Of a stretch of DNA of 64,000 bases, positions 1 through 64,000 are shown piece after piece. Source of the DNA: Rhodothermales bacterium (GTDB taxonomy: Bacteria; Bacteroidota; Rhodothermia; Rhodothermales; UBA10348). The notes under the pieces were generated by a model. It was not told the origin of the DNA, searched no databases, and worked only from the letters and a program-made list of their open reading frames with translations. How positions within the stretch are numbered: the stretch's first letter is position 1; every line of letters begins with the position of its first letter. The translations under genes and the position numbers were made by a program. The DNA lies in the NCBI GenBank assembly GCA_040221055.1, contig JAVJVN010000004.1, forward strand, positions 186,001 through 250,000. The letters run 5' to 3'.

Positions 1-1876
1 AAAATCCACGACCCTCCAACAATTCCAGGCCAAGCGCATCAACAATATCATGGTCGGCCGTCCAACTGACGCGCATGTATTGACCATCGTCCAGGTTCTG
101 GCCTTCCAAGCGGAATTCCTCCATGCTGTACCGGGACCCCGGAGCATCCGATGTCTGCGATACGGCGCGCACGGCCGGTACGGCCAGAAGGGCATTCCTG
201 AGGGCGTCGGGATTTTCGCTCACGAATGTTCGCCCTCCCTCCGTCAGGTCCACGAGCAGTGTGCCGTCCTGGTCGTAGCCGAGATCCGCGTTCAGGGCAT
301 AGGTGAGTTGGTGCCATACCACGATGGCGCCCGCCATCAGGAATACGGAGGCCGCAAACTGGAAAACGACGAGGCCCTTCCGGATGAACATGGCCCGGCG
401 GCGTGGGCCACTCCGTCCCCGCAAGCCGTCAATGGGCGTGAATGACGATATCAGCATGGCCGGCCACCACCCGGCGACCAGGCCCACGCCCACCGCGGAA
501 GCAAGCAGAAGGGTCAAGATGGACGGGTCCAGCACCAGTCGCCACGACACATTCATGCCCGTGAGTTCCGTGAACAGGGGAAGCGCCAGCAGGATGACGA
601 TCACAGCAACGCCTGCGCCAATCAGACTCTGGATGAGGGCCTCGGCCAGCAGCTGCCACACCACCTGCAGGCGCCGCGCCCCGAACGTTTTCCGGATGGC
701 CGTGTCACGAACGCGCGATGTGGCCCGTGCGACCGACAGATTCACGAAATTGACGGCAGCGATGAGCAGGATGAACAGGGCAACAATCGAAAAGGTGTAC
801 ACCACCGCCACCGATCCATTCGCCCGGTACTCCTTCTCCAGGTCGGAGTGCAAGTGGATGGACGCCACGGGTTGCAGGTGCATGCGTGCCATTTCGTGCG
901 GGACGCCCGATACGATCCCGTCGAAGAAGGCGTCCAGGAATTCCGGGAAACGTTTCGTGACGGAACCGGCGGACGTGCGCTCTCCCAATCTGACATAGGT
1001 CAACATGCCGGCCCATGTGCGGCTCTGCGCCCGCGGGGAGTCCGGTCCGAACCGACTCACGAACGGGTACAGGAAGTCCACGTCCAGATGGGTCGGCACA
1101 TCCTGGTCCGCAAAAACGCCCACTACCGGAGAATTCCCTTCGCCCACGATCTCGATCGATTCCCCGACCACGTTGGTCCGACCGAAATATTTCATGGCCA
1201 TCGACTCGCTGATGACCAGCGTCCAGGGCTCCCGGAGCACCGTCGCGGGATCTCCGTGCAGCAGGCGGTAGCCGAAAACATTGAAAAACGTGGAATCGGC
1301 CAATCCTCCGTTCACTTCGCTGAATTGCCGATCCCCCACGCGGAACACGGAAGCGCCCGTCAATGCGTAGAAACGGACCATCTGCTCTACTTCCGGAATC
1401 GTTGCCATGAGCTCCGGTCCAACGGCGGGACCGATGGATGCCCAGTGGGTATCGTCTTCCATGAATTCGAGCGTCACGCGATAGAGTCGGTCGAATGCTG
1501 GATGACCGGTATCGTAGGAGCGCTCGTGGCGCACGAAGACGAATATCAGGATGACACAGGCCAGGCCAACACCCAGACCCAGCGCATTCAACCCGGAAAA
1601 CACAGGTTCACGGCGAACACGACGGGCCGCCAGGCGGAAGTGGTTGGAGATCATGGGAAATGCGGGATTGAATGAATGCCCCTTCCAGAGGCGGGGTCGG
1701 ATGACGATGCTGGCCACGTCCAGCCAGAATCGGAGGGCGGAAGTCGCGGGAGATGCGAGGCGGGAGCGATGCTCGTACAGATCGAACAGGTCCCAGGCCG
1801 TATCGCGGCCACGCTCCTCGCCCATCAGGCGACAAAGGATGCGCGCTGCCAGCGCGGGGGGTTCCTGCCAGCTCAT
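1..1876 (-). CDS. FtsX/MacB-type ABC transporter permease, 3' end cut by window edge
   Basis: About 625 residues are visible and the frame is still open at position 1, so the C-terminus lies outside the window. The protein begins with a short soluble prefix (MSWQEPPALAARILCRLMG), like the permease-prefix domains of such transporters. A membrane segment near residues 75-95 and a MacB-like periplasmic domain follow. A cluster of membrane helices comes near residues 340-480, including the FtsX-typical segment around AIRKTFGARR, and then the second half begins. The ATG at 1876 overlaps the stop of the upstream PadR gene by four bases (ATGA), so the two are translationally coupled. No ATPase gene is visible. 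The transported substrate cannot be inferred; PadR-linked members of this family are usually predicted exporters. Confidence 0.85.
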   Translation of the reverse strand, partial: MSWQEPPALAARILCRLMGEERGRDTAWDLFDLYEHRSRLASPATSALRFWLDVASIVIRPRLWKGHSFNPAFPMISNHFRLAARRVRREPVFSGLNALGLGVGLACVILIFVFVRHERSYDTGHPAFDRLYRVTLEFMEDDTHWASIGPAVGPELMATIPEVEQMVRFYALTGASVFRVGDRQFSEVNGGLADSTFFNVFGYRLLHGDPATVLREPWTLVISESMAMKYFGRTNVVGESIEIVGEGNSPVVGVFADQDVPTHLDVDFLYPFVSRFGPDSPRAQSRTWAGMLTYVRLGERTSAGSVTKRFPEFLDAFFDGIVSGVPHEMARMHLQPVASIHLHSDLEKEYRANGSVAVVYTFSIVALFILLIAAVNFVNLSVARATSRVRDTAIRKTFGARRLQVVWQLLAEALIQSLIGAGVAVIVILLALPLFTELTGMNVSWRLVLDPSILTLLLASAVGVGLVAGWWPAMLISSFTPIDGLRGRSGPRRRAMFIRKGLVVFQFAASVFLMAGAIVVWHQLTYALNADLGYDQDGTLLVDLTEGGRTFVSENPDALRNALLAVPAVRAVSQTSDAPGSRYSMEEFRLEGQNLDDGQYMRVSWTADHDIVDALGLELLEGRGF

Positions 1877-2196
1877 GGCTGCAAGCCTCCCTTGACATAG
1901 GCCAGAAGGGACATGCGCGTGGATTGGACCGCCGAGAGGGCGGCCATTCCGGAGCCCGTCACTTCGTAGAACCGCTTCCGCCGGCCGCCCTTTGCGGGCG
2001 TTACGCTCCCGAGATGCGACCTCAGATACCCTTTCTGCTCCAGCCGGTCGAGCGCCGTATAGACCGCACCCATGGACGCGTCACGCCCGCCCTCCCCTTC
2101 TATCCGCTGTTGGATGGTAACCGCGTAGGCTTCGCTGCCGAGCCCGCAGGCCGCCAACAGGACAAGTTCTTCCAGGGCACCGAGATTGGGATTCAT
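1873..2196 (-). CDS. PadR-family transcriptional regulator
   Basis: This 107-residue protein has the PadR winged helix: an N-terminal ALEELVLLAA segment, a recognition region around GAVYTALDRLEQKGYL, and a basic wing (KGGRRKRFYEVTG). It lacks the long C-terminal dimerisation helix of classical PadR and so belongs to the short PadR-like type found with FtsX permeases. Its stop overlaps the permease start by four bases. It is transcribed divergently from a second PadR/permease pair at 2417, and the shared 220-bp gap contains TTTCAT/ATGAAA dyads that are plausible operators. It probably represses its own operon; the inducer is unknown. Confidence 0.85.
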   Translation of the reverse strand: MNPNLGALEELVLLAACGLGSEAYAVTIQQRIEGEGGRDASMGAVYTALDRLEQKGYLRSHLGSVTPAKGGRRKRFYEVTGSGMAALSAVQSTRMSLLAYVKGGLQP

Positions 2197-2278
2197 GCGC
2201 AGACCGAGCGGGATTCAGAGGTTGTTCAAAGGGAAGCATTTTGATGAGCCAGAATCATTTCTTCGTAAAAGCAGGGAT

Positions 2279-2385
2279 CAAGTTTCATCTCCGGGCAAAA
2301 TGTACCCAGCGCGTGCCACAGCCCGATTTCCGGAAAATGAAACTTGTGATGAAGGCGCCGTATACCGTGTTTCATTTTTTGAAAC
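2279..2385. promoter_or_regulatory. Divergent control region with TTTCA/TGAAA dyads
   Basis: The 220-bp gap between the two PadR genes holds a perfect 10-bp inverted pair, CAAGTTTCAT at 2279-2288 and ATGAAACTTG at 2337-2346. It also holds a compact dyad, GTTTCA-TTTTT-TGAAAC, at 2369-2385. The same core recurs in all arms. The location between two divergent PadR genes makes them candidate PadR operators. This is seen in sequence; binding is inferred. Confidence 0.5.
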
Positions 2386-2416
2386 TCGAATGAGGGACGC
2401 CCATTCCCAAGCCGAT

Positions 2417-2749
2417 ATGAAACTCCTGACCCGAAGTGAAGAATTCGTCCTCTTGTCCGTCTGGCGACTCCAGGACGAAGCGTACAGCCTTCAAATCCGC
2501 GAGCAGATTTCCGAGATCACTGGACATGAATGGTCCCTCGGATCCATATACACCCCCCTGGAGCGACTTGCCCGCAGGCGATTGCTTACTTCACGGCTGA
2601 GCAGGGAAACCCCGGAACGGGGTGGACGAAAGAAACGGATCTACGAACTTACCCCCCTCGGAAAGCGGGCGCTTGTGGACATGCAGACCGTGGGCGCCGC
2701 CATGTGGGACGGTGTCCTGTCCTTCATACCCGAATGGAGGAACGCATGA
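2417..2749 (+). CDS. PadR-family transcriptional regulator (second copy)
   Basis: This is a 110-residue winged-helix protein of the same short PadR type as the gene at 1873-2196 (LTRSEEFVLLSVWRLQ, then GSIYTPLERLARRRLL, then RGGRKKRIYELTP). The frame is open further upstream, but homology to the family begins at the ATG at 2417. Starting there also leaves the TTTCA dyads outside the coding region. The stop overlaps the next permease start (ATGA at 2746-2749), so regulator and permease form an operon. The two divergent PadR genes probably share or cross-regulate the intervening promoters. Confidence 0.85.
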   Translation: MKLLTRSEEFVLLSVWRLQDEAYSLQIREQISEITGHEWSLGSIYTPLERLARRRLLTSRLSRETPERGGRKKRIYELTPLGKRALVDMQTVGAAMWDGVLSFIPEWRNA

Positions 2750-5379
2750 ACCCGAACCGATCACAGGATCCTTCATCCGTCCGTCCCCCTCGCGTGTCGG
2801 CCCGCATCCTTGCGTGGTTGCTCGATGACGACTGGGATACCCCGGCGGGTGACTTCGAGGAATATTTCCACCAACAGGCATCCAGCAAGGGACAACATTG
2901 GGCCCGTTGGTGGTACCGCCGGCAGGTCTGGGCCCTTCTCCCGGGCCGATTGGTGCACAAGGCGGGATGGAGCATGTTCATGTTGTGGAACAGCCTGAAG
3001 GTGGCCATCCGTGCCATGCGTCGTCAGCCGGTCATGTCAGCCGTGAATGTAGGCGGGCTCGCGACGGGCATCGCGGCAGCGGTACTGCTGACCCTGTTCG
3101 TGGTGGATGAGTTCACCTTCGACAACATGCATGCCAAGGAGCACCGGACGGCCCGGGTCGTGGACGTCCAGACCACCGACTCCGGCGAACAACAACACCT
3201 CGTCCATACCATGAATCCCCTGGGACCGGCACTGGTCCGGGACGTGCCGGGTGTGGAGACCGTAGTTCGGATGTTGTCAAGCAGTACCCTGGGTCGCCAG
3301 ACGGTAACGCAGGGGGACCGGACCTATTACGAGGGCCGCTACCTGACCGTGGATTCCACGTTCTTCGATGTCTTCGACTACCCGTTCCTGGCCGGAGACC
3401 CGGAAACCGCGCTGAATGGGCCCGGCCAGGTTGTCCTGACGGAATCGGCGGCACGACAGTATTTCGGCGACGCCGATCCCATGGGTGGCACCCTCGAACT
3501 CCAGTGGCAGGGGGCGTTCACGGTCACGGGGGTCGTCAAGGACCCACCCCCGGATACCCATCTGGACTTCTCCATGCTGTGCACCCTGTCGACCATGCAC
3601 GCCTTCCCGGATTGGACTCCTTTCCTGGAGCGATGGGAAACCAGCAACAGCATAACGTACGTCCTCCTCGAAGAGGGCACGGACATCGCCGCGGTCCAGG
3701 AAGGACTTGAACGCCTGGTCAGGGACCGCGTGGAGGACCGTCGGGTGTACTTGCAGCCCATGGAAGACATCCACTTCGGATCGGCACACATCGTATTCGA
3801 CCGTAACGCCAATCCCTCTTCGCGGACCACCGTCCTCATGTTGCTGCTGGTGGGATTATTCATTGCCGTCATTGCCGGAATCAACTATACCAACATCACC
3901 ACGGCTGCGGCGCTGGGGCGTGTCCGGGAGGTCGGACTTCGGCTGACGTCGGGTGCGTGGCGCAGCCAATTGGTCCGCCAGTTCCTCGCGGAGTCCTTGG
4001 CCACTACCTTCGTGGCGACCCTTATCGCCGGGTTGCTGGTGTGGGCTACCCTTGGACCATTCAACAGCCTGGTCGGCAAGAACCTCGAATTCAACGCGCT
4101 GGTCCCGGGCTTGCTGGCAGGAATCCTGCTGGTCACCGGTCTCCTGGCCGGGGCATGGCCGGCATGGGTGCTGTCCCGGGTCCGGCCCGCCGACGCTCTG
4201 AAGGGTGGATCCCGACTTGTCGGCGGCGGAAACCGGGGCAGGCAATGGCTTGTCGTCACCCAGTACGCGCTGTCCATCGGCATGATCGCGGCCAGCCTGA
4301 TCGTGCATGCCCAGTTGCGCCTCATCCAGACAGCCAACCTGGGCTTCGATCAGGAGCAGTTGGTTGTCATCGATATCAATTCCGGTCAAGCCCGGTCCAG
4401 TTTCGCGTCAATCAAGGCCGACATGTCGGCCGTGCCGTCCGTGCGTGCCGTGTCCGTGTCGTCCAATGTACCCGGAGACTGGAAGAGCATCCGTCAGATG
4501 GATGCAGGTCGCACAGCCGACGAGCTGGTTCCATCCGCCTTCCTGGGTGTCGATTCGGCATTCCTGGAGACCTTCGGGATGACCCTGCTCCAAGGACGCA
4601 ACCTGGACGACCGGAGCGGGGCCGACTCGATGTCGGTGCTGCTGACCGAATCCACGGCATCGCGCCTGGGCGTCTCTGTGGGCGATCGCATCCACATCCC
4701 CGGCAGTTCCCTGGCCCGATCGTTCCAGGACAGCACTTTCGAGCCCGAAGTCGTGGGCATCGTGAAGGACTTCCATTTCAGGTCCCTGCATGAACCCATC
4801 GGAGCCATGGTCATCGGCTTCCATCGCAATCCGCTGACGGCCATCGACTATTTCACGGTCCGCGTGGATGCCCAGAACCTGGAGGAGACGATGGCGGAAC
4901 TGCGAACCATCGGGGAGCAGTACGATCCCGTCACGCCATTCGAATACAATTTCCTGGACGATCGCATACAGGATTTTTACGTGCGGGAGGCCCGGTTGGG
5001 ACGCCTCATGGGTATTGCGACCGGTCTGGCCATCCTGTTGGCCTGCCTGGGCCTTTTCGCCCTCTCTGCCTACATGACCGTGAGACGCACGAAGGAGATC
5101 GGTGTCCGGAAAGTGTTGGGCGCATCGGTCGGCCGGATCACCGTGCTTTTGTCCTCGGAGTTCCTGAAACCGGTACTGACCGCCTTTCTTCTGTGCATCC
5201 CGGCGACCTGGTTCATCATGGAACGCTGGCTGGAGTCGTTTGCCTACCGCACGGAACCCGGTGCGGGCATCTTCCTGCTGGCTGGCGCGCTCGCCCTGGT
5301 ATTTGCGCTGACCACCGTCTCATGGCACACCATCCGGGCCGCAAACCGAAATCCGGTCGATAGCCTGAAGCACGAGTAG
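2746..5379 (+). CDS. FtsX/MacB-type ABC transporter permease
   Basis: This 877-residue integral membrane protein has the same plan as the truncated permease at the left edge. A soluble prefix of about 100 residues is followed by a membrane helix near 105-130, a MacB-like periplasmic domain and an FtsX helix bundle near 375-510. A second helix (RQWLVVTQYALSIGMIAASL), a second periplasmic domain, and a C-terminal FtsX bundle containing TKEIGVRKVLGAS complete it. That is the duplicated 4+4 helix arrangement of the family. The start has a good GGAGG ribosome-binding site and overlaps the PadR stop by four bases. No ATP-binding subunit lies nearby, so one encoded elsewhere would be needed. The substrate is unknown. 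Confidence 0.88.
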   Translation: MNPNRSQDPSSVRPPRVSARILAWLLDDDWDTPAGDFEEYFHQQASSKGQHWARWWYRRQVWALLPGRLVHKAGWSMFMLWNSLKVAIRAMRRQPVMSAVNVGGLATGIAAAVLLTLFVVDEFTFDNMHAKEHRTARVVDVQTTDSGEQQHLVHTMNPLGPALVRDVPGVETVVRMLSSSTLGRQTVTQGDRTYYEGRYLTVDSTFFDVFDYPFLAGDPETALNGPGQVVLTESAARQYFGDADPMGGTLELQWQGAFTVTGVVKDPPPDTHLDFSMLCTLSTMHAFPDWTPFLERWETSNSITYVLLEEGTDIAAVQEGLERLVRDRVEDRRVYLQPMEDIHFGSAHIVFDRNANPSSRTTVLMLLLVGLFIAVIAGINYTNITTAAALGRVREVGLRLTSGAWRSQLVRQFLAESLATTFVATLIAGLLVWATLGPFNSLVGKNLEFNALVPGLLAGILLVTGLLAGAWPAWVLSRVRPADALKGGSRLVGGGNRGRQWLVVTQYALSIGMIAASLIVHAQLRLIQTANLGFDQEQLVVIDINSGQARSSFASIKADMSAVPSVRAVSVSSNVPGDWKSIRQMDAGRTADELVPSAFLGVDSAFLETFGMTLLQGRNLDDRSGADSMSVLLTESTASRLGVSVGDRIHIPGSSLARSFQDSTFEPEVVGIVKDFHFRSLHEPIGAMVIGFHRNPLTAIDYFTVRVDAQNLEETMAELRTIGEQYDPVTPFEYNFLDDRIQDFYVREARLGRLMGIATGLAILLACLGLFALSAYMTVRRTKEIGVRKVLGASVGRITVLLSSEFLKPVLTAFLLCIPATWFIMERWLESFAYRTEPGAGIFLLAGALALVFALTTVSWHTIRAANRNPVDSLKHE

Positions 5380-5413
5380 GGCTCTGGCGTAGCGTCAACA
5401 GGCCCTGGTCCGG

Positions 5414-7834
5414 TCACGACAACACGCGCCGGACGGCGTCCGACAGTTCGCCGAGTGTGAACGGCTTCTGCAACAGCTGTACATCCTCCCTAAGGATGCC
5501 TTTGTGCGCCAATATGTTCTCCGTGTAGCCGGACATGTAGAGACACAACAGGCCCGCGTGGTCCGCGGTCAATTTGTCGGCAAGTTCGCGACCGTTCATG
5601 TCCGGCATGACCACGTCCGTGATGAGCAGGTCGATGGAGCGCCCCCGGGCCAACTGCACGGCTTCTTCCGCAGTCGATGCGCTCAATACCGTGTATCCCA
5701 GCGATTCCAGGGCCATCCGGGTCATGTCCACGATCGAGGCTTCATCGTCCACGATCAGGACCGTCTCCTTTCCACGGCTGGCAGACGGGGCCAATTCCCG
5801 GACCGGTTCCGAAGCGTGTTGCCCGTCATGTCGCGGTAAATACACGCGGAAGGTGGTCCCGAGGCCCGGTTCGCTGTACACGTTGATGAAGCCGTCGTTC
5901 TGACGGACAATGCCGTACACGGTGGCCAGACCCAGGCCCGTGCCGTGACCGACGGCCTTCGTGGTAAAGAAGGGTTCGAAGATGTTCGCAAGCGTCTCCT
6001 TGTCCATTCCGCACCCGTCATCGCTCACCGTCAGACGCACATACGCGCCCGGCAGATAGCCCGGATTGGACGCACACCAGGCTTCCTCGAATTCCACGTT
6101 GGACGTTTCCAGGACAATGTGTCCGTTTCCGGCAATGGCGTCGCGGGCATTCACGCAGAGGTTGGCCAGGATCTGGTCCACCTGGGACGGGTCGGTGAAG
6201 ATGGGCCATACGCCTTCACCGGGTTGCCACTCCAGCGCGATATCCTCTCCCACCAGGCTGGACAACATGGTCATCATCTTCGGAACGTGTCGGTTCAGGT
6301 CCAGCGGGACCGGCCGCATGATGTCGCGTCGGGCAAACGCCATGAGTTGCTGCGTAACGGCCTTGGACCGGTTCGCCGCGTCGAGGATTTCCTGCAGGTG
6401 ATTTCGGATCGGCGCGGACGGATCCGGCCGGAGCAACGCCAATTCCGCGTGTCCGATGATCACGCTCAGGAAATTGTTGAAATCGTGGGCGACGCCCCCA
6501 GCCAGGCGACCGATCGATTCCATCTTCTGCATCTGATGCATCTGGGTTTCCAGTGCCCGATGCGCAGATATGTCATGCACGATCATGTGCAGCAGAACGG
6601 TGTCATTGAATCGGAGATGCGCCGTGAACACGTCAGCCACGGCGGCGGTCCCGTCGTGGCGCATCATCCGGACTTCGAACCGGCCTCGGACGCCTCCCTC
6701 CAGGGCCGTGCGGTACCAGGGTTCTTCCCCCAGCGGCGCCTCCGTGAGGGCATCGAGGTCCATGCGCATGAGCGTATCCCGGTCCCAGCCGAACCATTCC
6801 ACGGCGGCCTGATTGACTTCCACCACGGAGTTGTCCGCCGGGTCCACAATCAGCTTCACCGCCGCGTTGTTCTCAAATATGGCCCTGAATTTCTCCTCGC
6901 TTCGACTCAGCGCCCGGTTGGCTTCGGCCAGGTGACGGGTCCGTGCCCGGACGCGATACTGGAGCAGCCGGATGAACGACACGGCCACGACCAGGACGGT
7001 CAGGCCGATAACCAGCGCCCAGAACACGAACCGGGGCAGGACCGGTGTTGGTGGCCGCTCCATCCAGCGCGAAACGGCCGCATAATACGCGGATTCCGGC
7101 TCGGTCTTCAACGCAGCCAGGTGCGTATCGATGGTCGCCAACAGGTCTGCATTGTACCCGCGCCGAGTCGCAAAATACAGGGCGTGCGCGTCGAACACGA
7201 TCGGCGTCCGGGCAAGGCCGTATTCCCGGTAGTGATAGTTGCCGAAGAAATGATTCGGTATAGCGGCATCCGCCTGACCGTCGCGAACCATTGCAAACGC
7301 CTCGGTCCACGATTCCGACTCCAGGATGTCCACGTCGTACCCAAACCCGTCAAAACGGTGTTGCAGATTGTCTCCCTGGATGGAGCCCCGCAGGACGACC
7401 ACCCGCTTGCCGTTCAGATCGGACCACATGTCAATTCCCGATCCCGGCGCCACGAATACCTGGGTCCAGCTCTCCATCACTTCCTCGTTGTGGAAGTCCA
7501 GGTATTCCCGACGCTCCTGCGAGTACGCTACATCCGGCATGAGATCGATCTGCCCTGCCTCCAGCAGGTCGAGGCACTCCGACCACTGGCATGGCACCCA
7601 CGTCAACGTCCACCCCGCCCGTTCCGCAATGGCGTCAAGCACGCCGACGAACACACCATCCGGGCGACCTTCCTCGTTCAGGAAAATCTTGGGCTTGTTT
7701 CCGTAGATCCCCACGCGAACGTCGCGCACGTCCTGGGCCCCGACCGGCACGACCGCCCATGAAAGGACCATCGTGACCAGCAGCATGGCCCCGCAGGACC
7801 GCCGCCACCCGTTCCGTACGTTGATCAACGCCAT
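5414..7834 (-). CDS. Hybrid histidine kinase with periplasmic solute-binding sensor
   Basis: An 806-residue membrane sensor kinase. In order: a signal peptide (to about residue 33), a family 3 extracellular solute-binding domain (about 38-285; begins DVRVGIYGNKPKIF), one membrane helix near 295-318, and a PAS domain. These are followed by a HisKA domain with phospho-accepting His near 450 in GGVAHDFNN, an HATPase domain (DDGCGM, GTGLGL) and a C-terminal receiver (VLIVDDE, phospho-Asp in LLITDVVMPDM, Lys in LLQKPF). The solute-binding sensor suggests an amino-acid-like ligand. I chose the ATG at 7834 because a 20-bp palindrome at 7862-7881 would otherwise lie inside the coding region. It is divergent from the potassium channel genes. 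Output may pass through a phosphotransfer partner encoded elsewhere. Confidence 0.88.
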   Translation of the reverse strand: MALINVRNGWRRSCGAMLLVTMVLSWAVVPVGAQDVRDVRVGIYGNKPKIFLNEEGRPDGVFVGVLDAIAERAGWTLTWVPCQWSECLDLLEAGQIDLMPDVAYSQERREYLDFHNEEVMESWTQVFVAPGSGIDMWSDLNGKRVVVLRGSIQGDNLQHRFDGFGYDVDILESESWTEAFAMVRDGQADAAIPNHFFGNYHYREYGLARTPIVFDAHALYFATRRGYNADLLATIDTHLAALKTEPESAYYAAVSRWMERPPTPVLPRFVFWALVIGLTVLVVAVSFIRLLQYRVRARTRHLAEANRALSRSEEKFRAIFENNAAVKLIVDPADNSVVEVNQAAVEWFGWDRDTLMRMDLDALTEAPLGEEPWYRTALEGGVRGRFEVRMMRHDGTAAVADVFTAHLRFNDTVLLHMIVHDISAHRALETQMHQMQKMESIGRLAGGVAHDFNNFLSVIIGHAELALLRPDPSAPIRNHLQEILDAANRSKAVTQQLMAFARRDIMRPVPLDLNRHVPKMMTMLSSLVGEDIALEWQPGEGVWPIFTDPSQVDQILANLCVNARDAIAGNGHIVLETSNVEFEEAWCASNPGYLPGAYVRLTVSDDGCGMDKETLANIFEPFFTTKAVGHGTGLGLATVYGIVRQNDGFINVYSEPGLGTTFRVYLPRHDGQHASEPVRELAPSASRGKETVLIVDDEASIVDMTRMALESLGYTVLSASTAEEAVQLARGRSIDLLITDVVMPDMNGRELADKLTADHAGLLCLYMSGYTENILAHKGILREDVQLLQKPFTLGELSDAVRRVLS

Positions 7835-7861
7835 TCCGTGGTTCGATTTGGTGCCTTGGAA

Positions 7862-7881
7862 AGTATACCACATGGTATACT
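7862..7881. promoter_or_regulatory. Palindromic candidate operator
   Basis: A perfect 8-bp inverted repeat with a 4-nt spacer (AGTATACC-ACAT-GGTATACT) lies in the gap between the hybrid kinase and the potassium channel operon. It is 28 bp from the kinase start and 61 bp from the channel start, suited to controlling both. No regulator with an obvious match is encoded beside it. Confidence 0.5.
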
Positions 7882-7942
7882 GTGTCACATACCCACACGC
7901 GGGCCTGGATTATCTTGCCCATTCCGACAACCTCCCATCCCC

Positions 7943-9643
7943 ATGAAGACCCTCAGCACGCAACTTTCCTGGTTCCTCCATGACGTGGAGATGAAACAGA
8001 ACCTGCGCCTGTTGTCAAAATACGTGCTGCTCCTCCTTGTCGTCATTGCCGTTTTCTCGGTGATTTTCCACTACATCATGGTCAATGTGGAAGGGCAGCA
8101 GCACTCCTGGATGACCGGGGTCTACTGGACCCTCACGGTCATGAGTACGCTCGGATTCGGGGACATCACGTTCCAATCCGACATCGGACGCCTGTTCAGC
8201 GTGATCGTACTCGTTACCGGCATCGTGATGCTGCTGATCGTGCTTCCGTTTGCCTTCATCCGGTTTTTTTACGCGCCATGGCTCGAGGCCCAGATCCACA
8301 ACCGGGCACCCCGCGAACTGCCTCCATCCACGACCGGGCACGTCATCCTTACGGCGCGCGACGCCATTACCCCGGGCCTGATTGCCCGGCTTGAGCGGGA
8401 CGCCATTCCGTACGTGGTCATTGAGCCCGACACCGTAACGGCTTCGAACTGGGTGGGGGAAGGTCTTCGGACGGCGGTCGGAGAGGTGGACAGCAAGGAG
8501 ACCTACGACAAACTCCGGGCCGGCCAGGCCAGGCTGGTATTGGCCAACCGGAGCGACATGGTCAATACCAATATCGCGCTCACGGTCCGGGACATAGCAC
8601 CGGACGTGCCGATTGCCGCTATTTCGAGCGCCGAGGATGCCATCGATGTACTGGAACTGAGTGGGGTCACCCACGTGCTGCCGCTGAAACGTTGGCTCGG
8701 CGAACAACTCTCCAACCGGATCAATGCCCAATCGGCAGGCCTCTATCCCATCGGCGAGTTCGAGGATCTCCGGTTCGCCGAACTGCCGGCCCACAATACG
8801 CCCCTCTCCGGCAAAACACCGCGCGAAACCCGGCTCCGGGAGAAGACCGGCGTCGGCATTGTCGGCGTGTGGGATCACGGTCGTCTCCGCCCGGCTGCCC
8901 CGGACATGACCATTGGCAACAACGATGTGCTGGTCGTCATGGGAACGCCCGCCCAACTCGAAGTGCTGGACGACATCCTGGCCATCTACGACGTCAATCC
9001 CAATCCCGTCCTGCTTATTGGAGGTGGAACAGTCGGCCAGGCCGCTGCGCGCGCCCTGGCTGCGAAAGGCGTCCCGGTCCACCTGGTGGAGAAAGACGGC
9101 CGCCGCTGCAACCAACTCAAAGGTGTTTGCTCGAACGTCTTCCAGGGGGATGCATCGGATTACGACCTGTTGCAGGAAGCCGGCATTGCGTCGGCCCCGT
9201 CCGTGCTCCTGACCACGAATGACGACGCCATCAACGTGTACCTCACGTCGTATTGCCGCCGGCTGAACCCCGAACTCCGGATTGTCAGCCGGATTACCCA
9301 CGAACGGAACCTGGATGCCATTTACCGGGCCGGTGCCGATTTCGTGCTCAGCTACGCCACACTCGGCATTGACGTCATCATGTCCATCCTGAAGAACAAG
9401 GACCTGATCGTGCTCGGAGAGGGGGTCGACCTGTTCACCCGCCCGGTACCGGCGGCCCTGGCCGGCAAGCGTCTGGCAGAGAGCGGCATCCGGCAAAAAA
9501 CCGGACTGAACGTCGTCGCCCTGCGCTCCGGGTCGGAAACCATTACCCGATTGTTGCCGGATCTCGTTCTCGAGCCCGCTGCCGAACTCGTCATGATCGG
9601 CTCGGACGAGCAAGTCCAGGCCTTCCGGGAGGTGTACGGATGA
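7943..9643 (+). CDS. Two-TM potassium channel with two RCK (TrkA) domains
   Basis: This 566-residue protein has a short cytoplasmic N-terminus, a first helix (LLSKYVLLLLVVIAVFSVIF), a pore loop with the filter TLGFGD, and a second helix, the pore module of 2-TM K+ channels. Two cytoplasmic RCK/TrkA-N domains follow. The first, near residues 135-260, lacks the glycine-rich nucleotide motif. The second, near 350-480, keeps it (GGGTVGQAAA). A TrkA-C-like domain ends the protein. The ATG at 7943 is preceded by frame with no family similarity. Its stop overlaps the start of a paralogous channel by four bases, so the two subunits are probably made together. Selectivity for K+ is inferred from the filter. 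Confidence 0.87.
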   Translation: MKTLSTQLSWFLHDVEMKQNLRLLSKYVLLLLVVIAVFSVIFHYIMVNVEGQQHSWMTGVYWTLTVMSTLGFGDITFQSDIGRLFSVIVLVTGIVMLLIVLPFAFIRFFYAPWLEAQIHNRAPRELPPSTTGHVILTARDAITPGLIARLERDAIPYVVIEPDTVTASNWVGEGLRTAVGEVDSKETYDKLRAGQARLVLANRSDMVNTNIALTVRDIAPDVPIAAISSAEDAIDVLELSGVTHVLPLKRWLGEQLSNRINAQSAGLYPIGEFEDLRFAELPAHNTPLSGKTPRETRLREKTGVGIVGVWDHGRLRPAAPDMTIGNNDVLVVMGTPAQLEVLDDILAIYDVNPNPVLLIGGGTVGQAAARALAAKGVPVHLVEKDGRRCNQLKGVCSNVFQGDASDYDLLQEAGIASAPSVLLTTNDDAINVYLTSYCRRLNPELRIVSRITHERNLDAIYRAGADFVLSYATLGIDVIMSILKNKDLIVLGEGVDLFTRPVPAALAGKRLAESGIRQKTGLNVVALRSGSETITRLLPDLVLEPAAELVMIGSDEQVQAFREVYG

Positions 9644-11277
9644 CCGCCTGGCGCCGCCTGCTGAACGACCTGGAGTTCCGGCACAACCTGAGGATGCTGG
9701 CAGGCTTCCTGGCTGTGATGACCCTTATCGTCGGCGTCTTCGCCGTCGGTTTCCATGTCATCATGTTCGTGGCGGAAGGCCAATCCACCCATTGGTTTTC
9801 CGGGATCTACTGGACCTTCACGACCATGACGACCCTTGGCCTGGGGGACATTGCCTTCGCGTCGGGAATCGGCCGGATCTACACCGTGGTCGTCTTGATG
9901 ACCGGCATCATCATGGTCTTCGTGGTCCTGCCGTTTGCCGTCATCCGCTATTTCTATACGCCGCTCAAGGATGCCATGGCGCACGAACAGCGGCAGTATC
10001 AACTCCCACGCCAGGTCCACGGCCATGTCATCGTCACGTCGAACGATGCCATCCGACCCGTGCTCCTGTCCCGGTTGCGACGGGAAGGAATTCCGCACGC
10101 CTCCATCCAGGACGGGTTGGCCGACGCGGCAGAAACCTACTGGAACCTCCGCGTCGACCACGCGCGATTGGTGGTTGCCAACAATACGGACGTGGAAAAC
10201 AACGCCACCATCCACCTGGTCCGGCACGTATCGCCGGACGTGCCCATTGCCGCCACGTGCGGCCGGGACGACACGGCGGACCTGCTGGAGCGGAGTGGCG
10301 CCACACACGTGCTGCCCCTCAAACGGTGGCTGGGCGAACAACTGGCCAACCGGATCCATTCCGCTTCGGCAGGGCTGTGCCCCATCGGGACATTCGAGGA
10401 CCTGAAACTGGCCGAATTTCCCGTCCATAACACGCCGTTGTCGGGCAAGACCATCCGGGAAACCGGCCTGCGTGACAAGACCGGCATCAGTATTGTCGGG
10501 GTCCGGGATCACGGAAAGATGGAGGCTCCCCGACCGGATCGTCTGCTGACGCCGTCCTGTGTGTTGCTCATCCTCGGAAGCCCCGGGCAACTGGAGTCCC
10601 TGGACAGCCTGCTCCTGATCTATGACATCAACCCGAATCCCGTCATCGTGATCGGAGCGGGCGTGGTTGGACGCGCGGCGGCCCGGACCCTGCAGGGCAA
10701 AGGACTCCGCGTCCATCTGGTGGATCGCGATGCGGAAATGGAAGGGCCGGCTGCGGACGTGTGCACGGCGTTTTTCACCGGCGATGCCACACATCCTGAC
10801 GTACTGCTCCGAGCAGGCATCAAGGATGCACCCGCCATCCTCATAAGCACCAATGACGACCCGACGAACATCTACATGACCGGTCGGGCGCGGCAGATGA
10901 ACAAGGACCTGCGGATTGTCAGCAGGATCACCCACGAGCGAAACGTGGAGATCATTTCCAGGGCGGGTGCCGATTTCATGCTCAGTTATGCCACGCTTGG
11001 CCTGGACGTCATCATGTCCATCCTCCAAGGCCGAAGCCTCATCGTGCTCGGCGAAGGGATCGACCTGATTACCCGGGCCGTACCGCCCACCCTTCACGGC
11101 AAAACATTGGGAGAGAGCGGGATAGGAGCAAAAACCGGGCTCAGTGCCGTCGCATTGCGCACCCCGTCCGGAGTCGTGACCCACATGAAACGGGACCTCG
11201 TACTGGAACGGGGTCCCGAACTCGTCATGCTCGGCTCCGACGAGCAAGCCGCCGCCTTCCGGGACGCGTTCGGGTGA
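9640..11277 (+). CDS. Paralogous two-TM potassium channel with two RCK domains
   Basis: This 545-residue protein aligns with the preceding channel over its whole length: first helix near residues 20-42, pore loop, second helix, degenerate first RCK domain, intact second RCK domain (GAGVVGRAAA) and TrkA-C-like end. Its filter reads TLGLGD instead of TLGFGD, with Leu at a position normally aromatic, which could change conductance or selectivity. The two genes are a tandem duplication coupled by an ATGA overlap at 9640-9643, and heteromeric assembly is a reasonable inference. The gene ends seven bases from the convergent arsM stop codon. Confidence 0.85.
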   Translation: MTAWRRLLNDLEFRHNLRMLAGFLAVMTLIVGVFAVGFHVIMFVAEGQSTHWFSGIYWTFTTMTTLGLGDIAFASGIGRIYTVVVLMTGIIMVFVVLPFAVIRYFYTPLKDAMAHEQRQYQLPRQVHGHVIVTSNDAIRPVLLSRLRREGIPHASIQDGLADAAETYWNLRVDHARLVVANNTDVENNATIHLVRHVSPDVPIAATCGRDDTADLLERSGATHVLPLKRWLGEQLANRIHSASAGLCPIGTFEDLKLAEFPVHNTPLSGKTIRETGLRDKTGISIVGVRDHGKMEAPRPDRLLTPSCVLLILGSPGQLESLDSLLLIYDINPNPVIVIGAGVVGRAAARTLQGKGLRVHLVDRDAEMEGPAADVCTAFFTGDATHPDVLLRAGIKDAPAILISTNDDPTNIYMTGRARQMNKDLRIVSRITHERNVEIISRAGADFMLSYATLGLDVIMSILQGRSLIVLGEGIDLITRAVPPTLHGKTLGESGIGAKTGLSAVALRTPSGVVTHMKRDLVLERGPELVMLGSDEQAAAFRDAFG

Positions 11278-11283
11278 TCCCCG

Positions 11284-12063
11284 TCACGGTCGAACGCCGC
11301 GCACGGTTATACTCCAGATGGGAGTGGGCTCGCCCTTCGGGAGCAGGCTCTCCGGCAGTCCGATAGGCTTCTCTTTCACGATTTCGATGCGCTCAAACCC
11401 CGCAGCCTCGAGCAGACCCACATAGGCCTCCTGGTCCATGGCTCCGGACACGCACCCGGCGTACAGCTCGGCCGATGCGCGGATATCATCCGGCAGGTCC
11501 CCACGGGTAACCACGTCCGATACGCAGAAATGTCCCCCCGGCCGCAATACGCGGGCCATACTGGCGAAAGCCCGCTCTTTTTCAGGCACGAGGTTCAGGA
11601 CGCAGTTCGAGATGATGACGTCGACAGAGGCGGGAGCGTACGGCAAGTCCTCGATGTCACCCTCCTGGAATTCAACATTCGTGTAGCCCAGCTTGCCGGC
11701 GTTCAAGCGGGCTTTTTCCACCATTTCGGGCGTAAAATCAACGCCCAGCACACGGCCGGTGTCACCCACGATCTGCCGGGCAACGAAGGCATCGAGCCCG
11801 GCCCCGGAACCCAGGTCCAACACGGTTTGCCCGGGTGCGAGCCCGGCATACTCCACCGGAAGTCCGCACCCCAGGCTCAGATCGGCGTCGGCGACATAGC
11901 CTTCCACGCCATCATATTCATCCCCGATCATGTTCAGGTCCCCGTCGACGCAACAGGACGTCTCGCCGCGGGCCACGGAGGCATATTTTTCGCGCACGGT
12001 GGTGCGCAGGAATTCAGGCGTCAGCGCGGTTTGGGGAGCGGTCAGGGAGTCGGACGTGTTCAT
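11284..12063 (-). CDS. arsM: Arsenite S-adenosylmethionine methyltransferase ArsM
   Basis: A 259-residue class I methyltransferase that would methylate As(III) using SAM. The SAM-binding motif is VLDLGSGAGLD (residues 81-91), with the acidic GVDFTPEM strand after it. The family's arsenic-binding cysteines are present at Cys37/38 (GETSCC), Cys66 (SLGCG), Cys154 (SNCVLNL) and Cys204 (YAGCVSGAM). It lies five bases downstream of an ArsR-type repressor gene on the same strand, forming an arsRM operon. The cysteines separate it from general ubiE-like methyltransferases. Confidence 0.92.
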   Translation of the reverse strand: MNTSDSLTAPQTALTPEFLRTTVREKYASVARGETSCCVDGDLNMIGDEYDGVEGYVADADLSLGCGLPVEYAGLAPGQTVLDLGSGAGLDAFVARQIVGDTGRVLGVDFTPEMVEKARLNAGKLGYTNVEFQEGDIEDLPYAPASVDVIISNCVLNLVPEKERAFASMARVLRPGGHFCVSDVVTRGDLPDDIRASAELYAGCVSGAMDQEAYVGLLEAAGFERIEIVKEKPIGLPESLLPKGEPTPIWSITVRGVRP

Positions 12064-12068
12064 GACGT

Positions 12069-12395
12069 TCAGCAGCAGGTAGTAGAGGTGTTCAGGGAGT
12101 CCAGGAATGCCGGGATCTGCTCCGAAAAGCGATCGAGTGCTTCGCGGTCCAGGCAGTAACAGACCCGCGGCCCATCGATTTCCCCGTCAATCAGACCGGC
12201 CTCCTTCAGCACCTTCAGGTGCTGGGACACGGTGGCCTGCGCGAGGGGAAGCTCTTCCACGATCTCGCCACAAACACAGGACGTACGTGCCGCGAGGACG
12301 CGAAGGATTTCGAGACGGGCCGGGTGGCCGAGCGCCTTCATCAGGCCAGCCAGATGGACCGTTTCCGGACGGTACGGGTCGGTTTTTGTTTTCAT
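12069..12395 (-). CDS. arsR: ArsR/SmtB-family metalloregulator
   Basis: This 108-residue winged-helix repressor contains the ArsR core ([18 protein letters not shown], then [16 protein letters not shown]). Cysteines lie in the region preceding the recognition helix (TSCVCGEI), close to the ELCVCDL metal site of As(III) sensors. It also has CYC in the wing and a terminal CysCys. Arsenite sensing fits the downstream arsM gene. A 7-bp inverted repeat directly abuts the ATG on its 5' side, suggesting autorepression and a very short or absent leader. Confidence 0.9.
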
Positions 12396-12420
12396 GATCG
12401 TAATACTACGATATACGATC
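12396..12420. promoter_or_regulatory. Candidate ArsR operator
   Basis: GATCGTA at 12396-12402 and TACGATC at 12414-12420 form a perfect 7-bp inverted repeat with an 11-nt AT-rich spacer. It begins at the base next to the arsR start codon. Position and symmetry fit an ArsR operator overlapping the promoter. Confidence 0.6.
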
Positions 12421-12428
12421 AGAAAGTT

Positions 12429-13100
12429 TCACCCTGCCCCGGTTTCTTTTTCCAGCGCCGCTACGATGCCCGGAATAGCGCTTGCCCGGGCGTGGATGTC
12501 GATGACACCGGTTTCGTCGATGAGCGATTGCACATGGTCGGCCCTGATTCCTCCGCCTGCCATGATGGTCAACCGGCCTTCAGCGGCCGCCACGAGGTCC
12601 TTCAGCGTGGCGCGGTTTTCCCAGGCGGTCCCTGTCCCCCCGGCCGTCAGGATCCGATCGATGCCCGCATCGAACAGCACATCCAGGGCCTGGAGTGGAT
12701 TGGCGCACTGGTCGAAGGCCCGATGGAAGACGAGCGGCACCGGATGCGCCGCATCCACCAACTCCGCGATAGCCCCGGCATCCGGCTCACCCTTGGCGTC
12801 CAGGACACCGACCACCAGCCCGTCCACGCCCGCATCGGCAAAGCGCTCCACGTCGCGGATCATGCGCGAGATTTCATCAGGCGTCATGTGGAAGGACCCG
12901 GAACGCGGCCGGATCATCACACAAATCGGCAATTCGACCACGTCCAGGACGTCGTTGAACAATTCCAGATAGGGTGTCACGCCTCCTTCGTCCAGTTTGG
13001 CACACAATTCGAGTCGGTGGGCCCCGGCCTTGGAAGCCGCAACGGCTTCCTCCAGGGTCGTGACACAGGCTTCAACCAGGATGACGGATTCGGGAGACAT
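12429..13100 (-). CDS. cutC: CutC-family protein (copper homeostasis)
   Basis: This 223-residue TIM-barrel protein begins MSPESVILVEACVTTLEEA and carries the CutC signatures LELCAKLDEGGVTP, MIRPRSGSF and ILTAGGTGTAWEN. CutC has been linked to copper tolerance, but its biochemical role is unsettled. The ATG at 13100 was chosen because family similarity starts there. It lies between a TRIC-family gene and arsR on the same strand and may belong to a loose metal-handling group. Confidence 0.88.
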   Translation of the reverse strand: MSPESVILVEACVTTLEEAVAASKAGAHRLELCAKLDEGGVTPYLELFNDVLDVVELPICVMIRPRSGSFHMTPDEISRMIRDVERFADAGVDGLVVGVLDAKGEPDAGAIAELVDAAHPVPLVFHRAFDQCANPLQALDVLFDAGIDRILTAGGTGTAWENRATLKDLVAAAEGRLTIMAGGGIRADHVQSLIDETGVIDIHARASAIPGIVAALEKETGAG

Positions 13101-13146
13101 GATGGGATTGGATGGCTGGACTGGCGGGAATCTACGGATGAATATC

Positions 13147-13752
13147 CTATATCCGCGCCTTCGGCAGCCCAACCCCGTGGAACATGGCGTAGAAACGGAG
13201 GCCGGAGGTCACCAGCACGGCCGTCCAGATCTGGATGGCGGTCCCGAACCCGAGCGCCTCGACGCCGAGCAGGGCGGCGGCGCCGATGAGCGCGGCGGTC
13301 GCGTAGAAATCGTGCTTCACGACGGCCGGAATTTCGCGTACCAGCACGTCGCGAACGGCGCCGCCGCCCGTAGCCGTAAGCGCTGCAATGATCATGACGC
13401 CGATGGGGCCGAGTCCGAACGCAAGCGCCTTCAACGCGCCGATGGCAGCAAACACGCCCAGCCCGATGGCGTCGGCAAACATCACGCGGTTCCACTGGGT
13501 TGCCACACGGGACGAGGCCACGAACGCGACCGCGCCGCCCAGCAGGCACACGCCCAGGTACAGTTCACTCTCCAGCGCGGCAACGGGAGTCGCCCCCAGC
13601 AGCATGTCACGGATCATGCCGCCGCCCACGCCGGTGGCCACGGCCAGCACCATAACGCCGAGCAGGTCCAGATCGTGCCGCGTGGCCCGGAATCCACCGG
13701 CCACCGCGAAAACAAACGTTCCAACGATATCCAGGACGTCGAGCGTGGTCAC
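13147..13752 (-). CDS. TRIC-family (UPF0126) membrane protein
   Basis: A 201-residue very hydrophobic protein made of two similar halves, each a UPF0126 repeat with glycine-rich helices (VGGGMIRDMLLG in the first, TGGGAVRDVLVRE in the second) and about seven membrane segments. Bacterial members of the TRIC family form trimeric cation channels. The frame is open further upstream, but similarity begins at VTTLDVLDIVGTFVF. I therefore use the GTG at 13752, whose overlap with the preceding stop (GTGA) mirrors the ATGA junctions elsewhere in the window. Confidence 0.85.
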   Translation of the reverse strand: MTTLDVLDIVGTFVFAVAGGFRATRHDLDLLGVMVLAVATGVGGGMIRDMLLGATPVAALESELYLGVCLLGGAVAFVASSRVATQWNRVMFADAIGLGVFAAIGALKALAFGLGPIGVMIIAALTATGGGAVRDVLVREIPAVVKHDFYATAALIGAAALLGVEALGFGTAIQIWTAVLVTSGLRFYAMFHGVGLPKARI

Positions 13753-14231
13753 TTCAGGATATCCCGGATGATTTTCAGATGATGGCGGTTGTGCACGCCC
13801 ATGAACCAGAGCGCCCGGTTGCGCTGGAACGAACCGAAAACGTGATGGTCGTACCATGCTTCCTCGGGCAGCGCTACGGCTGCCTCTACGCATGCCTCCG
13901 CCACGTCGAGCGCGTTCAGGATGCGCTCCCTCGGAGGTGACGGTTCCGGAACGACGCCAGTGGGGGCCTTCCCTTTGCCACGGGGAATGGTCCCGGTCAC
14001 GGAGACAAACACGCGCGGGACGGACCATTTCACGGGTGGAGCCGGCAAAACGGACGGCTCCCGATCCGGGTCCACAGAGTCGGCCAGCTTCGTCGCCATG
14101 CCGGCCATGGCGAGTGCGCAGTGCTCCACATGCATGCCGACGGACCACGCCGAAACGTCGGCATTCAGCGCCTCCGCATCGCCAACGTGGTGCCTGAGTG
14201 TGTTCAGCGTGGTCTCCAGAAGGGTGTGCAT
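13749..14231 (-). CDS. DinB/DUF1569-like protein
   Basis: A 160-residue soluble protein resembling the DinB-like four-helix family. Candidate metal-binding histidines lie in the second helix (MHVEHCALAMAGM) and in the C-terminal NRHHLKIIRDIL motif, which is typical of DUF1569. Members of the wider family are metal-dependent thiol transferases or have unknown roles. It follows the trans-3-hydroxyproline dehydratase gene by four bases and overlaps the TRIC gene, so it is probably co-transcribed with both. Function unknown. Confidence 0.65.
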   Translation of the reverse strand: MHTLLETTLNTLRHHVGDAEALNADVSAWSVGMHVEHCALAMAGMATKLADSVDPDREPSVLPAPPVKWSVPRVFVSVTGTIPRGKGKAPTGVVPEPSPPRERILNALDVAEACVEAAVALPEEAWYDHHVFGSFQRNRALWFMGVHNRHHLKIIRDILK

Positions 14232-14235
14232 GGGT

Positions 14236-15276
14236 TTACCGGATGATGAAACCGTCCCGGAGCGGATCGTCCGGGTCCAGCAGGAACGTGGACCGACCGG
14301 TGATGAAGGCCCGCCCGCTGACTTCCGGCACAACCGCATCGTGCGGACCCACACGCGTGGTCGCCACCACCTGCACCGTGAACGTCGTCCCCAGGATGCT
14401 CTCGATGACAATCGGCGTACCCGGCATGAGTTCACCCCGCGCCGACAGCAGGGCTGCCCTCCCGCTCACGCCGGTGCCGGTGGGACTCCGGTCCACCTCG
14501 CCGTCGGCAAAAATGCACACGTTCCGGGAATGATGCGTCGCCTGCTCCGCCGGTCCAGTGAAAATCGTGCCATAGAAGAAGGCCAGGTCCTCGGCTTCCG
14601 GATGCGTCAGCGGATGCGCCTCCATGACTGCCTTTTTTATGCGGGTGCCCGCATCGATCAGGCTCCGGGCATGCCGCGTGTTGAGCGTGAGGCCGAGCGA
14701 GGGCGCATCCACATAGGCATAGAACGCCCCGCCGAATCCAACGTCGTACCGGACCCGGCCAAGCACCGGTACATCCACCTCTGCATCCAGGGCGTGGGCC
14801 CAGGACGGCACGTTCTGGAAGCGGACCTCGGTCACGCGACCGTCCTCGTGGCGCGCATGGGCCGTCACGAGCCCGGCCGGTGTATCTATCCGGACGATTT
14901 CTTCGCCTGAACCCTTGCCCGACCGTCCCGCAGAACCTGAACCGTCACCGGTGAAGGGGATTATCCCCTCCTCCAGCACGACCCTCGTGACGCCCAGGAT
15001 GCCGTGTCCGCACATGGTCGAGTACCCCTCGTTGTGCATGAACAGCACGGCGAAGTCGGCCGACGGCGTCACCGGAGGCATGATCAGACAGCCGTACATG
15101 TCGGCGTGGCCGCGCGGCTCGAACATGAGCGCCGTCCGGTACCGGTCCAGGTGCTCGCGTGCATACCGGCGCCGCTCCAGCACGGTGGCCCCCTCCGGCT
15201 GCGGAAATCCGCCCGTAATCACCCGGAGCGGCTCCCCCTCCGTGTGCGCATCCACAACCGTAATCTGTTCGATCAT
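14236..15276 (-). CDS. Trans-3-hydroxy-L-proline dehydratase (proline racemase family)
   Basis: A 346-residue proline-racemase fold protein. The first catalytic cysteine is present at Cys89 (TMCGHG). The second catalytic position carries Thr (about residue 266, RSPTGTGVSG) instead of Cys. In this family the Cys/Thr pair marks trans-3-hydroxy-L-proline dehydratases, which make delta-1-pyrroline-2-carboxylate, whereas Cys/Cys marks racemases and epimerases. Substrate assignment therefore rests on the residue pair. It sits 2-6 kb from genes for trans-4-hydroxyproline breakdown, and both substrates come from collagen. The ATG at 15276 is 65 bp from an inverted-repeat element. Confidence 0.85.
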   Translation of the reverse strand: MIEQITVVDAHTEGEPLRVITGGFPQPEGATVLERRRYAREHLDRYRTALMFEPRGHADMYGCLIMPPVTPSADFAVLFMHNEGYSTMCGHGILGVTRVVLEEGIIPFTGDGSGSAGRSGKGSGEEIVRIDTPAGLVTAHARHEDGRVTEVRFQNVPSWAHALDAEVDVPVLGRVRYDVGFGGAFYAYVDAPSLGLTLNTRHARSLIDAGTRIKKAVMEAHPLTHPEAEDLAFFYGTIFTGPAEQATHHSRNVCIFADGEVDRSPTGTGVSGRAALLSARGELMPGTPIVIESILGTTFTVQVVATTRVGPHDAVVPEVSGRAFITGRSTFLLDPDDPLRDGFIIR

Positions 15277-15629
15277 GGCGGAATGTACCCAATTTCCGGA
15301 TTGTTCGTACGTTCCATCGGCATCGGCGTCCCCCGCCACCAAGAAGGCTGTTGAAGAAGTAGAGGACCCCTCGTTCGGAGCGCCATGACATCAGATTCCA
15401 GGCGTTCCGACGTTTGCGTAGCCGTAGCTACTCATAGGAGGAACAACACAGAAGATGATGTCATGCCGCCCGAACCCTATGGGAGCGAGGGGGTTACGGG
15501 CGGATACTTTGTCATGGCTCCTCCGCGATACTATGGCATCGCGTCGTCGCCCTTCCTCGTCTGCGCCTCGTAAGACCCTCGCTCGAGGGGCCCTCTACTT
15601 CTTCAGCAGCCTTCTAAACCACCACTGCC
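15277..15629. other. 353-bp intergenic stretch mostly filled by an inverted-repeat element
   Basis: This is the only stretch over 300 bp without a credible gene. It lies between the divergent dehydratase and amidohydrolase genes. Positions 15342-15615 form a terminal-inverted-repeat element, leaving 65 bp upstream of the dehydratase and 14 bp before the amidohydrolase ATG. Short open frames inside it show no protein-like features. Confidence 0.6.
15342..15615. mobile_element. MITE-like element with 32-bp terminal inverted repeats
   Basis: The left end (15342-15373, starting AGAAGGCTGTTGAAGAAG) and the right end (15584-15615) are inverted copies matching at 30 of 32 bases. The 210-bp interior has its own dyads: CATGACATCA (15384-15393) with TGATGTCATG (15456-15465), and a hairpin pairing 15466-15477 with 15491-15503. 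There is no transposase and no clear target-site duplication. It could be a non-autonomous transposable element, or a structured regulatory element controlling the flanking divergent genes. Confidence 0.6.
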
Positions 15630-16901
15630 ATGTTGTTATACCTGCTGGCCGCACTGACGGCCCTGACTGCGTTCGTCAATGTAAATGTCCTGCCCATGGA
15701 CAGCGAACGCGTCCTCATGAACCATACCGTCCTCGTGGACGGCGACCGGATAGTCCGGGTCGGACCCGCCGCCGACGTTGAGGTCCCCGACGACGCCCAT
15801 GTCATTGATGCCACAGGATTGTGGCTCATGCCGGGGCTGGCCGAAATGCATGGGCACATTCCACCCCCGTCCCAGCCCCGGGAAGAACTCGAGTCCGTGA
15901 TGTACCTGTACCTGGCCGGCGGCATCACAACGGTTCGCGGCATGCTCGGCTGGCCCGGCCAACTGGAGCTCCGGGACGCCGCCAACAGCGGCCAACTCCT
16001 GTCGCCCACGCTGTATCTGGCGGGGCCCAGTTTCAATGGCCAGACGGTCACCTCTGTCGAAGCCGCACGGGAGCGGGTGCGTACGCAGGTCGCCGAGGGG
16101 TGGGATCTGCTCAAGGTGCATCCCGGCATGTCCCGTGAGGTGTACGATGCGATGGCCGAGGAGGCCAACCGCCTCGGCATCCGGTTCGGCGGACACGTCC
16201 CCCAGGCCGTGGGCCTGGAGCATGCCATCGACATGGGGCAGGAAACGTTCGATCATATTGACGGATACGTCGAGCTCCTGGGAACGATGGTCCCGCCCGA
16301 CGCCGCAGCCCTGGCCCGCATCGTGGAGAAGAGCCGCGATGCCGGTGTCTGGGTGGTCCCGACCAGTGTCCTGTGGGAGACGCTGCTCGGCGTGAACTCC
16401 CTGGAATTCCTGACGTCGTTCCCCGAACTGAAATACGTGAGCGCACAGACCCGGGCCTCCTGGGAGAACATCCACCGGAACCGGCTGGCATCGGCCATGC
16501 CCGAAGGACCCGCCATCGCGGAGAACCGGAAGATCATCCTGAAGGCCCTGTCCGACGGCGGTGTGGGTATCCTGATGGGTACCGATGCGCCCCAGCAATT
16601 CAGTGTGCCCGGGTTCTCGCTCCACAGGGAGCTGGAGTACATGGTGAATGCAGGCATGTCGCCGTACGAGGTTCTCGCGAGCGGCACGCGCAACGTAGGT
16701 CGCTACTTTGAGAACGAGGATGTATTCGGGCAGGTGGCCGAAGGGCACCGGGCCGACCTGGTGCTTCTGGCGGCCAATCCGCTGGACGACATCTCGGCGG
16801 TCGCGACCCAGCAGGGCGTGATGATCCGTGGCCGCTGGCTGCCGCAGGCCGACATCCAGGCGCGACTGGCCGAAATCGAGGCCTACTACGCCGGGCAGTA
16901 G
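15630..16901 (+). CDS. Amidohydrolase (imidazolonepropionase/prolidase-like), probably exported
   Basis: This 423-residue metal-dependent hydrolase of the amidohydrolase superfamily has a short hydrophobic N-terminus without charged residues (LLYLLAALTALTA), then a small beta domain and a TIM barrel. Metal-ligand motifs are visible: MHGH near residue 72, Lys in LLKVHPG, His in FGGHVPQ, His in DHIDG, and Asp in MGTDAPQ. Relatives in this branch include Xaa-Pro dipeptidases misannotated as generic amidohydrolases. Given the neighbouring hydroxyproline genes, a role in releasing proline or hydroxyproline from peptides is an attractive inference, not a demonstrated one. The ATG lies 14 bp from the inverted-repeat element. 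Confidence 0.78.
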   Translation: MLLYLLAALTALTAFVNVNVLPMDSERVLMNHTVLVDGDRIVRVGPAADVEVPDDAHVIDATGLWLMPGLAEMHGHIPPPSQPREELESVMYLYLAGGITTVRGMLGWPGQLELRDAANSGQLLSPTLYLAGPSFNGQTVTSVEAARERVRTQVAEGWDLLKVHPGMSREVYDAMAEEANRLGIRFGGHVPQAVGLEHAIDMGQETFDHIDGYVELLGTMVPPDAAALARIVEKSRDAGVWVVPTSVLWETLLGVNSLEFLTSFPELKYVSAQTRASWENIHRNRLASAMPEGPAIAENRKIILKALSDGGVGILMGTDAPQQFSVPGFSLHRELEYMVNAGMSPYEVLASGTRNVGRYFENEDVFGQVAEGHRADLVLLAANPLDDISAVATQQGVMIRGRWLPQADIQARLAEIEAYYAGQ

Positions 16902-16980
16902 CGGGGAGGGGTTGGACGAGAAGGGCGGGCGCGGATAAGAAGAGAGAGCGTAGGACCGACGGGGGTTGGAAATGCTCGGG

Positions 16981-17022
16981 GCCTGTAATATATTAGTTGT
17001 ATACAGCTAATATATTACAGGC
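16981..17022. promoter_or_regulatory. 42-bp palindrome, candidate GntR operator
   Basis: GCCTGTAATATATTAG at 16981-16996 and its exact complement at 17007-17022 flank a 10-nt centre that itself contains TGTATACA. The whole 42 bp is symmetric except for one base pair next to the centre. It ends eight bases before the start codon at 17031. TGTATACA-type cores are typical targets of FCD-type GntR regulators, and such a regulator is encoded in this operon. It could also form a strong cruciform or RNA hairpin. Confidence 0.7.
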
Positions 17023-17030
17023 GTAACCCC

Positions 17031-17939
17031 ATGTCAGACAACTGGAAAGGCGTATTTCCCGCCATCACGACGGCCTTCAAGGAAGACCTCTCGCTCGACT
17101 ACAACGGCATCCAGCGCATGGTGGAGGCCCAGATTGACGGGGGCGTCCACGGCATTGTGGTGACCGGTACGCTCGGCGAGGCCAGCACACTCACCTTTGC
17201 CGAAAAACAGGAAGTGCTCCGTGTGGCCGTTGAAGCCGCCGACGGACGCGTTCCCGTACTCATGGGCATCGCCGAGAATGCGACATCGACCGCTTGCCAG
17301 GCCGTGGAAGACGGCACCGTGAACGGCGCATCGGGCTTCATGCTGTTGCCCGCCATGCTCTACGCGGCGGACCGGCGCGAGACCATTGCGCATTTCCGCA
17401 CGGTGGCCAAGGCCAGCGGCAAGCCCATCATGATCTACAACAACCCGGTGCTCTACAAGGTGGACACCACGCCGGAAATGTTCGCCGAACTGGCCGACGA
17501 AGAGATGTTCGTGGCCATCAAGGAATCCTCGGACGACGTTCGCCGCGTGACCGACATCATCAACGCGACCGGCGACCGTTACCAGATCTTCACCGGGGTG
17601 GACAACATTGCCCTGGAGAGCCTGGCGGTGGGTGCCGTGGGCTGGGTTGCCGGGCTTGTGTGCGCCTTCCCGCGCGAGACGGTAGCCATCTACAATCTGG
17701 TCCAGGCCGGCCGGATGGCCGAGGCCCTGGCCATTTACCGCTGGTTCAAGCCGCTCCTGGATCTGGACGTGCACGCCAAGCTGGTCCAGAACATCAAGCT
17801 GGCCGAGGCCATGACGGGACTGGGCACCGAGCCGGTACGGCCGCCCCGCCTGCCGTTGGTGGGCGCCGAACGCGAACACGTGACCGCCGTCATCCGGCAT
17901 GCGCTGGACAACCGGCCCGACGTGTCGGACTACGTATGA
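17031..17939 (+). CDS. DapA-superfamily lyase, probable 1-pyrroline-4-hydroxy-2-carboxylate deaminase
   Basis: This 302-residue class I aldolase-fold enzyme has the Schiff-base lysine at Lys164 (VAIKESS) and the conserved tyrosine at Tyr136 (MIYNNP). The TGTLGEAST segment corresponds to the substrate carboxylate site. Dihydrodipicolinate synthase relatives carry out several reactions. Here the operon also encodes a 4-hydroxyproline epimerase and a D-amino-acid oxidase, so the expected role is the third step of trans-4-hydroxy-L-proline breakdown: deamination to alpha-ketoglutarate semialdehyde. The gene follows the 42-bp palindrome, lacks an obvious Shine-Dalgarno site, and overlaps the GntR gene by ATGA. 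Confidence 0.8.
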   Translation: MSDNWKGVFPAITTAFKEDLSLDYNGIQRMVEAQIDGGVHGIVVTGTLGEASTLTFAEKQEVLRVAVEAADGRVPVLMGIAENATSTACQAVEDGTVNGASGFMLLPAMLYAADRRETIAHFRTVAKASGKPIMIYNNPVLYKVDTTPEMFAELADEEMFVAIKESSDDVRRVTDIINATGDRYQIFTGVDNIALESLAVGAVGWVAGLVCAFPRETVAIYNLVQAGRMAEALAIYRWFKPLLDLDVHAKLVQNIKLAEAMTGLGTEPVRPPRLPLVGAEREHVTAVIRHALDNRPDVSDYV

Positions 17940-18565
17940 CGCTCGCGGACCAGGCGTACGACCGCATTGAGCGGATGATCGTGACGCTCGAGTTGCCACC
18001 GGGGGCCCCGTTCTCGGAGGCCTCGCTGGCGGCCACGCTCGACCTCGGTCGGACACCCATCCGGGAGGCCCTGCAGCGCCTGGTGGCGGACCGGCTCGTC
18101 CTCGCCATTCCCAAGCGCGGCATGCAGGTAACGGACATTGACGTGCCCGAATACCTGGCCCTGCTCGAAACGCGGGCGGTGCTGGACCGGCTGACGGTCG
18201 GCCGCGCCGCAACGCGCGTAACGCCCGACATTGCCGCCGAGCTCCGCAGGCTTGCCGCCGACATCCAGATGGCGGCCACGAAGGACGATACGGACACCTT
18301 CATGCAGCTGGACCGCCAGGCGGACCTCGTGCTGGCCGAGGCCGCGGCGAATCCGTTCGGCGCCGACGCATCGCGGGCACTTCATGCCCACGCACGGCGT
18401 TTCTGGTACCAGTACCGGCATGCAGGCGACCTCACCGCATCTGCCGTGCACCACGCCGCCATCCTGCTGGCCGTCGCCGAAGGTGACAAGCGCGAGGCGG
18501 AATCCGAGAGCGACCGGTTCATGGCGTATCTCGAACACTTTACCCGGGAGGCCATCGGTCTCTGA
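17936..18565 (+). CDS. GntR-family (FCD domain) transcriptional regulator
   Basis: A 209-residue regulator with an N-terminal GntR winged helix (residues about 5-70, including FSEASLAATLDLGRTPIREA) and a C-terminal all-helical FCD ligand-binding domain. FCD metal-site candidates are Asp near 122 and His residues in HARRFW and VHHAAIL. It is the second gene of the hydroxyproline operon, coupled by a 4-bp overlap, and probably binds the 42-bp palindrome at 16981-17022. Hydroxyproline or a pathway intermediate is the expected effector. Confidence 0.88.
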   Translation: MTLADQAYDRIERMIVTLELPPGAPFSEASLAATLDLGRTPIREALQRLVADRLVLAIPKRGMQVTDIDVPEYLALLETRAVLDRLTVGRAATRVTPDIAAELRRLAADIQMAATKDDTDTFMQLDRQADLVLAEAAANPFGADASRALHAHARRFWYQYRHAGDLTASAVHHAAILLAVAEGDKREAESESDRFMAYLEHFTREAIGL

Positions 18566-18566
18566 T

Positions 18567-19568
18567 ATGGCCATTCATCGTTTCACGTGCATAGATGCAC
18601 ACACCTGCGGCAACCCGGTCCGGGTCATCACGACCGGCGGTCCGGTACTGGAAGGCGCATCCATGGCGGCGCGGCGTGAGCATTTCATGGCGGAGTTCGA
18701 CTGGATCCGCCAGGGGCTCATGTTCGAGCCCCGCGGACACGACATGATGTCGGGAAGCATCCTCTACGAGCCGACCCGGGAGGACTGCGACGTGGGCATC
18801 CTGTTCATTGAAACCAGCGGATGCCTGCCCATGTGCGGACACGGTACCATCGGCACGGTGACGGTCATCATCCAGGAGGACCTGGTCCGGCCGGCCGAAC
18901 CGGGGGTGCTTCGCCTGGAAACGCCCGCCGGACGGGTGGATGCCTACTACATCCTGGAGGGGGACCGTGTGGCCAGCGTCCGGCTCGTGAACATTCCCTC
19001 GTTCCTCTACAAGGCAGGGCTCACGGTGGAGTGTCCGGACCTGGGTGAACTGACCGTGGACGTGGCGTACGGCGGGAATTTCTACGCCATCGTGGACAGC
19101 CAACCGAATTTCCGCGACATGGCGGACTACACGGCCGGGGATTTCATCCGGTGGAGCCCGGTCGTGCGGCATCGATTGAATGCCGCCCATACGTTCGTGC
19201 ACCCGCTGGATGAGCGGATTCACGGAATGACCCACATGCTTTGGACCGGTGCCCCCACCGTTCGCGACGCGACCGCCCGGAACGCGGTGTTCTACGGCGA
19301 CAAGGCCATCGACCGGAGCCCGTGCGGCACGGGTACGTCCAGCCGGATGGCCCAATGGGCCGCTCAGGGGAAACTTGGTGAGGGCGACCTGTTCGTGCAC
19401 GAAAGCATCATCGGCAGTCTCTTCACGGGACGCGTGGAACGTTTGACCCGCGTCGGGGATTTTGATGCCATCGTGCCCAGTATTGCCGGCTGGGCCCGCG
19501 TCACCGGATACAACCAGATCCTGATTGACGACGACGACCCGTACGCCCACGGCTTCCAGGTGATTTGA
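18567..19568 (+). CDS. 4-hydroxyproline 2-epimerase (proline racemase family)
   Basis: A 333-residue proline-racemase fold enzyme with both catalytic cysteines, Cys90 (PMCGHG) and Cys253 (RSPCGTGTS). This separates it from the Cys/Thr dehydratase at 14236-15276. It is expected to convert trans-4-hydroxy-L-proline to cis-4-hydroxy-D-proline, the substrate of the oxidase encoded next. The ATG at 18567 follows the GntR stop at once, and the next gene begins three bases after the stop here. Proline racemase is the alternative, but the neighbours favour hydroxyproline. Confidence 0.87.
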   Translation: MAIHRFTCIDAHTCGNPVRVITTGGPVLEGASMAARREHFMAEFDWIRQGLMFEPRGHDMMSGSILYEPTREDCDVGILFIETSGCLPMCGHGTIGTVTVIIQEDLVRPAEPGVLRLETPAGRVDAYYILEGDRVASVRLVNIPSFLYKAGLTVECPDLGELTVDVAYGGNFYAIVDSQPNFRDMADYTAGDFIRWSPVVRHRLNAAHTFVHPLDERIHGMTHMLWTGAPTVRDATARNAVFYGDKAIDRSPCGTGTSSRMAQWAAQGKLGEGDLFVHESIIGSLFTGRVERLTRVGDFDAIVPSIAGWARVTGYNQILIDDDDPYAHGFQVI

Positions 19569-19571
19569 CCC

Positions 19572-20828
19572 ATGAGCATGAATTCGGATATCGTAGTTGT
19601 CGGCGGCGGGGCGGTCGGGCTGTGCACGGCGTGGTACCTGGCGGAGGCCGGGGCGCGGGTGACGGTGGTCGACCGGATGAGCGTGGATGAGAAGGCGTCG
19701 GTGGGCAACGCCGGCATGCTCGTCCCGAGCCACGTCGTGCCGCTGTCGGCACCGGGCGTGGTGATGAAGGGGCTCAAGATGATGATGAATGCATCGAGCC
19801 CGTTCCAGATTGCGCCGCGCGCAGACCGCTCTTTTTTGCGGTGGCTCTGGCTCTTCAACCGGCACGCCAACCGGCGGCACATGGCCTACGGGGTCCCGCT
19901 GCTGCGTGACCTGTCCCTGAAGAGTGTGGAACTGTTCCAGGAACTCTGTGCGCTGGAAGGACTTTTGGGCGCCGGTTTTGCGCAGACGGGGCTGCTCAAT
20001 CTGTACCGGGGCGACGCCGCCATGCGGGACGACCTGGCGCTGGCCGACGTGGCCGAGCGTGCGGGGTTGGCCATTGACCGGTTGGATGAGGATGCGGTGC
20101 GCGCCCTGGAACCCGATATCCGGGTGCCCATCCGGGGCGGGGTGTTCTACCGGCAGGATGCGTCCATCCATCCGGAAAAGTTCGTGGTGGCACTCGCGCA
20201 GATGCTGGCCGCCCGGGGCGTGGAGTTCGTGGATGCGACAGCGGGCGGCATTGACCGCAGCGTCGGGGTCGTGCTGGATGGCGCGGCGGCCGACGGCCGC
20301 CGCGCCATAGGGGGCGATCGGATTGTTGTTGCCGCCGGGGCCTGGACGCCGGCCCTCGTCAAATCGCTGGGTCTTCGCTTGCCGGTCGAGCCGGCGCGTG
20401 GGTACAGCGTGACCGTCCGCGAGCACGATACGTCCATCCGCATTCCGTGCGTGTTCACCGACGAGAAGATTACGATCACGCCCATGGCGGGTGAACTCCG
20501 GTTCACGGGCACGCTCACGCTGACCGGGTTCAATCGGGAGGTCCAATCGCGCCGAGCCGAGCCCATCCGCCGTCTGGCCCAGACCTATGCGGGCCCCTCC
20601 ATGGCCATCGAGAAGCCCGAAATGTGGAGCGGCTTCCGGCCCGCATCTCCCGACGGTCTGCCCATGATCGGCCTCGTTCCCGGCACCCGCAATATCTACG
20701 TGGCCACGGGCCACGGCATGCTCGGCGTCACCCAGGCGCCCGTCACCGGCCGCATGCTCTCGGCCATGATGGGCGGCCCTGCGCTCGACCTCGACGCCGA
20801 GCCGTACAACCCCGGACGTTTTGGGTAA
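19572..20828 (+). CDS. FAD-dependent D-amino acid dehydrogenase, probable cis-4-hydroxy-D-proline oxidase
   Basis: This 418-residue DAO-fold flavoprotein has a dinucleotide-binding motif at residues 6-14 (DIVVVGGGAVGL) and a C-terminal FAD-contact segment (SPDGLPMIG, then GHGMLGVTQAP). The length and plan match DadA-type enzymes. In the operon it would oxidise cis-4-hydroxy-D-proline to 1-pyrroline-4-hydroxy-2-carboxylate, which feeds the DapA-like deaminase. It overlaps the following fusion gene by eight bases if that gene starts at the TTG at 20821. Confidence 0.85.
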   Translation: MSMNSDIVVVGGGAVGLCTAWYLAEAGARVTVVDRMSVDEKASVGNAGMLVPSHVVPLSAPGVVMKGLKMMMNASSPFQIAPRADRSFLRWLWLFNRHANRRHMAYGVPLLRDLSLKSVELFQELCALEGLLGAGFAQTGLLNLYRGDAAMRDDLALADVAERAGLAIDRLDEDAVRALEPDIRVPIRGGVFYRQDASIHPEKFVVALAQMLAARGVEFVDATAGGIDRSVGVVLDGAAADGRRAIGGDRIVVAAGAWTPALVKSLGLRLPVEPARGYSVTVREHDTSIRIPCVFTDEKITITPMAGELRFTGTLTLTGFNREVQSRRAEPIRRLAQTYAGPSMAIEKPEMWSGFRPASPDGLPMIGLVPGTRNIYVATGHGMLGVTQAPVTGRMLSAMMGGPALDLDAEPYNPGRFG

Positions 20829-23800
20829 GACGATCTCTAGACCGCAGATTTCGCCGGAGGAGGTGTTGCGCCTGGTTCGGGACGCGTACGCGATTGGGGG
20901 CGCCGGCTCCCTCACAGTTGAGCCGCTCCCGGGGGATCGGGATTCCAACTGGAAGGTGTTGGTGGATGGCCGGCCGGTCGGGGTGCTGAAGGTATTCTCT
21001 CCGCTGGCGTCGCGGGCATGGATTGAGCTGGAGGAACGGGTGTTGGGGGCCGCGGCCGCCCGTGGTTTGCCCGTGCCGCAGGTGGTGCCCGCGGCCGACC
21101 AGCGCACGGTCCTGGCGTGGGAAGGGACGTTCGCGCGCATGGTGACGTGGCTGGAAGGCCGCCCCCTCGGGGACACGAATCCAGTTCGACCTGCGCATGC
21201 CCGGGCGCTCGGTCGGGTGCTCGGCCGTCTTGGACGCGCGCTCCAACCCCTGGACACCGCCGGGACCCCCGACGACTTCGCGTGGGACATGCTGAACGCG
21301 GACCGGACCGTGCGCGAGCGGCTGGACGATCTCACGGCGCATCCCTTTCTGCCTGAAACGGGCATGGACCTGGTGCAGGACGTGCTCACGCACTTCGTAG
21401 CCCAGGTCAAACCCGTACTGGCTGGCCTCCCGCGGCAACTCATCCACAACGATGCAAATGACTGGAACGTCCTCGTCCAGGGCGACGCCATAACCGGACT
21501 GCTGGACTTCGGCGACGTCGTGGCCGCCCCCCGCGTGGTGGACGTGGCCGTAGCCGCGGCCTATGCCGCCATGGACCGGACAGACCCGGTGGCGTTCATC
21601 GGCGAGGTCGTGGCCGGGTATCACGCCGAATACCCGCTGGACGAACAGGAAGTGGCCCTCGTGGCCGATCTCGTGCGCATGCGCCTGGTGGTGAGCGTGG
21701 CCATGTCGGCGTGGCGTCGCCGCTCGGAGCCCAACGATCCCTACCTGACCATCAGCGAGAGGTCCGCCTGGACGCTGCTGCATCGGCTGGCGGCCCTCCA
21801 CCCCCGTTTCGTGCACTACCGACTGAGGGCGGCCTGCGGAATGGAGCCCGTGCCCGGCTCGCGGCGCATCGGAAAATGGCTCAAGGAGCGCGCGGGGACC
21901 TTTCCGGCCGTCATCCGGCCGGCGCTCTCCAAGTTGGGCGCCGACCAGAGCGCATCATCCCCTGTCCTTTTTGATTTTTCCGTCAGCAGCCTGGAGTTCG
22001 GGCCCGTCGACCTGACCGTTCCGGGCGCCGCAGAAGACGAAATCTGGCGTCGATGCGGCGACGCGGTAGGCATTGGCCGGTACGCCGAGGCCCGACTGGC
22101 CTACACCGGCGTGCAGTTCGCGACAGAAACAGGCGCCCGCCGCACCATCCACATCGGAATTGACCTGTTCCGGCCTGCGGGATGCGCGGTGCACGCCCCG
22201 CTGGAAGGCACGGTCCAGGCCGCGCGCATCCACGACGACCAGTTCGACTACGGCGGATGCGTCATTTTGGAGCACACCATCGAAGGGCTCCCCACATTCT
22301 GGACGCTGTACGGCCACCTGAGCCATGCTACCGTGCTTGCGCTCACGCCTGGACAGCAGATATCGCCGGGGGAAGCCTTCGCGGAGCTCGGCGCGTGGGA
22401 TGAGAATGGCGGCTGGGTGGCCCACCTGCATTTCGAGGTCATCACCGACCTCCTGGACATGGAGGGCACGTATCCCGGAGTGGCCTCCCCCGACGAGGCC
22501 GATGTCTGGAAGTCGTTGTCCATCAACCCCGCCGACCTGCTGGGACTCGGGCTGGAAGCTACCGCTCCTCCGCCGCCCCCGCTGGACGAATTGCTGGATC
22601 GTCGGCGCGCCGTGCTGGGACCGAACCTGAGCCTGGCCTACCGCCCACCATTGCACATTGCCCGCGGCATCATGCAATACCTGTACGACCCCGAGGGACG
22701 GGCGTACCTGGATGCGGTGAACAACGTGGCCCACGTCGGGCATCAGAATCTGGCGGTCACGCGGGCTGTTTCGCGGCAGGTGCGCACGCAGAACACGAAT
22801 ACCCGGTACCTCCATGAGACGGTGCTGGAATTCGCTGAGCGCCTGCTGGAGACGCTGCCGGACCACCTGGAGGTGGTCTATCTGGTCAATTCAGGCAGCG
22901 AGGCCAACGACCTGGCCCTGCGCGTGGCGCGGACGGCTACCCGCCGTGAGGATGTGCTGGTCCTGGAGGGCGCCTACCACGGGCATCTGGGGTCGCTGAT
23001 TTCCGTCAGCCCCTACAAGTACGACGGGCCGGGGGGCACCGGAAGGCCGTCCGGGACATGGACGGTTCCCATGCCCGATGCTTACCGGGGGGCGTTCCGC
23101 GGGCAGACCGAGGCGACGGGTTCCGCATATGCGGCGCTCGTGAAGGAGGCACTGGACAACGCCGAGGCCGCTGGGCGGCCCATTGGCGCGTTCCTGGCCG
23201 AGTCCGTTCCGGGATGCGGTGGGCAGATCGTACCCCCGCCGGGATACCTGCGTCAGGCTGCCGAGTACGTGCGGGCCGCCGGTGGCGTGGTCATCCTGGA
23301 CGAAGTGCAGGTGGGCATGGGTCGTCCGGGCGATGCGTTCTGGGGCTTCGAGTTGCAGGGCGCCCGCCCCGACATGGTGGTTATCGGAAAACCCGTCGGA
23401 AACGGCCATCCGCTCGGCGTCGTGGCCATGACGCGCCCGCTGGCCCATGCGTTCAACACCGGGATGGAGTACTTCAACACCTTCGGCGGCAATGCCGTCT
23501 CGGCCGCCGCAGGTCTGGCCGTGCTGGCCGAAATCCGTGATCGGGGCTTGCAGACGCACGCCAAGGATGTGGGCGCGCATCTCATGGACGGGCTGCGGGG
23601 ACTCCAGCGCCGCTACCCCCTCATCGGGGATGTGCGCGGCGTCGGCCTCTTCGTGGGCGTCGAACTGGTCCTGGACCGCGAAACGCTGGAACCGGCGGCC
23701 GCCGCCGCCCGGTACATCGCGAACCGCATGGCCGAAATGGGGGTGCTCCTGTCCACCGACGGACCGCTGAACAATGTCCTCAAGATCAAGCCGCCCATGG

Positions 23801-23880
23801 TGTTCACGCGTCAGAACGCGGACTTCCTGGTGCACGTGCTGGAGCGGGTGCTGAAGGAGGACGCCGTGCAGATTCGATAG
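20821..23880 (+). CDS. Trifunctional fusion: APH-type kinase, M23-like domain, class III PLP enzyme (hydroxylysine kinase / phospho-lyase candidate)
   Basis: A 1019-residue protein with three domains. Residues about 1-330 are an aminoglycoside-phosphotransferase-fold kinase with catalytic HNDANDWN near 207 and DFGD near 224. Residues about 420-570 resemble M23 peptidases (HIGIDL, GHLSHA, HLHFEV). Residues about 600-1019 are a class III PLP enzyme with AYHGHLG and the PLP lysine near 856 ([12 protein letters not shown]). The kinase resembles hydroxylysine kinase, and the PLP domain resembles the AGXT2L phospho-lyases acting on phosphohydroxylysine or phosphoethanolamine. Beside hydroxyproline genes, hydroxylysine is the best substrate guess; ethanolamine is the main alternative. 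TTG start, chosen because family similarity begins there. Confidence 0.8.
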
Positions 23881-24301
23881 CAGCCTGCAGCGCTTCGGGT
23901 TCGTCTGAACCGATGGCAAACCTGCGATTCGAGGCCAGCTCCAACTCCACGGCCCGCATGCCGTTGACGTTCCAGAGCGTCCCGCGCGGAATGATCCGGA
24001 TCCCCAACCCGTAATACCACGGATACCGCACCACCTTGGCCGACCGGATGCGCTCAAGCGGAATGGATTTCCGGATGAAGCCGCCCCCGAAGCGGATGTC
24101 CACGGCCGACGCGCCGACTTCCACGGTCAGCGAGCGGAACAGGGACAGCGGGATGAGCAGCACGACGAAGGTCACCGCCAGGATGAGGCCGACCGGACCT
24201 TCGGCGTCCCGGGCCATGACGCTGACAAGCGCCAGGACACCGGCTGTTATTCCGATGGCATACAGGAGGAACCAGCCGGTCTGGGTGTGTCGGTAGTGCA
24301 T
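23804..24301 (-). CDS. Two-TM membrane protein with PH-like domain
   Basis: A 165-residue protein with two hydrophobic helices (residues about 9-29 and 35-55) followed by a beta-rich segment ([51 protein letters not shown]) that looks like a bacterial PH-type domain. The C-terminus is Pro/Ala-rich. It converges on the fusion gene and overlaps its 3' end by 77 bases, so the last 25 or so residues lie antisense to it. No specific role can be assigned. Confidence 0.7.
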
Positions 24302-24407
24302 GATGGGCGGGAATTTACTGACTGACCGTCATCGCATCAATCCGGCTTGTTGATTGCCATGCGGCGCCGCGGTAGTATTCGAGATCCTTACCATCCTTCT
24401 CCTGCAT

Positions 24408-24803
24408 ATGCCCGTTTCCTTTTCCGTCCTGATCACTACCGGCCTCCTGGTCTTCAGCATGGGCATGGGGGGATGCGCTCGTGGCGACTCGCCGCGTGAG
24501 ACGGAGCGCGACCCGGCCGGAACCACCCTCATTGGCTCGGAGAAAATGGATGCGCCGCTCCGCCGCGCCCTGCGGGATGCCGACAAGAACCAGCACGATG
24601 TGTTTCTGGGCGTTGCCGAGGAGACCGCCTCGGATGCCGACGCCTTCATGACCCTGCAACAGGACCTGCGTACGGCCGGCCTCACCATCCGCACCATTTC
24701 CGGATCGGTGGTGACGGTCCGCGGACCCCGATCCGCCATTGAAACGGCCGCGGCCGACGATCGGATTGCCTCTCTTCAATTGAGCGCTTCACGCTCATTC
24801 TGA
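24408..24803 (+). CDS. Small lipoprotein resembling the propeptide of the adjacent subtilase
   Basis: This 131-residue protein has a signal peptide ending at a lipobox-like GMGGC. The remainder aligns by eye with the propeptide of the subtilase encoded 28 bp downstream. MDAPLRRALR matches MDAPLRALVR, and LRTAGLTIRTISGSVVTVRG matches VRTPGMTVRTLAGDIAVVRL, followed by matching IASLQLSASR and IRRLEASRTR. Subtilase propeptides (inhibitor I9 fold) fold and inhibit their protease. A free membrane-anchored copy could be an inhibitor or chaperone for the neighbour, or a relic of gene duplication. The ATG at 24408 was chosen because it begins the signal peptide. Confidence 0.65.
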   Translation: MPVSFSVLITTGLLVFSMGMGGCARGDSPRETERDPAGTTLIGSEKMDAPLRRALRDADKNQHDVFLGVAEETASDADAFMTLQQDLRTAGLTIRTISGSVVTVRGPRSAIETAAADDRIASLQLSASRSF

Positions 24804-24830
24804 CCCCAAACCAAACCCAACACAGCACCG

Positions 24831-27029
24831 ATGAACTCCCTGCTGCGCCTGCTCCTCATCGTCCTGCTTGGACTGTCCACCCTGCCCGCCCACGCCCAGT
24901 CGTCCCGCATGGATGCGCCCCTGCGCGCCCTCGTCCGCGGCCATGAAGCCGATGTCCGGCTCGGCAAGGCCGCTGCCGATCGCACCGTGGACATTTTCGT
25001 CCAGCTGGAAAACGGCGTCGTGCCGGATGCGGTCCGTACGCCGGGCATGACGGTCCGCACCCTGGCCGGAGATATTGCCGTCGTCCGGCTCCCCATTGAT
25101 GAGATTCCGGTGCTGGCCCGCATGTCGGGCATCCGCCGCCTGGAGGCCAGCCGGACCCGGCATCTCCTGCATGACGAAAGTCGGGCGCTCATCCGCGTGG
25201 ACCAGGTCCACGCCGGCGCGGATCTCGACCGGGCCTACCAGGGTGAAGGCGTGGTGGTCGGTGTGCTCGACACGGGCATTGACGTCAACCACCCGGATTT
25301 CCGGGACGGAAACGGAACGCGCATCCAGTATCTGCTCGAATACCTGGATCCCGAGGCCCACACCGAAGACTCCCGCGAATACACCAAAGCAGACATCGAT
25401 GCGGACGCATCGGCGGTCCAGCAGATTGACGGTGACGGACACGGAACGCACGTGGCCGGCTCCGCAGCCGGAAACGGTGCCGGCAACGCGGCCATGACGG
25501 GCATGGCCCCGAAAGCCGATTTGATCATTGTCAAAGGCACGCGCGCCGAAACCGGGGGTGGTTTTTCCGATGCCGATATCGTGGCCGGTGTCGAGTACAT
25601 CTTCAATCGCGCCGGTGAAATGGGCAAGCCGGCCGTCGTCAACCTGAGCCTGGGTGGTCATGACGGCCCCCACGACGGCAGCAGCCTTTCCGAACAGGCG
25701 CTGTCGAACCTCAGTGGACCGGGCCGCATCATTGTTGCTGCTGCCGGGAATGAAGGCTTTGACAATATCCACGTCGGCCATTCCACGGGTCCGGGAACGA
25801 CGTACCTGTACGTCGGGGGAGCCAGCAACGAGAGCCAGTTCGGTCTCAATGCCTGGCACGATGCCGGTACCGTCGCCCGTGCTTCGGTTGGCCTCTTCAG
25901 CCTGGATAATGGTGTCCTGACCCTGGTCAGCCAGTCGGATTGGGTCGCCTCCGGTGGGTACGCCGAGGGTATGGAACTCACCTTCGATGGTGAAGTGGTC
26001 GCCAGCGCGGCCATCGACCTGGAAACCACGGCCCATCCCGACAATGGCGATGGCAATCTCCAGGCCCTGATCGAAGGACTGGAGGGCGTGGACTTGTCCA
26101 ACTACCTGGCCGGATTCATGATCGAAGCGTCCGGTACCGGTCGTCTGGATGCCTGGGTCTTCGGGGGCGAATTGATCAACTTCTCCTTGCCCATTGACGG
26201 CTACGAGGTTATTCCAGGGGACTCGGACATGACCGTCGGCACGCCGGCCACCGCCGAAAAGGTGCTTGCCGTCGGCGCCTTCGTATCCAAGAATTCGTGG
26301 ACCAGTGGGGACGGGCTCACCTTCCTCTGGCCCGATCCCAACCTGGGCGGCGAGGCACCTGAAATCGGAGCCTATGCCTACTTCAGCAGCCGTGGACCAA
26401 CGCGTGACGGTCGCATCCACCCGCAGATATCCGCGCCGGGTGCCTTGATCTTCTCTGCCCATTCCGCCGATGTGGCTGAGCCGGACGCGGACCGGATGCT
26501 GGCCGGGGGGCAGTACATCGGATTCGAGGGCACCAGCATGGCGTCGCCCCACATTGCCGGTATTGTCGCCCTCATGCTTGAGGCCGACGCTGAACTGACG
26601 TATGAGGACGTGGTGAACCACCTTTCCACCACCGCGACCGTCGACGCGCAGACCGGTACCGGGCCCAATTCGACGTTCGGTGCGGGCAAGGTCGATGCCC
26701 TCGCTGCGCTCCAGTCCGTGACCGGGTATTCCGGCGTGAATACGTTGACAGAGACGGAATTGCCGCGCGCGGTCACGCTCAGCCAGAACTATCCGAACCC
26801 GTTCAATCCGGTGACCTCGGTGTCCTTCTCGTTGCCGCGGGCCATGGACGTGCAGGTCCAGGTATTCGACGCACTCGGTCGCCACGTCGGCACCTTGCTG
26901 GAAGGTCCCCTGCCCGCCGGGTCGCATGCGGTCCGGTTCGACGCCGGGACGCGCCCCAGCGGCATGTACCTGCTGCGCCTGAACACGGCAACCACGGTGC
27001 TGACGCGCCCGATGATCCTGTTGAAATAG
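24831..27029 (+). CDS. Secreted subtilisin-like serine protease (S8) with sorting domain
   Basis: A 732-residue exported protease: signal peptide to about residue 22 and a propeptide of about 26-110. The S8 catalytic domain has Asp147 (GVLDTGI), His204 (DGHGTHVAG) and Ser569 (GTSMAS). A large insertion near 290-470 separates His and Ser and resembles the PA-type or beta insertions of long subtilases. The last 80 or so residues begin SQNYPNPFNP and match the Por-type C-terminal sorting domain, implying secretion by a type IX-like route. The upstream gene encodes a free copy of the propeptide. Degradation of external protein would suit the nearby collagen amino-acid genes. Confidence 0.92.
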   Translation: MNSLLRLLLIVLLGLSTLPAHAQSSRMDAPLRALVRGHEADVRLGKAAADRTVDIFVQLENGVVPDAVRTPGMTVRTLAGDIAVVRLPIDEIPVLARMSGIRRLEASRTRHLLHDESRALIRVDQVHAGADLDRAYQGEGVVVGVLDTGIDVNHPDFRDGNGTRIQYLLEYLDPEAHTEDSREYTKADIDADASAVQQIDGDGHGTHVAGSAAGNGAGNAAMTGMAPKADLIIVKGTRAETGGGFSDADIVAGVEYIFNRAGEMGKPAVVNLSLGGHDGPHDGSSLSEQALSNLSGPGRIIVAAAGNEGFDNIHVGHSTGPGTTYLYVGGASNESQFGLNAWHDAGTVARASVGLFSLDNGVLTLVSQSDWVASGGYAEGMELTFDGEVVASAAIDLETTAHPDNGDGNLQALIEGLEGVDLSNYLAGFMIEASGTGRLDAWVFGGELINFSLPIDGYEVIPGDSDMTVGTPATAEKVLAVGAFVSKNSWTSGDGLTFLWPDPNLGGEAPEIGAYAYFSSRGPTRDGRIHPQISAPGALIFSAHSADVAEPDADRMLAGGQYIGFEGTSMASPHIAGIVALMLEADAELTYEDVVNHLSTTATVDAQTGTGPNSTFGAGKVDALAALQSVTGYSGVNTLTETELPRAVTLSQNYPNPFNPVTSVSFSLPRAMDVQVQVFDALGRHVGTLLEGPLPAGSHAVRFDAGTRPSGMYLLRLNTATTVLTRPMILLK

Positions 27030-27050
27030 GCCCGGTCAGTCCGACCGCAG

Positions 27051-27425
27051 CTACCCCACCAACTCCTTGATCCGGGTCTTGAGGGCGGCGAAATCCACGG
27101 GTTTCGAGACGTAGCCGGCGCATCCGAGGGCATGGGCACGCTCCCGGTATTCGTCGTTGTCGTAGGCGGTCATCATGCAGACCGGGAGGGGCGGCGGTTC
27201 GGCGGTAATCCGCTCCATCAATTCCAGGCCGGTCATGCCGGGCATGTTGATGTCGGACAGGACCAGCACCACGTCTGTCTTGCCGTGTTCGTGGAGGATA
27301 TCGAGGGCCTCCTCGCCGGAAAACGCGAACAGCAAATCGATTTCGCCCTTCGCGATCTCGCGGCGGAATCGCATGCGGAACAGGGTCTCGACATCACGCT
27401 CATCATCCACAACCAAAACTTTCAT
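27051..27425 (-). CDS. Stand-alone response regulator receiver
   Basis: A 124-residue single receiver domain: acidic VLVVDDE at the N-terminus, phospho-Asp in LSDINMPGM, switch Thr in MMTAYD, and Lys in VSKPVDF. There is no output domain. It resembles the receiver inside the kinase fusion at 28108-30381, with both sharing an RFR-I-x-G-x-x-x-F pattern after helix 1 and a KP-(I/V)-DF end. It is divergent from the ECF sigma gene with a 74-bp gap. It may serve as a phosphate acceptor for the kinases of the operon at 30362-44660. Confidence 0.88.
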   Translation of the reverse strand: MKVLVVDDERDVETLFRMRFRREIAKGEIDLLFAFSGEEALDILHEHGKTDVVLVLSDINMPGMTGLELMERITAEPPPLPVCMMTAYDNDEYRERAHALGCAGYVSKPVDFAALKTRIKELVG

Positions 27426-27499
27426 GGGGGTGCTCCGGCGGTAAGGCAATCGGGGAATGGGTACATTCGAATCGACAATATCCGACGTGCCCCGACGAG

Positions 27500-28111
27500 A
27501 TGCCAGAGCCCGCGAACGTGACTGTCCTGCTGCATGCCCTGCGCGACGGCGACCGCCAGGCGCTCGACCGGCTGTTTCCGCTCGTGTACCAGGAATTGCA
27601 TGACCGGGCCCACCAGGAACGGAGGCGCCTGGGCGGGCACGCCACCATGAACACGACGGCGCTCGTCCACGAGGCCTACCTGAAACTGGCCAGGCAACCC
27701 GACGGGGACTACGCCAGCCGGGCGCACTTCTACGCGGTGGCCGCGAAGGCCATGCGCCACATCTTCCTCGACTATGCGAAGCGCCGGACCGCCGCCAAGC
27801 GCGGAGGCGCGAACGAGCCGGTTTCTTTGGATGATGCGCCCGACGTGGCTGCGGCCGACCCGAATGCCGCGCTGCCCGATTTCGGGCTCGAGGAAGCCCA
27901 GGAAGTACTCCGTTTGAACGGAGCGCTCGAACAACTGGACCCCCGGATGGCCCACGTCGTGGAGTGCCGCTTCTTCGGCGGCATGAGCGTAGAGGATACC
28001 GCCGCGGCGCTCGGCGTTTCGCCCGCCACCGTCAAGCGGGATTGGGTCGCGGCGCGACTGGCGCTCTGGAACCACCTTCGGGCGTCCGGCGCCGTGGGCG
28101 GAACAGCATGA
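27500..28111 (+). CDS. ECF-type RNA polymerase sigma factor
   Basis: A 203-residue sigma-70 family protein with region 2 (residues about 20-95, YQELHDRAHQ through AMRHIFLDYAKRR) and region 4 (about 140-195, MSVEDTAAALGVSPATVKRDW). The pattern matches the ECF subfamily found next to Ser/Thr kinase genes rather than with anti-sigma factors. Its stop overlaps the kinase fusion start (ATGA at 28108-28111), so the pair is translationally coupled. Kinase control of this sigma factor is the natural inference. Confidence 0.88.
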   Translation: MPEPANVTVLLHALRDGDRQALDRLFPLVYQELHDRAHQERRRLGGHATMNTTALVHEAYLKLARQPDGDYASRAHFYAVAAKAMRHIFLDYAKRRTAAKRGGANEPVSLDDAPDVAAADPNAALPDFGLEEAQEVLRLNGALEQLDPRMAHVVECRFFGGMSVEDTAAALGVSPATVKRDWVAARLALWNHLRASGAVGGTA

Positions 28112-30381
28112 AAACCCTGGAAGACTGGCTCCTTGAGGCCGTGGAACGTCCCGCATCGGAACAGGAGGCGTTCGTGCTTTCGGCCCCGAAAGACCTCCGG
28201 GATGATCTTCGGGCCGCCCTTTCGTCGTATATGGATGCGTCGGGTTATTTTGATACCCTGGCCCGGAAGCTTCACCTGCCCACCACCACCCCCATTCAGG
28301 TCAACGCCTTGCTCTCCTCACCCGAAATGCCGGCCGGCACGACCGTTGCCCACTACAGGATCCAGAGTCACATCGGCGATGGCGGGATGGGGGCCGTGTA
28401 CAAGGCCGAGGATACGCGTCTGGGGCGCACCGTGGCCCTGAAATTCCTGGGCGGGGTCGATGCGCGCGCGCGGGACCGGTTCGTCCGCGAGGCGCAATCC
28501 GCATCGGCGCTCGACCATCCGAACATCTGCACCATTTTCGAGATCGGAGACGCTGACGGGCGCGCCTACATTGCCATGGCCTGCTACGAGGGCCAGACGT
28601 TGCGCGCCCTGATTGATCGGGGGCCCCTGGACGTGGACTCGGCCATGGATATTGCCCGGCAGGCCGCCTCCGGGCTCGCCGCCGCCCACACGAAAGGCAT
28701 CGTGCACCGGGACATCAAACCGGAAAACCTGATGATCCTGCCCGATGGCCGGGTCATCATCCTGGATTTCGGGCTCGCCAAGGGCCAGACCGATGCCACG
28801 GTCACGCAGGAAGGCACGGTCATGGGGACGGCAGCCTACATGAGCCCCGAGCAGGCCACGGGCCGGGCGGTGGACTATCGTTCGGACATCTGGTCGTTGG
28901 GGGCGGTGCTCTACGAAATGCTGGCCGGCGACCGCCCCTTCCCGGGCGCGTACCCGCAAGCCGTCCTGTACGGCATCCTCAACGCCGACCCCGAACCGCT
29001 GTCCGGTCGCCGGGCCGGTCTGCCGCTCCAATTGGTGGACGTGGTGGATCGGATGCTGCAGAAGGAACCGGACCAGCGGTTTCCCCGCTTGCAGGACATG
29101 ATGGATGCACTCCAGGCGGTGCGCTCCCGCGCCGCGGCCAAGTCCGAGGCCCGCGAGCGGGTAGCCGGGGCATCGGGCGGTTCAGATTCCGATCAGGGCG
29201 CCGCTGCAGGCGCCAGTGCGGCTTCCCCGGACACGGATCCCGACGTGCTGCATCTGTTGTGCGTGGACGATGAGCCCGAACTGGAACTGCTCATGCAGCA
29301 GCGCTTCCGCAAGAACATCCGTTCGGGAGCATGGAAATTCGTGTTCGCCCTGGACGGCCAGGATGCGCTCAACAAGCTCGAACAGCATCCCGAAACCGGC
29401 GTCATCCTGACCGACCTGAACATGCCCAGGATGGACGGCCTCACGCTGCTGTCCCGCCTGTCCGAGCTGGACAGACCACTCCGTACCATCGTCGTGTCGG
29501 CGTACGGCGACCTGGAAAAAATCCGGACCGCCATGAACCGGGGGGCATTCGACTTCGTGACCAAGCCCATCGACTTCACCGACCTCGAAACCACCGTCGA
29601 CAAGGCCGCGGCGGACCTCGCAGCCTATCGCCGGGCCCTGCGCGGGCAGAACCAGGCCGTTTCCATCCAACAGGAAATGGACGTTGCCCGGCGCATCCAG
29701 GATGCGACCCTGCCGGTGTCCTTTCCGGACGGCGCCTTCGGTTTCTCGTCCGCGGCCGGCGAAATCAATTCCACGTTCTACGATGCCTTCGACATGCCGG
29801 GCGGACGCGTGGGGCTCGTTTCCGGCGAAGTGCAGGGTCGGAGTGTGACGTCCACGCTGCTGCTGGCCATGGGACAGACCTTCATCAAAGGCCTGCTCCA
29901 GCAAGGCGTCGAGCCCGCAACGGCCGTCGGCATGCTGAACAGCATGCTGTTCGCGGACGACCTGCCGAACGTGGCCTTGCATCTGCTGGTCGCGGTCGTC
30001 CACCGGGACGACGGCGCGATGACCATTGTGAACGCCGATCACCTGCCGCCCTTCCTGCTCTCGGCCGACGGGGACATCCAGGCGTTGGATACGGGAGCAG
30101 GCCCGGCCGTCTGGGCCGGAACGGACGCCGCGTGGAAGCCCACCACGGCCACGCTACCTGCCGGCAGTACCATCGTCCTGCCCTCCCGTGGATGCGTGCG
30201 GGCCATCGGGGAGAGCGGCCACCCGTTCTCGGTCGAACGGCTGGCCGCGACGCTCCGGGAAACCTCGGATTCGCGTCCCACGGCCGTCATCCGGAGCGTC
30301 CTGCGCGCGGTCGGCGACCACGTGGGAGACGCCCCCATGCGCGAAGATCTGACCCTCGTGGCTATGCAGCGGGAAGCGTGA
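28108..30381 (+). CDS. Ser/Thr kinase - receiver - degenerate SpoIIE/PP2C phosphatase fusion
   Basis: A 757-residue cytoplasmic protein. Residues about 80-365 are a Hanks-type kinase with a glycine loop at 90-95 (GDGGMG), Lys112, HRDIKPEN near 200 and DFGLAK, all intact. Residues about 380-510 are a receiver with phospho-Asp near 435 (LTDLNMPRM). Residues about 525-755 follow the SpoIIE phosphatase plan but lack key metal ligands: the usual GGDYYD is INSTFYD, GDVSG is GEVQG, and TDG is SRG. Only the final ED is kept. The phosphatase is therefore predicted to be inactive and to act as a binding module. It links two-component and Ser/Thr signalling to the sigma factor. Confidence 0.85.
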   Translation: MKTLEDWLLEAVERPASEQEAFVLSAPKDLRDDLRAALSSYMDASGYFDTLARKLHLPTTTPIQVNALLSSPEMPAGTTVAHYRIQSHIGDGGMGAVYKAEDTRLGRTVALKFLGGVDARARDRFVREAQSASALDHPNICTIFEIGDADGRAYIAMACYEGQTLRALIDRGPLDVDSAMDIARQAASGLAAAHTKGIVHRDIKPENLMILPDGRVIILDFGLAKGQTDATVTQEGTVMGTAAYMSPEQATGRAVDYRSDIWSLGAVLYEMLAGDRPFPGAYPQAVLYGILNADPEPLSGRRAGLPLQLVDVVDRMLQKEPDQRFPRLQDMMDALQAVRSRAAAKSEARERVAGASGGSDSDQGAAAGASAASPDTDPDVLHLLCVDDEPELELLMQQRFRKNIRSGAWKFVFALDGQDALNKLEQHPETGVILTDLNMPRMDGLTLLSRLSELDRPLRTIVVSAYGDLEKIRTAMNRGAFDFVTKPIDFTDLETTVDKAAADLAAYRRALRGQNQAVSIQQEMDVARRIQDATLPVSFPDGAFGFSSAAGEINSTFYDAFDMPGGRVGLVSGEVQGRSVTSTLLLAMGQTFIKGLLQQGVEPATAVGMLNSMLFADDLPNVALHLLVAVVHRDDGAMTIVNADHLPPFLLSADGDIQALDTGAGPAVWAGTDAAWKPTTATLPAGSTIVLPSRGCVRAIGESGHPFSVERLAATLRETSDSRPTAVIRSVLRAVGDHVGDAPMREDLTLVAMQREA

Positions 30382-33300
30382 TCACGAATTCGGCGCCGCC
30401 CTGGGCCGAATCGCGGACGGTCATGGTGCCGCCGTGCCCCTTCGTGATGATGTCGTAGCTGAGGCTGAGCCCCAGCCCCGTACCTTCGCCCGTCGTCTTG
30501 GTCGTGAAGAACGGCTCGAAGATCCGGCTCCGGATATCGGCCGGAATACCCGGGCCATTGTCCGACACCGTGATTTCAACCTGGCCGCCCACGCGGCGCG
30601 TGCCCACGCGCACCCGTGCATCGGACTTTCCGGCTGCATTCAGGGCCTGGAACGCATTGTTCAGCAGGTTCACCAAGACGCGGCCCAGATCCTGGGGCTG
30701 CCCCTGGATGGTCCCCGCATCGTCTGCGAACTCCCGGTCGACTTCCAGTTGGAAGCCGTGATCCCGCGCACGCATCCCGTGCCACGCCAGGCCCACGTAC
30801 TCCCCGACGAAGGTGTTGACGTCAATCGATTCCTTCTCGCCGGCACCGCCACGCGCATGCTGCATCATGGCCCGGACAATGCTGTCGGCACGTTTGCCGT
30901 GCTTGGCAATCTGCGACGTGTTCTGCAGAAGGTCGTCGATGATGCCCGAAACGGCCGCGGCGTCGCCCGAGGCGACGGCATCCCGCAGTTCCTCGGCAAG
31001 TTCGCTGCTCACCTCGGCAAAGTTGTTCACGAAGTTCAGCGGATTCTTGATTTCGTGGGCAATGCCCGCCGTCAGGGAGCCGAGTGAGGCCAGCTTTTCC
31101 TGCTCCACAAGCTGCGACTGGGTGGCCTTGAGCTCGGCGTGGGAGGCTTCCAGCGCTCGATGTTGCTTCTCGATTTCCCGGGCCTGCGCCAGATCCCGCT
31201 CCCGGGCTGCTTCGCGCTCGCGTAGCACGACGCGCCGACGCTGGACCCGGTCCACGGCGACGACCAGTCCGGCCAACAGGGCCAGATACAACAGGTAGGC
31301 CCACCACCTTGTGTACCACGGTGACAGGATGGTGATGTGGACGGATGCCCCCTCGGCGTTCCAGACCCCGTCGCTGTTGGCCGCAATCACACGGAAGGTG
31401 TAATCGCCGGGCTTCAGGTTCGTATACGATGCTTCATTCCGGCCTTCCGCGTCAATCCACTCCGTCTGTTCCGGCTCCAGCCGGTATCGGATGCGGTTCG
31501 CTTCCGGACGCTTGTAGTGGAGGGCCGCGAACTGGAAGGACGGCGCATCCTGGTCGTGCCGGAGCACGATGGATTCCGTATCCACGATGGATTTGGTGAG
31601 CGGTGATCCGGGGCCGGGGATGACTTTGGTGTTGAACAGCAGGAATTCGGTGATGGCCACGTCGGGCGCCACATTGTTCGTCCGGAGCTGCGTCGGGAAG
31701 AAGGCGTTGAAGCCCTGTACGCCTCCGAAGAACAGCTCATTGTTCTCTGTCCGCGCCAGCACACCCTCATTGAATTCAAGGGACTGCAGGCCGTACTCCA
31801 TACCGAACCGGCGGAAGGTTTCCGTTGCGGGATCGAACCGATACAGACCCGAGTTCGTTGGCGCCCAAAGGGTTACATCGGCATCCCAGATCCCGGTGTA
31901 AACCGCCGGATCCATCAATCCGTCTTCGGCGCCGTAGTGGGTGAACTGCCCCGTGGAAACGTCCAGCTTGCTCATCCCCGCCCCGTAGGTATTGAAAAAC
32001 ACCGTGTTCGGGTCTTCAGGGTGGGGATGGATGCCGCTCACGGATCCGCCGCTCCAGGACGTCCTGTCGTTGGGAGCATAGGTGTAGTAGGTGGCTTGGT
32101 CCGCAGCGGGGTCGTATCGCAGTATCATGCTCTTCGCGCCGTCCTCGCTCAGCCCGAACCAAAGCACGCCGCTGCCATCCTCTGCCAGAAACCGGGGCAG
32201 GAACCGGTGGGGATCGGCCGGGGCATCCGCCCGGTCCCAGAAATCCACGGGGGTGATGCCGCCATCCGGAAAATAAATGAGATTGCCGAACATACTGGCC
32301 CAGAGCGTCCCCCGGCTGTCCAGCATGAGCCGCCAGATGACGTCATTGTCCACCGGAACGCCGCGCGGTTCTTCCGTGGACCAGAACTGGCTGCTACCCG
32401 TGCGCGGATCAATGCGGGCAATGCCTCCGCGGGTCCCCACGTAGTGGATGCCGTCTGCCGTTTCCTCCATGTCCCGGACATTATCGTTCGGGAGCATGCC
32501 ATTCTCGACCGTATAGCGTGGCACAAGGCGCTGACGGCGTTCATCATAGACGAGAACACCGCCCATCCCCGGAATATTCGAGTTCCGTTGGCTTCCGAAA
32601 TACACCTCACCGGACTGCCCTTTGAACAGCGGCGGTTGGCTTTCATTCTGGGTCCGCCAGAACTGGACGGTACCCGTATTGCGGTCAATCCGGTTCAGGT
32701 ACCATCCGGGTTGTTGCGATTCCGAACCGAACGCGGCGACCCAGAGGATGCCATTCGATTCGGGATAGATGGCCCAGACCACCTCGCCCCGCATGGAGTT
32801 TGGATTGTCCGGCGTGGCCTCTCCCTTCACGAAGCCCATGGCCGTCGGGTCGAACCGGGTCACCCCGAAACCGCCCGTACTGGCCCACAGGATGCCGCTC
32901 CGGTCCGTGTACATGGTGCCGATGGCATTCGACAGGAGTTCACCGCCTCCGGGCCCCGAACCGGATCCCGAGCGATAGGTCTGATAGGCCCCCGTCTCGA
33001 CATTCATCCGGACCACACCTTCTACCGTACCCACCCACATAATGCCGGGCGTGTTGGGATCGGAGACCGCCTGCACGGCCCGGTCCGCGTCGCTTTTCGT
33101 GACGTCATACTGTCTCCATGAGTCGTCTGCGGTGTCCAATCGGAAAATGCCTTCCCGCAACGAGCCGACCCAGAAGACGCCCGGCTCGTGGACATCCTCG
33201 ACGGCTGACGTAGCTCCGCCGGGCACATTGAACAGGTTGGTCAGCGTACCGGCCTGCAAATCGAACCGGAAAACACCCTGCCCCCCTGTGATGATGAATG

Positions 33301-33937
33301 TGTCGCCCTCGCTCTCCTGTACGATGGAACTGGTCCAGCCAATGTCCCCACCGTTGCCGCTGTGGCTTCCCCAATGCGTCACATGCCCGGATTCCGGGTC
33401 GAGCTGCTGGAATCCGCTGAGCGCCGAGGACCAGATACGGCCTTCGGAATCGATGTCCAGGAATACGCTGCGGCTCGGATGCAGTTTGGTACTGTCCACC
33501 GCAGACGAGTAATAGTTCCTGGACTTGCCCGTATTCGGATCGAATCGGCCGATGGACCCGTCCTCGTAGCTCATCCACAGGTACCCCTCGCTGTCCTCTT
33601 TGATTTCCCAGATATACGTGTCGTGGACCGACGTGGAGTCGAACGGATCGGGCATGAAGCGCTCGACCCGCGTGCCATCGTAGCGGTTCAGACCGATTTC
33701 CGTGCCGAACCACATGAATCCTTTGCTGTCCTGGGCAATGGAATACACCGTGGACTGGCTGAGTCCGTCTTCCAGGGTCACATTCTCGAAACGGATGGGC
33801 AAATCGGTGGCCCCGGACGAGAAGGCTACTTCGTCGTTGGCTATCTGACGGGCCTCGGCCGGGATGGCGGTGACCAGAAGGAGAGCCAGGACGGTTAAAC
33901 GCGAACGCATGGGGGTAGTGGGGTGGGTGGGGGTCAT
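30362..33937 (-). CDS. Beta-propeller sensor histidine kinase (Reg_prop / Y_Y_Y type)
   Basis: A 1191-residue membrane kinase. After a signal peptide come many two-component propeller repeats (for example [19 protein letters not shown] and similar WxGT/G-L-R-F blades) over about residues 45-780. These form a large periplasmic sensor, followed by a Y_Y_Y domain (about 790-895), one membrane helix near 905-925, a coiled coil, HisKA with His961 (GIAHEIKN) and an HATPase. There is no AraC output or receiver, unlike the classical Bacteroides hybrid sensors. It is the last gene of the six-gene kinase operon. The ATG at 33937 overlaps the upstream stop; an internal ATG at 33910 is a possible alternative. 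It ends overlapping the kinase-receiver fusion gene by 20 bases. Confidence 0.88.
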
Positions 33938-35478
33938 GGCAAGGTAAGGGTGAACACGGCGCCGCCGCCGGGTGCGTTGATGGCGGTCATGGTGCCACCG
34001 TGGCCCTTCGTCACGATGTCGTGACTCAGGCTGAGTCCGAGGCCGGTGCCTTCGCCGGTCGGCTTCGTCGTGAAGAAGGGCTCGAAGATCTTTTCGCGGA
34101 CATCGGGCGGGATGCCGGGGCCGGAGTCGGCGACCGAGACGACGACGGCCCCGCTCTTCGTCCGCTCCGTGGTGACGCGCACGACGGGTTTTGGCGCCGC
34201 GCCGTCCATCCCCACCGCGTAGAAGGCGTTATTGAGCAGGTTGAGCACCACCCGCCCAAGATCCTGGGGCTGAACGGTGAACGTTCCGGCCTGCGGATCC
34301 AGGTCCCGGACGACGTCGCATTCGAACATGTGGTCCTTGGCGCGCATGCCGTGCCACGCGAGGTCAATGTATTCAGCCACGAAGGCGTTCACGTCGACGG
34401 CCGTGCGCTCGGCCGTGCCGCCCCGGGCGTGCTGCATCATGCTGCGCACAATGGCGTCGGCGCGGCCGCCGTGCTTGGCAATCTGCTCGGCGTTTGAGCG
34501 AAGATCGGCCATGATGGCCCTTGCCTCGTCCGCGCCCTCCGGGCCGGCGTCCAGGGCTTCGGCCAGTTCGTCGACCAATTCCCGGCTGACATCCGCAAAG
34601 TTGTTCACGAAGTTCAGCGGATTCTTGATTTCGTGGGCAATGCCGGCGGTCAGCGAGCCGAGCGAGGCCAGTTTTTCCGACTGGATGAGCTGCTCCTGGG
34701 TGGCCCGCAATTGCTTGAGGTCGGACTCGGCCTGCTGCAGGTCCTCGAACCGTCGGTAGGCGAAGTCAAAGGCCTTGGCAAACCGCAGCAGCACCGCTTT
34801 CGCTTCCTCGCTCGGATCGGTCTCGCCGAACAGCAGGAAGCCGATTTCCCCGTGGGTGGTTCGGGCCTGGACAAAGGTGAAGCCGCCGCTGTGCCGGACG
34901 TCCTCCTCCGTGACCGCCTCGGGGTCGATCCTCTGGAAATCCCCGTCCTCGATCATGTGGCGCAGGTACTGGACCGCGGCCTCGGGATCGAACTTGAAGA
35001 CTCCCAGGGGCTCCTGGCCCCGCTCCCATTCCATGAGCGCAGGTACGGCCGAAAAATCCCGCGGCAGGTCCATGATGAACTCGATTTTCTTGCCGCCGAC
35101 ACCGGTCAGGGCCTTTTCATAGCCTTTTTCCGTCCATTTGGCGTGCCAGAACATTTCGCACGGGAAGCCGAGCCCATGGTATTCCTCGTACATGGTCAGC
35201 ACCACGTCCAGCAGTTCTTCAGCGGACTGCATGGCGACGGCCCGGGAACGCACTCGTTCCAGGGCATTGTCCACTTTCAGCGCGGACAGGGCGGCCTCGA
35301 GGGCCGTGTTGGCTTCCTCCACGGCTTCCCGCTTGGCCTCCAGTTCGGCGACCGATTCGTCGAGGAAGATGGCCGTCGTGCGTTTGATTTTCTCGAGCCG
35401 CTGGAGTCGGAACTCCAGCATTTCGATTTCATCGCGCAGCGCACGGATGGTCTGTTCAGGGTCCTCGCGTTCGCTCAT
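33934..35478 (-). CDS. Cytoplasmic sensor histidine kinase with one sensor module
   Basis: A 514-residue kinase without membrane segments. A long coiled coil (about residues 8-85) leads into one sensor module (about 85-245; [30 protein letters not shown]). Then come a second coil, HisKA with His282 (GIAHEIKN) and HATPase ([15 protein letters not shown]). The sensor module closely resembles the fifth module of the six-module kinase in the same operon. Both ends are 4-bp ATGA overlaps: with the FIST gene upstream and the propeller kinase downstream. The ligand is unknown. Confidence 0.87.
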
Positions 35479-36617
35479 TTCTCCTTCAGCACGACACAAA
35501 CGGATGTGATATTGTTGAGCTCATTCCGTCCACCTTGCACACGCGAAATCTCTCCCAGGGAGAAGAACCCGGCCATCGGCGCGTTCCACATCTCCCTGAC
35601 GGTGTTGATTTCGCGCTTCAGGAGGGGGCCCATCGACAGACGCCTTCCGGCACAAGAGAAGTACACGATGGCATCCGCCTCAGGAGCCCGGTCCTCTTTC
35701 ATGGATCGACACCCGTCGATAACAGCATCGACGACATCGTCTTCCGGAGGCAACGAGAACCTGATTTTTGAACCCTGTGGAACCCGTCCGTTGCACATCA
35801 CCGAGCTGGATTCGAGATCATACACCAGCGACGGACGCATGACGGCCGCCCCTTCATTGCGAATGAGCTGGGGCGGGAGCGACATGGCGAACTCATCGAT
35901 CCAGACTTCAGAGGTCAGTTCCTCGCGAGAGCATACTCCGGAGTACTTGAGCATCAAGTCCAGTGCCGGTTCACCGTCGATTTCATGTACCCACATGCCA
36001 TCACTCTTGGTGACGGTCTTCACGGGCCCAACGGGTTTCCATCCGCACGTGGCCACGCCGTTGACGGCAATCCTGTCTCCGTCAATGACCAACATGACCA
36101 GGCCGCGATCCATATCGACGTCGGTCGTAAACACAGCCGTCTCCGTCGTATCCGAACTCATGGCTGCCATGGCACCGAATATATGGGCCTCCGGGCCCAT
36201 GACGGACTCGACTCCGGCAATCACATCTTCGGCGATGGTTTGCATGTGGCTCGTACCCACCATGAAGACGGGATTGTCCACCCATTCCGCGGCTTTCCGG
36301 GCCATTTTGGCCGCGGTTTCCGCTTCCGATTCCGGCGTCAGCGATTCATGAATGACTCGGAAAGTCTCCGGAGCCATGTCGGACAGCAGCACAGCGACCG
36401 AGTCCTGCTGGAATCCGCCGTCGACGAATTCTCCGTACGTCGTGGCGCCGAATACCTGGATGTCGTGTGACGCGAAAAGTCGTCGAAGAAGACTGCGGTC
36501 CCAGTTGTTCGCCACGAATACAAATGCAAGGGTCGGCGCGAAACCATCGGAGAGCGCACCTTTCAATGCCGATTTGGCGGATTCCAATGAGTCTGCCTGG
36601 AACGATTTTGCCTTCAT
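35475..36617 (-). CDS. FIST-domain sensor protein (second of pair)
   Basis: A 380-residue stand-alone FIST protein with FIST_N (about residues 30-215) and FIST_C (about 225-370, ending GFFSLGEISRV). FIST domains are predicted small-ligand, possibly amino-acid, sensors, usually fused to or encoded beside signalling proteins. It has no signal peptide or membrane helix, so it would act in the cytoplasm. It is a paralogue of the next gene upstream (MKAKSFQA here, MKAKDFQA there, about the same length) and shares ATGA overlaps with both neighbours. It probably modulates one of the flanking kinases. Confidence 0.85.
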   Translation of the reverse strand: MKAKSFQADSLESAKSALKGALSDGFAPTLAFVFVANNWDRSLLRRLFASHDIQVFGATTYGEFVDGGFQQDSVAVLLSDMAPETFRVIHESLTPESEAETAAKMARKAAEWVDNPVFMVGTSHMQTIAEDVIAGVESVMGPEAHIFGAMAAMSSDTTETAVFTTDVDMDRGLVMLVIDGDRIAVNGVATCGWKPVGPVKTVTKSDGMWVHEIDGEPALDLMLKYSGVCSREELTSEVWIDEFAMSLPPQLIRNEGAAVMRPSLVYDLESSSVMCNGRVPQGSKIRFSLPPEDDVVDAVIDGCRSMKEDRAPEADAIVYFSCAGRRLSMGPLLKREINTVREMWNAPMAGFFSLGEISRVQGGRNELNNITSVCVVLKEK

Positions 36618-37756
36618 CCTTCGACCTCCTTGAGCAACACGCAACAGGACGTGAGTGCATTGTATTCCAGTTTTCCACCCGTGACACGCGCCATTTCACC
36701 GCTGGACAGCAGGCCCACCATCGGGACGCCGAACAGTTTGCCGGCTTCCCGGATTTCGCGGTTCATGGCGGGTCCGAGCGAGTTGTATCGTCCCCAGCAG
36801 GAGAAGTACACCACCGCATCCACATCCCCGGTGTCGTCCTTTATCCGCTTGAAGTCCTCAAGCACGGTATCGATGACCTCGCCGTCCGGCTCGATGGAGA
36901 AGCGCACCTTGGCACCTTCTTCCATGGTTCCGGGGCACATGATGGCCCGTGTTTCCTTGTCATACAGGAGCGCAGGCCGCATGATGGGATCCCCGTGCGG
37001 CCTCTGCAGCTGCAGAGGCAACGTGTTGACTTCCAATTCCCAGTTCACCGGATCGTCCAGGTCCAGGTCTTCCTGGCCGATGTATTTCAGCAGGGCATCC
37101 AGGGCCGGGACCCCGTCGATTTCATACACCCACTGGCCCTCGCTGCGGGTTATCGTGCGCGGCGCCCCAACCGCCTTCCAGCCGCACGCGGCCCGGCTGG
37201 TCATCTGGATACGATCCCCGTCAATGACGAGGGTCAGGATCCCCCGGGAGCTTTCGGCATCGGCCGTGTACACGTACGAGGGGTCATTGACGGATGGCAT
37301 GCCGGCTCCGGCACCGGCCAGTTCGGCGTCGTCGCCCAGCACGTCCTCGAAGGTCTCCAGAATGGCTTCTCCGCGTGTTCTCAGATCTGAAATCAACGCC
37401 ATGATGACGGGATTGCGGTAGCGTGCCAGCGCCTCCGTGGCTACGGACCGGGTAACGTCCTCCTCGTCACCCCCTTCCAGGGGTTCCAGACGCAGGTAGA
37501 AGCACTCCTGCGGCACATCGAGCAGGAGGATGGCAATGGACCCGGTCTCAATGCCATGGCGGGTGAATTCACCCCAGGAACTGGCTCCGAACACGGCGAC
37601 ACCGTGATCCTGTAAATACCGTCCGATGGTACGGATTTCGTCGGGCAACGAAGAGAACACGATGGCGAGGGTCGGTCGGAAATCGTCCCCGACGTTCGCC
37701 TCTAACCAGGATTTGAATCCTTCGACGTCTTTTGCCTGGAAATCTTTGGCCTTCAT
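36614..37756 (-). CDS. FIST-domain sensor protein (first of pair)
   Basis: A 380-residue FIST_N plus FIST_C protein (MVGLLSSGEMARV near the end) and the tandem paralogue of 35475-36617. The conserved ACGWK segment near residue 190 matches TCGWK in the other copy. It has no membrane segments. The gene lies between a 7TM kinase gene and the second FIST gene, with 4-bp overlaps at both ends. The two FIST copies may respond to different ligands for different kinases. Confidence 0.85.
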   Translation of the reverse strand: MKAKDFQAKDVEGFKSWLEANVGDDFRPTLAIVFSSLPDEIRTIGRYLQDHGVAVFGASSWGEFTRHGIETGSIAILLLDVPQECFYLRLEPLEGGDEEDVTRSVATEALARYRNPVIMALISDLRTRGEAILETFEDVLGDDAELAGAGAGMPSVNDPSYVYTADAESSRGILTLVIDGDRIQMTSRAACGWKAVGAPRTITRSEGQWVYEIDGVPALDALLKYIGQEDLDLDDPVNWELEVNTLPLQLQRPHGDPIMRPALLYDKETRAIMCPGTMEEGAKVRFSIEPDGEVIDTVLEDFKRIKDDTGDVDAVVYFSCWGRYNSLGPAMNREIREAGKLFGVPMVGLLSSGEMARVTGGKLEYNALTSCCVLLKEVEG

Positions 37757-39885
37757 GGAGTAACCGGAAGCGCGATGGTGAAAAGGGCTCCGCCGGAGGC
37801 GCTGGTCCCTACGGTCATGGACCCACCATGACCTTTCGTCACAATATCGTAACTGAGACTGAGACCGAGACCGGTGCCTTCGCCCGTTGGCTTCGTCGTA
37901 AAGAACGGCTCGAAGATTTTCTGCCGGATGTCTTCCGGGATGCCGGGGCCATTGTCGGCGACGGTAATCACAATCCGGTCATCCTCGCGCGACGTCGCGA
38001 CGCGTACCCGGGCATCCGGGGCGCCGCCCTCCATCTGCGTGGCGTAGAAGGCATTGTTCAGCAGGTTGAGCAGCACGCGGCCCATGTCCTGCGTCTGCAG
38101 CACGGCCGAGCCGGCATCGGGGCTCAGCGCGCGCTCCACCTCGCAGTCGAACGTGTGGTCCTTGGCGCGCATGCCATGCCAGGCCAGGTCGATGTATTCC
38201 GCCACGAAGGCGTTCACGTCGACGGTTTCCCGCTCGGCCGTCCCGCCCCGGGCGTGCTGCATCATGGCCTGCACAATGCTGTCGGCGCGCTTGCCGTGCT
38301 TGGCGATTTGCTCGGCGTTGGCCTTCAGTTCACCGACAATGCTCTGTGCTTCGGCCGCGTTGCCGCTGGCAATGGCTTCCGACAGTTCGTCGGCCAGTTC
38401 GCCTCCCACCTCCGCAAAGTTGTTGACGAAGTTAAGCGGATTCTTGATTTCGTGGGCGATGCCGGCCGTCAAGGAGCCCAAAGAGGCCAGTTTTTCCTGC
38501 TCGATGAGCTGCGCCTGGGAGGCCTTCAGCTCTGCAGTTCTGGCCTCCACCTGCCGCTCGAGTTGCTCCTTCTGTCCCTCGATTAGCTGCTGCTTTTCCT
38601 GGATGAGTCGGTTGTTTTCTTCCAACCGAGACCTGGACTGCTGAATGGATATTGAGAACCGTACCGCAAAGTAGTAGATGACGGCGGAGGGAAAGGATAT
38701 GAAGACAGCCAGGAAGAGGAGATCATTCCAAAACGTAAACTCCAGAATTCGTAGCAGGCCTAGAACGGCTGCTGAAATGGAAATTACGAATCCCGCGCAC
38801 AGCACCCATGCCCCTTGTTTCCGCTGAAACGCTGCCCGAACCAGCAGGACTATAGCAAGGAGGAGCACCAACAGCACCAAAACAAGAGTCGGGACTGAAG
38901 TCCACGTACCAGTGAAGATGTTGTTGACCAGTACCAGGATGCCCGATACGACGGCCATCCGGTGGAACGCGTTCTTCCAGCGCACGGCATAAGCTTCGAT
39001 AATGGCTACGGCCATCGCGATGAAACTGCCTACGAACATTGGACCCAGCAACGTGGCCGAAACAAGGGTTCCAATGAATCCCACGCTTTCCTTGGACAAG
39101 AATGTGAAGACAACGAGCAGGCTTCCAAGGAGCAAAGGTTGAAGGCTGAGGAAGAACAGTTCCCTGCCTGCTGAACTGCGCACCTGGATGACGAGTCCAA
39201 AAACGCCAATGGCGAGCAATGCAGCGCCGAGGAGGCTGATGCTCCAATGCAATGGGGCGTGACCGGCGTTTTTTCTGGCAACCCAACTCGCCTCCGACCG
39301 AAGGCCTGCGGTAAAACCCGGTGCAATCACTCCTTGTACGATAGACTGCTTGTACAACACACGTAACCAGTCGGCCACGGCATGATTGGAGTATCGCACT
39401 GCCAACACATGCGTCCCTGGCAGCATCTCGATGGGAATGGCTTGATCGCGATTGTCACGCCACACCTCTTCGGAGCGATTTGCTCCCCACGTCCCCTGGG
39501 AGGACACCAAGTTGCCGTCCAGATAGAATTCTGCTGCTCCACTCACGTACGCTTCAAGGACCCACTCCGTCGTTTGTAAAGAATCGACCACGAACGTCGT
39601 TCTGAACCACCCCATTCCAGGCCACTCGTCGTACAGGGGATCACGAGTAGAAATCTGCGACTGAGTTAGTTCGGTCCACGAGGTATCGTCATAATCGGGG
39701 CTCGACCAGGCAAGGGAATCGCCCATTCGAACCTTCCATGTGAATTGATACAGTCCCAAAGCCCCTGACGAGTCAAAGCCCTCTTGAGATACGCGATTCT
39801 GTTGCGCATGAACCGGAATCGTCAGCGTTGCCGACAGGGCGATAATCGTCAACAACACTCCGGATATGTGACGTGGCAATCTCAT
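37753..39885 (-). CDS. 7TM sensor histidine kinase (7TMR-DISM-like)
   Basis: A 710-residue kinase with a signal peptide ending near VHAQ and a periplasmic jelly-roll, galactose-binding-like domain (about residues 35-205; [19 protein letters not shown]). Seven membrane helices span about 215-410, then come a coiled coil, HisKA with His478 (GIAHEIKN) and HATPase ([17 protein letters not shown]). The extracellular domain plus 7TM plan matches the 7TMR-DISM receptor class. It has 4-bp overlaps with both neighbours in the kinase operon. Its kinase core is very similar to those of the other three kinases in the operon. Confidence 0.87.
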
Positions 39886-42800
39886 GCTGGTATCGTGATG
39901 GTGAACAGTGCACCGCGGTGAACGCTCTCGCCGACGGTCATGGTGCCACCATGGCCTTTGGTCACGATGTCGTAGCTAAGGCTCAGACCCAAACCAGTGC
40001 CTTCACCCGTGGCCTTGGTCGTGAAGAAGGGCTCGAAGATTTTCTGGCGGATGTCCTCGGGGATGCCCGGGCCGTTGTCGGAGACGGTGATGGTCAGGCC
40101 GTTTTCGGTTCGCCGGGAGGCCACCTTGACCAATCCGTCGTCCTGCTCTTTGACAGCATCGAAAGCATTGTTTAGCAGGTTCAAGACGACACGGCCCAAT
40201 TCCTGAGGCATGACCTTCAGTTCGCCCGCCTCCGGGTCAAAGTCACGCTCAACATCGGCGCTGAAGCCGTGGTCGCGCGCGCGGCGGCCATGCCACGCGA
40301 GGTTTGCGTACTCCTCGAGGAAGTCATTGACCGCAACGGTCTCCATGTCCGATGCCCCGCCGCGCGCGTGCTGCATCATGGAGCGGACGATGGAGTCTGC
40401 GCGCTTGCCGTGCTTGGCAATTTGCTCTGCATTGTCGCGGAGATCCTCAAGGATCATGGCCGCCTCTTCTGAATTGCCACTGGCCACAGCCTCGGCCAGC
40501 TCTTCCATGAGCTCTGTGCTCACCTCGGCAAAGTTGTTGACAAAGTTGAGCGGATTCTTGATTTCATGGGCAATACCCGCCGTGAGCGAACCGAGTGATG
40601 CCAGCTTCTCCTGCTCGACCAACTGCTTCTGGGTGGCCTGAAGGTCAGTCAGAGCTTTTTCGGTTCGGGCCTTTTCCGCCAAAAGAGCCTGATAGTCCTC
40701 TTGGGCCTTCGTCAGATCGTGATAGCGCTGGTAAGCCAGGCCGAATACGCGCGCAAAGCGCTCATGCAGCTGAATTTCGTCCGCCATGATCTCGTGACGC
40801 GTAAACGTGTACAGCCATCCGTCCTGAAACGGGAATGTGGCAAAACACTCCATGGCCTCTTGGCCACGCTGCATCCGCTCTTTCCAGTCCGGCAGCGGCA
40901 TCGTGTCAAACACGGCGTGGTAGTAGTCGAGCAGCTCTTTGCCTTCCAGGACAGATATCTGGTGGGGTTCCTGCTCTCGCCAGCCATCGTAGGCCCGGCG
41001 AATCACAGGATGGACATTGACAGACTCACCGCCCAGCACCAGCATGGTCGAACCTGACTCATCCTTGGTGGCAGCATGGAACTCATAGCGCTCTCCCTCA
41101 CCGGCTATCGAAACACCAGAGCGAAGGGACTCGATTCCGAGTGCTTCCATCTCATCGAATAGACGGGTGGACACGTCGCTGATATCCTCGGGCTTCTGCA
41201 TGGCCATGGCCTGGGCGCGCACACGCTCGAGCGCCGCCTCAATCTGCGATTCGCGCGCCTGGGCTTCGGCTTCCTCCAAGTCGATGAATCGACGAAAGGC
41301 CAGGTCGAAGACAGCTGCAAAACGAAGCAATGTGTCGGTTGCTTCCTCGCTTGGGTCTGTCTCGCCCCAAAGATTGTAGCCCAACTCACCATGGGTGGTG
41401 CGGGCCTGGATGAAGGTCCATCCGCCCTTTTCCCGAAGCAACTCCTCCGTCAGTACACCGGGTACTATCTCGAGGAATTTGCCCTTTTCAATCATGTGGT
41501 TCAGATACTCGATCGAGGCCTCGGTGCCGAACTTGAAGATGCCCAGCTTCTCCGTGCTGCGCTCCCACGCCGCGAGTTCTGGAATCATGGAAAAGTCCCG
41601 AGGCAGTTCCATGATGGCCGTCACCTGTGATCCGTCCATGTCGGTGACGGCTTTCTCGTAATGCGTCTCCAGGTAGCGGGAGTTCCAGAAGGCGCCGCAG
41701 GGAAAGCCGAGCCCCGAAAACTCCTTGTGGATGTGCTGCATCACCTTGAGCAGCTCATCCGAACTACGCATGGCTGTGGCTACGGCACGGACCCGCTCCA
41801 GAGCAGCCTCAATTTGGGATTCGCGTTGGGCCTGTTCCGCCTCTCGAAGATCCTTGAAACGGCGATAGGCAAGATTCAGCACCTGTGCCGTTCTCCTGAG
41901 GAGATCCACCGATTCGGGTTCGGGGGGCTGGTACGTCACCATACCCATGGACCCACCCTGGAAATCAGAGAACGTCCAATAGGCAAGCATCTGACTGAAG
42001 TTACCGCCAGCCATTTTCAGGATGGCGTCATGCTGTGCGGGCGCCCTCTCTGACAGCATATGCATGAACTCGGCAGCCCGGATTCCCTCGTTGACAAGCG
42101 TATAGTCGGATTGCGATGACTCGTAAAGGGCGATGCACTCCTCAAGAATGGGCACGCCTTTTTTGGGCATCGAAGCGGATCCGATCATCAGCTCTCCACC
42201 ATCAGGATTCCGCATGGCCCCCCAGGACTCGAATTCATCTTCGTCGAGGTCGTAGAGATGAACCATGCCGACTTCAAGATCTTTTTGACCCAGCGCGGCC
42301 ATCTGATGCCGCATCTCGGTTACCACATCGGAGAGTTCTGAGGAGGTCCGCATGGCCATGGCCCGGCCGCGGATGCGCTCGAGTGCTGCTTCGATCAAGG
42401 CTGCTTGTGCTTGCGCCTCGGCCCGCTCCAGATCCTGATGCCTCCGATACGCGTGGTCGAAAGCCTGAGCCATCCGGGGAAGAATCGAGAGAATTTCCTC
42501 GGGGGGCTTGATCTTGAAATCAATGCAGAGTCGTACGGAGTCCGAAGGGCAAACGGCAACCCAGATCTCGGAAATCTGATTCTGGTCAATGGCCTCCTGG
42601 TATTCCTCGGTGTAGTCGGGATCATACTTCAGAGCCTCCTTCATCAGAAGCGCTATGGCTTCGGCATCTTCATGGAATACGGTGGACTCCTTCGCTCCCA
42701 GGAAGTCATGCACCATGACCTTCGGATCAAGATCGTCTGGATTAAAAATCCAATCGAAGGAATAGTCGGGGGACTCTGGCCCCAGTCGCGCCATCTCCGT

Positions 42801-44660
42801 TACCCGATGCTTCCCCTCGGGCGTTCGCGTATAGACCGTGCAGGCCATCACATCGGAAAGACCCAGCTGTACGAGCTGCTCCCGAAGGACATCGGCTACA
42901 TCCACGATCTCGCCCGAGGTCTGCATGCCTGAGGCCCGCGCCCTCACTTTCTCGACGGCCAGGTTTATCTCGGCTTCGCGAGCAATGTGCTGAGCCTTTC
43001 GCAGTTCGTCTACGCGGCGTAGGGCCTCATCCAGCACGTCGGCCAAACGACGCTGAATAGACTCCACTTCACTCGGGGGATCATCTCCCCAAGCCATCGC
43101 AATCCATCCATCGTGAATTGGAGTCGATGTATACCACAACTCCAGAACCTTGGCCGACTCGACCAACGGCCGTGTTGTCTTCGCATATTGGGGGAAATGG
43201 TACTCCAAGCTCTTGATGTTAGCCAGAAGCTCCTCCCGATGGATATGACTCTTTGAAAAGGACTCTGTTTGCTGCAGAGCGCGCTCAACGGTCGGGTGCG
43301 GAGGATCCGGACGCTTGGGAAAGAACTGCCCGAACTCTTCCAGCGAGTCAGGCACGTTATCAGCGTCCAGAATGACCCAGAACCTGAGTTGGTCTTCATC
43401 GTGATGCTGGGATATGGATAATTCCTGCACAGCCCCTCCCCACAGCCGATCCACCTCCATTTTGAGCTGTTTCATGACCAGCGTCAAGTCGTCGGGCGAC
43501 TGCATGCCCGTAGCTCGGGCCCGCACCTTTTCGACGGCCAGGTTGATCTCGGCCTCGCGGGCCAGTTGCTGAGCGTGCCGCAGCTCTTCGACTCGCTGCT
43601 GCGCTTCTGTCAGGACGGCAGCAATCCGGGGCTGCGCCGAAGCCACTTCTTCCGGCGGTTCCGTAACCCAGCTCAGATACATCCGACCTACCTGTACGGC
43701 GCAAACCGTAACCCATCCGTCTTGCATGCCACCATCAAGTGCCGCCTTCAACAGGTCGGCCTCCGGTGGATTGTAGTGCGCCAGTGATCTGTGAATCTGC
43801 CACATGGCATCAAGGTCGAAGAACAGATTCGCATATCCTTCCTCTAAAGCCCAGACCCTTTCGACCATGGGATGAAGGGGATCAGGTTTTTTGGGATACA
43901 GCAGTCCGAATTGGGCGAAGTCTTCGGGGACCTCTGCTGCATCAAAGATGGACCAGAACCGGAGCGTCTCGCTATCGGCCTCCTGCACCAGTCCTACTTC
44001 CACTATGCTCCCACCGTACAGCGAATTTGCCTCAACTTTGATCTGCTTGACGACTTCGATCAAATCCGATGGGTCTTTCATCTCTCCCGTCACGCGGCGG
44101 ATGCGCTCAAGCGCGGCATCGATTTCCAAATCCCGGTTTGCCTTGGCCAACTCTTGCGTGCGGGCGTCCACTTCCTGCTGGAGCCTACGGGCGCGGGCCT
44201 CCAGTTCATCTATCGGAAAGGGAACCCCGTCCATCTGCGCATCCCACGGCACGGAGGCGTGCACTTGTGCAAGAAGCCAGATTTCGCTCTTGAAAACCCA
44301 CGTGAATGTCATGCGGGCTTCCATACCGCTGCTTTCCGCCGATTCTGGATTGGCAACGGTGAACTCGCTCATGGCCACGGCGTGCGTGACATCGATCACA
44401 TCCACGTACACGCTGTTGACGGTGTACGAAACACCTTGTGGCAGCTCCTCCCATTCGGTTTCCAGAAATTCTTGAAACTCCCTCTTGGAATAGACTCTCT
44501 CGTAGGCGCCCGTTCCAAAACCACAAAAATCATCTGTAATGAGTCCATACAGCTCTTCCAAAGCCCCATCGAAACGGGAGAATTGGAGCAGATGAAAACG
44601 TCGCACGCGTTCTTCAATCGTCTCCTTGGTGCGGGCTATATCCTTGTCCGGGAGGGGCAT
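39882..44660 (-). CDS. Giant cytoplasmic histidine kinase with six tandem sensor modules
   Basis: A 1592-residue protein with no membrane segment. Residues about 14-140 look like an NTF2/SnoaL-type domain. Six sensor modules of roughly 195 residues follow (about 181-384, 374-579, 564-769, 757-959, 949-1149, 1139-1330). Each begins with a helix of the form [15 protein letters not shown] and ends with an AYRR or RRVDEL-type helix. HisKA has His1365 (GIAHEIKN), followed by HATPase. Modules 1 and 2 are most alike (LRFW, PKKPDP/PKRPDP), and module 5 matches the sensor of the 514-residue kinase. It is the first gene of the six-gene operon. I use the ATG at 44660; a TTG at 44693 is possible. Confidence 0.85.
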
Positions 44661-44717
44661 GGGTTCGGGATGGATGAGTTCTCTCCCCAACAATACGACA
44701 TTTACCCGCTCGACAGC

Positions 44718-45056
44718 TCAAACGCGCCGCGCCCGGTCCGTTACCAGGTACACCACGGCCGCCAGCAGCGAGCCGCCCATAGCAACCATTCCCCACAGGT
44801 TTCCCGGGCCGCCGAGCGCCCAGCCGGCCAGCGGCATGGCCAACCACATGACGCACACCAGCACAAAGAGACCGAGGAGCGGCGGCGATTCCGGGGGGCG
44901 GCGCCACGCCACCCAGGCCGCCGCCGCGGCCGTCACAATCCCGAACGCCATCAGTGCCGCCGCGCCCATCCAGGGACCGTACAGCGATACGCCAGACAGC
45001 ACCCCGGCCAGCGCCGCAATGATCATCCATTCCCGTTCATTCCGTGCGGGTCCCAT
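44718..45056 (-). CDS. Small membrane protein, unknown function
   Basis: A 112-residue protein with about four hydrophobic segments (IIAALAGVLSGVSLYGPW, AALMAFGIVTAAAAAWVAW, LLGLFVLVCVMWLAMPLAGW, MVAMGGSLLAAVVYLV) separated by short loops, and a basic C-terminus. I recognise no family. It is on the same strand and upstream of the giant kinase gene, about 57 bp away, and could belong to that transcription unit. Confidence 0.6.
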   Translation of the reverse strand: MGPARNEREWMIIAALAGVLSGVSLYGPWMGAAALMAFGIVTAAAAAWVAWRRPPESPPLLGLFVLVCVMWLAMPLAGWALGGPGNLWGMVAMGGSLLAAVVYLVTDRARRV

Positions 45057-45087
45057 GGTGTTCCTCCGGGCCAGTGCCCGTCTCTGT

Positions 45088-46101
45088 TCAGTTTGGCTCT
45101 GTTTGCTTTGAAAAGGCGGCGTCGAAGGCCACGTCCGACGGCGGAAAATCCACCGCTCCGACGAATGCACACGCCTCTTCGGCCCCGTGCTCACGGTCCA
45201 TCCCGATGTCCTCCCACTCCACCGAAAGCGGCCCGACGTATCCAATCCGATTGAGCGCCCGGATGATCTCCTCGAAGTCCACGCTCCCGCGTCCCGGCGA
45301 ACGGAATTCCCAGTGCCGACGCGCATCCCCGAAATCCGTATGGCCCCCGAACACCCCGGCCTCGGTTCCGTGCGTGGCCCACCAGACATCCTTCACGTGG
45401 ACATGGAAGATGCGCTCCGCGAATGCCGAAATGAAGCCGACGTAGTCGACGCCCTGGTACGCCAGGTGGCTCGGATCGTAATTGAATCCGAACGCCTTGT
45501 GACCTCCAATCGCTTCCACCGCCCGGGCGGCCGATGCGGTGTCGAAGGCAATCTCCGTGGGATGCACCTCGAGCGCGAAGCGAACACCCTCCTCGCGGAA
45601 GACGTCCAGGATGGGGGTCCAGCGCGTGGCAAAATCCGCGAAACCGGCGTCGATCATGTCCTGCGATACGGGCGGGAAGGAGTACAGCAGATGCCAGATG
45701 GACGATCCGGTGAACCCGTTCACCACATCCACGCCCAGTTTTGCCGCGGCGCGGGCGGTGTCCTTCATTTCGTGGGCGGCCCGCGCCTGGACCCCCGTGG
45801 CCTCGCCGTCGCCCCATACGCGGGCCGGCAGTATGGCCTTGTGCCGTTCGTCAATCCGGTCGCACACGGCCTGCCCCACCAGATGGTTGCTGATGGCGTG
45901 CACCTCGAGGCCATACTGTGCCAACCGTCGGCGCACGCCCGCACAGTAATCCGTTTCGGACAGCGCCCGCTGGACGTCGAAATGATCGCCCCAACAGGCC
46001 AGTTCAAGGCCGTCGTATCCCCAATCGGCGGCTTTGCGCGCGAGAGTATCGAGGGGCAGGTCGGCCCACTGGCCGGTGAACAGGGTTATCGGTCTGGACA
46101 T
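45088..46101 (-). CDS. Sugar phosphate isomerase/epimerase (xylose isomerase-like TIM barrel)
   Basis: A 337-residue protein with the AP-endonuclease-2/xylose-isomerase-like fold. Likely metal ligands are Glu in FALEVHPTE, Asp-His in NYDPSHL, His in HVHVKD, and Glu in LSVEWED. The C-terminal part keeps the [15 protein letters not shown] segment of sugar isomerase/epimerases. It is often paired with Gfo/Idh/MocA oxidoreductases in sugar or inositol-like metabolism, as here. The substrate is undetermined. An unusually AT-rich 268-bp gap lies upstream. Confidence 0.85.
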
Positions 46102-46369
46102 GGATTCAGGTGGGTTTCAGGCTGGATACGTGCCGTTTTCAGAAGATCATCGATTCGACTTTAATATTATATAGTCCATACAGGAGATTCTGAACTGGAC
46201 CAGAGCATGAGATCCCCGATGTTGAACTATAGTTTATTAAAGCACGCACTTTATTAACATGTAGTCCTGCTGCCGCGCTTTGCAAGTCGCACAGTCCGCA
46301 GGGCCTGCTACATGTATTTAAAGCACTATACATTATTGAATCAGCGTTCGGGAAGGCTATAGCTGGCAT
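46102..46369. promoter_or_regulatory. AT-rich intergenic segment with repeats
   Basis: This 268-bp gap upstream of the isomerase gene is much more AT-rich than the rest of the window. TTAAAGCAC occurs twice as a direct repeat (46237-46245 and 46318-46326). ACATGTAG (46257-46264) and CTACATGT (46308-46315) form an inverted pair that extends imperfectly to 13 of 16 bases. It probably holds the isomerase promoter; a remnant of foreign DNA is another possibility. No open frame here looks like a gene. Confidence 0.5.
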
Positions 46370-47563
46370 TCACCCTCCGGGCGGGGTATAGCGGGCATCC
46401 ATCCATTGCCGCTCCCGGCTGGAACGGAGCGCGGTTTCAATGAAATGCATGCCACGGGCGCCGTCCTGGACCGTGGGCAGGAGGCCCTGCTCGCGCGTGC
46501 GGAAGGCGGTGGCGGCATCCCGGTAGAGGTTCGCGAAGCCCTCGATGAAGCCTTCTGGGTGGCCGGGAGGCAGGCGTGACGCATCGGAGGCCTCAGGAGA
46601 CAGGTATGAGCTGGCCCGGGTCAGGACCTGCGCCGGTCCGTTGCTGGTCAGCAAGTGCAGCTGGTTGGGGTGCTCCTGACGCCAGGTGAGGGCGGCGCGC
46701 TCCCCGTAGACCCGGAGCGTCAGGTTGTTTTCCTCACCCACCGAGATCTGCGAGGCATACAGGATGCCGCGCGCGCCGCCGTCATAATGGATGAGGAGCG
46801 ACGCATCGTCTTCCATGTCCCGACCGATGACCACCGATCCGAGGTCGGCAAACAGTTCGGCCATTTCCAGGCCGGTCACGAAATGGACCAGGTTCTCGCA
46901 GTGGGTACCGATGTCGCCGAGCGCCGAGGACGGACCGGCCATGGCCGGGTCCGTGCGCCACACGGCCTGCTTGTTGCCGCTCGCCTCCAGCAGCGTGGAC
47001 AGCCATCCCTGCGGATATTCGACGACGATCTTGCGGACGCGGCCCAGTTCGCCGGCGCGGACCATGGCCCGGGCCTGCCGGACCATGGGGTATCCGGTGT
47101 AGTTGTGCGTGAGCACGAACATGCGGCCGGTGTCGGTGACCAGTCGGCACAGGTCCTCCGCATCGGCCAGCGAGGTCGTCATGGGCTTGTCGCAGATCAC
47201 GTCGAAGCCGCGCTCGAGTGCACGCCGAGCCATGGGGTAGTGCAGGCCGTTCGGGGTCACTATGGCAACGAAATCCAGCGGGGCCGCGGAAGGGTTTGAG
47301 GCTGCGTTTTCTGCGCGCTCGGCCTCGGCGTCCAGGAGCTGTTCCCAGGAATCGTAGACCCGGTCGGGGTCCAGGTACAGCTCGCGTCCCATGGCGGCAG
47401 ACGCTTCCGGGCGGGACGAAAATGCGCCCGCCACGAGTTCGATTTCCCCGTCCATCCGGGCGGCCATCCGGTGGACGGCGCCAATGAATGCGCCAGGACC
47501 ACCGCCGAGCATGGCGTAGCGGAGTTTCCTTTTGGCGGAGCCGTTTGGAGCGCTGTCTGACAT
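46370..47563 (-). CDS. Gfo/Idh/MocA-family NAD(P)-dependent oxidoreductase
   Basis: A 397-residue dehydrogenase with an N-terminal Rossmann domain (YAMLGGGPGAFIGAVHR), the family's DKPMTTSLADAE catalytic-lysine region, and a C-terminal alpha/beta domain containing DIGTHCENLVHF with the catalytic-site Asp and His. Members oxidise sugars, inositols or related polyols. The ATG at 47563 is preferred over an in-frame TTG six bases earlier. It is divergent from the phoB-like gene and upstream of the isomerase gene on the same strand. Confidence 0.88.
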   Translation of the reverse strand: MSDSAPNGSAKRKLRYAMLGGGPGAFIGAVHRMAARMDGEIELVAGAFSSRPEASAAMGRELYLDPDRVYDSWEQLLDAEAERAENAASNPSAAPLDFVAIVTPNGLHYPMARRALERGFDVICDKPMTTSLADAEDLCRLVTDTGRMFVLTHNYTGYPMVRQARAMVRAGELGRVRKIVVEYPQGWLSTLLEASGNKQAVWRTDPAMAGPSSALGDIGTHCENLVHFVTGLEMAELFADLGSVVIGRDMEDDASLLIHYDGGARGILYASQISVGEENNLTLRVYGERAALTWRQEHPNQLHLLTSNGPAQVLTRASSYLSPEASDASRLPPGHPEGFIEGFANLYRDAATAFRTREQGLLPTVQDGARGMHFIETALRSSRERQWMDARYTPPGG

Positions 47564-47629
47564 TTCCAATTTTCCGTGGTTAACAATTCTGTAACATGAC
47601 CGGCGTGCCCGTTTGGTAATTTACACGTC

Positions 47630-48349
47630 ATGAACCTGCAGGTCCCCACGCGCGAACGCCCGCTCATCCTCATTGTAGACGACGAGGACGATATCCTCGA
47701 CCTTCTCCAGTATAACCTGCAGAAGGAAGATTATGATACGCTCGCGGCGCGTGACGGCGCCGAGGGTCTGGAGCTGGCGGCCAAGCATGTACCCGACATC
47801 ATCATCCTCGACATCATGATGCCGCGCATGGATGGTCTGGAAGCGTGTCGCCGCATGCGCGAACACAGTACGCTGCTGACGGTGCCCATCCTCATCCTGA
47901 CCGCCCGCAGCGAGGCGGCGGACCAGGTGGTCGGCCTGGATTCCGGAGCGGACATCTACCTGGCCAAGCCCATTTCCATCCCCGTCCTGCTGAGCCAGGT
48001 GAAGGCCCTCCTGCGCGGCTCGTCCCGCTACGACACCCCACCCGATCTGCTGCGGATCATGGACCTGGAAATCGACCGCGACCGGTACGTGGTGCGCCGG
48101 ACCGGTACCGATTTCACCATCCGCCTGGCACGCAAGGAGTTCGACCTGCTCTACTTTTTTGCCTCCCGACCGGGCAAGGTGTTTTCCCGACAGGACCTCC
48201 TGGATCGAGTCTGGGGACGGGACGTGTACGTGGTGGACCGGACCGTGGATGTCCACGTCCGGAAAATCCGCGAGAAGATCGGGGATCACTACATTGAGAC
48301 CATCAAGGGGGTAGGGTACCGGTTTGCCGACACCCTGCCTGCGCGATAG
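47630..48349 (+). CDS. OmpR/PhoB-type response regulator
   Basis: A 239-residue regulator with a receiver (acidic VDDEDD near residues 16-21, phospho-Asp in ILDIMMPRM, Thr in ILTAR, Lys in LAKPIS) and a C-terminal winged helix (RLARKEFDLL, VVDRTVDVHVRKIREKI, IKGVGYRF). A matching histidine kinase follows 57 bp downstream, so the pair is a two-component system. Its signal is not evident. PhoB is a fair guess from overall similarity, but no phosphate genes are nearby. Confidence 0.9.
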   Translation: MNLQVPTRERPLILIVDDEDDILDLLQYNLQKEDYDTLAARDGAEGLELAAKHVPDIIILDIMMPRMDGLEACRRMREHSTLLTVPILILTARSEAADQVVGLDSGADIYLAKPISIPVLLSQVKALLRGSSRYDTPPDLLRIMDLEIDRDRYVVRRTGTDFTIRLARKEFDLLYFFASRPGKVFSRQDLLDRVWGRDVYVVDRTVDVHVRKIREKIGDHYIETIKGVGYRFADTLPAR

Positions 48350-48405
48350 CCGGCCCCGATCAACAGCCTCCTGAATCACCACCGCCAGCAGCCAGGCGTC
48401 CGCAC

Positions 48406-49461
48406 ATGCCCAGAGCACTTCCCATCCGCAATCAGATAGCCACGCGTGTGGCCGCCGGGACGGCAGCCGCCCTGCTCGTGGCGGGCCTGCTGGCGGCTTG
48501 GGCAGGCTGGCTGCCCACCTGGTGGTCGGCCGCCCTGTTGGCATTGGCAGCAGGAATTGCCGCCCACGTCGCCGTCCGGCGCGTGATCGGAGACCGCCTG
48601 CAGCAGGCGGAATTGGCGTTGCGTCTCATCCGCAAGCACGATTTCGAGCGGATGGGGCAGGCGGAGACATCCGCAGAGCGGGGCGACGAACTGGACGACC
48701 TGCTCCGTCAGATCAATCGGACGGGGCACATCCTGCGCAGCGAGTTCGAGGAAATCAGCAACATGGAGAGCTACCGGCGGGAGTTCGTGGGTAACGTGTC
48801 GCACGAACTCAAGACGCCCATTTTTTCCATCCGGGGATTCGCCGAGACCCTCATGAACGGGGCCCTGGACGACCCGGCCGTCAACCGGTCGTTCGTCGAG
48901 AAGATTGTCCGCAACGCGGACCGGCTCTCCAGTCTGGCCAGTGACCTCTCCGAGATATCCAAGCTGGAAACCGGCGAGCAGGGCATGCATCCGGAGACGT
49001 TTGACATGCGCCGCCTGTCGAAGGACGTCATCGATTCCGTCGAGCCCATGGCCGCCGAGCGCTCCATTTCCATCACCATGGACATGCCGGCTGACTTGCC
49101 GCCTGTGGTGGCCGACCCGGCCCGTATCCGGCAGGTTCTGGTCAACCTGGTGGACAATGCCGTCAAATACACGAATGACGGAGGAACCATCGTGGTCCGC
49201 GCCCGCCGGGAAGACCCGCAGGTCCGTGTGGACGTGGTGGATGACGGCATCGGCATTGCGCCCGAGGACCTGCCGCGCCTCACGGAACGCTTCTTCCGCG
49301 TGGACAAATCCCGGTCGCGCTCGGCCGGTGGCACCGGTCTCGGATTGTCCATCGTGAAGCACATCCTGGCGGCACACGACCAGGTCCTGCTCATTGAAAG
49401 TCGCGTGGGTGACGGCTCCACGTTCGGGTTCCGGCTTGATGTTGCGTCGGCGGAGGGGTAA
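48406..49461 (+). CDS. PhoR-type sensor histidine kinase
   Basis: A 351-residue kinase with two closely spaced N-terminal membrane helices (about residues 15-35 and 38-58) and almost no periplasmic loop. A short linker and coiled coil follow, then HisKA with the phospho-His in NVSHELKTPIFSI (about residue 131) and HATPase (NLVDNAVKYT, DDGIGI, GTGLGLSIVK). The lack of a periplasmic sensor domain suggests membrane or cytoplasmic sensing. It is the partner of the response regulator at 47630-48349. The kinase core is not of the type shared by the operon at 30362-44660. Confidence 0.9.
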   Translation: MPRALPIRNQIATRVAAGTAAALLVAGLLAAWAGWLPTWWSAALLALAAGIAAHVAVRRVIGDRLQQAELALRLIRKHDFERMGQAETSAERGDELDDLLRQINRTGHILRSEFEEISNMESYRREFVGNVSHELKTPIFSIRGFAETLMNGALDDPAVNRSFVEKIVRNADRLSSLASDLSEISKLETGEQGMHPETFDMRRLSKDVIDSVEPMAAERSISITMDMPADLPPVVADPARIRQVLVNLVDNAVKYTNDGGTIVVRARREDPQVRVDVVDDGIGIAPEDLPRLTERFFRVDKSRSRSAGGTGLGLSIVKHILAAHDQVLLIESRVGDGSTFGFRLDVASAEG

Positions 49462-49541
49462 TCTTCCGCGTTCCGCTCGAATGCGAGCCCACCCATTTCC
49501 CCAGACCGTCACTCCCCCTTGTCACCCGAAGGGATCCCGCC

Positions 49542-50291
49542 ATGCGCCAGACGCATCTCCTGACCCGCCCGCAGAAACTGTATGTCATCTGCGCCGGCAT
49601 CTTCATAACGGCGCTCGTCGTCGCCGAAGCCACCGCAAGCAAGTTCTTCACGGCCTTCCAGCTGCCCTTCACCATCACCATCCTGGGCATGGAGTTTTCG
49701 GAGGTCGTGATGACGGCAGGCGTGCTGGCCTTTCCCATCACGTTCATCGTGACCGACCTGCTGAACGAGTATTACGGCAAGCCCGGCATCCGATTCGTGA
49801 CCTACCTGGGCATGGTCATGATCATCTTCGAGTTCGGCCTGCTCCAGCTGGCCATGGGCGTCCCGACGGCACCCATTTCCCCGGTTCCGGAAGAGGCCTT
49901 CAACACGGTTTTCGGGGCCACGGGACGGATTATCATAGGCAGCATTACGGCCTACGTCATCGGTCAGTTGGTGGATATCACCCTGTTCCACTGGATCCGG
50001 AAACGCACCCAGGGGCGGCATCTCTGGTTGCGCGCCACGGGGTCCACGCTGGGCTCGCAGTTCATGGATACGTTCATCGTGCTCTCCATTGCCTTCGCCG
50101 GGCAACTCGCGCTCGGGGAAATCGTGGCCATCACGCTGTTCAACTATTCCTATAAGTTCATCATTGCCGTCCTGATTACGCCCGTCATTTATGGCGCTCA
50201 CTGGGTCATGGATTGGTATCTGGGGGACGAGGTAGCCGCAACGCTCATCCAGACGGCCGCCGGGGAGGGGAGCCCGGCAACGCCGGCATGA
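49542..50291 (+). CDS. yhhQ: Queuosine precursor transporter (YhhQ/VUT family)
   Basis: A 249-residue membrane protein with about six helices and the VUT-1 family signatures VVAEATASKFF, FPITFIVTDLLNEYYGK and GSQFMDTFIV. Members import queuosine precursors such as preQ1 or preQ0 for tRNA modification. It is a single gene, 80 bp after the PhoR-like kinase; no queuosine biosynthetic genes are in the window. Confidence 0.88.
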   Translation: MRQTHLLTRPQKLYVICAGIFITALVVAEATASKFFTAFQLPFTITILGMEFSEVVMTAGVLAFPITFIVTDLLNEYYGKPGIRFVTYLGMVMIIFEFGLLQLAMGVPTAPISPVPEEAFNTVFGATGRIIIGSITAYVIGQLVDITLFHWIRKRTQGRHLWLRATGSTLGSQFMDTFIVLSIAFAGQLALGEIVAITLFNYSYKFIIAVLITPVIYGAHWVMDWYLGDEVAATLIQTAAGEGSPATPA

Positions 50292-50386
50292 CGTCTGCCG
50301 GAGCCCCTGCAAAACGGGATGGATTTATACCTTCCGGGGGCGGATGGGAAAACGTATCTTGCAGTTTCTCCAGAATCCAAAATCCC

Positions 50387-52285
50387 ATGCCCAAGGTGTT
50401 GACCCCCAAGGTCCTGGCTGCCACGGCTCACAGAACCTGCCAGCGTGCCCGCCTGTTGTGCGCGGCGGTCCTTTTCGCCACTGTGGCCGTGCCCGCCGCA
50501 ACCGTGCCCGCAGCGGCACAGACCGTCACGCAGCCCTTCACGTTCTCGATCGTGGGCCACGACCTGCCGGCCGTCCGGAGTGGCGGAGTGGTCTGGGGAG
50601 ACATGGACGGCGACGGGGATCTGGATGCCGCCCTGGCCGGATTGTCCGAAGGTGAGGCCGTTTCGGCCGTGTACCGGAACGACGGACAGACGTCCACCGG
50701 ATTCGTGTTCACGCGCGTTGAATTACCGGGCAGTGCCGTGACCTACGCCCGCGTTTCGTGGGGCGACGTGGACGGGGACGGCGACCTGGACCTGCTGCTC
50801 ATGGGTTCCTCCCAGGCCAGTGCGCCGTACGCACCGGTTTCCGTGCTGTACCGCAATACCGGTGGCACGTTCGAGCCGATTGCCGATGCCGGTCTGCCCG
50901 CCCTCCACTCCGGCTCCGTGGACTGGGGTGACCTGGACGGAGACGGCGACCTGGACCTGCTGTTGACCGGGGAGGATGCGTCCGGTGACCCGCAAACCAT
51001 CCGGGCCATAAACGATGGAACGGGGCGGTTCCAACTGGTGGATGACGGATTGACCCCGATCGCCTATGGGGATGCCGCGCTTGGAGATGCGAACGGTGAC
51101 GGACGCCTGGATGTGCTGCTGTCCGGCGTATCGGATGCAGGCTTTGTGTCCCGACTCTATCTGGCCGGAGACGACGGATATACGGAAGTCCCGACGGCCC
51201 TTCCTTCCCTGGCGTTTTCGTCCGTGGAGTGGGGCGATGTGGACGGCGACGGGGATCTGGATTTCGTCGTGTCGGGGGCGGAGCTCAGCACGGATATCTT
51301 CACCGGGAAGTCCGTGCTCTACACCAATACCGGCGGCACGTTCACAGCCGACGCATCGGCCTTCCAGGGCATCCTGGCAGGCGATGTCACCTTCGGCGAT
51401 TATGACAACGACGGCGATCTGGATGCCCTCGTCTTCGGTGCCGAAACCGTACTCGGTCGCCGCACGGCCCGCATCTACCGGAATGACGCCGGCACCTTTG
51501 TCATGACGAGCCTGTTGGTCGGCGCGTTGTTTGCCGACGCCGACTGGGGCGATGTGGACGGCGACGGCGACCTGGACCTGGTCGCGACCGGACTGACCTC
51601 CAGCGGGGTCTCCATTTCCAATGTGTACGTGAACCAGCGGCAGGTCATTCCTCCGGTTCCGGCCGCACCGGCCGCGCTGACGGTCGCAAACGAGGCGGAC
51701 GCCTCGGTCCGGCTGGCCTGGTCCTCCGACGCGACCGCTCCCGTGACGTTCAACGTGCGTGTGGGTACCGCACCCGGCGCGGGCGACATCATGTCAGCCA
51801 TGGCGCACCCGGAGACGGGGCGCCGCTTGGTGGCACGCCCCGGCAATGTGTCCGCCCTGACGTCTTGGACGCTCCGGGACCTGCCCGAAGGCACCTATTA
51901 CTGGAGCGTGCAGGCCGTCAACATGGCGTTTGCAGCCTCTGACTTCGCGCCGGAGGGCGTGTTCAATGTGAGCGCGTCCATCGCGACGGACGTCGAGGGC
52001 AATCGTCCGGAAGTGCCCCGCGCGTTCGGCGTCACGTCGGTCTATCCCAATCCCTTTGCGGGCCAGACCACGTTCAACCTCGACATGCCACACGTGGGCG
52101 ACGTGACGCTCCGGGTCTGGTCCGTGCTGGGTGCCCGTGTGGCCCAGCAGCATCTGGGGGTCCTGGCTGCCGGAACGCATCCGGTGGCGTGGCGCCCCGA
52201 TGGCCTGGCAGCCGGCCTGTACTTCTATGAGGTTTCGGACGGGCAGAACGTATCGACCGGATCATTCACCATCATCTCCCGATAA
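50387..52285 (+). CDS. Secreted FG-GAP/VCBS repeat protein with sorting domain
   Basis: A 632-residue exported protein: a signal peptide of about 45 residues ending AAAQ, then seven or so FG-GAP-type blades. Each blade carries a calcium-binding DxDGDGxLD loop preceded by WGD (for example WGDVDGDGDLDLL). A fibronectin III-like domain spans about 430-530. The C-terminal Por-type sorting domain starts SVYPNPFAGQTTF. The repeats would form a beta-propeller like that of integrin alpha chains. The next gene encodes a related protein and starts directly after the stop (TAA then ATG). Confidence 0.85.
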   Translation: MPKVLTPKVLAATAHRTCQRARLLCAAVLFATVAVPAATVPAAAQTVTQPFTFSIVGHDLPAVRSGGVVWGDMDGDGDLDAALAGLSEGEAVSAVYRNDGQTSTGFVFTRVELPGSAVTYARVSWGDVDGDGDLDLLLMGSSQASAPYAPVSVLYRNTGGTFEPIADAGLPALHSGSVDWGDLDGDGDLDLLLTGEDASGDPQTIRAINDGTGRFQLVDDGLTPIAYGDAALGDANGDGRLDVLLSGVSDAGFVSRLYLAGDDGYTEVPTALPSLAFSSVEWGDVDGDGDLDFVVSGAELSTDIFTGKSVLYTNTGGTFTADASAFQGILAGDVTFGDYDNDGDLDALVFGAETVLGRRTARIYRNDAGTFVMTSLLVGALFADADWGDVDGDGDLDLVATGLTSSGVSISNVYVNQRQVIPPVPAAPAALTVANEADASVRLAWSSDATAPVTFNVRVGTAPGAGDIMSAMAHPETGRRLVARPGNVSALTSWTLRDLPEGTYYWSVQAVNMAFAASDFAPEGVFNVSASIATDVEGNRPEVPRAFGVTSVYPNPFAGQTTFNLDMPHVGDVTLRVWSVLGARVAQQHLGVLAAGTHPVAWRPDGLAAGLYFYEVSDGQNVSTGSFTIISR

Positions 52286-53545
52286 ATGACCCGTTCCCGA
52301 TTGGCCTGTCTCGCGGTGGGCCTGCTTCTTTCGTCGGCCGCCAACGGTCAGAGCCAGTCCGTCGTGGTCGTGGGGCTCCCCCTCATGGAATACACGTCGG
52401 TGTCGGTTGCCGATTTTGACCAGGACGGCCGGAGCGACCTGGTCATGTCCGGTGAACTGCTGAATGGTACCCACGTCACGCGGCTCTATTCGTTCACGGA
52501 GCGTCGAGTGGTGCCGCGTCCCAATACGTCGGACCGGATTGAGGCCCATTACGAACAGCGCCCGTTCATTTCCCGACCCGTTTTCCGTGGCGCCTCGGCG
52601 TGGCTGGATTTCAACCAGGACGGCTGGATGGACCTGATCGTGTCCGGCCTGTCGGAAACCGAGGTGACCACGAACGAGCGCCGGTTGCTGCCGTTCACGG
52701 ATATGTACCGGAACCAGTCGGGCTCGGGGCTGACCATCCAGAACGGGATTTCCCTGCCTGGCGTGTATGACGGCCGTGTGGCCACGGGCGACCTGGACAA
52801 TGATGGTTTCCCCGAAATCGTGCTGTCCGGTCGCACGAACGACGGTCTCGAGTTCGCGGTTTTCCGGAATGTCGAGACGCTGGATGCCCAGGCGAACCCC
52901 ATCCGCACCGTCGCGCGCAGCACGGACGTGTTCGCCCCCATCCAGGCCACCAGCCTGGACCTGGTGGACGTGGATGGCGATGGCTTCAAGGATATCGTGG
53001 CCGCGGGATTCACGGCCGACTCGCAGCCCGTGCTGCATGCCTACCGGAATATCAACGGACAGTCGTTCGTGCCCATGACCCTGGACCTGGATACCGGATA
53101 CTTCGGCTCGCTCGTCTTCGGTGACCTGGACCGGGACGGTGACGTGGATGTAGTCACACTGGCCGGCACGCCGTCACCGGGACTGCTGCGCGGAGAGACA
53201 CGACTCTTCATGAACGACGGCGAGGGGACGTTCACGGAGGATTCGGAGCGCCTGTCCCGCTTCCGGCCGGTCCCCGGACTGTTCCTGGGCGGCGGGCAGA
53301 TGATGGACTTTGACGGCGATTCCGACGTGGACATCCTGCTGAACGGATTCGTCGGGCTGGACAATGACGAACAGCAACGGATGGTCATCCTGGAGCAGAT
53401 TGACGGGCAGTTGCTGAATATCCTGGACGCCCGTTCCGTGCGCAACGGCAGCGTCCTCATGATGGACTACGACGGCAACGGTCGCATGGACCTCTTCCAG
53501 GTGGGCCGGTCGGGCGACCAACTCGTCATGCAGCTCTTCGAATAA
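52286..53545 (+). CDS. Exported FG-GAP repeat protein without sorting domain
   Basis: A 419-residue protein with a signal peptide (LACLAVGLLLSSAANGQ) and about six FG-GAP-like repeats whose loops follow DxDxDGxxD (ADFDQDGRSDLV, GDLDNDGFPEIV, VDVDGDGFKDIV, GDLDRDGDVDVV). Unlike the neighbour encoded upstream it ends right after the last repeat (RMDLFQVG-SGDQLVMQLFE), with no sorting domain, so it should stay in the periplasm or bind its partner. It is in an operon with the upstream gene and has no spacer. Confidence 0.8.
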   Translation: MTRSRLACLAVGLLLSSAANGQSQSVVVVGLPLMEYTSVSVADFDQDGRSDLVMSGELLNGTHVTRLYSFTERRVVPRPNTSDRIEAHYEQRPFISRPVFRGASAWLDFNQDGWMDLIVSGLSETEVTTNERRLLPFTDMYRNQSGSGLTIQNGISLPGVYDGRVATGDLDNDGFPEIVLSGRTNDGLEFAVFRNVETLDAQANPIRTVARSTDVFAPIQATSLDLVDVDGDGFKDIVAAGFTADSQPVLHAYRNINGQSFVPMTLDLDTGYFGSLVFGDLDRDGDVDVVTLAGTPSPGLLRGETRLFMNDGEGTFTEDSERLSRFRPVPGLFLGGGQMMDFDGDSDVDILLNGFVGLDNDEQQRMVILEQIDGQLLNILDARSVRNGSVLMMDYDGNGRMDLFQVGRSGDQLVMQLFE

Positions 53546-53569
53546 CGGCGGCCTGTCGACCGGCACAGG

Positions 53570-54481
53570 TCAGTTCACGAACGTCAACCAGCCGTGCGGA
53601 TCGTTGCCGCGGTGCAGGATGTCGAAGAAGGCGGTCTGCAGCTTCTCGGTGATCGGACCGCGCTTGCCGGACCCGATGGTGTGGTGGTCAATGGAGCGGA
53701 TGGGCGTCACTTCCGCCGCCGTACCCGTGAAGAATACCTCGTCGGCAATGTAGAGGGCTTCCCGCGGAATGAGTCCTTCCTTTACCGTCAACCCCATTTC
53801 CTCGGCCAGCGTCACGATGCTGCTGCGCGTTATGCCCGGCAGGATGGACAATGCGATCGGCGCCGTGAAAAGCACGCCGTCCTTGACCAGGAACAGGTTC
53901 TCGCCCGAGCCTTCAGCCAGGTGACCGTTCACGCTCAGCATGATGCCTTCCGAAAAGCCGTTCAGCACGGCATCCATCTTCACCAGGCTGGCGTTCAGAT
54001 AGTTGCCGCCGGCCTTGGCCATGGACGGAAACGTGTTGGGCGCCATGCGATTCCAGGAAGCCACGTGCACGTCAACGCCGTTTTCCAGGGCTTCCGGACC
54101 CAGGTAGGCGCCCCATTCCCAGACGGCAATGATGGTGTGTACCGGGTTCTTCAGCGGATTCACGCCCATGGGCCCCAGACCACGGAAAGAGAGCGGCCGG
54201 ATGTAGCATTCCTTCAGGCCGGACCGACGGATGGTTTCCATCGAAGCCTCCTCGAGCTCTTCCCGCGTATAGCCCAGGTCCATGCGGTAGATGCGTCCCG
54301 AGTCGATGAGCCGCTGCATGTGCTCCGGATTCCGGAAAACGGCGGAGCCCCTGTCCGTGTTGTAGCATCGGATGCCCTCGAACACGGACGATCCGTAATG
54401 GAGCGCGTGCGTCAGGACGTGGACATTGGCGTCTTCGTGTCGGACGAACGAACCGTCCATCCAGATATCAGGCTTCGACAT
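53570..54481 (-). CDS. ilvE: Branched-chain amino acid aminotransferase
   Basis: A 303-residue fold type IV PLP enzyme catalysing the last step of valine, leucine and isoleucine synthesis, or the first step of their breakdown. The PLP lysine is Lys156 (AKAGGNYLNASL). Other signatures are GSSVFEGIRCY, EGSGENLF, LPGITRSSI and FTGTAAEVTPI. The similarity to the E. coli enzyme is extensive. Upstream lies a glycosyltransferase gene on the same strand with a hairpin in the 61-bp gap. Confidence 0.93.
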   Translation of the reverse strand: MSKPDIWMDGSFVRHEDANVHVLTHALHYGSSVFEGIRCYNTDRGSAVFRNPEHMQRLIDSGRIYRMDLGYTREELEEASMETIRRSGLKECYIRPLSFRGLGPMGVNPLKNPVHTIIAVWEWGAYLGPEALENGVDVHVASWNRMAPNTFPSMAKAGGNYLNASLVKMDAVLNGFSEGIMLSVNGHLAEGSGENLFLVKDGVLFTAPIALSILPGITRSSIVTLAEEMGLTVKEGLIPREALYIADEVFFTGTAAEVTPIRSIDHHTIGSGKRGPITEKLQTAFFDILHRGNDPHGWLTFVN

Positions 54482-54511
54482 GGCGTGTACAGCTGAAGTG
54501 AGTTGCGGAAA

Positions 54512-54543
54512 AAAACCCAGTCCAAAAGAACCAGTCAGGTTCT
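54512..54543 (-). terminator. Weak intrinsic terminator candidate after the glycosyltransferase gene
   Basis: Read on the minus strand, AGAACC-TGACT-GGTTCT begins within the glycosyltransferase stop codon. A short T-rich run follows, then a seven-T run about a dozen bases later. The stem is only 6 bp, so termination may be partial. Confidence 0.35.
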
Positions 54544-55247
54544 CAAAAGGTCCGGGGATTGCGGATGGCGTATCGGGCTATGGTACCGAGAATCCAGATT
54601 CCGGCCTTGATCGTTCCCGACACCGTTCCGGTTACCTTCGACTGGCCGATCCGGGACCGGTACGAGACCGGAATCTCCTCCGTGCGCAGCCCGGCCGTGG
54701 CCGCCTTGATCTGCATTTCAATGGTCCACCCGTACGTCGTGTCCTGCATGTCCAGCCGTTGGAGGTCGGCATGCCGGACGGCCCGGAACGGTCCCAGGTC
54801 GGTCCAGGACGTGCCCCATATCCACCGCATGAGGGTGCACGCCAACCAATTGCCGAAAATGGCCTGGGGCAGCAGAGCGCCTGGCGTGCGCTCCCCCCGG
54901 GTGCGTGAGCCGACCACGAAGTCGGCCCGGCCTTCGGTGATGGGAGCTGTCAAACGCGTCAGCTCCTCCGGGTAGTCGCTGTAGTCCCCGTCCAGGAAGA
55001 CCACGATGTCGGGAGGATCCGCTTCCAGGAGGGCCATGCCGGCCAGACAGGCATGCCCGTAGCCGCGCTTCGGCTCGTGGACGACGGTGGCACCGGCATC
55101 CCGGGCCACGTCGGCCGTGCGATCGGTGGACCCGTTGTCGGCAACCACGACCCGGCGGACGCTTCCGGGAATATCGGCCAGGACGCGCGGGAGGGAGGCC
55201 TCCTCATTGAGCGCCGGTATGATTACATCAATCGTCGTCAGATCCAA
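54543..55247 (-). CDS. Family 2 glycosyltransferase (dolichol-phosphate-mannose synthase-like)
   Basis: A 234-residue GT-A glycosyltransferase: IDVIIPALNEEASLP at the start, VVADNGSTDRT for nucleotide binding, FLDGDYSDYPEEL (DxD-like metal site) and YGWTIEMQIKA near the acceptor site. It lacks C-terminal membrane helices. It begins at a TTG six bases after the stop of the DUF4249 gene, so it is likely co-transcribed with the receptor genes upstream. Probably transfers a sugar to a lipid carrier; the substrate is unknown. Confidence 0.82.
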   Translation of the reverse strand: MDLTTIDVIIPALNEEASLPRVLADIPGSVRRVVVADNGSTDRTADVARDAGATVVHEPKRGYGHACLAGMALLEADPPDIVVFLDGDYSDYPEELTRLTAPITEGRADFVVGSRTRGERTPGALLPQAIFGNWLACTLMRWIWGTSWTDLGPFRAVRHADLQRLDMQDTTYGWTIEMQIKAATAGLRTEEIPVSYRSRIGQSKVTGTVSGTIKAGIWILGTIARYAIRNPRTF

Positions 55248-55253
55248 CGCCCG

Positions 55254-56138
55254 TCAGTTCGGGAAACTGTAACCGGCCAGTTCGGCCTGCTGCTCGTTCA
55301 GTACCCATTCAACCGTGAACTGGTTGACCGCACCGAAAAATCCGAATCCGTTTTCGACGTTCGAGAAGGTCCCCGGTTGGGACAACACTTCCCGATCGAA
55401 GACGCCATCGGGCGGTCTCCACTGGTCGTCGGTCATGGTCAGACGCATGCCGATTCCCAACAGTTGTGGGCGGGCGTCCTCCGACATGCCGAGCTCGTCC
55501 GTCACGTCTTCCTTGTCGCCGGCCAATGTGACCACAACCTGCCACTTGTTGCCTTGTATGAGGTTGCCCAGGCGCTGCCCGATGTCCGGATAGACCACGA
55601 CGGCTTCCAGGAATGGACTGGAGGGCGTGGCCCCCACGAACCGGTACCAGACCTCCACGCGGAAGGGTTTGAAATCGATGTCACTCCACGTAACCTGTTG
55701 GGTCGTCGGATTGAACGGTGTGGCATCGTCCACCTGCACATCCGGACGGACGGGCACCGTCGTGGACGCCGTCGTCCGCACACCGTCCGACCGTTCCACG
55801 GTCAGATCGTACGTGCGACCCGGAATGGGCCGGAACGCGCCCTTGAACACGTGACCCGTTGAACCATCAGAAAACGCGACCAGCGAATCGGTCCATTCCA
55901 CCGTGTGTCCGGACTCCCGCTCGGTGGTGAACACGCGCGCATCGAATTCCAGATCGCCACCGGCGGCAAAAGAGGTCCTGAGCGATACGACCCGCAGGAA
56001 TTGCTCGTCGGATGCCGTATCCAGGTATCCGTATACGCTGTAGAACCGGTCAGCCTCAATGAAGGGGTTGACGGAATCCTCGCATCCTGCAACAATGGTG
56101 GCCAACAGGAACAGGGCCACTCCCGAATACAACCGCAT
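55254..56138 (-). CDS. DUF4249-family lipoprotein
   Basis: A 294-residue protein with a lipoprotein signal peptide (FLLATIVAGC, Cys near residue 19) and the beta-rich DUF4249 fold (VVSLRTSF, YDLTVERSDG, TTVPVRPD). Such lipoproteins sit on the outer membrane beside TonB-dependent receptors. The start shares one base with the stop of the receptor gene upstream (TAATG). Paralogous with the gene at 58523-59410. Role in receptor function unknown. Confidence 0.8.
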   Translation of the reverse strand: MRLYSGVALFLLATIVAGCEDSVNPFIEADRFYSVYGYLDTASDEQFLRVVSLRTSFAAGGDLEFDARVFTTERESGHTVEWTDSLVAFSDGSTGHVFKGAFRPIPGRTYDLTVERSDGVRTTASTTVPVRPDVQVDDATPFNPTTQQVTWSDIDFKPFRVEVWYRFVGATPSSPFLEAVVVYPDIGQRLGNLIQGNKWQVVVTLAGDKEDVTDELGMSEDARPQLLGIGMRLTMTDDQWRPPDGVFDREVLSQPGTFSNVENGFGFFGAVNQFTVEWVLNEQQAELAGYSFPN

Positions 56139-58429
56139 TATTTCATTTCAAGTTTGATGCCAAGCGTCGGAATCATGGGCAGCTGATCGACCCGCCGGAG
56201 CGTGAAAAGGTCGAGGAAGAACAGGTTCCGGCGGTCATACGCATTGATGAGTCCGGCCTGGACGGTCAGGAAGGTCGTGGGGCCTATCCGGAATTCCCGG
56301 TCCGCCGAAAGGTCGACGCGGTGGTAGGTGGGTAGACGCCCCGTGTACGGACGTCCGTACAGCACGCGTTCGTCGCCCGGGTTTTCCCGGACGTTCACCA
56401 GGGTATCGAGCAGCACGAAGCGGTCGAACCCGAGGGACTCGTTGAACGGCAGTCCGGATCCGAATTGCCAACGGGCACTCAGATTCACGCCCTTCAGGAC
56501 CACCATGGCCATGGCGTTCAACTGGTGCGTCCGGTCGTGGGGCGGTGCGTATTCGACATCATCCTCACCGGTCAGCAACTGCAGGGACCGGGACTGGGTC
56601 TGGTACCGCACATTCGAGAAACCCCAGCTCAGGCTGCCCTGGAATACGCGGCCATTGCCGATTTCCATCCGGGCGTCAATGCCGTTGGCCGTACCGGAAG
56701 CCTCCTCCAGATTGGTCGTGAAGCGCGGAAAGGCCGTCCATTCGGAAACCAGCAAATCCTCCATCTCCTTGTAGAACCCTTCCAGCGAAAGCGCCAACCC
56801 GTCTGTCGGCTCGAGCCGGTATCCCAGGATGGCATGCCGGGCGGTCGGGATGACATTCAGCGGCGCGGCAGTCCACGCCGTGAAAATGTCCCCCGCATCG
56901 CGGCGGTCGTTGAGGCCCGTTACCTGCTGATGATAGACGCCACCGGCGGCGGAGAACCGGTGCTTGCCGGTATTGAACACCACGCGCAGGCGGGGCTCGA
57001 GGAAGGTCTGGCTCTTGCTGGGGAACGACTGCAACCGCACGCCGGGCTGGACGCGAAGGCCGTTGTCAAAAGAAAACTCGGGCTCCACGAAGGCCCCGAC
57101 CTCGGTCAGGTATTCCCGCTCGAAATCCACATTCTGGAACAGACCGCCCAGGTCGGCCTCCAGCGTCGAGTTGGACAGGAACAGCCCCCAGTTCACGTCG
57201 GTGTTGCCCACATAATGCGTCACGTTGGCGGCGAACGAGAACATCTCGACCGCGGTCGACCGGATGGGATTGCCCACCGGCCCGAATTCATTGGTCAACG
57301 TGGAATACGAACTGATGACTTCGGCGAACACCGGCAGAGCCGCCGGCAGGAAGATGAGTCGCCCCCCAATGGCTGCATTCTCGTAGACCACCTGGTCCTG
57401 GGTAATGCCGTCCGCGTCCTCGTTCAGCGGATTCACGCCCAGCCGACCCGTATCGTCCGTCATGATGCCGGTGATGGACAACTGGGCACTCTGGCCCAGG
57501 TTGGCATGGATTTTCCCGAAGATGTCGCCGAACGCGAACGGCAACGGCTCATCGATGATCTTGGCGGCGCCGTTCTCGATGACCGACTCACGGACCGAAA
57601 TCAGGAACGAGGCCTTGCCCGGGACGAGTGGCCCCTCCAGTCGCGCGGTGCTCACGAACGGGGCCACCGAGACGGCACCCACGTACCGGCGCTTGTTGCC
57701 GGTGCGGGCCGAAATATCCATGACGGAGGACAAGCGCCCCCCGTACCGGCTTCCGTAGCCCCCGGCGTAGACGTCGGCCGTATTGATGATGTCGGAAGGA
57801 AACGCCGAAAAGAAGCCCACGATGTGGAACGGCTGGTAGATGACCATGCCGTCCAGCAACACCAGGTTCTGGGTGGGTTCACCACCGCGTACGAACAACT
57901 GGCCTCCGCGGTCGCCCTGGGACACAATGCCCGGCAGCGCCGTCAGGTAGTTCACGAGGTCGGCCGAGATGTCCGGCGCCGGAACGAGGGAAATGTCCGC
58001 GGGACGGACGGTCTGGAGTCCGGCCGTGATGTTGGCCGCTCCCGCTGTTTCCCGCTGGACCTCGACCACCACTTCGCCAAGTTCGGTCCGGGATTCGGCC
58101 AGGCTGTAGTTCCGGGTTTCAATCTGTCCTCCGGCGAGCGTGATGGACTCCTCGATGGCATCGAATCCGATGTAGGTGATACGGAGGATGTACGTCCCTG
58201 GCTCCAGGCGCGAGACTGCATAGAACCCGTCGGTGTCTGTAGCCGAGCCGAACAGGTTGCCGTCCGATGCGGTCAGCGTGACATTCACGCCCGGTACCGG
58301 TTGGCCATCGGCCGCGTCGGTGACGAATCCTCGGATGGTGGCGGTCTGGGCCGATACCTGGCCGGCGAACAGCCAGGCCATGCAGATCACGGACAGCAGG
58401 TGTCCAATGACGTTCGGGCGTCGTATCAC
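56138..58429 (-). CDS. TonB-dependent outer membrane receptor with carboxypeptidase-like domain
   Basis: A 763-residue receptor: signal peptide, an N-terminal carboxypeptidase-regulatory-like beta-sandwich (about residues 30-115), a plug (about 130-240; RGGQLFVRGGEPTQNLVLLDGM) and an outer-membrane beta-barrel ending in alternating aromatic strands (LGIKLEMK). It starts at GTG. It is paired with a DUF4249 lipoprotein and duplicated by the receptor at 59407-61701. Such receptors import large ligands using TonB energy; nothing shows which ligand. Confidence 0.87.
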   Translation of the reverse strand: MIRRPNVIGHLLSVICMAWLFAGQVSAQTATIRGFVTDAADGQPVPGVNVTLTASDGNLFGSATDTDGFYAVSRLEPGTYILRITYIGFDAIEESITLAGGQIETRNYSLAESRTELGEVVVEVQRETAGAANITAGLQTVRPADISLVPAPDISADLVNYLTALPGIVSQGDRGGQLFVRGGEPTQNLVLLDGMVIYQPFHIVGFFSAFPSDIINTADVYAGGYGSRYGGRLSSVMDISARTGNKRRYVGAVSVAPFVSTARLEGPLVPGKASFLISVRESVIENGAAKIIDEPLPFAFGDIFGKIHANLGQSAQLSITGIMTDDTGRLGVNPLNEDADGITQDQVVYENAAIGGRLIFLPAALPVFAEVISSYSTLTNEFGPVGNPIRSTAVEMFSFAANVTHYVGNTDVNWGLFLSNSTLEADLGGLFQNVDFEREYLTEVGAFVEPEFSFDNGLRVQPGVRLQSFPSKSQTFLEPRLRVVFNTGKHRFSAAGGVYHQQVTGLNDRRDAGDIFTAWTAAPLNVIPTARHAILGYRLEPTDGLALSLEGFYKEMEDLLVSEWTAFPRFTTNLEEASGTANGIDARMEIGNGRVFQGSLSWGFSNVRYQTQSRSLQLLTGEDDVEYAPPHDRTHQLNAMAMVVLKGVNLSARWQFGSGLPFNESLGFDRFVLLDTLVNVRENPGDERVLYGRPYTGRLPTYHRVDLSADREFRIGPTTFLTVQAGLINAYDRRNLFFLDLFTLRRVDQLPMIPTLGIKLEMK

Positions 58430-58522
58430 AAGGGTTGGGGGAAAATCCGGAAAGACAGGAAACTGAATGTTACGGATAACGAGCGTGGCAGGAAAGGCCG
58501 AAGTGGTGCAGAATTCAATGCA

Positions 58523-59410
58523 CTACGGCTCCACGACGAACCCCGCGAGGTCGGCAAGGGCCGGCGCGGGCAACCACATGAGGGTGACCCGACTCACGGA
58601 TCCGAAAAAGCCGTGCCCGTCCTGGATGTTGCCCTCCGCGGAACCGGACCACTCGGCGCTCAGGATGGTGGACTGAACGGAAATGCCCGAAAGCGACAAT
58701 TTACCCGCTGGCGTGTCGACGCCGAGCAGGTTCAACACCCACTGGCGGTCCGAATTCAGGAAGACCGTGAAACGCCACCCGGCCTGCACGGCAGTCCCTG
58801 TTTTGCCGTAGTTGATTTCCACGTCCTGGACCTCCTGCGAGCCCGGGGGCCGGACGCGGTACACCATGGACATCTGCTCGGGCTGGACCTGGACGCCCGG
58901 CAGCGTCAGGGGCAGCGAAACCCCTGTCGGCTGGATGTCAGCCGACCCGACGATGACCGGGGGCACGTCCGGGACGGTCGTACGCGCGGTCAGCACCGGT
59001 GCATCCGGACGCGACGGATCGGATACCTCCAGGCGGTAGGTGCCCAGCACGGGTCTGAATTCCGCCTCGAACAGCGTACCGGTCAGGCCGTCGGGTTGCC
59101 CATCGGCCACCCGCCATTCGACCACCTCGCCCGTGGGCTCGTGGATGGTCCGGACGCGGGCCGACGACGCACTGGATGCGTCCGAAAGAATAGTGGGACG
59201 CAGCCGCTCTACGCGCAACTGCTGCGTGTCTTCCAGCATCGTCAGGAACCCGTGCACGGCGAACAGGCTGCCGGACTGGTCCGACAGCGGGTCGACTTCG
59301 TTGGCGCAGCCGGCCAGCAGGAGGCCGCACACCAGCGCTGCCATAACTCCGGCGCGGAGGCCGGCCAGTGTCCGGATTGCAGAGCCCATATGGGTATTCG
59401 GTGAGCTCAT
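58523..59410 (-). CDS. DUF4249-family lipoprotein (second copy)
   Basis: A 295-residue lipoprotein with signal LVCGLLLAGC and a DUF4249-type body (GFLTMLEDTQQLRVERLRP, TARTTVPDVPP). The long frame upstream is spurious, because the ATG at 59410 overlaps the stop of its receptor gene (ATGA at 59407-59410). It resembles the copy at 55254-56138 in arrangement and in its C-terminal GHGFFGSVSRVTL segment. It precedes the second receptor by 93 bp. Confidence 0.8.
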   Translation of the reverse strand: MSSPNTHMGSAIRTLAGLRAGVMAALVCGLLLAGCANEVDPLSDQSGSLFAVHGFLTMLEDTQQLRVERLRPTILSDASSASSARVRTIHEPTGEVVEWRVADGQPDGLTGTLFEAEFRPVLGTYRLEVSDPSRPDAPVLTARTTVPDVPPVIVGSADIQPTGVSLPLTLPGVQVQPEQMSMVYRVRPPGSQEVQDVEINYGKTGTAVQAGWRFTVFLNSDRQWVLNLLGVDTPAGKLSLSGISVQSTILSAEWSGSAEGNIQDGHGFFGSVSRVTLMWLPAPALADLAGFVVEP

Positions 59411-61701
59411 TTGAGGTCCACCCGCAGTCCGAACGACGGGATGATGGGAAGTTGATCCACGCGGTCGCCCGAGAAAATGTTGTATTCGAAGATATTCGCC
59501 CGGTCGTAGGCGTTGATGACCCCGCCCTGGAGCGTCACATCCCCGAATGCCTGCCGGAAACGGTACTCCACGCTGAGGTCCAGGCGGTGGTACGTCGGCA
59601 ACCGGGCAGCGAAACTCTCCGCACGAGACACGAACGTGGTGCCGTTGCCCGTCAGGTGCTCGTCCGAGGCCGGATTCGTGACCGTCACGCTGTCGTAGTA
59701 GCCGTTGACTTTCGTGAAGGGGAGACCCGATCCGAATTGCCAACGTCCGGACACGGCGGCGGCCCCGACCTGCCACTTGATCATGGCGTTGGCCTGATGC
59801 CGGCGATCGTGGGGAGGCCGGAACCGGGCCTCCTCCAGGAAGCCTATACCCCCGCCGGCAAAAAAGAAGGATTGGGACCGTTGGCGCGGACGGTGGTACG
59901 CTACCCCGGCAAGGCTGTACCCCACGCTGGCAGCCACGCGGCGCGTCTGTACGTCCACCGTCACATCCAGGCCCTCGGCGCGCCCCTCCACGCTGGAGAA
60001 TACCGCTACCTCATCCACCTGCCGGGTGAACACGGGAAAGGCAATATGCTCCAGGTCCTTGCGGTACGCTTCCACGGACAATTCCAGCCAGCGTGTGAGC
60101 ACGCCTTTCCAGCCCACTATGAGATGCGTGGCCTGGGGTACGGGCAGATTGCGCGGGGAGGCGGCCCAGGTCGTGAACACATCCGATACGTCCTGCTCGT
60201 TGGTCAGCCCCACGATCTGCTGGTGGTAGACCCCCCAGGCGGCGCTGAATCGGTGGCGTGACACAGGCAACCACGTCATGCGCAGCCGCGGCGCCCAGGT
60301 CATGTCCCGCCCGCGGGAAAAGGCTTCCACGCGGAGGCCGGGTTCAATCCGGAACGTCCTGTTGACACCGATCCGGGCCTGCATGTATCCCCCGCCACTC
60401 GTCATGGCACCGGTCACGGCGCGCTGGGCGGTACCCACGTCGAACTCGAACTTGTGGGTGTTGCCGAACATGCCGAAGTGGAGGTGACTTTCGCCCAGGA
60501 GGTACGAAAAGTTGATCTTCAATGCGTAGTCGTCAATGTCTGACGTGCGCAACTCGGTGGGCGTCAACCGGTAGCGGCTCCGGATGCGCGAGTAGTACGT
60601 GGACAGCTCGGTCGTCACCGCCGATTCGGGCGGCATGTAGAAGTACCGCGCCCCGTAGGCATCGTTCTTCCAGGTGGACCGGCGTGTCGTGGCGCTCCCG
60701 GTGCTCTCCAGGTTGCCGGAGTCATACGTCTGCAGGCCCGTGAAGGAGAAGGTGGACGTGGGTGTCAGGAAGGCATGCAATTTCGCGAACCGGTCGCCGA
60801 AGCGGAACGGCATTTCCTGACCCAGCAACGTGGGCGCCACGCGATCAATGATGGATTCGCGGGCGGAAAGCACCAGGGAAACCCTGTCTTTCGACACCGG
60901 GGTCTCAATCCGGATTCCGCTCAGGAACGGGGCCATGGAGGCCGAGACCCGCGTCCGGGACTTGTCGCCGTTGCCGGTGGCAATGTCGATGACGGATGAG
61001 ATCCGTCCGCCGAACTGGGCCGGGAAGCCCCCGGCATAGACGTCCACCCAGGCAATGTTGTCGGCCGGGAAGGCGCTGTAGAAGCCGACAATATGGAATG
61101 GCTGAAAGATCGGGATACCATCCACCAGGACCAGGTTCTGGGTGGGCGTGCCCCCCCGGACGAAGAGTTGGCCGCCCCGGTCGCCCGTGGTCACGACACC
61201 CGGCCGGGTCTGGAGGTATCCGGCCAGATCATAGGTCACGTCCGGCATGGGTACCGAGGCCAGGTCCCGGGGGCGGATGCTGGTCACCCCGGCATCGTAA
61301 CCACCACCCCGTCCGGCGACGGATTCAACCACCAGCTCCTGCAATTCCGTGGATGAAGGAGACAAAGCAAGATCAACGGACAGGCCCGCGCCCGTCACCA
61401 CGACCGTCTGTTCCACCGGCCGATAGCCCACGAACGACGCCCGCAGGCGATATGCACCCGGGCCGGACACGTGCAGGACATAGTGGCCATCCCGGTCCGC
61501 AATGGTGCCTGCCACCCGATCCGCGCCGGAAAAGACCTGGACGGTCGCACCCGGAAGCGTAGTGCCGGTGGAGGCATCCCGGATGATGCCGTCAATCGGC
61601 AGCGTCTGGGCTGCGACGGGTGTGGTGAGCACCAGGAGCAGGAACACCATGGGCCAGCCGGCCGAAACATTTGGGCATCCCCGTTGCGTTGAAGTGTCCA
61701 T
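59407..61701 (-). CDS. TonB-dependent outer membrane receptor (second copy)
   Basis: A receptor of about 764 residues with the same plan as the gene at 56138-58429: signal (VFLLLVLTTPVAAQ), carboxypeptidase-like domain, a plug with RGGQLFVRGGTPTQNLVLVDG and a beta-barrel ending LRVDLK. The ATG at 61701 overlaps head-on with the start of a small plus-strand gene. An internal ATG at 61650 would still give a signal peptide and would leave promoter room. Receptor plus DUF4249 forms a tandem duplication. Confidence 0.85.
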   Translation of the reverse strand: MDTSTQRGCPNVSAGWPMVFLLLVLTTPVAAQTLPIDGIIRDASTGTTLPGATVQVFSGADRVAGTIADRDGHYVLHVSGPGAYRLRASFVGYRPVEQTVVVTGAGLSVDLALSPSSTELQELVVESVAGRGGGYDAGVTSIRPRDLASVPMPDVTYDLAGYLQTRPGVVTTGDRGGQLFVRGGTPTQNLVLVDGIPIFQPFHIVGFYSAFPADNIAWVDVYAGGFPAQFGGRISSVIDIATGNGDKSRTRVSASMAPFLSGIRIETPVSKDRVSLVLSARESIIDRVAPTLLGQEMPFRFGDRFAKLHAFLTPTSTFSFTGLQTYDSGNLESTGSATTRRSTWKNDAYGARYFYMPPESAVTTELSTYYSRIRSRYRLTPTELRTSDIDDYALKINFSYLLGESHLHFGMFGNTHKFEFDVGTAQRAVTGAMTSGGGYMQARIGVNRTFRIEPGLRVEAFSRGRDMTWAPRLRMTWLPVSRHRFSAAWGVYHQQIVGLTNEQDVSDVFTTWAASPRNLPVPQATHLIVGWKGVLTRWLELSVEAYRKDLEHIAFPVFTRQVDEVAVFSSVEGRAEGLDVTVDVQTRRVAASVGYSLAGVAYHRPRQRSQSFFFAGGGIGFLEEARFRPPHDRRHQANAMIKWQVGAAAVSGRWQFGSGLPFTKVNGYYDSVTVTNPASDEHLTGNGTTFVSRAESFAARLPTYHRLDLSVEYRFRQAFGDVTLQGGVINAYDRANIFEYNIFSGDRVDQLPIIPSFGLRVDLK

Positions 61702-61951
61702 GCGCATCACCAAATCCAATATCCGGTACGTCCTGCTCGCCTTCCTGGCGGTGTTTTTCGTATTCGTGGTGGCCGATACGCTGGGCATATTCAATCCCGA
61801 ACCGTGGTATGAAGTGCCACACGGCAACCATACACACTACTTGCCGAAGGATTGCGACCCGCCCCTGTCCACCTCACAGGCCCCCACCACGCGTCCGGGA
61901 CCCGGTGAAACCGTCGATTGTACCGGGGCCATCGTACCCATCCTCCCCTGA
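61700..61951 (+). CDS. Small single-TM protein, hypothetical
   Basis: An 83-residue protein with a basic N-terminus, one hydrophobic helix (YVLLAFLAVFFVFVVADTLGIF), then a short extracytoplasmic tail containing WYEVPHGNHTHYLPKDCDPP and ending in a proline-rich stretch with two cysteines. The His-rich motif might bind a metal. Helix and tail look protein-like despite its size. It overlaps the end of the GNAT gene by 78 bases and shares its start region with the divergent receptor gene. Function unknown. Confidence 0.5.
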   Translation: MRITKSNIRYVLLAFLAVFFVFVVADTLGIFNPEPWYEVPHGNHTHYLPKDCDPPLSTSQAPTTRPGPGETVDCTGAIVPILP

Positions 61952-62431
61952 TGCCGCACCGGCCGACAGCCGTCCGATGGCTTCGGCATCCAGCCGCATC
62001 TTGAGCCAATCGTCGAGGGGTTCGGCCCCCAGTTGTCTGTAGAATGCGATGGCGGGCTCGTTCCAGTCCAGTACGCTCCATTCCAGGCGTTGGCACCCAC
62101 GCTCGGCGGCCAGGCGCACCAGGGCCGTGAGCAAGGCATACCCTATGCCCCGTCCGCGGGACGACTCCTCCACATACAGGTCTTCCAGGTACATCCCGAA
62201 ATTGGTCAGGAAGGTGGAGTAGCTGTGGAAGAAGAGGGCGAACCCGACCGTCCGTTCATCCACTACGGCCACCAGGGCTTCAACCCGGGGTCGGGCATCG
62301 GCGGCCAGCTGGGCGCGGAGGCGCGCCTCATCCGGCCGGGATTCGTGGGCCAGACGTTCGTATGCGGCCAATTCGTTGATGAGACGAACCAGCTCCGGGG
62401 CGTCGTCGGGCGTCGCGGGACGGATGTACAT
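61874..62431 (-). CDS. GNAT-family N-acetyltransferase (diamine acetyltransferase-like)
   Basis: A 185-residue acetyltransferase: MYIRPATPDDAPELVRLINELAAYE at the N-terminus and an acetyl-CoA loop SRGRGIGYALL. WSVLDWNEPAIAFYRQLGAEPLDDW is typical of the spermidine/diamine acetyltransferase branch. The last 25 or so residues, past the conserved fold, are glycine-rich and lie antisense to the small gene at 61700-61951. Polyamine or another primary amine is the likely substrate. Confidence 0.85.
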   Translation of the reverse strand: MYIRPATPDDAPELVRLINELAAYERLAHESRPDEARLRAQLAADARPRVEALVAVVDERTVGFALFFHSYSTFLTNFGMYLEDLYVEESSRGRGIGYALLTALVRLAAERGCQRLEWSVLDWNEPAIAFYRQLGAEPLDDWLKMRLDAEAIGRLSAGAASGEDGYDGPGTIDGFTGSRTRGGGL

Positions 62432-62447
62432 GGCAATGGGGGCAGGA

Positions 62448-64000
62448 TTACCGGAAAACGGTCAAAAGCCCGAATGCACCGGAAGTTCTAACAACATAGA
62501 CCCCGGCGGGCAGATGCGTAACCTCAATCCGGTTGCGGCCGGCGGCGAGCGGGCCGGACCAGACGGTCCGGCCGGTCATGTCCATTACGCGGGCGTTCCC
62601 GGGCGCGTCCACCCGGACGGTCACGCCGTCCCGCGCGGGATTCGGGTACACGTCGAGCTGCGCCCCCTGCTGCCCATCGCGCGCATGCTCAACGCCCGTT
62701 CCGGTTTCGGCCGGTTCCCACAACGCCCATCCTTCGGGGTCCAGGAGCACCGTCTGGATGGACGTCGGAAGCGTGCCGGCAGGAAGCGGAATCCGGAACG
62801 TCTGTTCGCCGGCATCCAGGACGAAATCGGCCACGATGACGGTATCGGCCAGTACCACGTGGAGGGGGACCGGCATCTCGAACGCCGGGATGTTCGACGA
62901 GTCGAACTGCTCCTGCCGGAGAACCACGTCCACGGCATCCGCAGCGGGCGTCCACGTCATCCGGATGACCGGGTGTCCGGTCCCGGACCGGACCCATTGG
63001 TCAAGGAACCGCTGGAAGTCCTGGCCCGACACCGCCTCCAGCACGTCCTGGAATCGCTGCGTATCCGTCAGTCCATGCCAGGCGCCGCCCGGCTCATCGG
63101 CGCCCGCATAGGCATGCAACACCGCTCGGTACACGGAATCGCCGACCATCCGGCGGATCATCCGGAGCACCATCCAGCCCTTCGTATAGACCCGCGTGGC
63201 ATCGAACATGTCGGCCACATCGGTGGTGTCGGTGAGCACGAGGGTACCCCGGGCCCGCAGCGCCCGGTCCCGGTACAGGTCGAACAGGAAGGCGTGCATT
63301 CCCTGGAAACGGTCCGGGTCCGATTCCATATGGAGGAACTCGGCCTGCGTGGCGAAGCCTTCGTTCAACCACAGGTCCTCCCAGGAAGCCAGTCCCACGC
63401 TGTTGCCGAACCACTGGTGGGCCAACTCGTGGCTGACCAGGTTCAGACCGATGTTGCCCATGGAGCTCATGGTCTGATGCTCCATGCCGCCCCGGAAGGT
63501 GACCTGCGCGTGCCCGTACTTCTCGTTGGCGAACGGATACGGGCCGTACCAGTCCTCGAACAGCGGCATCATGTCGATGACTTCGCGCCAACCGCTGAAA
63601 TCGTCAATCCCCGCAAAGGCATTACCCCCCGCAAACACATAATGCAGGATGGGCAGTTCCAGCGGGCCCCACGTCGCGGCCAGGGCCGGGGGACGGATAT
63701 ACGCCTGCTCGTACACGTCGTACGTACCGGCCGCCAATGAAATCAGGTACGACGCGATGGGATAGTGGTGCTCCCACGTCCATGTGGTCGTCCCGTCGGG
63801 GTGAGCCTCGCTGGAATCCAACAGGCCGTTGGACCCGACGCGGATGGGATCCGGTACCCGGACGGATACCCGGACCGAATCGGCCTTGTCGGACGGATGG
63901 TCGTGGTTGGGCCACCAATCACTGGCTCCGTAGGGCTCGCTCAGCGTCCAGATGTAGGCCCCGGAGGACACCGTCCCGGTTTGCCAGGACCCGAAACCCG
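62448..64000 (-). CDS. M1-family aminopeptidase with sorting domain, 5' end cut by window edge
   Basis: About 516 residues are visible, and the frame is open through position 64000. The zinc site is clear: HELAHQWFGN followed 18 residues later by WLNEGFA. The N-terminal amine-binding motif appears as GGMEHQT. WTLSEPYGASDWWP matches the M1 N-terminal domain, so roughly 150 residues are missing upstream. After the catalytic region comes a beta-rich segment and a Por-type sorting domain (LDVYPNPARDG to VVRTSGAFGLLTVFR), indicating secretion. It would remove N-terminal residues from extracellular peptides. Confidence 0.9.
   Translation of the reverse strand, partial: GFGSWQTGTVSSGAYIWTLSEPYGASDWWPNHDHPSDKADSVRVSVRVPDPIRVGSNGLLDSSEAHPDGTTTWTWEHHYPIASYLISLAAGTYDVYEQAYIRPPALAATWGPLELPILHYVFAGGNAFAGIDDFSGWREVIDMMPLFEDWYGPYPFANEKYGHAQVTFRGGMEHQTMSSMGNIGLNLVSHELAHQWFGNSVGLASWEDLWLNEGFATQAEFLHMESDPDRFQGMHAFLFDLYRDRALRARGTLVLTDTTDVADMFDATRVYTKGWMVLRMIRRMVGDSVYRAVLHAYAGADEPGGAWHGLTDTQRFQDVLEAVSGQDFQRFLDQWVRSGTGHPVIRMTWTPAADAVDVVLRQEQFDSSNIPAFEMPVPLHVVLADTVIVADFVLDAGEQTFRIPLPAGTLPTSIQTVLLDPEGWALWEPAETGTGVEHARDGQQGAQLDVYPNPARDGVTVRVDAPGNARVMDMTGRTVWSGPLAAGRNRIEVTHLPAGVYVVRTSGAFGLLTVFR

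What the first reader, a model, noticed from the sequence alone, without database searches (positions are those of the whole stretch)
13749..23880. Island for breakdown of collagen-specific amino acids
One stretch encodes a Cys/Thr proline-racemase homologue (trans-3-hydroxyproline dehydratase), a Cys/Cys homologue (4-hydroxyproline epimerase), a D-amino acid oxidase, a DapA-type deaminase, a GntR regulator, and a kinase plus PLP-lyase fusion suited to hydroxylysine. Trans-3-hydroxyproline, trans-4-hydroxyproline and hydroxylysine together are hallmarks of collagen. Grouping all three routes is unusual. A secreted subtilase and its partner follow directly, consistent with feeding on animal protein. 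No transporter is visible in the island.
Basis: partly seen in the sequence, partly recalled or inferred. Interest (0 to 1): 0.8.

Follow-up and report, generated by a model that had tools for sequence, protein, structure and literature searches.

The report
Collagen-type amino-acid breakdown operon
A marine-type bacterium carries, side by side, the genes to break down the modified prolines of collagen and a three-part fused enzyme whose best-supported job is to break down collagen's other special amino acid, hydroxylysine; the pairing is conserved through its family and points to an untested bacterial hydroxylysine route.

Summary
Window 14236-23880 encodes a Cys/Thr trans-3-hydroxyproline dehydratase, an exported prolidase-like amidohydrolase (missed), a DapA-type deaminase, an FCD/GntR regulator, a Cys/Cys 4-hydroxyproline epimerase, a D-amino-acid oxidase and a 1019-aa fusion. 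The fusion has three domains, not two: APH kinase, M23 peptidase (missed) and PLP lyase. The last five genes overlap or abut and form one operon behind a 42-bp palindrome. Their order is kept in 14 of 16 sampled genomes of the family (Rhodothermales) despite ~50% protein divergence. In 74 fusion loci elsewhere (many phyla) no hydroxyproline epimerase is near, so the linkage is real and lineage-specific; the 3-hydroxyproline gene joins only in the window's genus. Hydroxylysine is the best substrate guess: the closest solved lyase is human ethanolamine-phosphate lyase (50%), but elsewhere the fusion sits beside a P6C/AASA dehydrogenase, basic-amino-acid transport and Lrp regulators. Against: the canonical AASA dehydrogenase is absent from every island genome; a different ALDH in a second locus replaces it in distribution. 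That locus also holds the Pyr2C reductase. The subtilase is not conserved here. Collagen as food source is plausible, not shown. The M23 domain, with its zinc site intact in 80/80 homologues, is unexplained.

The parts
14236..15276 (-). [quoted passage not shown]
   Evidence: Pfam Pro_racemase 380 bits; motifs MCGHG and DRSPTGTG; [quoted passage not shown] NCBIfam NF045511 363 bits is below its 540 cut-off. Beside the operon only in the window's genus
15630..16901 (+). Amidohydrolase of COG1228 type with a hydrophobic N-terminus; prolidase-like, substrate inferred
   Evidence: Pfam Amidohydro_1; best NCBIfam NF051886 Xaa-Pro dipeptidase, weak at 91 of 500 bits; solved relatives 2p9b 'Possible prolidase', 2qs8 'Xaa-Pro dipeptidase'; next to the operon in the window's genus only
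16981..17022 (.). 42-bp near-perfect palindrome 9 bp before the DapA start; probable operator of the GntR regulator
   Evidence: related YTGATATATCAR boxes lie upstream of DapA in six relatives and are almost absent from the rest of 1.09 Mb of loci; four copies in the genome
17031..17939 (+). [quoted passage not shown]
   Evidence: Pfam DHDPS 195 bits, below TIGR00674 DapA cut-off; YNNP motif and Lys164; conserved in 4-Hyp clusters of the order
17936..18565 (+). FCD-domain GntR regulator
   Evidence: Pfam GntR + FCD; start overlaps the DapA stop by 4 nt
18567..19568 (+). 4-hydroxyproline 2-epimerase (Cys/Cys)
   Evidence: NCBIfam NF010578 570 bits, cut-off 376; MCGHG and DRSPCGTG
19572..20828 (+). 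D-amino-acid oxidase/dehydrogenase, probable cis-4-hydroxy-D-proline oxidase
   Evidence: Pfam DAO 235 bits; DadA-type NCBIfam NF001933 246 bits, below cut-off; adjacent to 4HypE throughout the order
20821..23880 (+). Trifunctional fusion: APH-type kinase (~1-350), M23 metallopeptidase (~440-545), PLP class-III phospho-lyase (~590-1015); proposed hydroxylysine kinase / 5-phosphohydroxylysine phospho-lyase
   Evidence: Pfam domains; PRK06148 1138 bits, cut-off 1128; best solved lyase 6tor, then 5g4i; kinase, zinc and PLP-lysine residues conserved in 80 homologues

Best explanation
This is a catabolic operon for hydroxylated amino acids. 4-Hydroxyproline is epimerised to cis-4-hydroxy-D-proline (18567-19568), oxidised (19572-20828), deaminated to alpha-ketoglutarate semialdehyde (17031-17939) and oxidised to alpha-ketoglutarate by an aldehyde dehydrogenase outside the island. 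trans-3-Hydroxyproline is dehydrated (14236-15276) and reduced to proline by an ornithine-cyclodeaminase-type reductase at a second locus (contig C9). The fused protein phosphorylates a hydroxylated amino compound with its kinase domain and removes ammonia and phosphate with its PLP-lyase domain; the likeliest substrate is 5-hydroxylysine, giving 2-aminoadipate semialdehyde (AASA), then oxidised by the C9 aldehyde dehydrogenase. The FCD-GntR protein probably represses the operon at the palindrome before the first gene. Shown: gene content, active-site residues, operon structure, conservation of order, positions of the candidate missing enzymes. Inferred: every substrate, the regulation, and collagen or collagen-like protein as natural source.
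For: Enzyme families and catalytic residues. Overlapping or abutting genes. Order DapA-GntR-4HypE-DAAO-fusion kept in 14 of 16 family genomes of at least five genera, with differing flanks, and in a further Rhodothermales contig (L116). Same order without the fusion in other Rhodothermales 4-Hyp clusters (L192, L193, L195, L196), so the fusion was added to a standard hydroxyproline cluster. Context elsewhere favours a basic amino acid: NF050084 P6C/AASA dehydrogenase above cut-off ~1 kb from the fusion in two Latescibacterota; a lysine/arginine/ornithine-type binding-protein gene follows the fusion in four Rhizobiales loci and an Lrp/AsnC-type regulator adjoins it in eight. Proline-racemase-family enzymes occur in 40 of 47 class genomes with kinase-lyase genes against 11 of 99 without, including a Cys/Thr dehydratase next to a Pyr2C-type reductase in four of five loci examined from genomes where the fusion is unlinked. 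The C9 locus has a Pyr2C/Pip2C reductase (NF004793 323 of 322 bits) and an ALDH; that ALDH is in 20 of 27 family genomes and absent from genera g2/g3, whose members G022 and G032 carry NF050084 instead.
Against: No NF050084 AASA dehydrogenase in any island genome. The closest solved lyases are both phosphoethanolamine-type phospho-lyases. One Bacteroidota locus has an ExaC-type acetaldehyde dehydrogenase 3.4 kb from the fusion, which would fit ethanolamine. Outside this family the fusion is not linked to hydroxyproline genes. The co-occurrence count is confounded by descent: by family it is 6 of 9 against 2 of 11, p = 0.065. NF045511 cut-off not reached by the dehydratase. No growth or enzyme data.
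Confidence: 0.62

Rival explanations
1. The fusion is an ethanolamine kinase / ethanolamine-phosphate phospho-lyase; it shares an operon with hydroxyproline genes because both feed on debris of animal or algal cells (membrane lipid and matrix protein).
For: Best solved relatives are phosphoethanolamine-type lyases, human 6tor 448 bits and bacterial 5g4i 311 bits; an ExaC acetaldehyde dehydrogenase lies near the fusion in L147; NF050084 is absent from island genomes.
Against: Neighbours elsewhere are P6C/AASA dehydrogenase, LAO-type amino-acid transport and Lrp/AsnC regulators. Six family genomes carry a second, unfused lyase 40-44% identical to the fusion's lyase domain that could hold the ethanolamine role. 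Operon conservation is with an amino-acid pathway.
Confidence: 0.2
2. The fusion degrades hydroxylysine or a relative of it from a non-collagen source (bacterial hydroxylysine lipids, or hydroxylated or methylated lysine derivatives), and the 4-hydroxyproline comes from plant or algal wall glycoproteins.
For: Hydroxylysine lipids exist in Bacteroidota (PMC4484230); 4-Hyp is abundant in algal walls (own knowledge); most relatives are environmental metagenome assemblies.
Against: The window's genus adds a trans-3-hydroxyproline dehydratase, whose substrate is best known from collagen (own knowledge), and genomes of the order with an unlinked fusion also tend to carry it.
Confidence: 0.25
3. The adjacency is neutral: a hydroxyproline operon and an unrelated fusion gene became neighbours once in the family ancestor.
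For: The fusion occurs in many phyla without hydroxyproline neighbours.
Against: The order outlasted divergence to ~50% protein identity with different flanking genes; stop/start overlap with DAAO.
Confidence: 0.1

Closest known systems
4-hydroxyproline catabolic cluster (epimerase-DAAO-DHDPS-ALDH; eLife 2014, PMC4113996)
   Same: Epimerase, D-amino-acid oxidase and DHDPS-superfamily deaminase together; GntR-type regulator adjacent
   Different: Semialdehyde dehydrogenase is not in the operon here (it is in G079 and G118); the kinase-M23-lyase fusion is added as last gene
trans-3-hydroxyproline pathway (t3HypD + OCD-type Pyr2C reductase; PMC4113996)
   Same: Cys/Thr dehydratase present; OCD-type reductase in the genome, and adjacent to the dehydratase in four of five other Rhodothermales loci examined
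   Different: In the window genome the reductase is on another contig, beside an ALDH, a DAO-type oxidase and an aminotransferase
Animal hydroxylysine pathway HYKK + PHYKPL (Veiga-da-Cunha 2012, J Biol Chem 287:7246; paper not held; pathway named in PMC5200902)
   Same: APH-type kinase plus class-III PLP lyase, the same two-step chemistry proposed; from memory that paper used bacterial kinase-lyase fusions, including three-domain ones, as its clue
   Different: Fused into one chain with an M23 domain between; bacterial activity untested as far as I could find; no human HYKK or PHYKPL sequence was available for comparison
Human ethanolamine-phosphate phospho-lyase (PDB 6tor) and bacterial phospholyase A1RDF1 (5g4i)
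   Same: 50% and 41% identity to the lyase domain in the structural match
   Different: Stand-alone enzymes with a different proposed substrate
PRK06148 / PRK06149 three-domain proteins (NCBIfam)
   Same: Same architecture over full length, 1138 bits against cut-off 1128 for PRK06148
   Different: That family is unnamed ('hypothetical protein'); this is a context in which it joins an amino-acid pathway

Membership tests
4-hydroxyproline 2-epimerase | Cys/Cys catalytic pair and curated family score | tested here: met
   MCGHG, DRSPCGTG; NF010578 570 of 376 bits
4-hydroxyproline 2-epimerase | Linked D-Hyp oxidase and Pyr4H2C deaminase | tested here: met
   DAAO and DHDPS-family genes in the same operon and in relatives
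[quoted passage not shown]
   MCGHG, DRSPTGTG
[quoted passage not shown]
   363 against 540 bits, though the best of all PRS models; assignment rests on active site and relatives, not on the curated model
[quoted passage not shown]
   NF004793 323 of 322 bits at C9:2054-2995
Hydroxylysine kinase / phosphohydroxylysine lyase | Intact APH kinase residues and PLP lysine | tested here: met
   D211, N216, D229 and K857 in 80 of 80 sequences
Hydroxylysine kinase / phosphohydroxylysine lyase | Acts on 5-hydroxylysine | not testable with these tools
   Needs assay
Hydroxylysine kinase / phosphohydroxylysine lyase | Canonical AASA/P6C dehydrogenase in the genome | tested here: not met
   NF050084 absent from island genomes; another ALDH is the candidate substitute
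Ethanolamine-phosphate phospho-lyase | Specific for phosphoethanolamine | not testable with these tools
   50% identity to 6tor does not settle the substrate
M23 metallopeptidase | HxxxD, central His and HxH zinc/catalytic residues | tested here: met
   H444, D448, H499, H535, H537 in 80 of 80 sequences
DHDPS-type Pyr4H2C deaminase | DHDPS family with catalytic Lys and YNxP Tyr | tested here: met
   YNNP, Lys164; below the TIGR00674 DapA cut-off

The most novel reading that the evidence does not exclude
The fused protein is a three-step collagen-residue processor: its M23 domain cleaves hydroxylysine-containing (Gly-Hyl-type) peptides in the cytoplasm and hands free hydroxylysine to the kinase and then the lyase, making it the first known bacterial hydroxylysine-releasing and -degrading enzyme, found across many bacterial phyla and in Thorarchaeota.
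Probability: 0.12. Interest if true: 0.78.

Novelty: new variant of a known kind. Interest (0 to 1): 0.5.

Why it matters
In the open-access papers searched I found no bacterial gene with proven hydroxylysine breakdown (most subscription journals are not held). A conserved operon that ties a widespread, unnamed kinase-M23-lyase fusion to hydroxyproline breakdown gives that family a testable function and a physiological setting. It would also explain how bacteria use the two amino-acid classes left over when collagen is digested, and raises the question of why a metallopeptidase domain sits between the two enzymes.

Tried and rejected
Subtilase as part of the island: rejected, no conserved neighbour. 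DinB-like gene: no evidence. The Pst/PhoU genes between ALDH and OCD in relatives: a phosphate transporter, not a peptide importer. AASA dehydrogenase as a general partner of the fusion: rejected, widespread in class genomes without it. Saccharopine-family genes in the genome look like stand-alone lysine dehydrogenases on reading and do not settle the route. Substrate choice by sequence: not possible without a PHYKPL sequence, which did not appear among solved structures. The key 2012 hydroxylysine kinase paper is not held.
Full report
What is there. Window 14236-23880 (genome G000, contig C4, 3.3 Mb assembly; relatives are named Rhodothermales or Bacteroidota metagenome assemblies) holds: a Cys/Thr proline-racemase-superfamily enzyme (14236-15276, -), a COG1228-type amidohydrolase (15630-16901, +), and a tight five-gene unit on +: DHDPS-type deaminase (17031-17939), FCD/GntR regulator (17936-18565), Cys/Cys 4-hydroxyproline epimerase (18567-19568), DAO-family oxidase (19572-20828) and a 1019-aa fusion (20821-23880). 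The genes of the unit overlap or lie 1-3 nt apart. The fusion has an APH kinase domain, an M23 metallopeptidase domain and a PLP class-III lyase domain and passes the PRK06148 cut-off over its full length (1138 against 1128 bits).

Is it more than chance. The order DapA-GntR-4HypE-DAAO-fusion is kept in 14 of 16 family genomes sampled (one of them, G133, starts inside GntR; in the congeners G081 and G045 extra sequence separates DAAO and fusion; in G079 and G118 an ALDH lies between DapA and GntR), plus one further Rhodothermales contig (L116). The fusion and DAAO have diverged to about 50% identity, and flanking genes differ between genera. In other Rhodothermales the 4-Hyp cluster has the same core without the fusion (L192, L193, L195, L196). 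So fusion plus hydroxyproline cluster is a derived, conserved trait of this family. The dehydratase and amidohydrolase join it only in the window's genus; an upstream neighbour shared with other family members (cluster c14) marks the flank beyond which they were inserted.

Function of the hydroxyproline part. Active-site signatures and family scores support 4HypE and t3HypD; the enzyme set matches the known 4-Hyp and 3-Hyp pathways (PMC4113996). Candidates for the enzymes missing from the island are elsewhere: an OCD-type reductase scoring as Pyr2C/Pip2C reductase (323 against 322 bits) and an ALDH nearest to 2,5-dioxovalerate/alpha-KGSA dehydrogenase models (below their cut-offs) sit together on contig C9. 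That second locus, with a class I/II aminotransferase and usually a soxA-like oxidase, is conserved in the eight family genomes compared (annotation).

Function of the fusion. The lyase domain is closest to human ethanolamine-phosphate phospho-lyase (6tor) and then to bacterial A1RDF1 (5g4i). These enzymes and animal PHYKPL are close relatives (own knowledge; [quoted passage not shown] Sequence alone therefore cannot choose the substrate. Context leans one way: next to the fusion elsewhere are an NF050084 P6C/AASA dehydrogenase (two Latescibacterota, 780 against 730 bits), a lysine/arginine/ornithine-type binding-protein gene in four Rhizobiales loci (one member scored, 198 of 256 bits) and an Lrp/AsnC-type gene in eight (one member scored). 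AASA is the product expected from hydroxylysine. One locus has an acetaldehyde dehydrogenase 3.4 kb away instead. In the class, proline-racemase-family enzymes occur in 40 of 47 genomes with kinase-lyase genes and 11 of 99 without, but counted by family this is 6 of 9 against 2 of 11 (p = 0.065), so shared descent may explain part of it.

The gap. No island genome carries NF050084. The C9-type ALDH is present at 76-84% identity in 20 of 27 family genomes and is not found in genera g2 and g3, of which G022 and G032 have NF050084 and an unlinked fusion. G079 and G118 carry both an alpha-KGSADH-like gene in the island and the C9-type ALDH. The simplest reading is that the C9 ALDH took over AASA oxidation, but this is inference.

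Regulation. A 42-bp near-perfect palindrome lies at 16981-17022, 9 bp before the DapA start. Related boxes (YTGATATATCAR) occur within 131 bp upstream of DapA in six other genomes and hardly anywhere else in 1.09 Mb. In the whole genome the palindrome occurs four times, control zero; two of the other three copies lie between convergent genes and one before a cystathionine-gamma-lyase-like gene (gene identities read from the sequence), so the regulon is unclear.

The M23 domain. Its zinc and catalytic residues are invariant in 80 of 80 fusions from bacteria and Thorarchaeota. The AlphaFold model (mean pLDDT 78, ten sequences) folds the kinase well and the segment at the start of the lyase poorly. 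No role for an intracellular M23 domain between a kinase and a lyase is known to me. Release of hydroxylysine from glycine-rich peptides is the attractive guess and remains untested.

Verdict. A conserved operon for hydroxylated amino acids: hydroxyproline part secure, hydroxylysine part likely, collagen source plausible. New variant of a known kind.

Noticed in passing
window 16981-17022; G000 C12:80133, C11:116560, C18:22410: 42-bp palindrome present four times in the genome; related boxes conserved before DapA in relatives. Two copies lie between convergent genes, so it may be an operator, a repeat or both.
   Followed up: partly
window 20821-23880, residues ~440-545 of the protein: Fully conserved M23 metallopeptidase site inside a kinase-lyase fusion; role unknown.
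   Followed up: partly
L046-L050, L052, L053, L055, L059 (related family f7): In another Rhodothermales family the fusion sits beside a DapA-like gene, a galactokinase, an Xaa-Pro aminopeptidase and an FKBP prolyl isomerase (not all in every locus); collagen hydroxylysine is galactosylated, so the galactokinase may be meaningful.
   Followed up: no
L034, L035, L037, L039, L040: Na+/solute symporter directly after the fusion in relatives: candidate transporter that the window lacks.
   Followed up: partly
G000 C14:174119-174832 and C14:182648-183394: Two saccharopine-dehydrogenase-family genes resembling lysine dehydrogenases, whose product would converge on AASA.
   Followed up: partly
L070-L072: A third Rhodothermales family carries the kinase and lyase as separate genes without the M23 domain.
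   Followed up: no
L100, L159: The trifunctional fusion also occurs in Thorarchaeota assemblies.
   Followed up: no

Follow-up and report, generated by a model that had tools for sequence, protein, structure and literature searches.

A predicted lipoprotein homologous to a subtilase propeptide and paired with a type IX-secreted protease in Bacteroidota is a candidate inhibitor

Propeptides of the subtilase type first fold their enzyme and then block it, and a subtilase that folds in the periplasm ahead of export by the type IX secretion system (T9SS) is a hazard to its own cell. The prodomain of CspB stays bound to the wild-type enzyme and works in trans for both folding and inhibition, and it cannot block the active site unless its three final residues are intact (PMC3567191). 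In Plasmodium, the gene for SUB1-ProM adjoins subtilase genes and its product is a selective inhibitor of its neighbour (PMC6993865). Inhibitors encoded by adjacent genes are known in bacteria for secreted cysteine proteases, namely Spi, the staphostatins and Bfi/Bti (PMC2873492, PMC3462683). For subtilases, no stand-alone or lipid-anchored bacterial propeptide is described in the open-access literature that we found, an absence that is itself unproven. Here we describe a locus of this kind in a Rhodothermales bacterium (assembly GCA_040221055.1), within a stretch of 64,000 nucleotides (contig JAVJVN010000004.1, positions 186,001 to 250,000) that is referred to below as the window and from which all coordinates are counted.

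The gene pair and its products

A first-pass annotation of the window had described a lipoprotein gene followed by a subtilase gene, and both are present where it placed them, although the gap between them is 27 bp when counted and not 28 bp. The features of the pair are as follows.

24408 to 24803, + strand: lipoprotein gene, 131 aa, ATG start (from the open reading frame and sequence)
24408 to 24473, + strand: lipoprotein signal peptide, residues 1-22, with MGMGG immediately before the Cys (from sequence and the family-wide lipobox)
24474 to 24476, + strand: lipobox Cys23 (MGGC), predicted lipid attachment site, followed by ARGDS at +2 to +6
24537 to 24800, + strand: propeptide-like domain of the lipoprotein, residues 44-131
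24804 to 24830, no strand: intergenic gap of 27 bp, which fits a two-gene transcription unit
24831 to 27029, + strand: S8 subtilase gene, 732 aa, CspB-like architecture
24831 to 24896, + strand: protease signal peptide, residues 1-22, AHA/Q (by sequence inspection)
24897 to 25169, + strand: the protease's own propeptide, residues 23 to about 113, with predicted processing near 113/114 (placed by analogy with SpBcA N102/D133, PMC11982257)
25269 to 25271, + strand: catalytic Asp147, invariant in 31 aligned proteases
25440 to 25442, + strand: catalytic His204, invariant in 31 aligned proteases
25776 to 26240, + strand: beta-rich insert in the catalytic domain between His and Ser, residues about 316-470 (from split S8 matches, the protease model and Foldseek)
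26535 to 26537, + strand: catalytic Ser569 in GTSMASP, invariant in 31 aligned proteases
26790 to 27026, + strand: T9SS type A sorting tail, residues 654-732 (TIGR04183, PF18962)

An in-frame TTG at 24354 offers an alternative start for the lipoprotein, but is less likely because it lies upstream of the signal peptide. The likely flanking genes on both sides are on the opposite strand, so the lipoprotein and protease form an isolated pair. No consensus promoter or terminator was found between the two genes, a promoter scan being uninformative for this lineage. Elsewhere in the window, a 1019-aa frame at 20821-23880 (+) is an apparent fusion of a phosphotransferase, an M23-type endopeptidase and a class III aminotransferase, and an ECF-like sigma factor gene at 27500-28111 directly precedes a gene at 27964-30381 (+) for an 805-aa protein with motifs of a Ser/Thr kinase, a response-regulator receiver and a PP2C-like phosphatase.

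With its Asp-His-Ser triad at D147, H204 and S569, the protease is predicted to be an active S8 subtilase. Its model (pLDDT 86.1) finds its best structural match by Foldseek in CspB of C. perfringens (E 1.6e-34), with the insert in the catalytic domain corresponding to the CspB jellyroll insert. The sorting tail scores 31.8 bits against TIGR04183 (cut-off 23) and 27.4 bits against PF18962 (cut-off 27), and the translocon protein SprA is encoded in the same genome (E 3e-85); judged from this sorting domain and the T9SS in the genome, the protease is T9SS cargo. Within the model, residues 29-106 show the same order of strands and helices as the lipoprotein, and the linker that follows at 107-115, the expected site of processing, is modelled with low confidence. 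The protease's own propeptide reaches 14.2 bits against the CspB prodomain model PF18425, below the cut-off of 25, and the lipoprotein gave no match to that model. Among the other S8 proteases of this genome, no companion from the lipoprotein family was found.

The resemblance between the lipoprotein and this propeptide, which the first-pass annotation had proposed over most of the lipoprotein's length, is well founded. BLASTP aligns lipoprotein residues 44-131 with protease residues 24-112, the whole propeptide, with 34 of 95 positions identical (E 5e-9). The local alignment score is 106, against a mean of 27.6 and a maximum of 53 for shuffled sequences (n=5000), and 90-aa tiles from the rest of the protease score 19-32 against the lipoprotein. 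A profile of 40 lipoproteins aligned by hhalign with a profile of 40 propeptides gives a probability of 99.2% (E 9e-20). Together, the shuffles, tile scores and profile alignment rule out chance resemblance, and homology of the lipoprotein to the propeptide of its adjacent S8 protease is confirmed at the level of sequence. Across the whole genome the family profile matches exactly two places, the lipoprotein and the propeptide of its neighbour. Homology to an S8 propeptide is a property that the lipoprotein has in common with I9-type inhibitors, while the Inhibitor_I9 model (PF05922, MEROPS I9) matched neither the window lipoprotein nor 11 plus 19 family members at E<=1.

Structure prediction also bears out the shared fold. 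In a Foldseek search of the PDB with the AF2 model of the lipoprotein, subtilase prodomains dominate the top of the ranking, at positions 1, 2, 3, 5, 7, 8, 9, 11 and 13. They include 8c4z, 3whi, 3afg, CspB (4i0w), 3cnq chain P, 1spb chain P and 2z58 chain B; 1spb chain P has a TMt of 0.74, and 2z56 chain B, lower in the ranking, a TMt of 0.79 with an rmsd of 2.1. The individual E-values are weak (0.017 and up, none below 0.001) because the fold is small and common, and a sequence search of the PDB with the lipoprotein profile returned chance matches only. The lipoprotein is therefore predicted, from its model, to fold as a subtilase propeptide.

A recurrent pairing with its own lineage

Searching relatives with the single lipoprotein gave matches that were weak, yet lay directly beside matches from the protease search. 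Profiles built from these (A1, A2, A3 and A4) were run on the order, the class and an even sample of the phylum. In tallies that include propeptides inside proteases, matches were found in 14 of 114 genomes of the order, in 23 of 245 genomes of the class (20 of 240 with A4) and in 32 of 395 genomes of the phylum sample (37 of 395 with A4). About 45 stand-alone members, spread over at least 15 of the phylum's family codes, were examined, and 42 of them have an S8 gene directly adjoining in the same orientation. Of the others, two lie at contig ends (G519 and G517:C70) and one is solitary (G037). Members recovered only with the rebuilt profile (G443, G460, G133, G521, G292 and G529) all adjoin S8 genes, which is an internal check on the pairing. 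The pair named by the first-pass annotation thus recurs well beyond the window, in 40 curated cases, with the lipoprotein gene upstream in 33 and downstream in 7. As in bacterial outer-membrane lipoproteins, a Cys follows the N-terminal signal peptide of the window member, and a lipobox is present in 39 of the 40 curated members, the exception (G117) possibly having a misplaced start; the membrane anchoring suggested earlier holds up accordingly. Scans of single lipoproteins against Pfam, NCBIfam and PADLOC returned no credible family.

The distribution is patchy, the lipoprotein being present in the window genome and absent from three genus mates. S8 relatives with a like propeptide and no lipoprotein nearby also occur (for example L259, L261-L264, L266-L268 and L271), so the partner is common but not always required. 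Since the loci were gathered through the lipoprotein, the count of paired proteases is biased; contigs of metagenome-assembled genomes may break some loci, and sampling was within one phylum. A contig search with the whole protease was dominated by matches to the T9SS tail and yielded one clear extra pair (L154). The occurrence of the same two-gene arrangement in at least 15 families suggests that it is probably a dedicated device for keeping a secreted enzyme off within the cell's own envelope.

Several individual loci depart from the common layout. At L329 (G519:C128, minus strand), a family member has no adjoining S8 gene; the contig ends 438 bp past the lipoprotein gene, and the neighbouring gene product resembles a PorV/PorQ-type outer-membrane protein of the T9SS. 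L327 (G037:C1) is likewise a member with no adjoining S8 gene. At L114 (G359:C11), a frameshift or an assembly error has broken the lipoprotein gene into two frames that overlap, next to an open protease frame. L012 (G060:C55) encodes a T9SS subtilase that has no propeptide domain (1372-3306), directly preceded by another small lipoprotein of 148 aa (871-1317) that the family profile does not match and that is possibly another type of partner. Proteins of about 213-690 aa at L144, L145 and L146 (G099, G095 and G048) give a weak propeptide-like profile match, and no S8 domain was recognised in the sequence of these loci that was examined.

The first-pass annotation called the lipoprotein a copy of the propeptide. 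Its shared ancestry stands: in a combined alignment the whole domain is common to lipoproteins and propeptides, save for an insert of 10-25 residues before the first strand of the propeptides that is mostly missing from the lipoproteins. A recent duplication of the neighbouring propeptide is ruled out, however, as the best match of every lipoprotein is another lipoprotein (40 of 40) and 3 changes on the tree account for the lipoprotein/propeptide label, where shuffled labels take 27 on average and none of 500 shuffles is as low. The window lipoprotein clusters with its counterpart in G525 (94/85), apart from its own propeptide. A single origin of all lipoproteins is compatible with the tree test (AU p 0.219), on an alignment of 108 columns with several long branches. 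Distances among lipoproteins and among propeptides correlate across loci (Mantel r 0.735, p 2e-4), part of which is simply shared species history, and similarity within own pairs exceeds that of permuted pairs (p 2e-4). On this phylogenetic evidence, a better term for the lipoprotein than copy is ancient, co-inherited paralogue of the propeptide, with an old lineage of its own.

Possible action of the lipoprotein

The C-terminus of the lipoprotein bears on whether it may inhibit. Past the column of the conserved capping Glu, which is Asp or Glu in 30 of 40 lipoproteins, 36 of the 40 have 7-12 further residues (median 10). The autoprocessing junction of the protease is expected, by analogy, about 8 residues past this column, given the distance to the catalytic Asp and the mature N-terminus of SpBcA, which has been sequenced at N102, 31 residues ahead of D133 (PMC11982257). 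In BPN', the helix-capping Glu69 of the 77-residue propeptide is also 8 residues from the end (PMC6993865). As the lipoproteins end within a few residues of the predicted autoprocessing point, their tail could plug the active site; the tails are poorly conserved, so sequence cannot tell inhibitory fit.

Which side of the membrane the lipoprotein occupies may be approached through the residues after its Cys. In Capnocytophaga, Bacteroides and Flavobacterium, acidic signals of the K-(D/E)2 or S-D-D type direct lipoproteins to the surface (PMC5080379). No such signal is present in any member of the family, and acidic residues are depleted at +2 to +5 (8.6% against 14.5% overall), with none in 26 of 38 members and two in a single member; the window lipoprotein, with ARGDS at +2 to +6, likewise lacks the acidic LES export signal. 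This speaks for the periplasmic face rather than the cell surface, where the first-pass annotation had put the lipoprotein. Our best guess is the periplasmic face of the outer membrane, on the basis of a signal defined in other Bacteroidota families and uncalibrated for this class.

Taken together, the ancestry, predicted fold, lipobox, obligate-looking pairing with S8 genes and free C-terminus near the junction suggest that the lipoprotein is probably a dedicated, lipid-anchored, propeptide-like inhibitor of its co-encoded subtilase. The propeptide is retained in every paired protease examined, so the lipoprotein is no mere replacement for a missing part. In the mechanism that we propose, the protease would cross the inner membrane by Sec and use its cis propeptide to fold and autoprocess, at which stage it could turn active in the periplasm ahead of type IX export. 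The lipoprotein, whether on the outer membrane's periplasmic face or elsewhere in the envelope, would capture the processed enzyme, its four-stranded sheet covering the active-site cleft and its last residues threaded through the substrate pockets much as a cleavage product would be. It may let go or stay behind at export, which would free the activity outside the cell. More tentatively, and perhaps going beyond what will prove true, the pair can be seen as a phylum-wide safety module of Bacteroidota, in which an anchored, co-inherited propeptide paralogue holds autoprocessed T9SS subtilases inactive at the periplasmic face until export, making secretion the activation step.

Given that the CspB prodomain both inhibits and folds in trans, inhibition and help in folding are each plausible for the lipoprotein, and a lipid anchor by itself would fit a foldase or a tether equally well. 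A trans-acting foldase, which would help the protease to fold or refold at the outer membrane, for instance once its propeptide is gone, instead of chiefly inhibiting it, would draw on the role of S8 prodomains as folding chaperones, on the restoration of folding by the CspB prodomain in trans (PMC3567191) and on the lipoprotein being a full-length prodomain homologue. We consider it unlikely, as a cis propeptide is already present in all paired proteases examined, close S8 relatives that carry such a propeptide do without the lipoprotein, and a foldase has no need to end exactly at the processing point, yet this family does. Unlikely too, and slightly more so, is a membrane tether or stabiliser, which would keep the mature enzyme at the outer membrane or cell surface through a binding that does not block it fully. 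The model here is PrcB, a lipoprotein from the operon of the subtilase PrtP that interacts with PrtP and is required for its accumulation (PMC8167434), and both the nearly universal anchor (39 of 40) and the variable tails would suit such a role. However, the T9SS tail already gives routes of export and cell-surface attachment, as has been established for cargo of this system; outside oral treponemes PrcB reportedly has no homologues, no PrcB-type match came up in the Pfam scans, and propeptide-like binding fills the active-site cleft.

The tight pairing in both gene orders and the patchy distribution also resemble those of effector-immunity pairs, in which case an exposed lipoprotein would guard the cell, or related cells, against the protease once secreted. 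Against such surface immunity, which appears distinctly improbable, stand the missing surface-export signal and the acidic depletion at +2 to +5 given above, and the proteases look like ordinary degradative T9SS subtilases. Common origin with the propeptide and direct adjacency could, lastly, mark the gene as a non-functional leftover from an event that duplicated the 5' end of the protease gene in tandem, an account to which we give very little credence. Across about 15 families the gene is intact, and its lipobox, length and motif are conserved; it forms its own lineage in the tree, lies downstream as well as upstream of the protease and is frameshifted in a single member (G359) among those examined. 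Such conservation rules out a leftover for the family as a whole, while for single genomes it could still hold.

How T9SS proteases that fold in the periplasm avoid digesting their own cell is largely unanswered, and an inhibitory lipoprotein beside its enzyme would offer a specific answer. If correct, it would add a bacterial, membrane-anchored branch to the stand-alone subtilase propeptides, which in the literature found are described only in eukaryotes, and would give a function to these small lipoproteins, for which no Pfam or NCBIfam model gives a match. It would also supply about 40 putative natural inhibitor-protease pairs for studies of specificity.

Comparison with described systems

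Clostridium CspB is the nearest solved relative of the window protease and has a prodomain active in trans, but that prodomain lies inside the protease gene and there is no separate lipoprotein. Among small proteins encoded beside a protease, Spi of Streptococcus pyogenes is, as cited in PMC2873492, a propeptide analogue from the gene adjacent to SpeB that inhibits this protease; the pair differs in that SpeB is a C10 cysteine protease of unrelated fold and Spi is cytoplasmic, whereas the partner in the window is an S8 enzyme. Bfi and Bti of Bacteroides come from the same phylum and are small exported proteins, several of them predicted lipoproteins, co-transcribed with the gene of a C10 protease, which theirs may precede or follow (PMC2873492, PMC3462683). 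Their targets, however, are cysteine proteases, and they are lipocalin-like staphostatin homologues that lack significant identity to a propeptide. PrcB, from the dentilisin operon of Treponema denticola, is like the window protein a small lipoprotein in a subtilase operon and is needed for the subtilase (PMC8167434), but at 23 kDa it is a stabiliser or anchor with no reported relation to propeptides. In the PopC-PopD pair of Myxococcus xanthus, PopD is an intracellular control on secretion that is broken down when the cells starve (PMC6434023), and neither a propeptide relation nor a lipid anchor is reported for it.

Closer in fold are the eukaryotic stand-alone proteins. Pleurotus POIA1, the yeast peptidase B inhibitor and Arabidopsis SPI-1 are stand-alone propeptide folds that inhibit subtilases (PMC6993865). 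They have no operon link to one protease and are not lipoproteins. Their sequences reportedly bear no significant resemblance to propeptides, whereas the window family plainly resembles the cognate propeptide. SUB1-ProM of Plasmodium and TgMIC5 of Toxoplasma are likewise propeptide-fold inhibitors from a separate gene (PMC6993865), but are eukaryotic, have no lipid anchor described and are predicted to act in the parasitophorous vacuole. The window family differs from both in being bacterial, lipid-anchored as predicted from its lipobox, and paired with T9SS cargo.
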